Assembly: GCA_001803045.1 (NCBI GenBank)
Contig: MHAR01000026.1
Coordinates: forward strand, 1 to 33,646
DNA length: 33,646 bases
Direction of reading: 5' to 3'
DNA from: Ignavibacteria bacterium RIFOXYB12_FULL_35_14
GTDB taxonomy: Bacteria > Bacteroidota > Ignavibacteria > Ignavibacteriales > Ignavibacteriaceae
A program made the translations under genes and the position numbers. This document shows positions 1 through 33,646 of this stretch, one piece after another; within the stretch, counting starts at the first letter, position 1, and each line of letters starts with the position of its first letter. The notes beneath the pieces were generated by a model that had not been told where the DNA came from, did not search any database, and was given only the letters and a program-made list of their open reading frames with translations.

Positions 1-113
1 CAAGGCTATAGAAATTTTGATAATCTGAGGATTGCCATTCTCTTCTTCAACGGCAAACTCAACTTATTTTCACACTATTAACGGTAGAACCTTAGTTTTT
101 AAACAATATGTTC

Positions 114-191
114 ACAATCCCAGCGGGATTGTATGTTTGTAATACCTGTTGAGAAAACAACAAAACATTACTCAACTCCGGTAGGAGTTGA
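114..191. repeat. Two REP-like palindromes beside the Y1 transposase
   Basis: Two short perfect hairpins lie immediately downstream of the transposase stop codon. The first is ACAATCCC-AGC-GGGATTGT (114-132, 8-bp stem) and the second is TCAACTCC-GGTA-GGAGTTGA (172-191, 8-bp stem), with about 40 nt between them. Pairs of small GC-richer palindromes in AT-rich intergenic DNA next to a Y1 transposase are the usual arrangement of REP/RAYT loci. The stems differ in sequence, so they are not copies of one unit. No T-run follows either stem, so neither looks like a classical terminator. Confidence 0.6.
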
Positions 192-207
192 ACTCTCTGA
201 TAAAACT

Positions 208-669
208 CTATTCTACATCCTCAAAAATAAATTTCTCATAAAAAACAACCTCAAATTTTTTTAACATTTCGATATATTCTTCTCTAAATGTTTTTTTCTG
301 GTGATGTTTTTCTTGGTTCTCAATGTACTTTATAACTTTGTCTAGTTGTGATCGTGAGTATGAAAATCCGCCATATCCCTCTTGCCAGCTAAATTTACCA
401 TGTAACCATCGCTGTTCGTTAACATAATTAGTTGAGCATCTTTTTACTTCCTTCACAAGATCTGAAAGCGCTTCGGCGGGATTTAATCCTATTAGGAAAT
501 GAATATGATTTGGTACTCCGTTAATTGAGATAAGCTTATGCTTCTTATTGCGAATTATTCCAGTCATATATTTGTAAAGATTTTCTTTCTTCGCACCGGG
601 AATTAAACAATGTCTGCCTTTCACTACAATCACAATTTGAATATAGATTTGTGTATAAGTGTTAGCCAT
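208..669 (-). CDS. REP-associated tyrosine transposase (RAYT; IS200/IS605-like Y1 transposase)
   Basis: This 153-residue protein belongs to the Y1 (HUH) single-strand transposase superfamily. These enzymes cut and join single-stranded DNA at hairpin-marked ends through a 5'-phosphotyrosine link. The HUH metal-binding motif is visible as HIH (residues 55-57, in PNHIHFLIG). The probable catalytic helix is VIKYIENQEKHH, with nucleophile Tyr115 and metal-ligand Gln119. The WQEGYGGFSYSRSQ stretch (95-108) is characteristic of the branch often called RAYT or 'transposase' in FCB genomes. The length is normal and no frame disruption is seen, so it may be active. No TnpB/IscB partner gene is adjacent. 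The palindromes at 114-191 lie on its 3' side. A GAAAGG ribosome-binding-like sequence precedes the ATG. The fold is confident. The choice between a RAYT and a free-standing IS is inferred from the missing tnpB and the flanking palindromes. Confidence 0.88.
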   Translation of the reverse strand: MANTYTQIYIQIVIVVKGRHCLIPGAKKENLYKYMTGIIRNKKHKLISINGVPNHIHFLIGLNPAEALSDLVKEVKRCSTNYVNEQRWLHGKFSWQEGYGGFSYSRSQLDKVIKYIENQEKHHQKKTFREEYIEMLKKFEVVFYEKFIFEDVE

Positions 670-880
670 GTTGGTTGCCTTTCAAAATTACGTATCAGTA
701 ATAAAAAAATAAGATGACTCAGCCAAATAAAATTAGTATCGAAATTTATCTCCGTATCGAATTATGAAGGTTGGATCACCGATTTATTTCCTTTAATAAT
801 TTATAAAATACTCATGTATGAATCAAAATCTAGGTAAAATACATTTCAATTCTTGTTAAATTTGAAGCACAAATAAACTG

Positions 881-2056
881 ATGCATAGCTGGAAAAGAAA
901 TCTTATTGTTATTTGGATATGCCAATTTGTTGCAATGATTGGCATGAGCGCAATTGTTCCCTTCCTTCCATTATTTGTCCGTGAACTTGGTGTTGTGAGC
1001 TTAGAAGAAACTGCTTATTGGAGCGGGTTGGTTTTTGCCGGCCCTTTTTTCATTTCATTTTTTCTTACGCCGATATGGGGAAATCTCGGAGATAAATACG
1101 GTCGAAAGATGATGACTGTACGTGCAGTATTGGGATTAGCCATTGCACAAGTTTTAGTCGGTTTATCACAAGATGTCACACAACTTTTTCTTGCCAGATT
1201 AGTTCAAGGTTTATTAAGCGGATTTCTTCCTGCTGCGATGGCATTAGTTGCCGCAAATACGCCAAAAGAAAAAACGGGCTATGCTTTAGGATTACTTCAA
1301 TCTGCAACTGCCGGCGGAACTGTTCTAGGACCATTACTAGGTGGTTTCATTTCAGATATCTTTGGTTTTAGAAGTGTGTTTTTTATCGTCGCAGGATTGC
1401 TGATCATAACTGGAATTACAGTTATCATTTTTGTTATTGAAGAAAAATCCTCAGTTGAAAAAAGTGACCATTCTTTTATTGACAATTGGAAGTATCTTCT
1501 TGGCAATCAAAAACTTTTACTTCCAGCAATAATGATTATGCTCACCGCTTTCGGAATTTCTTTTATTAGACCTACGTTTGTTCTATACATTGAAACATTC
1601 TCGGTTTCGACTAAATTTCTTCCAACGATTACCGGGGCTTTGTACAGCATCGTTGGTTTTTTTTCTATTTTTTCCGCTGCATGGTGGGGACGCAGAGTTG
1701 AAAAAACTGGAATTGCTAAAAATGTAATTTATGCATCATTATTAACCGGTGTAATGTACGTAGCTCACTCTATTGTTTATGATGTTTATTTTCTCATACC
1801 AATACGAATTCTGCTTGGATTTGGTTACGGTGCCTTATCACCATTAATTTTTACCGCAATCAGCAACAATGTTTCTTCAGAAAGAAAAGGCGGCGTATTA
1901 GGAGTCGGATCAAGCTTTCAGATTTTAGGAAATATGCTTGGTCCGGTTTTAGGCGGCTTTAGCGCCGGACTTTTAGGACTAAGAATTTCCTTTGCGATAA
2001 CCGGAATATTTTTTCTTATCATTACAATAATTGCCCATCTCAAAATTAAGGAATGA
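881..2056 (+). CDS. MFS drug/solute exporter (DHA1, MdtG-like)
   Basis: A 391-residue integral membrane protein with the hydrophobic pattern of a 12-helix major facilitator. The family loop motif A between TM2 and TM3 is GNLGDKYGRK (residues 67-76). The antiporter motif C in TM5 reads GPLLGG (150-155), which is typical of proton-driven exporters. The N-terminal start (NLIVIWICQFVAMIGMSAI then VPFLPLFVRELGV) resembles the MdtG/DHA1 multidrug-efflux branch. It probably exports a small hydrophobic compound in exchange for protons at the inner membrane; the substrate cannot be told from sequence. The length is typical and the gene is complete. The ATG lacks a strong Shine-Dalgarno sequence. It stands alone: the transposase upstream points away, and 657 nt of non-coding DNA follow. 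Confidence 0.85.
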   Translation: MHSWKRNLIVIWICQFVAMIGMSAIVPFLPLFVRELGVVSLEETAYWSGLVFAGPFFISFFLTPIWGNLGDKYGRKMMTVRAVLGLAIAQVLVGLSQDVTQLFLARLVQGLLSGFLPAAMALVAANTPKEKTGYALGLLQSATAGGTVLGPLLGGFISDIFGFRSVFFIVAGLLIITGITVIIFVIEEKSSVEKSDHSFIDNWKYLLGNQKLLLPAIMIMLTAFGISFIRPTFVLYIETFSVSTKFLPTITGALYSIVGFFSIFSAAWWGRRVEKTGIAKNVIYASLLTGVMYVAHSIVYDVYFLIPIRILLGFGYGALSPLIFTAISNNVSSERKGGVLGVGSSFQILGNMLGPVLGGFSAGLLGLRISFAITGIFFLIITIIAHLKIKE

Positions 2057-2713
2057 TTTATTGATGCAACACAAATTCATTATTTTTAATTACCAAACGA
2101 CATGTACCACGTAAAAAAAATCAAATTCAAAAAATAAATTTGATGAAAACAATCAGCAGCAAATGTGAATGTATATTTTGCTTATCTGTCCAAAATAAAT
2201 CTGAGTTTTTTATTAGAATTTTATACATCATGGTGCAATTATGAAAAATAAGCTGATAAGGTTTTGTTTCAATAGATATCTGTGGTTACTAAGGTTGAAA
2301 AAAGAAATATTCTTTTGTGGATTAAATATCTAAAGGCGTTAACCTTAGTGACAAACTAAGATAAATCGGACTGACCTTATCAGCTTATTTATAAGATTAA
2401 GAAACTAGATTTAATCATGTTTTAAGGATCCCATTCAAACAACCGAAATATTTTGGATTAAGTAATAGAGGAAAAAATGCTTTAATGGGGGATAGAAAGC
2501 TGAAATTGATAAAAACAATCCAACACGATTTGATTTCCAAATTTTTTCTGAGTATTAAATATATTTTTAGATAGCGATGATATTTTACCCTTTTGGCATT
2601 TGACCATCTGTGATATCAGAGGCACAAAAAAAATATTATTATCTGAAACCATTGACAATGTGCCAAATTTTTCAAAAATTGATGTAACAATAAAATAACT
2701 TTTGGAGGCAGCT
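2057..2713. other. Long intergenic region with a nested inverted repeat
   Basis: These 657 nt separate the MFS gene from the first T9SS cargo gene. They hold a weak AT stem (ATCAAATT at 2120-2127 with AATTTGAT at 2137-2144) and the nested inverted-repeat element at 2246-2390, annotated separately. The promoter for the cargo gene should lie in 2400-2700. A TTGACA hexamer is present near 2654 but has no convincing -10 partner, so no promoter is called. I see no credible coding sequence. Confidence 0.6.
2246..2390. repeat. 145-nt nested inverted-repeat element (MITE-like or structured RNA)
   Basis: The outer arms AAATAAGCTGATAAGGT (2246-2262) and its exact reverse complement (2374-2390) give a perfect 17-bp stem. 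Inside, GTTACTAAGGTT (2285-2296) pairs with AACCTTAGTGAC (2341-2352) with one mismatch. Near the tip, AAAAGAA (2300-2306) pairs with TTCTTTT (2310-2316). The arms are therefore arranged concentrically, as in a long cruciform or folded transcript. There is no ORF inside and no clear target-site duplication at the edges. It could be a miniature inverted-repeat transposable element, a structured RNA, or a decayed element. The repeat is seen directly; its nature is inferred. Confidence 0.65.
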
Positions 2714-4192
2714 ATGAAATTTTTACATACTCTTTTAATTCTCACCTTTTTTCTCTCTCTTTTAATTCCTTATTCCGCATTACAATCCCAAACATTTGAT
2801 GGTGACTGGAATTGTTTATATGCAACTATTGATGATCAACCGAATGCTACTGGGCTTAGGACTATGTCAGTTGGCGTTATAAAAGAAAATACTTTTGTAG
2901 CATTAGTATCTCCTGCTCCAACTGAGTTAACAAATACTTTTTCATACTTAGTCGGCTACACTAATGCCGATTCAGTTAACGGGAGGATGGGTTTTTTTGA
3001 ATATAATCAATTGGACTTAATCACTCAATGGTCCAGCGGATTTGATGCTGTTGATATGAGACGTGCATGTGATATTGCGGTTACTCCCGATTCTTTTGTT
3101 TATGTAACTAATAACGATCTTGATAGAAACGTCCTTGTTTTCAAAATGTCCGAAGATGCTATTGTATCTACAGAATACCGAATTGTAACCGGAGCTGATT
3201 CGATCTGGGCAATTGATGTTGATGAATCAGGCAGAGTATATGTAACAACTATTGGAACTGCTCCCAACGTAGGTAATGTGTTGGTTTTTGAGGGTTTTCA
3301 AAAGGAGCAAGATGCATGGGCTGTAAATCATTCCCTTGCACCCATAGCCACATTAAGTCTTCCGGATACCGGAAGAACAAGGGGAGTTGCAGTGAATGCC
3401 GAAGGAACTGTAATTTACGTTTCCAATTGGGATGTTGATAAAGTCTATTGTTTTACCGGAGACCCAACAACAGGATACGCACTCAACCCCGCTTTTGATT
3501 GCACGGTTCATGATACTCTATCGGCAACCACAGGCGCACCTTTAAATCCTGGTCCATGGGGATTAGGATTTATGGACACCAAAAATGTACTTTTTGTTTC
3601 GATGGCTAATAATTTCCAAACAGGTGTTGGATATCAATACGGAAGAGTTTATGCAATTAATCCTAACACCGGAGTAATCTTAGACACCATAGACTGTGCT
3701 GCCTGGAATTTTACTAACACCGGCAGTTGGAGTTCCAGACCGGGTGGAACAATGGGAACCGTATCGGGATATACTTCACCTTACAACGTACATTTTGACG
3801 AGAATTTTAATGTTTATAATCAATCCTTTTATGGTTGGACGGTTGATAAGTGGCAATTCTCAGGTACAATTCCTACAATTCCACTTACGATTACCGGAAT
3901 TGAAAAGGATGAAAACACTATACCTAAGCAATTCAGCTTAGCACAAAATTATCCAAACCCATTTAATCCGAGCACAACAATAGAATTTTCGCTGCCGCAA
4001 GATGCAGATATTTCTTTATCTGTTTATGCTGTTACAGGCGAATTGGTTACGACTTTAATTAATAATTCGACCTTTACAAAAGGAAATTACAAGCTGACAT
4101 TTGATGCATCTAAGCTTGCATCAGGAAATTACATTTATGTTCTTACAAATAATGATTTGAAACTATCGCGAAAAATGTCCTTAATTAAATAA
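2714..4192 (+). CDS. Secreted beta-propeller-like protein with T9SS C-terminal sorting domain
   Basis: The start is placed at the ATG at 2714, five bases after a strong GGAGG (2704-2708), rather than the in-frame TTG at 2702; this gives 492 residues. The N-terminus is a signal peptide (KFLHTLLILTFFLSLLIPYS). The body holds repeated segments such as AIDVDESGRVYVTTIG and GVAVNAEGTVIYVSNWDVD, which look like NHL/SMP-30-type six-bladed propeller blades. The last 85 residues are a type A T9SS sorting domain beginning FSLAQNYPNPFNPSTTIEF and ending with the typical KMSLIK tail. It is expected to cross the outer membrane by T9SS and be released or surface-anchored after tail cleavage. Ligand and activity are unknown. 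It is the first of three cargo genes in a row. Confidence 0.85.
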   Translation: MKFLHTLLILTFFLSLLIPYSALQSQTFDGDWNCLYATIDDQPNATGLRTMSVGVIKENTFVALVSPAPTELTNTFSYLVGYTNADSVNGRMGFFEYNQLDLITQWSSGFDAVDMRRACDIAVTPDSFVYVTNNDLDRNVLVFKMSEDAIVSTEYRIVTGADSIWAIDVDESGRVYVTTIGTAPNVGNVLVFEGFQKEQDAWAVNHSLAPIATLSLPDTGRTRGVAVNAEGTVIYVSNWDVDKVYCFTGDPTTGYALNPAFDCTVHDTLSATTGAPLNPGPWGLGFMDTKNVLFVSMANNFQTGVGYQYGRVYAINPNTGVILDTIDCAAWNFTNTGSWSSRPGGTMGTVSGYTSPYNVHFDENFNVYNQSFYGWTVDKWQFSGTIPTIPLTITGIEKDENTIPKQFSLAQNYPNPFNPSTTIEFSLPQDADISLSVYAVTGELVTTLINNSTFTKGNYKLTFDASKLASGNYIYVLTNNDLKLSRKMSLIK

Positions 4193-4219
4193 TTTCTATC
4201 AACTAACTTGGAGGTTACT

Positions 4220-6082
4220 ATGAAGTTCAGAAATCTTTTACTCATTGTTCTCTTTGCCGCTCCTCTTGCATTCGGGCAATTGTTCACAAGAGTTGCGGAA
4301 CTCCCGTTACCCGCTCCTGAAAATGCAGGTTTCGGGAATATGGTTGCTGGTGTTGATTTTGATGGTGATGGTTACACTGAGATCTATCTTGTCAATAATG
4401 ACTGGACTGATGCAGGACAGGAATTACTTCCTACGATTTATGCATACGAATTTGATGGGTCAGCATTTATTTTAGTTTGGCAAGCCACATTGGCTCCGGA
4501 TATTGTACTTCAAAATACATGGCCACCTTTAACCTGGGGTGATCTAGACAAAGACGGAAGACCAGAAATTATTTGGGGACCTGTTAATTTTTCTCCATAT
4601 CTTTCAAATCATCCACGAGTTATCGTTTATGAATATGCAGGTGATGGTTCTAATAATTTAGGCGTACCAGATCTTGCTAATCCTGGTAATTGGCTGCCAA
4701 ATTCCAAATGGGCAATTGATACAACTGCCGGTGTTAACCTGCGGCCATTCCGTATGGTAGTTGGTGATCCCGATGCCGATGGAACTAATGAATTAATGTT
4801 CTGCACACGTGCCGGAGGTTTCAATTTTGGCGTGGCTTCTGTCAGCAGCATTCCCAACAATGGAGATGGTTCTGAGACATGGACACTGGAATACAGCGGT
4901 GGTACTGGAACTGCTTACGACATCGCAAACATCGGCAACAAAGCCTATGTTATTTTAACCGGTGGAAATGTACTGCCTTTTAAATATGAAACCGGTGCAT
5001 GGGCTGCATTGCCTGCCCAAGCAGGTTTAGTTCCAGGTGGTTCATGGAATTCTGCATGTGTCGTTGACATTGACGGTAATACATCAAAAGAAATATTGGT
5101 TGCCGGCAATGGCAGTACCGAACGTAAAATCTATTTGCTGCAGCAATCTGGTGATACTTTAATTAGCAGCGTTATTGCTGATTATGCTGCATTAGCTGGT
5201 ATTGGCGGCAGATTGTATGGCGGCGCTGCGGGTGATATTGGTGTTAACGGTATGGCGGATTTTGTTTTTGGAACCAGAGATGCTAATCCCGATAATGCAT
5301 CAATATTTAGATTAGAATATCTCGGTGGAGATATCACTCAATCAGCTAGTTATGCTGCATCGGTAATAGACAAAGGTTATGTTACACCTGCTTTTGGACC
5401 CGGCAGATGGATGCATGTTGCTATTGCAGAAGTCGATGGAGATGCAAACCAGGAAGTTCTTTACGGTGAGGGAACCGGTGAAATGGCACCCATAATTGTG
5501 CTTGATGAAACCGGGCAATTGCCTGTTGAACTGAAATCATTCTCCGCTTCTGTTTCTGATGGATTCGTTAATCTAACCTGGTCTACTGCAACAGAGACTA
5601 ACAACAAAGGATTTGAAATACAGAGAAAAGCAAATGGAAATGATTTTGCTGCAATCGGATATGTTCAAGGAAAAGGAACAACCACTCAAATACAAAGCTA
5701 TTCTTTCGTTGATAACGACGTTCAATCCGGTAAATATCAATATCGTTTGAAACAAATCGATCTTGATGGAAGCTACTCTATTTCGAGCATTGTTGAAGTT
5801 TCTATTTTGAGCCCAATTGAATTCAGTCTTGCTCAAAACTATCCTAATCCGTTTAACCCAAGCACAACAATTAACTTCTCTCTTGCAAAAGAATCGAATG
5901 TTAATTTGAAGGTGTTTAATTTACTCGGACAGGAAATCATCTCGCTTGTAAATAATGAATTCATGACTGCAGGAAGCTACTCATTCAAATTTGATGCTTC
6001 AACACTCGCAAGCGGAACTTATATTTACAGATTAGAAGCAGGTGATTTTGTTCAGACAAAGAAGATGACGCTGACGAAGTAA
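4220..6082 (+). CDS. Secreted FG-GAP/VCBS-repeat protein with FN3-like and T9SS sorting domains
   Basis: The start chosen is the ATG at 4220, preceded by GGAGG at 4210-4214, not the in-frame TTG at 4208; the product has 620 residues. A signal peptide ends near AFG/Q (residue 19-20). At least six FG-GAP-like blades follow, with calcium-loop motifs such as DFDGDG (46-51), DLDKDGRPE, DPDADGTNE and EVDGDANQE, suggesting an integrin-alpha-type seven-bladed propeller. Next comes an FN3-like linker domain starting LPVELKSFSASV, with the GFEIQRK and YRLKQIDLDG signatures seen in many T9SS cargo proteins. The protein ends in a type A sorting domain (FSLAQNYPNPFNPSTTINF through KKMTLTK). It is probably a cell-surface adhesion or binding protein; the ligand is unknown. 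A strong terminator follows. Confidence 0.87.
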   Translation: MKFRNLLLIVLFAAPLAFGQLFTRVAELPLPAPENAGFGNMVAGVDFDGDGYTEIYLVNNDWTDAGQELLPTIYAYEFDGSAFILVWQATLAPDIVLQNTWPPLTWGDLDKDGRPEIIWGPVNFSPYLSNHPRVIVYEYAGDGSNNLGVPDLANPGNWLPNSKWAIDTTAGVNLRPFRMVVGDPDADGTNELMFCTRAGGFNFGVASVSSIPNNGDGSETWTLEYSGGTGTAYDIANIGNKAYVILTGGNVLPFKYETGAWAALPAQAGLVPGGSWNSACVVDIDGNTSKEILVAGNGSTERKIYLLQQSGDTLISSVIADYAALAGIGGRLYGGAAGDIGVNGMADFVFGTRDANPDNASIFRLEYLGGDITQSASYAASVIDKGYVTPAFGPGRWMHVAIAEVDGDANQEVLYGEGTGEMAPIIVLDETGQLPVELKSFSASVSDGFVNLTWSTATETNNKGFEIQRKANGNDFAAIGYVQGKGTTTQIQSYSFVDNDVQSGKYQYRLKQIDLDGSYSISSIVEVSILSPIEFSLAQNYPNPFNPSTTINFSLAKESNVNLKVFNLLGQEIISLVNNEFMTAGSYSFKFDASTLASGTYIYRLEAGDFVQTKKMTLTK

Positions 6083-6105
6083 AATCATTTCTTAATATTC
6101 TTCAT

Positions 6106-6140
6106 GAAAAGCCAGGCGAATAGCTTGGCTTTTCTTTTTT
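6106..6140 (+). terminator. Intrinsic terminator after the FG-GAP gene
   Basis: GAAAAGCCAGGC (6106-6117) pairs with GCTTGGCTTTTC (6123-6134) over 12 bp with one G-T pair and a 5-nt loop. A run of six T residues follows directly. It is 24 nt past the stop codon, a textbook rho-independent terminator. Confidence 0.9.
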
Positions 6141-6144
6141 ACAA

Positions 6145-6240
6145 CAAACCCAGTTTCTTAAATCGCTTTTGATTTAGCATAAGGTAAGATTCACCTTAAA
6201 TGTGAGTCTCACCTTTGCGTAATGATCGTCATGAATAATT
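6145..6240. repeat. Mosaic of intergenic repeat fragments
   Basis: CAAACCCAGTTTCTT (6145-6159) matches 7851-7865 at 14 of 15 positions; at 7851 it forms one arm of a palindrome. An imperfect inverted repeat follows: AAGGTAAGATTCAC (6181-6194) against GTGAGTCTCACCTT (6202-6215), 12 of 14 pairing. It is flanked by TTTGCGTAA (6214-6222), a word also present at the end of the 8590-8758 element. I read this as decayed pieces of the same intergenic repeat family. A regulatory role upstream of the gene at 6365 is also possible. Confidence 0.45.
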
Positions 6241-6364
6241 AATAAAATTTTCCTTCCCTATTTGCTTTTGTGTTTTATTAATTTAACTTTAGACAAGGGC
6301 AAAATATAAACCTAAGTTCACAAATAGTTTTTAACCATTACAAAATAAATTAGTGGGAAGTGCT

Positions 6365-7663
6365 ATGAGAAAAATATTATTACTTACAATTTTTCTTTTC
6401 AATTTATTATTAGACATCAATGTATTTGGGCAATTACTTATTGAAGATTTCAATTTTACTGGCAATTTAACAGATAATGGTTATACTGCTCATAGCGTTG
6501 GAGGTACCAACCCATTAGCCACAACAACTGGTTTAACATATAGTGGTTATTTAGGTAGTGATATTGGCAATGCCGTATTAATTGGAAACGCAGGTGGTGA
6601 AGACGTGAACAAAGGATTTACTGAAGTAAACACGGACGGTGCAGTAATTTATTATTCACTTTTAGTGAATGTAACTGATGCTGCATCTTCCAAATCCGGT
6701 GATTATTTTTTCCACATTGGGAATAGAAGTTCCTTAACTAGTTTTACACAATTTGCTGCTCGCATATTCGCCAGAATATCAAGCGATAATATTAATTTTG
6801 GTATTTCCAATACATCAACAGCAACTTATGGTACTACAAATTTCTCAAAGAATATTACTTACTTATTAATTGTAAAGTACACTATTAACACTTCTGGTGT
6901 GGACGACGTGTCGCTCTGGGTTTTTTCATCTGGTGTACCTTCCACCGAGATTGGTGCAGGAATTGCCGAAGTTACAAATTCACTTGATGGAGAAGATGTA
7001 ATTGACGCATTTGGAATCAGACAAGGTTCAAGTACAACTCAACCTCAAATTGTGCTTGATGGTATTCGTATTGCAACATCATGGTCACAAGCTCCTCTCC
7101 CTGTCGAACTCTCATCCTTTTCTGCTTTCGTTAATGGCAGCGCAGTTAATTTAAAATGGCATACTAAAACCGAGGTAAATAATTACGGATTTGAGATTCT
7201 TCGCTCCACTCAGAATGACAATGATAGCTGGACGAAGATTGGTTTTGTAAATGGACACGGAAACAGCAACTCACCTAAGGATTATAGCTTCACGGATAGA
7301 AGTATATTGAGCGGTAAGTTCATTTACCGTCTAAAACAAATTGATACTGATGGTAAATACGAATACAGCAAAGAGGTTGAAGTGGATTTAGGTTTACCAA
7401 AAAATTATTCACTTGAACAGAATTATCCCAATCCATTTAACCCAAGCACCGTAATCAGTTGGCAGTCTCCAGTCGGCAGCCAGCAAGTAATTAAGTTGTT
7501 TGATGTTATTGGAAATGAAGTTGCCACGCTTATAAATGAATGGAAGGAAGCAGGCAGTCATTCACTTAAGTTTGATGCCAGCGATTTATCTTCGGGAGTA
7601 TATTATTATAAACTAACAACAGATAATTTTTCTTCAACGAAAAAAATGATATTGACAAAGTAA
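6365..7663 (+). CDS. Secreted lectin-like-fold protein with FN3-like and T9SS sorting domains
   Basis: The start is placed at the ATG at 6365, behind GGGAAG (6355-6360), rather than the GTG at 6353; the product is 432 residues. The signal peptide is KILLLTIFLFNLLLDINVFG. Residues of roughly 20-240 look like a concanavalin/LamG-type jelly-roll (LIEDFNFTGNLTDNGY, YFFHIGNRSS, GVDDVSLWVF, IVLDGIRIATSW), as often seen in T9SS-exported proteins without an assigned activity. An FN3-like domain follows (LPVELSSFSAFVNGSAVNL through YRLKQIDTDGKYEYSKEVE). The C-terminus is a type A sorting domain (YSLEQNYPNPFNPSTVISW through KKMILTK). No catalytic residues can be recognised. The gene is probably transcribed separately, because a terminator precedes it at 6106-6140. 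Confidence 0.82.
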   Translation: MRKILLLTIFLFNLLLDINVFGQLLIEDFNFTGNLTDNGYTAHSVGGTNPLATTTGLTYSGYLGSDIGNAVLIGNAGGEDVNKGFTEVNTDGAVIYYSLLVNVTDAASSKSGDYFFHIGNRSSLTSFTQFAARIFARISSDNINFGISNTSTATYGTTNFSKNITYLLIVKYTINTSGVDDVSLWVFSSGVPSTEIGAGIAEVTNSLDGEDVIDAFGIRQGSSTTQPQIVLDGIRIATSWSQAPLPVELSSFSAFVNGSAVNLKWHTKTEVNNYGFEILRSTQNDNDSWTKIGFVNGHGNSNSPKDYSFTDRSILSGKFIYRLKQIDTDGKYEYSKEVEVDLGLPKNYSLEQNYPNPFNPSTVISWQSPVGSQQVIKLFDVIGNEVATLINEWKEAGSHSLKFDASDLSSGVYYYKLTTDNFSSTKKMILTK

Positions 7664-7687
7664 CACTTTCTCCTTCCCCTCCTGTAG

Positions 7688-7722
7688 ATAGGGCAGACGC
7701 TTGTGTCTGCCCTATTTTATTT
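7688..7722 (+). terminator. Intrinsic terminator after the third T9SS cargo gene
   Basis: ATAGGGCAGAC (7688-7698) and GTCTGCCCTAT (7705-7715) form a perfect 11-bp stem with a 6-nt loop, followed by TTTATTTT. It closes the T9SS cargo block. Confidence 0.9.
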
Positions 7723-7808
7723 TCAATAGAGAGTGGGATCTTTTCATCCCAACATAAAACCTTTGACAAACTTTTAATAGTTAGCTAACTTTACATGAGC
7801 GATATTAA

Positions 7809-7933
7809 TTAGCAACTCATGTTACAAATGGAATGATGAAAATTCGCAAACAAACCCAGTTCCTTTGATTTTTAGTACTGTGCCTTAGGAACAGGGTTTG
7901 TATCCTTCACTTTTGCCTAAGGTAAATTAAAAA
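7809..7933. repeat. Palindrome-containing element with terminal inverted repeats, copy A
   Basis: The left end TTAGCAACTCATGTTAC (7809-7825) matches the reverse complement of the right end of the 8590-8758 element at 15 of 17 positions. The right end (7913-7933, starting TTGCCTAAGGTAAATTAA) matches the reverse complement of that element's left end at about 16 of 21. Inside is an inverted repeat, CAAACCCAGTTCCT (7851-7864) against AGGAACAGGGTTTG (7887-7900), with 13 of 14 pairing. It ends about 12 nt before tRNA-Ala. There is no ORF. It is probably a small non-autonomous element of the same family as 8590-8758. Confidence 0.5.
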
Positions 7934-7945
7934 TTTGAAATAATT

Positions 7946-8018
<73 letters not shown>

Positions 8019-8023
8019 CTTAA

Positions 8024-8076
8024 GGATCTGAGCCAAAGGCTCATCCGCCTCTGGCGGAGATCCCGCTTAGCTCCAC
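8024..8076 (+). repeat. Three-way-junction palindrome plus duplicated tRNA-Ala 3' end
   Basis: Directly after the tRNA, GGATC (8024-8028) and GATCC (8059-8063) enclose two back-to-back hairpins. They are TGAGCC-AAA-GGCTCA (8029-8043) and, after T8044's helix partner, CCGCC-TCT-GGCGG at 8045-8057, extended by T8044 and A8058. No base is left unpaired at the junction. The following 8059-8076 (GATCCCGCTTAGCTCCAC) repeats the tRNA 3' end 8002-8019 at 16 of 18 positions. The unit looks like a palindrome inserted near the T-arm with regeneration of the tRNA tail, or a decayed partial tRNA duplication. The sequence relation is seen directly; the mechanism is inferred. Confidence 0.65.
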
Positions 8077-8091
8077 AAGTTAAAGACACAC

Positions 8092-8517
8092 ATGTTTAGA
8101 AAATATCAAAAAAAAATATCCTTAATCTTAAACTTAATCTGTATCCCCCTCACCAGTTCTTTGTTGCTAATTTCCTGCGACGATACACAAACAATCGAGG
8201 ACATTGATAAAAAACCAATTCCCGCAACAAATGTAAGTTTCTCTCAGAACATCTACCCGGTTTTTAATGTTAAGTGTAATAACTCAGGATGCCACAATGA
8301 TGAAAGCCGTGCAGGAGAAGTGAGTTTAACTTCATGGTCTAACGCCACAGATCCAAACATCGTAGTTAAAGGTGATCCAAGCACAAGTAAATTGGTTTGG
8401 TCAATTGATCGACTTCCCGGTGCTAAATGGATGCCTCCGGATGGTTACCCCGGCTTAACAGAAGAACAAAGAATTGGTATTAAAACCTGGATTACGGAGG
8501 GAGCGCTGAATAATTGA
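8092..8517 (+). CDS. Small lipoprotein with a cytochrome-c-like CX4CH motif
   Basis: This 141-residue protein has a lipoprotein signal: a hydrophobic stretch to LLLIS, then lipidation Cys29. Acidic residues follow (CDDTQTIEDID), which in Bacteroidetes-type bacteria can favour export to the cell surface. The mature part contains NIYPVFNVKCNNSGCHND, with Cys62, Cys67 and His68 spaced CX4CH instead of the standard CXXCH. A candidate distal ligand, Met114, sits in KWMPPDG. The layout resembles the Planctomycete-type cytochrome c domain found in many FCB lipoproteins. Heme attachment is not certain with the longer spacing. It could be a periplasmic or surface electron carrier, or a heme-free relative. 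The start is the first ATG after the tRNA-derived repeat, without an evident Shine-Dalgarno. No functional partner is adjacent. Confidence 0.72.
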   Translation: MFRKYQKKISLILNLICIPLTSSLLLISCDDTQTIEDIDKKPIPATNVSFSQNIYPVFNVKCNNSGCHNDESRAGEVSLTSWSNATDPNIVVKGDPSTSKLVWSIDRLPGAKWMPPDGYPGLTEEQRIGIKTWITEGALNN

Positions 8518-8566
8518 TGATTTATTATTTATGATTTATTATTGATGATTGATAATTTATTATTAA
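8518..8566. repeat. AT-rich imperfect tandem repeat
   Basis: Directly after the stop codon the 12-mer TGATTTATTATT occurs at 8518-8529 and 8532-8543. A third, expanded version (TGATAATTTATTATT) ends near 8564. It is low-complexity DNA prone to slippage; no function is evident. Confidence 0.6.
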
Positions 8567-8589
8567 CGAAAGTTAAAAATCGAGTTCAT

Positions 8590-8758
8590 TTAGTAAGTCA
8601 CCTTATGCAAGTGAGTGTAAAATCTCGTGTAAAACCTCCGAGGTTTTGTAATTAGAATATTCCTAAAGTTATCTTTTGGCTCTTAATTGAAAATATTTTC
8701 ATAAAACCATTCATTGAAACCTCGGAGGTTTGTCATTTTGCGTAACATGAGTTAGTAA
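8590..8758. repeat. REPIN/MITE-like element with terminal inverted repeats, copy B
   Basis: The ends at 8590-8610 (starting TTAGTAAGTCACCTTATG) and 8738-8758 (ending CATGAGTTAGTAA) are imperfect 21-bp inverted repeats, 16 of 21 complementary. Just inside each end is a near-identical palindrome: AAAACCTC-C-GAGGTTTT (8631-8647) and AAACCTC-G-GAGGTTT (8717-8731). Their centre bases, C then G, show that the two are in inverted orientation, as in a REPIN (paired inverted REP units). There is no ORF and no clear target duplication. It shares its end sequence with 7809-7825. Confidence 0.6.
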
Positions 8759-8778
8759 ATTATATTAGCTCAAAGCAT

Positions 8779-9768
8779 TTATAGCCACTTCATTTGTTTA
8801 TACCAATCTACCGTTCGCTTTATTCCATCCTCTAAAGATATTTGCTGATGATAACCTAAATCACGGCTTGCTTTAGTAGTATCGCATATCCATGCATTTT
8901 GGGTTATATCTCGCGCCTTTTCAAGATTCAGAGTCGCAGGTTTCTTGCTGAACAAGGAAAGGAATTGAGCAATTGCTGCAATTGAATAAACAATTGTGTG
9001 CGGCACTGCAACTTTAAATGGTTTTTTCTGCATAACTTCTGAAGTAACATCTCCAACTTCACCCCATGTGTAATACTTTTCCGAACTTATGAAATAAGTC
9101 TCCCCTCTCGCCTTTTCATTTATTGAAGCGAGATAAAAACCCTCAACTAAATCTCTAACATGAATCAGGCTGATTATTTTCTTATCAAACCCAATTGTTG
9201 TCATTAATCCTTTATCAAAGGTTTGGAAGAAAATAAAAATCTCTGTGTCACGTTCACCATACACAGCTGGTGCACGGCAAATGGTTATCGGCATTTTGTC
9301 CATATAAGACTGTGCAAGCTGCTCTTGTGCAAGTTTACTTCTGCCATAAGTCGTGATAGGATTGCATACAGTATTTTCATTTACAGGTTTTCTGTCGGAT
9401 GAAGGTCCTACTGCTGTTAAACTTCCAACAATCACAATCCTTTTCAGAGATGAGGCATTCATGCTCGCGGCTTCGAGAAGCGCTTTTGTAGTGTCAACAT
9501 TTCCTTTGAAATATCCTTCAGGTGTTTTGGATTTTACAACGCCTGCAACATGATAAATATAATTTGCATCTTTAAATGCTTTAATCATTCCATCAACATC
9601 CAATAATCCACAATCATAAATTTTCACTTCTTTTCCTTGCAGCCATTTTAAATCGCTGCTTTTTCTAACCAGGCATCTTACTTCATATTTTTTTTCAAGA
9701 AGATAATCAACAAGATGACTGCCAACGAAACCATTTGCACCGGTAACTACCGCAATATTTGAAGTCAT
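8779..9768 (-). CDS. cerR: Extended-SDR NAD(P)-dependent reductase, probable ceramide-pathway reductase (CerR-like)
   Basis: This 329-residue extended short-chain dehydrogenase/epimerase has the Rossmann motif TGANGFVG (residues 9-16). Its catalytic triad is Ser116 (VGSLTAVG), Tyr141 and Lys145 (YGRSK). The substrate region is of the 3-beta-HSD/dihydroflavonol-reductase type. By itself it would be called an NAD-dependent epimerase. It is transcribed divergently from serine palmitoyltransferase with a YghO/bCerS-like acyltransferase after that. This matches the gene set of bacterial ceramide synthesis, in which an NAD-epimerase-family protein (CerR) reduces the keto group. I infer that role from context and family. 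A cytosolic location is likely because there is no signal peptide. An alternative is an unrelated sugar or steroid-type reductase. The 119-nt gap to the next gene should hold divergent promoters. Confidence 0.75.
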   Translation of the reverse strand: MTSNIAVVTGANGFVGSHLVDYLLEKKYEVRCLVRKSSDLKWLQGKEVKIYDCGLLDVDGMIKAFKDANYIYHVAGVVKSKTPEGYFKGNVDTTKALLEAASMNASSLKRIVIVGSLTAVGPSSDRKPVNENTVCNPITTYGRSKLAQEQLAQSYMDKMPITICRAPAVYGERDTEIFIFFQTFDKGLMTTIGFDKKIISLIHVRDLVEGFYLASINEKARGETYFISSEKYYTWGEVGDVTSEVMQKKPFKVAVPHTIVYSIAAIAQFLSLFSKKPATLNLEKARDITQNAWICDTTKASRDLGYHQQISLEDGIKRTVDWYKQMKWL

Positions 9769-9876
9769 AAGATCGGATTTATTTGTTTTTAAAACGATTA
9801 TATATAGATTTCACATCGAAAATTAAGAAATAACCACATCAATTTTATATCTCATCCTAAAAATATAAATTAACTT

Positions 9877-9890
9877 GGGAGGCATTTTTG
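9877..9890 (+). promoter_or_regulatory. Ribosome binding site fixing a TTG start
   Basis: GGGAGG at 9877-9882 lies five bases before TTG at 9888-9890. This spacing, and the absence of a better ATG before the conserved region, support TTG as the true start of the serine palmitoyltransferase gene. Confidence 0.75.
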
Positions 9891-11078
9891 GACCTATTTA
9901 GTAAGTGTTATGACTTTACCAGAGCTGATGAAATTAAAAAGACCGGGCTCTATCCTTACTTCCGGGCAATCGAAGAAAATGAAGGACCTGTTGTCCAGAT
10001 TGAAGGCAGAAAAATTATTATGGCAGGTTCTAATAATTATCTGGGACTAACTGCACATCCAAAAGTAAAAGAAGCCGCAATTAAAGCTGTTGAAAAGTAT
10101 GGTACAGGTTGTTCAGGTTCTCGTTACTTAACCGGAACGCTTGATCTTCATATTGAATTAGAATACCGTCTTGCAAAATTCTTCAACAAAGAAGCAGTGC
10201 TTCTTTTCAGTACGGGGTATCAAACTGCACAGGGAATTATTCCAACGCTTGTTCAACGCGGCGATTATATTATATCTGATAAAGACAATCATGCCTGTAT
10301 AGTTGCAGGCAACTTGATGGCAAAAGGAGCCATGGCTGAGTTTGTAAGATACAAACACAACGATATGGACGATCTTGAAAGAGTGATTCAAAAACTGCCT
10401 GCAGACTCTGGAAAATTAATTGTAAGCGATGGTGTTTTCAGCACTGGCGGTGAAATAGTTAATTTACCCCAGCTAAATAAAATTGCAAAAGAATATAAAG
10501 CGAGAATCCTGATTGATGATGCTCATTCTGTTGGAGTCATAGGCAAAGGCGGCAGAGGAACTGCAAGCGAATTTAATCTTGAAAATGGAATTGATTTAAC
10601 AATGGGAACATTCAGCAAAACCTTTGCATCGTTAGGCGGATTTGTTGCCGGCGAAGAAAGAGTGATCAATTATATAAAGCACTACGCTCCCGCATTAATT
10701 TTTAGTGCTTCTCCCACACCTGCATCTGTTGCCGCTGCATTAGCTGCGCTCGATATTCTCGAGGCTCATCCTGAATTAGTTACTAAGCTGATTAGAAATG
10801 CAACAAAAGTTAGGAATGCTTTTAAAGAAGCAGGCTTCAAAGTTACCGAAGGAAGAACGGCAATTGTCCCTGTGATTGTTGGAGACGATGGACTTGCATT
10901 CAAAATGTGGCGTATGCTATATGATGCAGGTGTATTTGTTAATGTATTCATTTCACCAGGTGTTCCTGCAGGCCGTCAAATGATGAGAACAAGCTACATG
11001 GCAGCCCATGAAGATTCACATCTTGACAGCATTGTAGATATTTTTAAGGATGTCGGTAAAAAACTAGGTGTAATTTAG
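9888..11078 (+). CDS. spt: Serine palmitoyltransferase (alpha-oxoamine synthase family)
   Basis: A 396-residue PLP enzyme that condenses L-serine with a fatty acyl-CoA (or acyl-ACP) to give 3-ketosphinganine, the first step of sphingolipid synthesis. It carries the family landmarks. His135 (DKDNHAC) stacks on the cofactor, Asp210 and His213 sit in IDDAHSVG, and the Schiff-base lysine is Lys244 in [12 protein letters not shown]. The N-terminal [25 protein letters not shown] and [12 protein letters not shown] stretches are close to Bacteroides-type SPT, more so than to biotin-pathway KAPA synthase or threonine-pathway KBL. No bio genes are nearby, and reductase and ceramide-synthase candidates flank it. 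It starts at TTG behind GGGAGG. A terminator follows at 11117. Confidence in the alpha-oxoamine synthase family is very high; confidence in SPT is high. Confidence 0.9.
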
Positions 11079-11116
11079 TTTAGGTTTAGTAATCCAAAAA
11101 ATTGTTAATTAATTAG

Positions 11117-11150
11117 GCATACCCTTTTTAGGAGGTATGCTTTTTATTTT
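11117..11150 (+). terminator. Intrinsic terminator between spt and the acyltransferase
   Basis: GCATACC (11117-11123) pairs with GGTATGC (11134-11140) around a 10-nt loop, followed by TTTTTATTTT. It lies 18 nt before the next ATG, so it may attenuate rather than fully block read-through to the downstream gene. Confidence 0.75.
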
Positions 11151-11167
11151 AATATTGATTTTTAAGA

Positions 11168-12286
11168 ATGAACACTAGCATAGTAAGAGTTACTTCACAA
11201 GCTGATTTGATGAAATTCATTAAGTTTCCATGGAAAATTTATTCCAATGATCCTTACTGGGTTCCACCGTTGATTATGGATAGAAAAAAACTTTTAGATA
11301 CCTCAAAGAATCCTTTCTTCAAACACGCGGAGATTCAATTATTTCTGGCTAAGAAAAATAATGAAATAGTGGGAAGAATTGCTGCAATTAAAAACGATCT
11401 TCACAATTTACATCACAATGATAAGGTTGGTTTTTTCGGATTTTTCGAATGCATGAATGATCAGCAAACGGCTAACTTGCTTTTCGATTCTGCAAAACAA
11501 TGGCTTGAAGAAAAAGGCATGAATGCTATGCGTGGTCCTGCTAATCCATCTAGCAACGATGAGTACGGTATGCTGATAGAAGGATTCAATGACTCACCAA
11601 GAATTTTAATGACGTACAATCCTAAGTATTACATTAATCTTTGTGAGAATTATGGATTTGTTAAAGCCAAAGATCTAAATGCATTCAAGCTTGAAACCGA
11701 TAAAGTGCTTTCTTCCGAAAAGTTAAAACGAGTGGCTGATATCGCTCAGCAGAGATCTGGCTTAAAAATATTTCAGATCGATATGAAAAAGTTTGACTCT
11801 GAGCTAGATAAAGTAAAATATGTTTATAATAAAGCATGGGCTCCTAATTGGGGTTTTGTTCCAATGACGGAGGAAGAAATTGATGCAATGGCAAAAGATT
11901 TTAAAGCAATTATTGAACCTTCTTTACTTTTATTCGGTGAGATAGATGGAAAACTTGTCGGGTTTGCTCTAGTAGTATTTGATTATAATTTTATTTTCAA
12001 AAAAATGAATGGGCGTCTATTTCCTTTTGGTATCATTAAGTTGCTAACTCAAAAGAAAAAAATTCCTTGGGCAAGAATAATTACTTTAGGAATAATTCCT
12101 GAATATCAAAAACGCGGATTGGACGCAGTATTTTACTATGAGATTGTCACAAGAGCAGCGAAATTAAATATATTTTTAGGTGAAGCAAGCTGGGTTTTAG
12201 AAGATAATGATATGATGAATCGCGGGCTTGAAGTAATGAATGCTCATGCTTATAAAAAGTATAGAATTTACGAAATACCTATCTAG
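11168..12286 (+). CDS. bcerS: GNAT-superfamily N-acyltransferase, probable bacterial ceramide synthase (YghO/bCerS-like)
   Basis: The 372-residue product matches the YghO/bCerS-like group of the acyl-CoA N-acyltransferase superfamily. Its N-terminal half has the hallmark pattern FPWKIYSNDPYWVPPL, then NPFFKHAEIQLFLAKKNNEIVG-RIAAI, then RGPANPSSNDEYG. The C-terminal GNAT core includes ITLGIIPEYQKRGLDAVF (residues about 305-322), where QKRGLD is the acyl-CoA pyrophosphate loop, and GEASWVLEDN near 338-347. In Caulobacter a protein of this family N-acylates the sphingoid base. Lying 90 nt after spt on the same strand, it is the natural candidate for that step here. It has no signal peptide and is probably cytosolic or peripheral at the inner membrane. 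Family assignment is strong; substrate is inferred from context. Confidence 0.82.
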   Translation: MNTSIVRVTSQADLMKFIKFPWKIYSNDPYWVPPLIMDRKKLLDTSKNPFFKHAEIQLFLAKKNNEIVGRIAAIKNDLHNLHHNDKVGFFGFFECMNDQQTANLLFDSAKQWLEEKGMNAMRGPANPSSNDEYGMLIEGFNDSPRILMTYNPKYYINLCENYGFVKAKDLNAFKLETDKVLSSEKLKRVADIAQQRSGLKIFQIDMKKFDSELDKVKYVYNKAWAPNWGFVPMTEEEIDAMAKDFKAIIEPSLLLFGEIDGKLVGFALVVFDYNFIFKKMNGRLFPFGIIKLLTQKKKIPWARIITLGIIPEYQKRGLDAVFYYEIVTRAAKLNIFLGEASWVLEDNDMMNRGLEVMNAHAYKKYRIYEIPI

Positions 12287-12295
12287 TTCTACTTG

Positions 12296-13174
12296 CTAGT
12301 CCTGCGCAGCTTCATCGTACTTAAGTCCGTGCGACGGATCTATTTTCCTAAGCTTTTTAAAGACCGATTTATCAGAATAAGTCTTCAAATTTTCAATTAT
12401 CTCCCCGCTTTTCGCATCAAAAAAAGTTTTTAACAGCACACTATTTATATCAACTTTAGTTCTTAGGATTTCTAAAGCATCAATAAGCTTAATTATGTTT
12501 TTGACAGCCAAAGTTTTTTTATCTGAAAAAATATCTAATCCATTATAATGATAATTAAAATAAGCTTCTCTAAATGGACGATATTTCTCGTTCAAAAGAT
12601 CTTCAACCAAGCCCCTGCGGCTGTATGAGCTGCTTGTTTTTTCCCACCCTGTTCTCGAACTACTGTTCGCACCAAGGTTCACTATATCAAAAGCTTTTGC
12701 GAAATAAGGATTGCCGGCTAATTCATCATAGGAATCCAAATCAAAACCAATTATTACATAAGCATAATAATCGAGAAAACTTGTAAGTGGATCGAATACT
12801 GATTGTGTGGCATAAAGAGTTTGGTTTTTCTCATAGATAAAAGTCCATTGGGCATCGTTAATGCTTAACATAAGGGAGTTCTTAGCACTATTGTAAATGG
12901 GTCTTTGGCTTGTAATGACAGCTTGAGCGGAGTAATTTATATCACTTGACGCACCAACGAAAAATATATTAAAGGCGCATTCAATTTTATCCCCTTCCCA
13001 CTTATCCGTGAAGCGTGTTTTGTTAAGATAATCTTCGATAGTTTGTGCAAAATCAGAAAGTAATTCTCTGTTAACTACGGGAATGCTTTCGAAATTAATC
13101 GTTACTTTACAATTCAATTCTTGTGAATGAGCAGCAGTCGTTATTAAAAGAATGAAGAATACCAAGGATTTCAT
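12296..13174 (-). CDS. DUF4835 family periplasmic/envelope protein (T9SS-associated)
   Basis: A 292-residue protein with a signal peptide (KSLVFFILLITTAAHS/QELNCKV). The mature N-terminus QELNCKVTINFESIPVVN, the central ITSQRPIYNS and the DYYAYVIIGFDLDSYDELAGNPYF stretch are characteristic of DUF4835, which is widespread in T9SS-bearing FCB bacteria. Annotation pipelines sometimes label the family as a T9SS protein (PorD). I recall that link as a database convention and have no mechanistic evidence for it. Partners in the window are three T9SS cargo proteins and the adjacent PorV/PorQ-like gene, transcribed divergently. An AGGGTGA ribosome-binding-like sequence precedes the ATG. The gene ends 9 nt from the convergent acyltransferase. 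It is complete. Confidence 0.78.
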   Translation of the reverse strand: MKSLVFFILLITTAAHSQELNCKVTINFESIPVVNRELLSDFAQTIEDYLNKTRFTDKWEGDKIECAFNIFFVGASSDINYSAQAVITSQRPIYNSAKNSLMLSINDAQWTFIYEKNQTLYATQSVFDPLTSFLDYYAYVIIGFDLDSYDELAGNPYFAKAFDIVNLGANSSSRTGWEKTSSSYSRRGLVEDLLNEKYRPFREAYFNYHYNGLDIFSDKKTLAVKNIIKLIDALEILRTKVDINSVLLKTFFDAKSGEIIENLKTYSDKSVFKKLRKIDPSHGLKYDEAAQD

Positions 13175-13260
13175 TATTCACCCTAATTATTAAATGAATA
13201 GTTGATTAAAAATATGAATTTCGATATTATCACACAACAAACTAATTTATATAAATTTTT

Positions 13261-14115
13261 ATGTGGTTTTTACTAATAACAGCGTTATTTGCTTCCTTCC
13301 AAACCAAATCGATTGCACAGTATAATCCTGGAGCTAAACAAATCTCAATGTCCAACTCGGATGTAGCATTAAGTAATGATGTATTTTCATTATTCAACAA
13401 TCCTGCAGGCTTATCACAAATGAATTGGAGAGAACTCGGAATTTACTACTCGCCTTCACCGTTTGGGTTTTCAGAATTAGCAAACGGATTTTTTGCATAC
13501 CATGAACCATTTGATTTTGGGTCTATTGGATTAGGTGCAATGACTTATGGATTTGAGCTTTACCGTGAGAATAAAATCGCTATTGGATTTTCTTACAATT
13601 ACTTAGACAAATTTTTTGCCGGCGCTGCAGTAAATCTTCACACCGTTTCGATTAAAAATTATGGAAGTGATAATACCTTCTATCTGAACATAGGTGGATT
13701 ATATTACCTTACACAAAATTTTAGATTAGGATTCTCGGTGCAAAATCTTAATCGGGCATCGTTCGGAAATGAAAAGGATAATATCCCAATGGTTTTTAAT
13801 ACCGGTTTCAGCTACGAAGTGATGGAGGAGCTGACTTTTAATTTGGCAGTTGAGAAAGATATTCGGTATAATTACTCGCTGTGCGGTGGTATTGAATATA
13901 ATTTATTAGAATATATTTCTTTACGATCCGGTTTTTCAAATGAACCATCGCGTTATTCTGCTGGTATCGGAATAAACTATTCTTATTTCAGTCTTGATTA
14001 TGCTTTTTTCACTCATATGGATTTAGGGCTCACACATCAAGCCGGATTAGTCATCAGCTTTGGTTCTGAAGGGAACAGAAATAAAAAGATCGGAAAATAT
14101 TTAGGACAAGAATAG
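13261..14115 (+). CDS. PorV/PorQ-like outer-membrane beta-barrel protein
   Basis: The 284-residue product has a signal peptide ending near SIAQ. The N-terminus YNPGAKQISMSNSDVALSNDVFSLFNNPAGLSQM is the conserved plug/first-strand region of the FadL-like PorV/PorQ families (alternating aromatics, NPAGL). The rest consists of amphipathic beta strands typical of an outer-membrane barrel. PorV and PorQ shuttle or anchor T9SS cargo, while many paralogs have unknown roles, so the exact function is open. An in-frame TAA (13252-13254) just upstream makes ATG 13261 the first possible start; no clear Shine-Dalgarno is seen. It is followed after 17 nt by the helix-hairpin-helix gene, probably in one transcript, and is divergent from the DUF4835 gene. 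Confidence 0.72.
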   Translation: MWFLLITALFASFQTKSIAQYNPGAKQISMSNSDVALSNDVFSLFNNPAGLSQMNWRELGIYYSPSPFGFSELANGFFAYHEPFDFGSIGLGAMTYGFELYRENKIAIGFSYNYLDKFFAGAAVNLHTVSIKNYGSDNTFYLNIGGLYYLTQNFRLGFSVQNLNRASFGNEKDNIPMVFNTGFSYEVMEELTFNLAVEKDIRYNYSLCGGIEYNLLEYISLRSGFSNEPSRYSAGIGINYSYFSLDYAFFTHMDLGLTHQAGLVISFGSEGNRNKKIGKYLGQE

Positions 14116-14132
14116 AATATTTTTTAAAGAAA

Positions 14133-16187
14133 ATGACAACGGAATTTCAATCCACATTGATCAATGTTAGAACCACTTTACTCTTCATAACTCTGCTATT
14201 TACATTTTTCAACCAGCACATACTTTCTCAAACAGATTCAACCGATGCAAATACCGAGCAAATAATTTATGATTTACTTCAAGAATCGACGATTGAAGGT
14301 GATAATGAAGATATTTATGGAATTTTAGAAGACCTTTCAATTAATCCTATTGATTTGAATACTGCCGAACTTTCTGAACTTCAAAGAGTCCCGGGTTTAA
14401 CCGCTCTATTTTCTTCAATAATTATCGAGCATAGAAAAAAGGTTGGAGCATTTTTTTCCATAAACGAATTATATCTAATTGAGGGATTGCCAAAAGAAAT
14501 TGTCGAAAAGGTAAAACCGTTCCTTACTGTCGTTCATCAAAATATTACGGATGAAACGAATTTTGAAGAAATTTTTAAAACTCTATGGGATGGATGGAGT
14601 GAAAGTGTTAAGCTGAGTGTCAGAAGCAGAATTATAAATGATATTCAAGAACGAAGAGGTTTTACTGAAAATAAATTTGAGGGTTCAAGTCCAAAGATTT
14701 ATAACAGATTTCTATTTAATTACGGCGGTCTGATTGACGCAGGACTGGTTGCGGAAAAAGATGCCGGTGAAAAATCATTAAACGAGTTTACATCATTTCA
14801 TTTTGCAGTAAAAAATTATGGAATTATAAAAACTTTTGCATTGGGTGACTATACTTTGGAGTTTGGTCAAGGGCTTGCCCTCTGGAGTCCCTATGCAATT
14901 TCAAAAGGAACTAACGCGATCTATCCTTTAAAACGTAAATCAAAAATGATTAATCCATACAAAAGTACAAATGAAAATAATTTTTTCAGAGGAGCTGCAG
15001 TTACTATTGCGTACCATGCTTTTATGATTTCAGGCTTTTACTCTAATAATTTTTTTGACGCTAATATTGACAGCGTATCACGTTCAATATTATCGACACC
15101 AATTGATGGTTTTCATCGAACTGAGAATGAGATTGGTAAAAAAAGATCGGCAAGGGAAACTCTTTACGGGGCGAGAGTTGATTTCGTTGACCCGAATGAT
15201 AATATAAATGCCGGAATATTATTCTATAGTTCTAAGTTCAGCAGTCCCTTTCTGCAAGAAGCACCATTCGATCTAAGCGGTGATGAGTTCAGTTACTATT
15301 CTATCTATTACGATTTATATTTTGGAAGAATAAATGTATTCGGTGAATCAGCTTTTGACGGGCGATCCATTGCATCACTTGTGAGTGCAAGCTTCACCCT
15401 CGACAGAAACTTTTCATTCGTTACGCTGGTTAGAAATTATCCCCGTAATTACAGAAACATTCATTCGTTTGCCTTTGGTGAAAATCCCGGTGCTACCCAG
15501 AATGAATTTGGTATTTACACCGGTTTTCAGTGGAGAACTTTTTTGGGTGAAATAAATTTTTATTTTGATCAATTCAAATTTCCGTACGCAACATTTGAGA
15601 ATCCTTTGCCTTCAAGCGGTAATGAATTTTTATTTGACCTTCGGTCTAAACCAATTAACAAAATTGAAACTAATTTGAGATTCAAATACGAAAAGAAAGA
15701 AGTAACTGAAAAAATTGAAAACTTGGCGTCTCTACTGCCAAGATTAAGACAAGCCATCAGAGGTGAAATTACTTATGAAGTTTCAAATAAATTAAGATTA
15801 AGGAGCAGATTGGAATTTATTAGCTACCATCTCGATGAGATGAATATTAAAGAAAAGGGATTGATGGCTTTTCAAGATGTTCGATTCTCCCCTCTTCAAA
15901 ATTTAAGCATTAATGGAAGAATCATATTATTTCAAACGGACTCATTTAACTCAGCCGTATACGAATATGAAAATGATTTGCAGGGAATACTTTCTAATGT
16001 AGCTTTGTATGGAACAGGCGTAAGATGGTATTTAATGATCAAATATAAACCGCTGAAGTTCATTTCTCTTTCAGCAAAATATTCGGAAACTTATAAACCG
16101 TTAGAAAGCAAACTGGGTTCAGGATTTTCCGAAATAAATAATAATGTGGATAATAAGGTAAGCTTTCAAGCTGAAATTAATTTCTAA
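14133..16187 (+). CDS. Large helix-hairpin-helix (ComEA-like) outer-membrane-type protein
   Basis: This 684-residue protein has a signal peptide (LLFITLLFTFFNQHILSQ). Residues of about 60-115 hold tandem helix-hairpin-helix motifs (PIDLNTAELSELQRVPGL; then GAFFSINELYLIEGLPKEI), as in the DNA-binding ComEA domain. The remaining 550 residues are rich in aromatic amphipathic strands (YGIIKTFALGDYTLEFGQGL, FNYGGLIDAG). The chain ends in phenylalanine (VSFQAEINF), the usual BAM-recognised barrel end. It therefore looks like a barrel with a periplasmic HhH domain. Similar long HhH proteins are common in FCB genomes without an assigned function. A role in DNA uptake is a tempting but unproven guess. 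It is probably co-transcribed with the PorV/PorQ-like gene. Its end lies 10 nt from the convergent cyclase gene. Confidence 0.78.
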   Translation: MTTEFQSTLINVRTTLLFITLLFTFFNQHILSQTDSTDANTEQIIYDLLQESTIEGDNEDIYGILEDLSINPIDLNTAELSELQRVPGLTALFSSIIIEHRKKVGAFFSINELYLIEGLPKEIVEKVKPFLTVVHQNITDETNFEEIFKTLWDGWSESVKLSVRSRIINDIQERRGFTENKFEGSSPKIYNRFLFNYGGLIDAGLVAEKDAGEKSLNEFTSFHFAVKNYGIIKTFALGDYTLEFGQGLALWSPYAISKGTNAIYPLKRKSKMINPYKSTNENNFFRGAAVTIAYHAFMISGFYSNNFFDANIDSVSRSILSTPIDGFHRTENEIGKKRSARETLYGARVDFVDPNDNINAGILFYSSKFSSPFLQEAPFDLSGDEFSYYSIYYDLYFGRINVFGESAFDGRSIASLVSASFTLDRNFSFVTLVRNYPRNYRNIHSFAFGENPGATQNEFGIYTGFQWRTFLGEINFYFDQFKFPYATFENPLPSSGNEFLFDLRSKPINKIETNLRFKYEKKEVTEKIENLASLLPRLRQAIRGEITYEVSNKLRLRSRLEFISYHLDEMNIKEKGLMAFQDVRFSPLQNLSINGRIILFQTDSFNSAVYEYENDLQGILSNVALYGTGVRWYLMIKYKPLKFISLSAKYSETYKPLESKLGSGFSEINNNVDNKVSFQAEINF

Positions 16188-16197
16188 AGCAGGGCAA

Positions 16198-17271
16198 TCA
16201 GCTTTTAGTACCGGTAATAAAGTACATGTCAATCTTCTTCTTATCGCTTAACTTTAAAGTATCATAAAAATCACATTCATAGTAATCTTTAATCAGGTTA
16301 TACGTCGCTGAACTGATATTTACTTTTCCCGGTCTGCCATTACTTTCCATTCTATTGGCGATATTAACGGTGTTTCCCCAAACATCGTATGTCATTTTAT
16401 TTTTACCAATTACTCCAGCTACAACATTCCCTGAATGGACCCCCACACGCATGGGCCATTTTAATCGCGATTTCTTATTTCTTTCAGTGATGTAGTCCTG
16501 CATTTCAATTGCAGCTTTAACAACTTTAAGAGCATGATCCGGACATTCTTCCGGAAAACCTCCGCCTGCCATGTATGAATCACCAATTGTCTTTAGCTTT
16601 TCAAGACCGCAAAGGTCAACAATTTCGTCGAAATGTATAAAGATACCGTTAAGCTCGCTAACCAATTCATTCGGCTTCATTTTTGCGGAAAGCGTGGAGA
16701 AATCCTGAAAATCGGTAAAGAGCAGTGTTACCATTTTATAGTCGCGTGGCTTTATAACCCCCGTATCTCTTAATTCCTTCACAATTTGTTTGGGAAGAAT
16801 GTTATGGATCAGGATATCGGATTTCTTTTTTTCTTCTTCAAGCTCGATGGTTCTTTCTCTTAATTTTTTACCGATACGATGCTTATGCACTGTAATCTCT
16901 ATGGAAGTGTGAAGAACTTTTTCATCAAAAGGTTTAACAATGTATGCAAACGGTTCGGTTAATTTTGCCTTTTGAATACTTTCTGCATCAGCATAAGCCG
17001 TGATGTAAATAATCGGAACGTCAATAATTTTTTTTATTTCTTCAGCAGCTTCAATACCGGTCATTTTACTGTTTAATTTTATATCCATTAGAATTAAACT
17101 CGGTTCTAATTCAATTGCACGGGTAATAACCTCTTCACCTGAAGATACAATATCCGCCACTTCGTAGCCAAACTTTTTCATTATTCTTGATAAATCTCTA
17201 GCTATAATATTCTCATCTTCCACAATGAGAACACTAAGATTGTTTGATGGACTGTTTTTTTCTTTTAACAA
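16198..17271 (-). CDS. Response regulator-adenylate cyclase (REC + class III cyclase)
   Basis: A soluble 357-residue fusion. Residues 12-125 are a receiver domain with phospho-acceptor Asp63 (LILMDIK), acidic residues Glu18 and Asp19, Thr91 and Lys113. A linker helix at about 132-175 (RTIELEEEKKKSDILIHNIL) is the usual cyclase transducer. Residues 178-355 form a class III cyclase. Metal ligands are Asp187 (LLFTDFQDFS) and Asp231 (KTIGDSYMA). Base-recognition residues are Lys227 and Asp296 (TYDVWGN), and transition-state residues are Asn303 and Arg307. The Lys/Asp pair predicts ATP use and cAMP production; guanylate cyclases carry Glu/Cys there. Every catalytic residue is present. The start appears to be TTG, because an in-frame stop lies shortly upstream and no ATG precedes the domain. 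The cognate kinase is unknown; the hybrid kinase at 19148 is nearby. Confidence 0.92.
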   Translation of the reverse strand: MLKEKNSPSNNLSVLIVEDENIIARDLSRIMKKFGYEVADIVSSGEEVITRAIELEPSLILMDIKLNSKMTGIEAAEEIKKIIDVPIIYITAYADAESIQKAKLTEPFAYIVKPFDEKVLHTSIEITVHKHRIGKKLRERTIELEEEKKKSDILIHNILPKQIVKELRDTGVIKPRDYKMVTLLFTDFQDFSTLSAKMKPNELVSELNGIFIHFDEIVDLCGLEKLKTIGDSYMAGGGFPEECPDHALKVVKAAIEMQDYITERNKKSRLKWPMRVGVHSGNVVAGVIGKNKMTYDVWGNTVNIANRMESNGRPGKVNISSATYNLIKDYYECDFYDTLKLSDKKKIDMYFITGTKS

Positions 17272-17411
17272 CGGGTTATATCTTTTTTATCAAGTTAGAT
17301 TATTTTTCTCAAACGAGCTATAACGGCAAATAATGGAACAATGCTGAATTTATCTGCAAATTAATTTATCGTCGAGGCGAATTTAGGATTTTTTATTACT
17401 AAGCAAAAGTA

Positions 17412-18668
17412 TTAATTATTTTTTGCTTTACCGACTATCAGTCTTATTCCATGTTGTTTTGTGATGTAGTTCCAAATCCATTCAGCCATCACTCTGACAC
17501 GATTTCTGTAACCAATTAAGAAAAGAATGTGAACAAAGGACCATGTTAGCCATGCAAATAATCCAGAAAATTTTAGTCCTCTAATTTCAGCTATTGCTTT
17601 AGCTTTACCTATAGTTGCAAGATTACCTTTATCCATATAAGTAAATGGCACGCGCATTCCGGATTTTTTTTCTTCTAAAATAATTTTTGCAACATACTTA
17701 CCCTGTTGAATTGCAACAGGAGCAACTCCTGGCAGCAGATTACCTTTCTTATCTAGAAAGGATGCTGCATCGCCGATTACAAAAATATTTTCATGATTAT
17801 GAATCGAACAATCCTGGTTTACTAAAACTCTGCCCGCTTTATCCATTTTAGTATGAAGGGATTTTAACAGAGATGGAGCTTCATTTCCCGCAGCCCAAAT
17901 TATATTTTTTGTTTTTATTATTTTATCAGCAATTCGAACATAATCCGAACCAATTTCTTGTACTATTTGATTTAGAATCACTTTAACACCAAATTTTTCT
18001 AAATCTATTTTAGCTTTTTTCGAAAGACTTTCCGGATAAGATGACAATATTCTACTTGAGCCCTCAATCAAAATAACTTTGGTTTTCTCAGCATTAATAT
18101 TTCTAAAATCCTTCATCATAGTTTGCTTTGCGATTTCAGCTATTGCACCGGCTAGTTCAACTCCAGTAGGACCTCCACCAACAATTACAAAAGTTAAGTA
18201 CTTATCAATTCCCGTCTTGTCATTCAATTTCTCTGCTTCTTCAAGTGAAAGAAGAATTTTTTCCCTGATAACAAGAGCATCGTTTAAAGTTTTTAATCCT
18301 GGAGCAATTTTTTCCCATTCAGGTTTACCAAAGTATGAATGTCTTGTGCCGAGAGCCAGAATTAGATAATCAAAACTAATTTTTGAATTGCTGATTTCCA
18401 CAAATTTATTTTCTATATCGATTGACCATACCTCGTCCATTTTAACTTGAATATTTTTATTAGCAGTAAAGATTGCCCTGATCGGCATCGCAATATCTGC
18501 TGGTGAGAGAGCCGCAGTTGCAACTTGATAAAGTAATGGTTGAAATAAATGATGATTCGTTTTATCTATAATGGTTATTTCATAAGGTGAATTCTTCAAT
18601 GCTTGTGCTGCCGACAAACCACCGAATCCTCCGCCTACTATCACTATTCTCTTTTTGAATTCTGCCAT
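17412..18668 (-). CDS. ndh: Type II NADH dehydrogenase (NDH-2)
   Basis: A 418-residue flavoprotein that oxidises NADH and reduces quinone at the inner membrane without pumping protons. It has two Rossmann motifs, GGGFGG for FAD (12-17) and GGGPTG for NADH (164-169). The NDH-2 quinone-site signature appears as GVAPVAIQQGKYVA, and the second FAD contact is IFVIGDAAS. The C-terminus has a hydrophobic anchor (LFAWLTWSFVHILFLIGYRNR), as in membrane-bound NDH-2 rather than soluble ferredoxin reductases. The length is typical. It is separated by 140 nt from the cyclase gene and by 479 nt from the divergent hybrid kinase; the latter gap carries an FNR-like box. Confidence 0.92.
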   Translation of the reverse strand: MAEFKKRIVIVGGGFGGLSAAQALKNSPYEITIIDKTNHHLFQPLLYQVATAALSPADIAMPIRAIFTANKNIQVKMDEVWSIDIENKFVEISNSKISFDYLILALGTRHSYFGKPEWEKIAPGLKTLNDALVIREKILLSLEEAEKLNDKTGIDKYLTFVIVGGGPTGVELAGAIAEIAKQTMMKDFRNINAEKTKVILIEGSSRILSSYPESLSKKAKIDLEKFGVKVILNQIVQEIGSDYVRIADKIIKTKNIIWAAGNEAPSLLKSLHTKMDKAGRVLVNQDCSIHNHENIFVIGDAASFLDKKGNLLPGVAPVAIQQGKYVAKIILEEKKSGMRVPFTYMDKGNLATIGKAKAIAEIRGLKFSGLFAWLTWSFVHILFLIGYRNRVRVMAEWIWNYITKQHGIRLIVGKAKNN

Positions 18669-19147
18669 GAAAAATGCTCGACTAATTGTAAGTAAAAAGT
18701 GAACTTGAATTTGTAAAAACTACATTTTCAGTTACTAAGATAATTTAATTTGTCCTAAGTCCATTGATTGTGCATTTATCACATCTGAATTTCATCGAAA
18801 AATAAATCATTTAGACCAATCTCCTTGATGAGCAATACCTAATTAACGGCTCGAATTTTGTAATAAAAAATGTGATAAATATCAACTTTTACCATTTAGT
18901 TGGTAATTCACAAAAGATAATTTTGAAAATTATATTCTGCAAAAAAATTTTGTGCGCATAAAAATTTCATATTAATTGATTTGAAGAACATTAATATCAG
19001 ACAAAATTATTCACCCCATAAACTTAATGGCTTGCCAATTGTGAGTTTGATTAAAAAAAACTTTTTTTGTGACGGTTATATTTTGTAATTTTTCAGCAGT
19101 TAATTTTTAACCATAGCTTATTGATTTATTTTTACGATATCATATAA
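18669..19147. other. Divergent intergenic region between ndh and the hybrid kinase gene
   Basis: This 479-nt AT-rich region must hold both divergent promoters. It contains a perfect 11-bp inverted repeat 86 nt apart (ATTTATCACAT at 18774-18784; ATGTGATAAAT at 18870-18880) and an FNR-like box inside the second copy, annotated separately. No RNA gene or ORF is supported. Confidence 0.5.
18872..18885. promoter_or_regulatory. Candidate FNR/CRP-family operator
   Basis: GTGATAAATATCAA matches the FNR-type consensus TTGAT-N4-ATCAA at 9 of 10 defined positions. It lies 204 nt upstream of the ndh start codon and about 260 nt upstream of the kinase gene, rather far from both unless the leaders are long. 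Redox control of an ndh gene by FNR is known in E. coli; applying it here is inference. Confidence 0.35.
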
Positions 19148-21511
19148 ATGCAAAATTCCAAAATAGAATTTCTAAAAAGCTACGATAACCTTATCAGACT
19201 TGCCTCAGCAGGATCACCAGAATTCCCAAGCAGTCTCTGCGATTATATTCTGTCCGATCAAGAATTTGAAGCCTGTGTTTTGTTTAGAATAATTGGCAAT
19301 AGATCATTAAAAGTAATTGGTAAATCTGGTTCAACAAAAAAATCGTACGAGCTTAATTCCATGTTCGAATGCTCGGAGTGCAAGCTGATTGGTTCAAACT
19401 CACTAAAATTAAGTTTTAGCAATCAACCTGGATGTGAGCTTGAAGCCAGTGATTTTGTAATGTACGAAGGCTGCTTATTCATTAAGGTTTCTGACGATAA
19501 TAGAGTTTTATTGAAGCTTGCGAAGAGAACCCCATTTTCTCCTGCTGAAAAAGAAAACATTGAATTACTAGCGAGTGCATTAGAAAGCTTGTTGAAGATT
19601 TGGTTTACGCATGAAGGGAATCTTTCATCATCGATTAGTAAATTAATTTCCGATATTGCCCATGAACTCAGAACCCCAACAAACAGCATCATGGGATTTG
19701 CTTCGCTGCTTAACGAAGATAACCTTTCACCCTCTCAAGCCGAATATGTTAACACCCTTAAAGAAAATGCCTATAACCATCTTTCCTTGTTGAATGATTT
19801 GATTGATTTTGCAAAATTTGAAAATGGTTTAGTAAAAGAATCTAAAGCTAGTGTAAACTATATAAACTTTTTAAACGAAATTCTTAAATCTTTTCAAGAT
19901 AAATTTCCTTCAAGGGAAATTGATTTTATCAACAATTTTGAGGGAGAAATTCCTGAAACAATTAAGCTGGATACTCAAAAGTTACGATATATTCTTATTA
20001 ACCTGATTAATTATTCTATCAGACTCACTGAAAAAGGTAAAATCACTGTTACTTCAGCTTACACCGATTCAAATCAAATCCATATTAAAATAAATGATTC
20101 GAGCGATGGAATCTCTTCAGCAAAGGTGAAAGAATTTTTTAACCCATTCGCTATTTATGATTTAGGAAAATTTAAATTTGGCAATGCTACGGGTTTAGGA
20201 TTGACTCTCGCAAAAAAATATATTGAGCTGCTAAATGGAGAAATTGGTGTTCAGAGTGCACCAGGTAAAGGAACTTCATATAATATAAAGATTGGAGTTG
20301 ATGCCATTTCTAAGATCGAGTCTCAGATTAGTGCCTTGCCAAAACCAGGAAAGAAAAATCGCGTTTTAGTTATTGAAGATGATTACGCTACATCAAAACT
20401 GCTCAGCAATTATTTGAATAAATGGGGATATGATCCCGTTATCGTCAATTCGGCTGAACAAACATTAAAATCCATTGAGAAGGAAACATTTTTAGCAATT
20501 TTACTGGATATCGTTTTGCCGGATTCGAATGGATTCGACTTAATGAAGAAAATTCGTTCTCATCCTAATTCAAAACGAACTCCGGTAATTGTTTGCTCTA
20601 TCGAAGCAGAAGAGCAAAAAGCATTTTTAATGGGTGCCGTAGAATATTTTGTAAAACCAATTAAATATAGCTTCCTTGTAGAAGTGCTTCAGAGCTACAG
20701 ATTAAAAAGAGATTCTAATATTCTTATAGTCGATGATGATGTTCCAACATTAAATCTGATCAAAGAAGCGGTTCAACAAGCAGGATTCAATCCAATAGCC
20801 GAAGCCTTCTCTGCTAAAGTTATGAACTTAATCGAAGATAAGGAACTTGATCTTGCAATTGTTGATCTTGATATGCCGGAGGTTTCCGGATTTGATCTCA
20901 TCAAAGAAATTAAGGAGAATCCTAAATTTGCTAAGCTCCCAATAATAATTTACACAGGCAAAGAAAATTATAGAGATGATTTAAAAAATATTGATGGACT
21001 TTTCGAACATTTATTAGAAAAAAGAAGCTCGAATATCGAGAACCTTGCAGATACAGTTACAGCTATGATAAACAAATTTGATGAACCTACTCCGCCTGAA
21101 GAATTAGCTAAAGAAAAAGATTATGATGTAGTTAAAATTCTTCTTGCCGAGGATTACAAGCATTCACAGATTATCGTCACGAGGCTGCTGAAGAAAAATA
21201 ATTTCAATCATATTGTTGTTGTTGAAAATGGTGCCGAAGCCCTTGATCAGGTGAAGAAACAAAAATTTGATTTAATCCTTATGGATATGCAAATGCCGGT
21301 TATGAACGGCTTTGAAGCAATGGAAAAAATCCGGCTTATTCCCGAGTATAAAGAGACACCGATAATTGCGCTCACAGCTTTTGCTATGAAAGGTGACCGC
21401 GAAAAATGCATAGATGCAGGAGCTACGGATTATATCCCCAAACCAATTGACAGCCAAGAGTTTGTTCAGAAAGTAAAACATTATACCGAAAGCACTGTGC
21501 CGGTAGCATAA
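19148..21511 (+). CDS. Hybrid sensor histidine kinase with three receiver domains
   Basis: This 787-residue soluble protein has no membrane segment. Residues 1-150 look GAF-like and contain six Cys (including CSEC, 74-77). The HisKA domain has phospho-acceptor His172 in AHELRTPTNS. The HATPase domain (about 270-383) has a good G2 box (ATGLGL). Its N-box reads NLINYSIRLT, with Tyr289 where Asn normally binds magnesium, and its D-box reads NDSSDGIS, with Ser319 in place of the first Gly. Receiver 1 has Asp454 and Lys503. Receiver 2 has Asp573 but no Lys-Pro motif. Receiver 3 (from about 660) has Asp713 and Lys765 and is the most canonical. It could receive intracellular signals and pass phosphate inside the protein. 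Weak or conditional kinase activity is possible given the altered ATP boxes. The target is unknown. Confidence 0.9.
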   Translation: MQNSKIEFLKSYDNLIRLASAGSPEFPSSLCDYILSDQEFEACVLFRIIGNRSLKVIGKSGSTKKSYELNSMFECSECKLIGSNSLKLSFSNQPGCELEASDFVMYEGCLFIKVSDDNRVLLKLAKRTPFSPAEKENIELLASALESLLKIWFTHEGNLSSSISKLISDIAHELRTPTNSIMGFASLLNEDNLSPSQAEYVNTLKENAYNHLSLLNDLIDFAKFENGLVKESKASVNYINFLNEILKSFQDKFPSREIDFINNFEGEIPETIKLDTQKLRYILINLINYSIRLTEKGKITVTSAYTDSNQIHIKINDSSDGISSAKVKEFFNPFAIYDLGKFKFGNATGLGLTLAKKYIELLNGEIGVQSAPGKGTSYNIKIGVDAISKIESQISALPKPGKKNRVLVIEDDYATSKLLSNYLNKWGYDPVIVNSAEQTLKSIEKETFLAILLDIVLPDSNGFDLMKKIRSHPNSKRTPVIVCSIEAEEQKAFLMGAVEYFVKPIKYSFLVEVLQSYRLKRDSNILIVDDDVPTLNLIKEAVQQAGFNPIAEAFSAKVMNLIEDKELDLAIVDLDMPEVSGFDLIKEIKENPKFAKLPIIIYTGKENYRDDLKNIDGLFEHLLEKRSSNIENLADTVTAMINKFDEPTPPEELAKEKDYDVVKILLAEDYKHSQIIVTRLLKKNNFNHIVVVENGAEALDQVKKQKFDLILMDMQMPVMNGFEAMEKIRLIPEYKETPIIALTAFAMKGDREKCIDAGATDYIPKPIDSQEFVQKVKHYTESTVPVA

Positions 21512-21618
21512 CCGCAAGAAGGTTCACTGGCATCTCATTTTCCAATTCTTTATTACCTTTCCAAACACTCTCGATTTATTTTTATATTTGAATCATTCAA
21601 ATAAAAATATGTTGAGAA

Positions 21619-23079
21619 ATGATTAACGAAGCACCGAGAGTTCGCTTTGCCCCAAGTCCAACAGGATATTTACACGTTGGAGGATTGCGCACAGCATTGT
21701 ACAATTATTTATTTGCGAAGCATAATAACGGAAAATTCATTTTACGAATTGAGGATACAGACCGTAACCGCTATGTGGAAAGTGCTGTTGACAATCTTAT
21801 TAAAGCGCTAAAGTGGGCAGGATTACAGTATGATGAAGGTCCGGATATAGGCGGAATCTTTGAACCATACATTCAATCACAGCGGTTAGAAATCTATAAA
21901 AAACATACCGATGAACTTATTGCAAAAGGTGAAGCGTATTATTGTTTTTGTACTCCCGAAAGACTAAAAAATCTAAAGGAAGAACAAGAAAAAAAGAAAT
22001 TACCTCAAACTAAATATGATAAGCATTGCTTAAATCTTTCCACATCTGAAATAGAAAATAATCTCTCGAATAAGATCCCTTATGTAGTTCGTTTAAACGT
22101 TCTGCCAGATCAAAAAATTATTTTTTGTGATGCAATTCGTAACCGGGTCGAATTTGACAGTAATAATGTCGATGATCAAGTATTAATTAAAAGCGATGGT
22201 TATCCGACATATCATCTCGCAAATGTTGTTGATGACCATTTAATGAAAATTACACACGTAATTCGCGGCGAGGAATGGATTTCATCAACGCCTAAGCACG
22301 TTTTACTTTATGATGCTTTTGGGTGGGAAAGACCCACTTTTGCTCACCTCCCTCTCCTGTTAAATCCGGATCGTTCTAAACTTAGTAAACGGCAAGGTGA
22401 TGTAGCCGTGGAAGAGTATCGCGATAAAGGATATTTAAAGGAAGCTCTCATCAATTTTGTTGCTTTACTTGGCTGGAATGCCGGTGATGATCGGGAATTT
22501 TATTATCTGAATGAATTGGTTGAAGCATTTTCACTTGAACGCGTAAATAAATCAGGAGCCGTGTTCGATATTGTTAAACTCAATTCATTGAATGCTGAAC
22601 ATCTTCGTAAAAAACCGAATGAGGAAATTCTTGAGATGTTGAGAGCCAGAATACAGGAGACAGAATTCAAAATTCAGAATTATTCGGATGAATTTCTGCT
22701 TATGATTATTGAAGCTATGAAGGAGAGAGTTTCATTCGTTCATGAGTTTATAGATAATTGTAAATACTTTTACGAAGCACCAAAAGAATATGAGAAAAAA
22801 GCCATTGAAAAGAATTGGAAACCAGAAACTCCTATGCAGTTAAGAAAATTGAGAGATGCTTTTTCACGATTAGAAAATCCTACTAAAGAAGATTATGAAC
22901 ATGCACTGGCTAAAGTCTCGGAAGAACTTGTAATTGTAAAAGGAAAACTAATTCATCCATTACGTTTTGCAGTATCCGGGCAAAGCACCGGACCGGGAGT
23001 TTTTGATTTACTTTTCATTTTAGGTAAAGAAGAAGTCATTAAAAGAATTGATGCTGCATTTGAAAACATAAAAAATTAA
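21619..23079 (+). CDS. gltX: Glutamyl-tRNA synthetase
   Basis: A class I aminoacyl-tRNA synthetase of 486 residues that charges tRNA-Glu. The HIGH motif is HVGG (19-22, in APSPTGYLHVGG), followed by RIEDTDR (43-49). The KMSKS loop reads KLSKR (254-258). The C-terminal helical anticodon-binding domain is complete. Since a separate glnS is present at 29629, this enzyme is probably discriminating for tRNA-Glu. It ends 36 nt from the convergent gltD. A moderate ribosome-binding sequence (GAGA) precedes the ATG. Confidence 0.96.
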   Translation: MINEAPRVRFAPSPTGYLHVGGLRTALYNYLFAKHNNGKFILRIEDTDRNRYVESAVDNLIKALKWAGLQYDEGPDIGGIFEPYIQSQRLEIYKKHTDELIAKGEAYYCFCTPERLKNLKEEQEKKKLPQTKYDKHCLNLSTSEIENNLSNKIPYVVRLNVLPDQKIIFCDAIRNRVEFDSNNVDDQVLIKSDGYPTYHLANVVDDHLMKITHVIRGEEWISSTPKHVLLYDAFGWERPTFAHLPLLLNPDRSKLSKRQGDVAVEEYRDKGYLKEALINFVALLGWNAGDDREFYYLNELVEAFSLERVNKSGAVFDIVKLNSLNAEHLRKKPNEEILEMLRARIQETEFKIQNYSDEFLLMIIEAMKERVSFVHEFIDNCKYFYEAPKEYEKKAIEKNWKPETPMQLRKLRDAFSRLENPTKEDYEHALAKVSEELVIVKGKLIHPLRFAVSGQSTGPGVFDLLFILGKEEVIKRIDAAFENIKN

Positions 23080-23086
23080 TGTTTGC

Positions 23087-23110
23087 AGAGATGCTGCATG
23101 TTACATCTCT
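23087..23110. terminator. Hairpin between convergent gltX and gltD
   Basis: AGAGATG (23087-23093) and CATCTCT (23104-23110) form a perfect 7-bp stem that fills the 36-nt gap between the two stop codons. No long T-run follows on either strand, so it is a possible bidirectional terminator with weak support. Confidence 0.4.
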
Positions 23111-23115
23111 ACAAC

Positions 23116-24546
23116 CTAATTTCTTTTCAAAAATTGATTAACTGAATCGGCAACTCTCCGTCCGTGATTTATTGCTCGAACTACAAGTGATGCGCCGGTC
23201 ATGGAATCCCCGGTTGCAAAAAATCCCGGCTCAGTGGTTTTATAATCTTTATCAACAACAATATTTCCCCTAGTATCCGTAGCGATATTAAGTTCTTTTA
23301 CAAGGTTCCCGTGTTCAACATGCAGAAATCCCATAGCAACCAGAACGAGATCAACCTTAATAAAAATGTTTTCACGTGGCACTCCAACAAATTTCCTCTG
23401 ACCATTCTTATCTGGGTCTGTCCAATCTAATTTCCCAAAATTAATACCCGATACTTTTCCATTCTCACCCGTAAAATTTTTTGCCTCAAGCGACCAATAT
23501 CGTTCACATCCTTCATCGTGAGAAGAAGATGTGAATAGAATTTGAGGCCATGCAGGCCATGCATTGTATTCGCCTCGTTCAGTCTGCGGTTGAGGTAAAA
23601 TTTCTACTTGTGTTATAGAAGCTGCACCTTGCCTTCTCGCTGTACCAACACAATCCGAACCTGTATCACCACCACCAATAACTATAACATGCTTTCCTTT
23701 TGCACTGATTCTTCTTTCTTCAGAAATGAAATCACCTAAATTCAATTTATTCTGTTGGGTTAAAAAATCCATTGCGAAGTGAATCCCTTTTAACTCCCTG
23801 CCCGGGATATTTAAATCTCTTGGGATTGTTGCTCCCGCTGCGATTACGACTGCATCAAAAGTTCTCTTAAGATACTTTGAGGAAATATCAATGCCAACAT
23901 CTACACCAGATTCAAAAATCACTCCTTCATCTTTCAATTGCTCCAATCGTCGATCAATTACCCATTTTTCTAGTTTAAAGTCTGGAATTCCATATCGAAG
24001 TAAACCACCAATACGATCACTCTTTTCAAAAACAGTAACGCTTTGTCCAGCTCGAACAATTTGTTGTGCCGCTGTAAGTCCAGCAGGTCCCGAACCAACT
24101 ACAGCAACATTCTTTCCAGTTTTATATCGTATAGGTTGAGGAACAATCCACCCTTCTTTCCATCCTCTTTCAACTATCTGCAGCTCAATATGTTTAATTG
24201 TAACAGGCGATTGATTAATAGAAAGTGTGCAAGAATATTCACAAGGTGCAGGGCATACTCTTCCTGTAAATTCCGGGAAATTAATTGTTGAGTGAAGGAG
24301 TTCAAGTGCGGTTTTCCATTGATTTCGATAAACCATATCGTTCCAATCCGGTATGCGATTATTAACCGGGCATCCGTAAGAGTGGCAATACGGAATTCCA
24401 CAATCCATACATCTTGCCGCTTGATTAATAATTTTATCATCGGGTAAAAGAAATTCAAATTCTCTAAAGTTCTTTACTCTTTCATCGATTGACAGTTTTG
24501 AAGGATTTTCTCTTGCAAATTCCATAAAGCCTGTTGGTTTAGCCAT
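23116..24546 (-). CDS. gltD: Glutamate synthase (NADPH) small subunit
   Basis: The start is placed at the ATG at 24546, giving 476 residues starting MAKPTGFMEFAREN. The longer reading from 24594 adds 16 non-conserved residues inside gltB. The subunit passes electrons from NAD(P)H through FAD to the large subunit for glutamate formation from glutamine and 2-oxoglutarate. Two N-terminal cysteine clusters for 4Fe-4S centres are visible: Cys46, 49, 54, 59, and Cys98, 102, 106. The FAD motif is VGSGPAGL and the NADPH motif is VIGGGDTGSDC; the C-terminal FAD contact is GFFATGDSMTGASLV. The start overlaps the gltB stop by 8 nt, with an AGAGG ribosome-binding site inside gltB, so the two are translationally coupled. 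Confidence 0.95.
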   Translation of the reverse strand: MAKPTGFMEFARENPSKLSIDERVKNFREFEFLLPDDKIINQAARCMDCGIPYCHSYGCPVNNRIPDWNDMVYRNQWKTALELLHSTINFPEFTGRVCPAPCEYSCTLSINQSPVTIKHIELQIVERGWKEGWIVPQPIRYKTGKNVAVVGSGPAGLTAAQQIVRAGQSVTVFEKSDRIGGLLRYGIPDFKLEKWVIDRRLEQLKDEGVIFESGVDVGIDISSKYLKRTFDAVVIAAGATIPRDLNIPGRELKGIHFAMDFLTQQNKLNLGDFISEERRISAKGKHVIVIGGGDTGSDCVGTARRQGAASITQVEILPQPQTERGEYNAWPAWPQILFTSSSHDEGCERYWSLEAKNFTGENGKVSGINFGKLDWTDPDKNGQRKFVGVPRENIFIKVDLVLVAMGFLHVEHGNLVKELNIATDTRGNIVVDKDYKTTEPGFFATGDSMTGASLVVRAINHGRRVADSVNQFLKRN

Positions 24547-27500
24547 TGAAAACCTCTTCAGTAACTGCAACAGTTTCAAAATCAGGATACTCACTTAGTT
24601 TCATTCGCTCAAGAGATTTTCGATAATCAATTGGCATAACTTTTACAAACATCGGCAGGTTCGATTCCCACTTTGCTAATATTTCCAAAGCAAGAGGACT
24701 TTTGGTGAAACTATAATGTCTTTCAATCATAGATCGTAAAAATAATTTGTCGTTTTCGTGCCAAACGCTTTCAAGATCAACCATATCCAAATTACATTTT
24801 GTATCGAACAACTGTGTTTGATCGCGAATGTATGCAATGCCCCCACTCATACCAGCGGCAAAATTTTTTCCTGTAGAACCAAGACAAACGATAATACCGC
24901 CGGTCATATATTCGCAGCCATGGTCTCCAATCCCTTCAACAACTATTTTAGCCCCGCTATTTCGGATTGCAAATCTTTCACCGGCTTTACCATTAATATA
25001 AACTTCACCCCCGGTAGCACCATAGAGAACTACATTTCCACATATTGTATTTTCATGCGGAGTGAAGGCAGATTTTTTAGGAGGAACCAAGATAATTTTT
25101 CCGCCTGACATCCCTTTACCAAGATAATCATTGGCATCACCTTCTACTTTCATTGAAATTCCTGGAGATAAAAATGCACCGAAGCTTTGTCCGGCAGATC
25201 CTTTAAAGTTTATTTTAATTGTATCATCAGGTAAACCGGGAGCACCATATCGCTTCACAATCTCTCCACTTAATCTTGCACCGACCGATCTATGTGTATT
25301 ACGAAGCGTTAAGTTCAATTCAATCGGTTTCTTTTTTTCAAGTGCCGGTTTAACCAGCTTAATTAATTCTGTATCGAAAGTATCTATCTGGTTCGTACCA
25401 GATGCGCAGCACGATTTTCCGGTTTCATGTACCATAGAATTCAATAATGGATTCAAATCAAATTTTTGTGCTTTCCACATATGAACCGGTGGATTATACT
25501 CAAGCACTTCGGTGTGCCCAACCATTTCTTCAACAGTCTTAAATCCTAATTCAGCCATTTGTTCGCGTAAATCTTGAGCAAGGAATCTGAAATACCTTTC
25601 AACATATTCAGGTTTACCGTCAAACTTAGCACGGAGTACAGGATCTTGAGTGGCAACTCCAACTGAACATGTATTTTGATGACATTTTCTAAGCATTATA
25701 CAACCCATTGTAATCAAAATCGAAGTGGCAAAACCAAATTCCTCTGCCCCGAGTAATGCAGCCACTGCAATATCCCTTCCGGTTTTTAGTTGTCCATCAA
25801 CTTGTACACGTATTTTATCTCGCAAATTGTTAAAGATCAAAGTTTGATGAGTTTCGGCTAAGCCAATTTCCCATGGAATACCTGTATGTTTAATTGATGT
25901 AAGCGGAGATGCACCGGTTCCTCCTTCATAACCGGAAATAAGAACGAGGTCGGCTTTAGCTTTCGCAACTCCGGCAGCAATTGTTCCTACGCCTGATTCA
26001 GACACGAGCTTAACAGAAACTTTTGCAGAAGGATTTACACACTTCAAATCAAAAACTAATTGAGCAAGATCCTCAATTGAATAAATATCATGATGAGGCG
26101 GAGGAGAAATTAATGTCACGCCAGGTGTGGTGTGCCGTACTTTAGCAATCTCATCCGAAACTTTGTGTCCAGGAAGCTGGCCACCTTCTCCAGGTTTAGC
26201 TCCTTGTGCAATTTTTATTTGTAGTTCCTCAGCACTTAATAAATATTCCGGAGTAACACCAAACCTCCCGGAAGCAACCTGTTTAATTTTTGATGCTGAA
26301 ATTTCTCCGTACTCATTCGGTTTCGATCTTTCCGGGTCTTCACCACCTTCACCGGAATTACTCTTTGCACCAAGTTTGTTCATCGCAGTACCAATCGTCT
26401 CGTGTGCCTCTTTACTGATTGAACCAAACGACATTGCAGAAACAACAAATCTTTTTATAATGCTTTCAACAGACTCGACTTCTTTAATTTGGACTGGATT
26501 TCTTTTCTTGAAAGAAAGAAGACTTCTAATAGTTCGCGGACTCGATTCACCTTCATTCACAAGTTTTACATATTCTTTGAATATTTCATAATCGTCGGTT
26601 CTTGTTGCCAACTGTAATTTTACTATTGTATCTTGATTCCAAAAATGTTTTTCACCATTAATGCGAATAGTGTATTCACCTCCGGCTTCAAGAAGAACAT
26701 TTCTAAAACCATCTTCAGCAAATCCTTTTGAATGACGTTTGATTGCTTCCAACTGAACTTCTTTTAACCCAATTCCTCCAAGCCGGGAAATTGTTCCGGT
26801 GAAATATTTATCAATTACTTCTTTACATAAACCAACGGCTTCAAAAGTTTGGGCGGCAAAGTAGCTGTGAAGAGTTGAGATGCCTAAACGGCTCATCGTT
26901 TTAAGTAATCCTTTTTTGATCGCAATGATATATGAATCGATTGCTTCTTCAGGTTTTAGCTTTGTTTCAAGTAATTCCTTTTCAGCCATGCTTCGCACGG
27001 TTTTCAAACAGAGATACGGACAAATAGCATCTGCACCGTAACTAATCAACATAGCAAAATTCATCACCTCTCTAACTTCACCTGAATGAATTATCATACT
27101 TGCCTTGTTCCGTAACCCATTCCTCATTAAATGATGATGCAGACCGGCAACCGCAAGTAAGGATGGAATAGGAACTTTATCAGCGTTTATTTTTCTATCG
27201 GAAAGGACTATTAATGAAATTCCCTTTTCAATTGCCTCCGTAGCTTCATTAAAAATTGAATCGAGCGTAGACTCAAGTGCATTCTCTCCACCGTTTTTAT
27301 CGAATAGAATATCTACATAATGAAGTTTTACGTTAGGGTGATTAGCTGCTTCAATTCTGATTAAATCATCAGGAGTTAAAATTGGGTGAGAGAATTTAAA
27401 TCCTTTAAAATTCTCGGGAGATTCTTCGAGAAGACTTCCTTCTCCTCCAACAAAACTTTCGAGAGACATTACAAGCTCTTCACGTAAAGGATCAATTGCC

Positions 27501-29110
27501 GGATTTGTAACCTGCGCAAATCTTTGCTTAAAATAATAGAAGAGTAAATGAGGTATATCCGAAAGAATTGCCAGTTGAGTATCATTCCCCATGGAACCAA
27601 TTGCTTCTTGTCCTCGTGAAGCCATTGGAGTTATAATTAATTTCAACTCTTCATCGGTGTAACCAAATGCTTGCTGTTTTTGAAGCAGAGTTTCATCTTT
27701 TTCAACAGGAGCATTTGATGGATTGAACAAACCACGAAGTGTAATAATATTTTCTTTTATCCATCGTCTATATGGTTTTTGGCGGGAAATTTTTGCTTTA
27801 ATTTCTTTATCAGGAACTATGCGGTTTTCCAAGAAGTCTGCAAGCAACATTTTTCCTGGTGAGAGACGACTCTTCTTTATAATTTTTTCAGGATCTAAAT
27901 CAAGCACACCAGTTTCAGATGCAAGGATAACGATCCCATCACTTGTTGTTGTGTATCGTGATGGTCTCAATCCATTTCGATCTAAGATACTGCCGAGATA
28001 GCGCGAGTCGCAAAAAACGATAGCGGCTGGACCATCCCAGGGTTCCATGATTGCAGAATGGAAATCGTAGAATGCTCTTTTATCTTCACTCATCTGAATT
28101 TTAGGACCGTATGCTTCGGGTACCATCATCATCATTGCATGCGGAAGTGACCGACCACCAAGCGCAAGCAATTCCAGAACGTTATCAAAAATTGCTGAGT
28201 CACTGCCATCTTCAACTATAATGGGTTTAATTTTTTCGATATCGTCACCAAAAAGATCTGAACGCAAATTAAATTCACGCGACATCATCCGTCCAATATT
28301 TCCGCTCAATGTATTTATCTCGCCGTTGTGCGCAATATATCGGAAAGGTTGAACAAGATTCCAGGTTGGAAGTGTATTCGTGCTGTATCGCTGATGCACT
28401 TCACCAAACTTCGAAGTAAATTTTTCATGCGAAAGATCGGGATAATAAATCGGCAATTGATGTGCAGTTAATAATCCTTTATAGACTATCCTATTCGATG
28501 AAAGACTACAGACATAAAATTGTGATGTATCTTGAGGTAATTCGGCAATCTCCTTTTCAGCCAATCTTCGGATTACATAAAGCTTTCTTTCAAATGCGTC
28601 GGAGCTGATTTTTCCTCTGTGAACAAAAAGTTGAAAAACATTGGGTTCTGTTCTTCTGGCTAAATCGCCAAGAGTGGAACTATTAACCGGAACTTTTCTC
28701 CACCCCAAAACATCACATCCTTCTTCATCGATTATTCTTGTTAAAATTTTTTTGCATTCATCCTGCAGAGATTTTTCTTTCGAGAAAAAAATCATTCCAA
28801 TTGCATACTCACCGCTTGGAGGTAATTTTATTGATTGAGCTTCTGCACGCAAAAAATCGTCTGGCGCTTGGCACATTATGCCGGCACCATCGCCAGTTGA
28901 TTTATCACCGCCAAGTGCGCCTCTATGTTCAAGATTTATTAAAACTGTAATTGAGTTTTCAATAATGGTGTGAGTTGAGATTCCATCTAATCTTGCAACG
29001 AATCCAACACCGCAGTTATCATGTTCAAATCTCGGATCGTACAACCCGTTAGGAATTAATCGTCCATCCGCTCTTCGATTAGTAAAAATATTTCTATCCG
29101 TTCGATTCAT
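24539..29110 (-). CDS. gltB: Glutamate synthase (NADPH) large subunit
   Basis: A 1523-residue protein with the usual domain order. The N-terminal glutamine amidotransferase domain has nucleophile Cys33 (HDNCGVGF) after a 32-residue propeptide that must be removed. A central linker domain comes next, then the FMN-binding synthase barrel (NSGEGGEDPER, HHDIYSIEDLAQL, SGYEGGTGASP). The 3Fe-4S cysteines CIMLRKCHQNTC lie near residues 1137-1148. The C-terminal GXGXG beta-helix carries repeated Gly motifs (GATGGEVYING, GMSGGIAYI). It produces two glutamates from glutamine plus 2-oxoglutarate and, with glutamine synthetase, gives the ammonium assimilation pathway. It is the first gene of a gltBD operon, and its promoter should lie in the 518-nt region upstream. 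Confidence 0.97.
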   Translation of the reverse strand: MNRTDRNIFTNRRADGRLIPNGLYDPRFEHDNCGVGFVARLDGISTHTIIENSITVLINLEHRGALGGDKSTGDGAGIMCQAPDDFLRAEAQSIKLPPSGEYAIGMIFFSKEKSLQDECKKILTRIIDEEGCDVLGWRKVPVNSSTLGDLARRTEPNVFQLFVHRGKISSDAFERKLYVIRRLAEKEIAELPQDTSQFYVCSLSSNRIVYKGLLTAHQLPIYYPDLSHEKFTSKFGEVHQRYSTNTLPTWNLVQPFRYIAHNGEINTLSGNIGRMMSREFNLRSDLFGDDIEKIKPIIVEDGSDSAIFDNVLELLALGGRSLPHAMMMMVPEAYGPKIQMSEDKRAFYDFHSAIMEPWDGPAAIVFCDSRYLGSILDRNGLRPSRYTTTSDGIVILASETGVLDLDPEKIIKKSRLSPGKMLLADFLENRIVPDKEIKAKISRQKPYRRWIKENIITLRGLFNPSNAPVEKDETLLQKQQAFGYTDEELKLIITPMASRGQEAIGSMGNDTQLAILSDIPHLLFYYFKQRFAQVTNPAIDPLREELVMSLESFVGGEGSLLEESPENFKGFKFSHPILTPDDLIRIEAANHPNVKLHYVDILFDKNGGENALESTLDSIFNEATEAIEKGISLIVLSDRKINADKVPIPSLLAVAGLHHHLMRNGLRNKASMIIHSGEVREVMNFAMLISYGADAICPYLCLKTVRSMAEKELLETKLKPEEAIDSYIIAIKKGLLKTMSRLGISTLHSYFAAQTFEAVGLCKEVIDKYFTGTISRLGGIGLKEVQLEAIKRHSKGFAEDGFRNVLLEAGGEYTIRINGEKHFWNQDTIVKLQLATRTDDYEIFKEYVKLVNEGESSPRTIRSLLSFKKRNPVQIKEVESVESIIKRFVVSAMSFGSISKEAHETIGTAMNKLGAKSNSGEGGEDPERSKPNEYGEISASKIKQVASGRFGVTPEYLLSAEELQIKIAQGAKPGEGGQLPGHKVSDEIAKVRHTTPGVTLISPPPHHDIYSIEDLAQLVFDLKCVNPSAKVSVKLVSESGVGTIAAGVAKAKADLVLISGYEGGTGASPLTSIKHTGIPWEIGLAETHQTLIFNNLRDKIRVQVDGQLKTGRDIAVAALLGAEEFGFATSILITMGCIMLRKCHQNTCSVGVATQDPVLRAKFDGKPEYVERYFRFLAQDLREQMAELGFKTVEEMVGHTEVLEYNPPVHMWKAQKFDLNPLLNSMVHETGKSCCASGTNQIDTFDTELIKLVKPALEKKKPIELNLTLRNTHRSVGARLSGEIVKRYGAPGLPDDTIKINFKGSAGQSFGAFLSPGISMKVEGDANDYLGKGMSGGKIILVPPKKSAFTPHENTICGNVVLYGATGGEVYINGKAGERFAIRNSGAKIVVEGIGDHGCEYMTGGIIVCLGSTGKNFAAGMSGGIAYIRDQTQLFDTKCNLDMVDLESVWHENDKLFLRSMIERHYSFTKSPLALEILAKWESNLPMFVKVMPIDYRKSLERMKLSEYPDFETVAVTEEVFNG

Positions 29111-29628
29111 AAGTCTAATTGTTTAGCTAAAGTTGTTTTATCAAATTTATCTTGGTCAAAAAAGAGAGGAGAAATAAAAATCTATGGAATTGTATGATAT
29201 CCATCAAAAGATGAATGGGAATCGCTTATTTTCATTGTCTCCGCCAAGCTTATGATTAAAGTTCATAATTATTGTTAACGTGAACATCAAAGGATTTTAA
29301 ATTGAGTTATCCTTCAATACCTATCAGTAGTAGTTCTCCGTTTTCTCAAATGGTAAATAACTTTGTGGGTTACTCTAAACATAATTGCAGCTTATAGCCA
29401 GCAATAATGAAAATATGATCTTTATGAGTCGATATTTTATACCGGTAAGGTAAACTTTTATGCAAATGTAATTAGGAAAAATTGAAAATTCAATGTTTTT
29501 CTTAATTAAAATACAAAAATGTAACGAGGAGCTTTTATTTTGTAGGAGGGCATGGAATAATAAAAAAAGTTTTTGAACCAGTTAAAAATTTATAAATGTA
29601 AACGCATCTTTGTTTGATCTCTGAAATT
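29111..29628. other. Intergenic region upstream of gltB
   Basis: These 518 nt lie between the gltB start and the end of glnS, both on the minus strand, so they hold the gltBD promoter and possibly the glnS terminator. An imperfect AT stem occurs around 29475-29505 (AAAAATTGA/TCAATGTTTTT). I see no ORF with support, no RNA gene and no repeat shared with the rest of the window. Confidence 0.45.
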
Positions 29629-31299
29629 CTATTTCTTAGCCCAGCTATCCCTCAATGTTACTGTTCTATTAAAAACTAATTTGTCGTTGGTAGCATGTTT
29701 TGTTTCAACACAGAAATATCCATTACGTTCAAACTGAAACCTCTCCCCTTTCTTTGCGTTTCTTAAGAATGGTTCAAGCTTTGCATTGGAAATAACTTCA
29801 AGCGAATTAGGATTAATACAACTCAGCCAGTTTTCTTCGACGCCAGGATTTTCTACAGTAAATAGTCTATCATATAATCTAACCTCAACATCAATTGCAT
29901 GATTTACAGAAACCCAATGGATTGTTCCTTTTACTTTTTTCTTGCTTGTTCCGGTTCCGCTTTTTGTTTCAGGATCATAACTGCAGCGGAGTTCGACAAT
30001 CTCATCATTATCATTCTTAATAACTTCGTCGCATTTGATAATGTAAGCATAACGTAAACGGACTTCTCCGCCATGAATTAAACGATGAAATCCTTTCGGT
30101 GGATTTTCCATGAAATCACTCTGCTCGATATAAATTTCTTTACTGAACGGAACACGACGACTTCCCATCGATGGATCTTCGGGATTATTAACTGCTTCCA
30201 GTTCTTCTATTTTACCGTCAGGATAATTTGTAATAATTGCTTTAAGTGGATTTAACACAGCCATTACACGCTGAGTATGCTTATTCAAATCATCCCGAAT
30301 TGCAAATTCCAATAATGAAATATCTGTCAGTGCATCACGTTTTGCAACCCCAACTATTTCAGCAAAATTTCTGATTGCTTCGGGAGTGTATCCTCTTCTT
30401 TTGTATGCAGAGATGGTTGGCATTCGTGGATCATCCCAGTCATCAACATATTTTTCTTGAACAAGCTGAAGCAATTTCCTTTTACTCATCACGGTATAGT
30501 TTAGGTTAAGCCGGGCAAACTCAATCTGCTGTGGATGATGAACGCCAAGCTGATCTAAAAACCAATCATAAAGCGGGCGATGATTCTCGAACTCAAGTGT
30601 ACAAATTGAATGCGTAATTCCCTCAATTGAATCCTCATTACCATGCGCCCAATCGTAAGTTGGATAAATACACCACTTATTTCCGGTTCGATGATGTTCA
30701 GCGTGAATAATACGATACATTATTGGATCACGCAAATTAAAATTGGGAGAAGCCATGTCAATTTTAGCACGCAGAGTTTTCGTACCGTTTGCGAATTCAC
30801 CATTTTTCATCCGCTCAAACAAATTGAGATTCTCTTCAATGGAACGATTACGGTATGGACTTTCTTTCCCAGGTTCAGTTAAAGTTCCGCGGGAAGCACG
30901 GATTTCATCCGCATTCAAATCGCAGACATAAGCTTTGCCTTTTTTGATAAGCTCAACAGCCCAGAGATACATTTGCTCAAAATAATCAGATGCAAAAAGA
31001 ACTTTATCACCGAAGTCAGTTCCTAACCAATTTACATCTTCAATTATTGATTCAACATACTCTGTTTCTTCCTTTTCAGGATTTGTGTCATCAAATCGAA
31101 GATTGAACTTACCATTGTAGTCTCTGGCAATTCCATAATTCAAGCAGATGGATTTTGCATGACCAATGTGTAAATAACCATTGGGTTCAGGAGGAAAACG
31201 CGTACAGACTTTCCCTCCCCATTTATTGGTTTTTAAGTCTTCGTCAATTATTTCGTAAATGAAATTTTTGGGTTTGTTTGCAGTAGTATTTTCGCTCAT
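29629..31299 (-). CDS. glnS: Glutaminyl-tRNA synthetase
   Basis: This 556-residue class I synthetase charges tRNA-Gln directly. The HIGH motif is HIGH (44-47, in [16 protein letters not shown]), [10 protein letters not shown] follows, and the KMSKS motif is MSKRK (271-275). The C-terminal beta-barrel anticodon-binding domains are complete ([35 protein letters not shown]). Its presence, with a discriminating-type gltX in the window, suggests that Gln-tRNA need not be made by the GatCAB transamidation route. GlnRS is patchily distributed in bacteria, so it is useful as a lineage marker. It is a single gene, transcribed toward gltBD but separated from it by 518 nt. Confidence 0.97.
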
Positions 31300-31427
31300 T
31301 GTCCGTGATAATTAAGATTTATAAAATTCACACTTCCAAGTTTTCTGTCATCCCCACATAAATAAAATTATGTGAAAGACTTTTTATTGCATAAACTGTA
31401 AACATAAGGCAGGTATTTTAATTTTCG

Positions 31428-31513
31428 TACCGAAGGCCGGACTCGAACCGGCACGAGGTGTGAGCCCCACTGGATTTTGAGTCCAGCGCGTCTACCAATT
31501 CCGCCACTTCGGC
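31428..31513 (-). tRNA. tRNA-Leu (anticodon CAA)
   Basis: An 86-nt class II tRNA. The acceptor stem GCCGAAG/CTTCGGT has a first G-U pair and the discriminator is A. The D-arm region is GTGGCGGAATTGGTAGAC. The anticodon stem-loop is CTGGACTCAAAATCCAG with CAA. The long variable arm is GGGGCTCACACCTC and the T arm GCCGGTTCGAGTCCGGC. CCA is not encoded. On the minus strand it is preceded by two degenerate relatives. Confidence 0.96.
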
Positions 31514-31562
31514 ATAAGAACGAAAAAGACATTCCTAACGATTAAACTCTCGACAACCATTT

Positions 31563-31664
31563 GGTGTGAACCAGACCTACCAAACGAGTTAGTTAGGTAA
31601 ACTGGATTTTGAGTACAGTTTATCTACCAATTTATCCGCCTCAGGTGGATTCCGCCACTTCGGC
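31563..31664 (-). pseudogene. Degenerate, palindrome-bearing tRNA-Leu copy 1
   Basis: Read on the minus strand, it begins GCCGAAGTGGCGGAAT, identical to tRNA-Leu(CAA). It then carries an extra palindrome in the D-arm (ATCCGCC-TCA-GGTGGAT on the + strand, 31634-31650) and resumes ATTGGTAGA. The anticodon loop ACTCAAAATC is kept, but its stem is now AAACTG/CAGTTT. A long imperfect hairpin (ACCTACCAAAC against GTTAGTTAGGT on the + strand) sits at the variable-arm position. It ends at TTCACACC, with no T arm and no acceptor 3' strand, so it cannot be a normal tRNA. Confidence 0.75.
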
Positions 31665-31728
31665 CTAAAGAACAACAAATAATATAACCACTAATAGCCC
31701 AACACTATTAAGTTTACTATCAGCATTC

Positions 31729-31874
31729 GGTGTGAGCCTGACCAGCCTCTAAGGTTGGTAAACTGAATATTGAGTCCAGTTTATCCACAAGAGGTGGACA
31801 AGTCTACCAATTTATCCGCCTCCCTGGCACCCGTTTTCTATGATGGGCAGGCAGGCGGATTTCGCCACTTCGGC
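31729..31874 (-). pseudogene. Degenerate, palindrome-bearing tRNA-Leu copy 2
   Basis: Minus strand: starts GCCGAAGTGGCGAAAT, then a 47-nt palindromic insert in the D-arm (31814-31860, ends ATCCGCCT/AGGCGGAT), resumes AATTGGTAGAC. A second hairpin follows (TCCAC-AAGAG-GTGGA on the + strand, 31784-31798), then the anticodon arm with the same derived stem AAACTG/CAGTTT (31760-31765 with 31777-31782). At the variable-arm position is ACCAGCCT-CTA-AGGTTGGT (31741-31759). It ends at GGCTCACACC without T arm or 3' acceptor strand. It shares its derived stem and its 3' edge (CACACCGAATG-like) with copy 1, so the two have a common ancestor after divergence from the intact gene. Confidence 0.75.
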
Positions 31875-31933
31875 ATAAACACAAAACAAAAATAAATCTA
31901 AAGACTTAGATAGACAAATGAATTCACAGCGAA

Positions 31934-33544
31934 CTACGCAACTTTATCCATCTCGAGTGTATGATCATTGTGTTCAATGCTAAATAAAAACTGTGCTTTA
32001 GGATTTTTTTCCTTAGCACGCTGAAGAGTGTAGGGCGATTCAGCAATGTAAACCAAATTTTTATTCTTATCCAAAAACAAATTGTTTGACCACAAACTCT
32101 TCAAACTTTCAATTTCATTTTCATTTTCATATTTGACCCAGCATGCTTTGTAAGATAGATAACTGATAAACTCACAGCTTGCACCAAATTCGTGAAGCAG
32201 TCTGAATTTGATAACATCAAACTGAAGCTCGCCTACAACACCAATCACTTTTCGATTTCCTTGATTCTGAGTGAAGAGCTGGGCTAATCCCTCATCAGTC
32301 AAATGATTGATCCCCTTTTCAAGCTGCTTTGATTTGAACGGATCTGTATTTCTAAGTTCACGAAAGATTTCAGGCGAAAAGCTTGGTACTCCTTTAAACA
32401 TGAACTCTTCGCCTTCGGTCAGAGTATCGCCAATCTTAAATGTACTCGAATCGTAGAGTCCAATTACATCTCCTGCATAAGCATCATCAACAATACTTTT
32501 AGTCTTTCCCATAAATGTTGCGGGACTGGAAAATTTTAGACTCCGTTTAAGCCGCACATGATGGTAAAACTTATTACGTTCAAATTTGCCTGAACAAACT
32601 CGTAAGAATGCAATTCTATCACGATGCTTTGGATCAATGTTTGCATGAATCTTGAAAACAAACCCGCTAAAGTTTTTGTTGTCAGGATTAACGAATCCTT
32701 TGGTAGTTTCGCGAGGCACTGGAGATGGAGCAATTTCAATAAAAGTATCAAGAAGTTCCTTAACACCAAAGTTATTCAGAGCACTGCCGAAAAATACAGG
32801 AGCTTGCGTACCGTGTCTATATTTTTCAATGTTAAACTCTCCATATACGCCCTTCACTAGATCAACATCATGTTTTAATTTTTCTGCTGCGTCGCCGAAC
32901 ATTTCATGAAGCTCGGGATCATCAATTGAATTAAATACTCTTACTTCTTCCTCTACTTGCTGCTTATTAGAATGAAAGAATGCAAAGCTATTTTTATAAA
33001 TATTGTACACTCCTCTAAAGGAAAGTCCCATTCCCATAGGCCAGCTTAATGGTCGGACGTGAATATTTAATTTTTGCTCGAGTTCATCAAGAAGCTCAAT
33101 TGGTTCTTTACCTTCCCTATCCAATTTGTTAATGAACACAATGACCGGTGTGTTTCTCATTCTGCAGACTTGCATGAGTTTTTCCGTTTGCTCTTCAACT
33201 CCTTTCACACTATCAATCACAAGGGTAACACTATCAACGGCAGTTAATGTACGATATGTATCTTCAGCAAAATCTTTATGTCCCGGTGTGTCCAATAGAT
33301 TTATAATCGCATCTTTATAATCAAAAGATAGTACAGAAGTTGCAACAGAAATTCCACGCTGCTTCTCAATCTCTAAAAAATCTGATGCAGCAGTCTTTCT
33401 AATTTTATTTGATTTGACTGCACCTGCAATCTGAATCGCACCGCTGTAAAGCAGAAGCTTTTCCGTTAAAGTTGTCTTACCTGCATCGGGGTGACTTATA
33501 ATTGCAAACGTTTTACGTTTTTGAATATTCTTCAAAATGCTCAT
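31934..33544 (-). CDS. prfC: Peptide chain release factor 3 (RF3)
   Basis: A 536-residue translational GTPase that recycles RF1/RF2 from the ribosome after peptide release. GTP-binding motifs are SHPDAGKT (17-24), DTPGH (85-89) and NKLD (139-142). The switch region [12 protein letters not shown] is as in RF3. The RF3-specific domains II and III follow ([22 protein letters not shown] near the C-terminal third), and the length is normal. RF3 is distinguished from EF-G by the absence of domains IV-V and by the [17 protein letters not shown] segment. It is a single gene; downstream of it lies the tRNA-Leu region. Confidence 0.97.
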
Positions 33545-33646
33545 TAATATTCTTGATCCTTTATTAAAAATAGTTTAAATGACAATTTATATGGTTGGCT
33601 TAAGATTAGCCGTCTATGCTTAAATCGAATTGGGTAACTAATGCAG

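Follow-up and report, generated by a model that had tools for sequence, protein, structure and literature searches.

Hairpin-loaded 5' copies of tRNA-Leu(CAA) in an Ignavibacteria genome as probable remains of a small GIY-YIG nuclease element dwelling in tRNA genes

Endonuclease genes that reside in essential genes are known from fungal mitochondria. In the mORFs (Allomyces atp6; the gene hybrids of Glomus atp6, atp9, cox2 and nad3), the endonuclease gene carries a partial copy of its host gene, this carried copy restores the gene, the native part is displaced beyond the endonuclease gene, and one of the four Glomus cases is of the GIY-YIG type (PMC3630166). This logic is the closest known to that of the candidate element discussed below, in which a small GIY-YIG nuclease gene would inhabit tRNA genes. 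The mORFs described there lie in protein genes, at the 3' ends, and are mostly LAGLIDADG (PMC3630166), whereas the putative element concerns bacterial tRNA genes, either 5' or 3' halves, and a protein of ~80 residues that is nearly nothing but the domain; hairpin-broken halves, tandem arrays and an occurrence in several phyla likewise set it apart. Palindromes are familiar from other systems: Rickettsia palindromic elements invade genomes and are also reported beside a tRNA gene (PMC1950309), thus resembling our locus both in the invading palindromes and in the adjacency to tRNA genes. REP/RAYT systems share with it short dispersed palindromes, and Y1 transposase matches are present in the genomes checked; however, the palindromes at our locus are inserts and not the element itself, and their dispersal elsewhere in the genome fits the inserts, not the tRNA halves. 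To our knowledge, REPs carry neither tRNA halves nor a GIY-YIG gene, and we know of no Rickettsia palindromic element that is associated with a nuclease gene or with tRNA halves in duplicate. Free-standing and group I intron GIY-YIG endonucleases have the catalytic domain PF01541 in common with the nuclease studied here; a group I intron was dismissed as an explanation after an Rfam search of the window and 44 other loci returned no intron family at gathering score.

The stretch analysed here, called the window, comprises 33,646 nucleotides of Ignavibacteria bacterium RIFOXYB12_FULL_35_14 (contig MHAR01000026.1) and holds an intact tRNA-Leu(CAA) gene with two truncated units upstream of it (Table 1). 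The initial annotation, made from the letters alone, had described these units as beginning with the exact 5' end of the tRNA, which is the case over 16 bases in unit 2 (from 31664) and over 12 in unit 3 (from 31874). Its further statements that both units retain the D-to-anticodon order together with the CTCAA context, carry palindromes or hairpins at the D-loop and variable-region positions and are preceded, as is the intact gene, by similar leaders (GTTCTTAT, GTTCTTTAG and GTGTTTAT) were confirmed as well. Two statements had to be amended. The T arm is missing, as noted, and both units additionally reach the tRNA's own variable arm, of which a GGYTCACACC piece ends unit 2 at 31563 and unit 3 at 31729; both units end between the variable arm and the T arm. 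The changed anticodon stem has a paired AAACTG/CAGTTT core in both units, yet it is not paired throughout, as unit 2 bears a T.C mismatch directly above the core; the D-loop hairpin of unit 2 contains an A.C mismatch on the tRNA-sense strand. Neither unit was called as a tRNA by ARAGORN or Rfam, and we do not regard them as tRNA genes. The observation itself, namely hairpin-loaded copies of the tRNA 5' part upstream of tRNA-Leu(CAA), is confirmed.

Table 1. Features of the tRNA-Leu(CAA) locus, in window coordinates
Feature	Position	Strand	Evidence
Intact tRNA-Leu(CAA)	31428..31513	-	ARAGORN (31427-31513); Rfam RF00005, 60.4 bits
Unit 2: tRNA 5' part (1 to ~57) with hairpins in D-loop and variable region, without T arm	31563..31664	-	
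Unit 3: tRNA 5' part with three hairpins, without T arm	31729..31874	-	
D-loop palindrome, unit 2	31635..31649	.	
TAAA tail of the D-loop palindrome, unit 2	31631-31634		
Anticodon arm, unit 2 (stem lengthened by TAAA/TTTA)	31598..31622	-	
Variable-region hairpin, unit 2	31575..31598	.	
D-loop palindrome, unit 3	31815..31859	.	
Hairpin in the interval between D-loop and anticodon arm, unit 3	31784..31798	.	
Variable-region hairpin, unit 3	31741..31759	.	
Leader preceding the intact tRNA	31514..31521	-	
Leader-like stretch before unit 2	31665-31673		
Leader-like stretch before unit 3	31875-31882		
Broken GIY-YIG nuclease gene, 5' end only (25 codons followed by a stop)	31328..31405	-	tblastn

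The native arrangement can be read from G001, a genome of the same genus whose single tRNA-Leu(CAA) lacks upstream units. The flank upstream of this gene aligns unbroken to that of unit 3 and beyond it as far as tRNA position 16 (755 bp, 82.6%), and in G001 it belongs to the single intact tRNA; the tRNA and the downstream side align separately. The additional 361 bp are therefore placed inside the tRNA gene's own site, and it is the far unit that retains the native flank upstream. The continuation of the G001 flank into unit 3 exceeds what chance would give. The earlier suggestion that a leader plus the tRNA 5' part had been duplicated was right. G001 is free of units, not of the nuclease gene: a GIY-YIG gene start, cut by the contig end, follows its tRNA as well. 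A similar pattern is seen in G078 compared with G079, in G020 and G094 compared with G091, and in G015 compared with G099, where the match between the upstream flanks ends at the units, at a point 34-157 bp upstream of the tRNA in the unit-free genome; other unit-free pairs (G080 vs G021/G079, G014 vs G062/G060 and others) are too diverged or ambiguous for unit placement.

Similar units recur at the tRNA-Leu(CAA) genes of related genomes: among the 66 genomes of the family with the tRNA-Leu(CAA) locus in hand, 16 have extra same-strand pieces, found by 11-base seeds, one of which (G017) is doubtful, being a whole copy across an N run. The locus concerned (L063, 1501-1814) contains another complete tRNA-Leu(CAA), which has a similar leader and is connected through an N run, either a recent duplication or an assembly artefact. 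Extra pieces were seen at none of 20 sampled loci of other leucine tRNAs (11 UAA, 7 GAG and 2 CAG, which the pattern search had yielded incidentally; Fisher p 0.018). The pieces range from single halves (G034, G094) through near-complete copies (G029, G074) and downstream 3' parts (G031, G096) to a G020 array of nine palindrome-bearing 5' halves, each of 77 bp, and an anticodon stem lengthened as in unit 2 is also present in G029, G034, G009 and G074. At 5 of the 16 loci (L033, L037, L058, L064 and L070; in L037 counted from a TTG start), a GIY-YIG gene is the single small ORF between the piece and the intact tRNA. In another genome, G008, six nuclease-free units of ~73 bp lie upstream of tRNA-Met (L265, 948-1367 in reverse-complement coordinates), with the anticodon arm replaced by a hairpin of constant stem and variable loop; they are the clearest parallel to the window units.

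We consider it probable, at roughly 0.7, that the window units are displaced 5' halves of tRNA-Leu(CAA) originating from a small GIY-YIG mobile element that dwells in tRNA genes. An element of this kind that regenerates the tRNA gene would explain the recurrence as well as the linkage of nuclease and tRNA genes, the pieces of the same tRNA and the signal in the nuclease tree described below, and the intact tRNA of the window would be the regenerated copy. The window holds only a broken start of the nuclease gene, 22 bp downstream of the tRNA, which over 24 residues is 83% and 88% identical to the Leu-type proteins of L058 and L033 (tblastn E 2e-10 and 7e-11, respectively); the initial annotation had overlooked the nuclease gene linked to such copies. 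A total of 18 PF01541 matches were found in the window's genome, two of which fall in long frames (592 and 608 aa). Six of the remaining 16 adjoin tRNA-Asp, tRNA-Asn (two), tRNA-Ser(GGA) (two, in tandem) and tRNA-Ser(GCT), each with hairpin-broken pieces of the same tRNA nearby; beside the other ten, several of them at contig ends, no tRNA was seen.

A scan with four Leu-type proteins, by which the sample is biased to the Leu type, provided a broader set, from which the best 80 of 89 loci were taken; these include the query loci themselves (L127, L128, L130 and L144), three of which (L127, L128, L144) have the same sequence as the family loci L058, L064 and L070. The 80 loci belong to Ignavibacteriota, Bacteroidota, Balneolota, Patescibacteria and Omnitrophota, along with one MAG filed as Rhodobacteraceae, and cultured isolates are among them (Algibacter luteus, Winogradskyella ouciana, Algoriphagus chordae). 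At 71 of the 80 a same-strand tRNA lies within 450 bp, in 67 of these 71 within 150 bp of the nuclease gene. Four of the 71 have a far side too short to be scored (contig end). At 48 of the 67 scorable loci, a piece of the same tRNA was found beyond the nuclease gene with a cut-off passed by 1% of Markov-shuffled regions. Two arrangements occur, 5' half - nuclease - tRNA and tRNA - nuclease - 3' half, and the piece was detected at 33 of 36 loci with the tRNA downstream and at 15 of 31 with the tRNA upstream. The 19 loci at which no far-side piece was detectable include all eight of the Ser clade, and are mostly Patescibacteria Ser-type loci and other tRNA-upstream loci. The aligned bases of the pieces have a median identity of 99% to the intact tRNA, and 40 of the 48 pieces contain an internal hairpin insert (stem of at least 5), the other 8 having none; without the four query loci the counts become 67/76 for the neighbouring tRNA, 44/63 for the piece and 38/44 for the hairpin. 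Units are often tandem, and nuclease-free arrays exist. Taken at the level of sequence, these loci show one end of the candidate element supplying a complete tRNA and the other bearing part of that same tRNA again, in most cases interrupted by a hairpin.

The hairpins of the partial copies sit in a loop or near a stem junction. Of the 47 inserts no longer than 30 nt, 41 form stems of at least 6 (16% of shuffled inserts) and 24 stems of at least 8 (0.3%), the commonest being the 20-nt palindromes CCTGTCTGCCGACAGGCAGG (9) and CCTGCCTGCCGGCAGGCAGG (8). In the Leu pieces, 28 of 42 hairpin inserts occupy D-loop positions 14-23, 4 the 8/9 junction and the remaining 10 positions 25, 31, 39, 62-66 and 75-77, counts that are not independent, as many of the loci are related.

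A split tRNA gene is suggested by a Flavobacteriaceae MAG (L141), where the upstream piece starts with GCTCGAG and the downstream piece ends with the complementary CTCGAGT, while GCCTTGG/CCAAGGT is the acceptor of the intact tRNA that they enclose. The outer pieces look, on the basis of this pairing, like two halves of a single earlier tRNA gene that the nuclease gene and the intact tRNA have separated. The core of the downstream piece (24-64) equals that of the intact tRNA; hence, the intact copy is not wholly foreign, and room must be left for gene conversion or a close donor. The acceptor strand of the piece differs clearly from that of the intact tRNA in L141 and L150 and is the same in 25 of 33 5'-type pieces compared. 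Restoration of a conserved gene with displacement of its native part, as in mORFs, is thus found in L141, in the comparison with G001 and at the 48 loci with a far-side piece.

To guard against case selection, we took all PF01541 matches in seven near-complete genomes (84), from which we excluded 13 that fall in long frames (562-661 aa) and a further 4 that are weak fragments; the 67 left form 40 clusters, two of which, in G054, have common flanks and may be one place counted twice. As many as 22 of the 40 small GIY-YIG clusters are less than 500 bp from a tRNA gene, the nearest tRNA being on the same strand in all 22, whereas ~1.25% would be expected by chance with 42-47 tRNAs per genome (binomial 1e-31). 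An exact piece (at least 10 nt) of the neighbouring tRNA is present at 21 of the 22, a count without a null, and tandems of 2-5 nuclease genes make up 13 of the 22 tRNA-adjoining clusters vs 1 of the 18 others. The tRNA types concerned are Pro, Cys, Asn, Leu, Arg, Ser, Met, Asp, Val and Ala. The plainest plan is that of tRNA-Arg in G020, with three repeats of a hairpin-bearing 5' half followed by the nuclease ORF, which begins right where the anticodon arm ends, and after that the intact tRNA.

The nuclease has ~80-90 residues, little beyond the GIY-YIG domain, and PF01541 scored above its cut-off in all four proteins scanned (E 5e-18 to 5e-16). In 77 proteins the two Tyr, the Gly and the His are conserved in 77/77, the Arg in 76 and the Glu in 74; we take these to be the catalytic residues. 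Among seven Flavobacteriales dN/dS is 0.08-0.66, with dS > 1 in several pairs. Given the near-invariant residues and these ratios, the protein is, as far as conservation tells, maintained as an enzyme. The best matches among solved structures are UPF0213 proteins, followed by SLX1, which is a structure-specific nuclease; the intron-associated endonuclease of chain 1mk0, presumably I-TevI, matches weakly (E 0.003). Carriage on phages or plasmids was rejected, as tblastn of one Leu-type protein against phages and plasmids gave no match (E limit 1e-5) and, of 41 pattern matches in a single viral-contig scan, none was confirmed. The tree of the 77 proteins was built from 82 columns and leaves many forks unresolved. 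On it, 12 changes are counted in the amino acid of the adjoining tRNA against a mean of 22.2 in shuffles (0 of 400 as low) and 13 against 23.3 in the type of arrangement; the Leu isoacceptor does not clearly follow the tree (13 changes vs 14.6; 32 of 400 shuffles as low). The signal of the tRNA amino acid is partly shared with phylum, since phylum is clustered on the tree too (10 vs 17.2 changes; the amino acid on the same 57 rows, 8 vs 13.6). The group of 49 rows that contains the Leu loci (support 89/93) spans several phyla and includes one Asp and one Ser row.

Collectively, these data are compatible with the following course. The nuclease would cut or nick the tRNA gene, and repair would copy the element into the broken gene; the target would be rebuilt each time, arrays could grow through reinsertion or unequal exchange, and the nuclease gene might be lost later. 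REP-like hairpins would lodge in the tRNA loops of the freed copies, and a hairpin in the displaced half may remove a second target, may stop excision between direct repeats or may be a footprint of entry. The window would then represent a late stage, with two nuclease-free units and the broken downstream nuclease start of an element of the second arrangement. The units and the broken gene may come from different insertions, since the gene start lies on the opposite side of the tRNA from the units and the unit-free G001 has one too. Classic homing, in which the insert destroys its own site, does not fit unless an extra assumption is made, since the rebuilt tRNA restores any target that lies within it.

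The palindromes need not belong to this element. They are also found at a distance from tRNA genes, in some cases nested in other palindromes, and because of this dispersal we rejected the view that they are part of the tRNA element alone. Their derivation from the tRNA's own GGCGGAAT, proposed initially as a possibility, is not supported, as three of four exact genome matches to the palindrome type are outside the window and ARAGORN finds no tRNA there. Nor was a tRNA predicted in any of 15 palindrome stretches examined in G002, although two palindromes of that genome adjoin tandem GIY-YIG genes. Matches to Y1 transposases were found in 10 of 10 genomes checked, with nine in the window's genome, one of them (IS200/RAYT-like) within the window (313-657, minus strand). 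The palindromes may be ordinary REP-like insertions that favour loops. We do not claim the nuclease genes as their movers; over 146 order-level genomes, the number of 20-nt palindromes shows a weak correlation with that of GIY-YIG matches (Spearman 0.32, p 6e-5, uncorrected for kinship or genome size). In the window TAAA precedes and TTTA follows the anticodon arm, the same tails recur in L064, L131, L153 and L189, and in L064 they also surround the T arm. The odd but paired anticodon stem would then arise where the TAAA/TTTA tails of inserted palindromes meet around the arm, and it is better explained in this way than by selection on an RNA, which it does not require.

The strongest competitor of the nuclease element is a plain history of slippage and decay, in which the 5' region of the tRNA was duplicated in tandem, the copies decayed, REP-like palindromes moved by the Y1 (RAYT-like) transposase entered them and the nuclease genes are bystanders. 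It is close to the initial idea of pseudogenes invaded by REP-like palindromes, of which the palindromes in the copies stand and random decay is not the best reading. The dispersal of the palindromes and the nine transposase matches, one in the window itself, are what this history would predict, and the nuclease-free arrays of 77 bp in G020 and ~73 bp in G008 are satellite-like. However, bystanders would not be expected to adjoin tRNAs far above chance with pieces of the very same tRNA, or to form a tree that follows the tRNA amino acid; moreover, a median identity of 99% between pieces and intact tRNA is unlike long neutral decay, and a broken nuclease gene is present in the window. We therefore regard slippage and decay as unlikely, though clearly ahead of the two possibilities that follow.

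A tRNA-derived structured RNA family, kept upstream of tRNA-Leu for a function such as decoy, regulator or source of tRNA halves, was also raised in the initial annotation and appears highly improbable. The lengthened anticodon stem in several genera, the fold of unit 3, which is far better than that of shuffles (z -4.83), and the concentration of Leu hairpin inserts at the D-loop and the 8/9 junction (32/42) speak for it. A conserved RNA should be stable in every copy, and unit 2, folded in the same way, does no better than shuffles (z -0.51); the type, number and position of the hairpins vary by locus, pieces occur at just 16 of 66 loci, 5' and 3' halves are both used, and the palindrome tails account for the shared stem. 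Integrative elements whose tyrosine or serine integrases target tRNA genes typically end in partial tRNA copies, and the pieces might be attachment-site scars of such elements. This we find, by a small margin, more improbable still: the nuclease gene stands alone between piece and intact tRNA at the loci examined and in 67 of 71 cases within 150 bp of the tRNA, 5' halves are at least as frequent as 3' halves (33 vs 15 of 48 pieces), and many-piece arrays contain no cargo.

Returning to the GIY-YIG element, we tentatively propose, at somewhat less than even odds, that it represents a widespread minimal class in Bacteroidota, Ignavibacteriota and Patescibacteria, with a single GIY-YIG gene aimed at one tRNA type, a tRNA rebuilt upon insertion, a displaced half marked by a hairpin that removes it as a target, and, owing to the rebuilding of the target, growing tandem arrays and nuclease-free satellites like that of the window. 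Among the titles and opening abstract lines listed for open-licence papers, none describes GIY-YIG genes with tRNA pieces in bacteria, and the class seems to be undescribed. Since tRNA genes are essential and nearly universal, a one-gene element able to enter them without killing the host would have targets in almost every genome. Such a class would account for the abundance of small GIY-YIG genes here and for their frequent tandem arrangement, supply a bacterial counterpart to the mitochondrial gene-hybrid elements, offer a testable reason for hairpin-loaded tRNA fragments that resemble decayed pseudogenes and constitute a route for replacing a tRNA gene or a part of one.

In the census, 18 of the 40 clusters have no tRNA within 500 bp, one of them with a tRNA at 546 bp and one with a tmRNA at 164 bp. 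In the latter (L296, 543-1360), the GIY-YIG gene is downstream of the tmRNA gene and a 49-bp direct repeat lies on its flanks. The window's genome has a locus (L106, 1501-2515) with two tandem GIY-YIG genes and, behind them, a protein-coding gene with a duplicated start (75 bp), with N runs lying between; a protein gene may be a target too. Further GIY-YIG genes free of tRNA (L263, 1340-1930 in reverse-complement coordinates; L293, 870-1500; L255, L258, L259, L287 and L288) have copies of other dispersed, partly palindromic repeats on both flanks (TGTCATCCTGAA...TTCAGGATCT; CCCTGAGCGGAGTCGAAGGG) and may form a palindrome-linked sister class.
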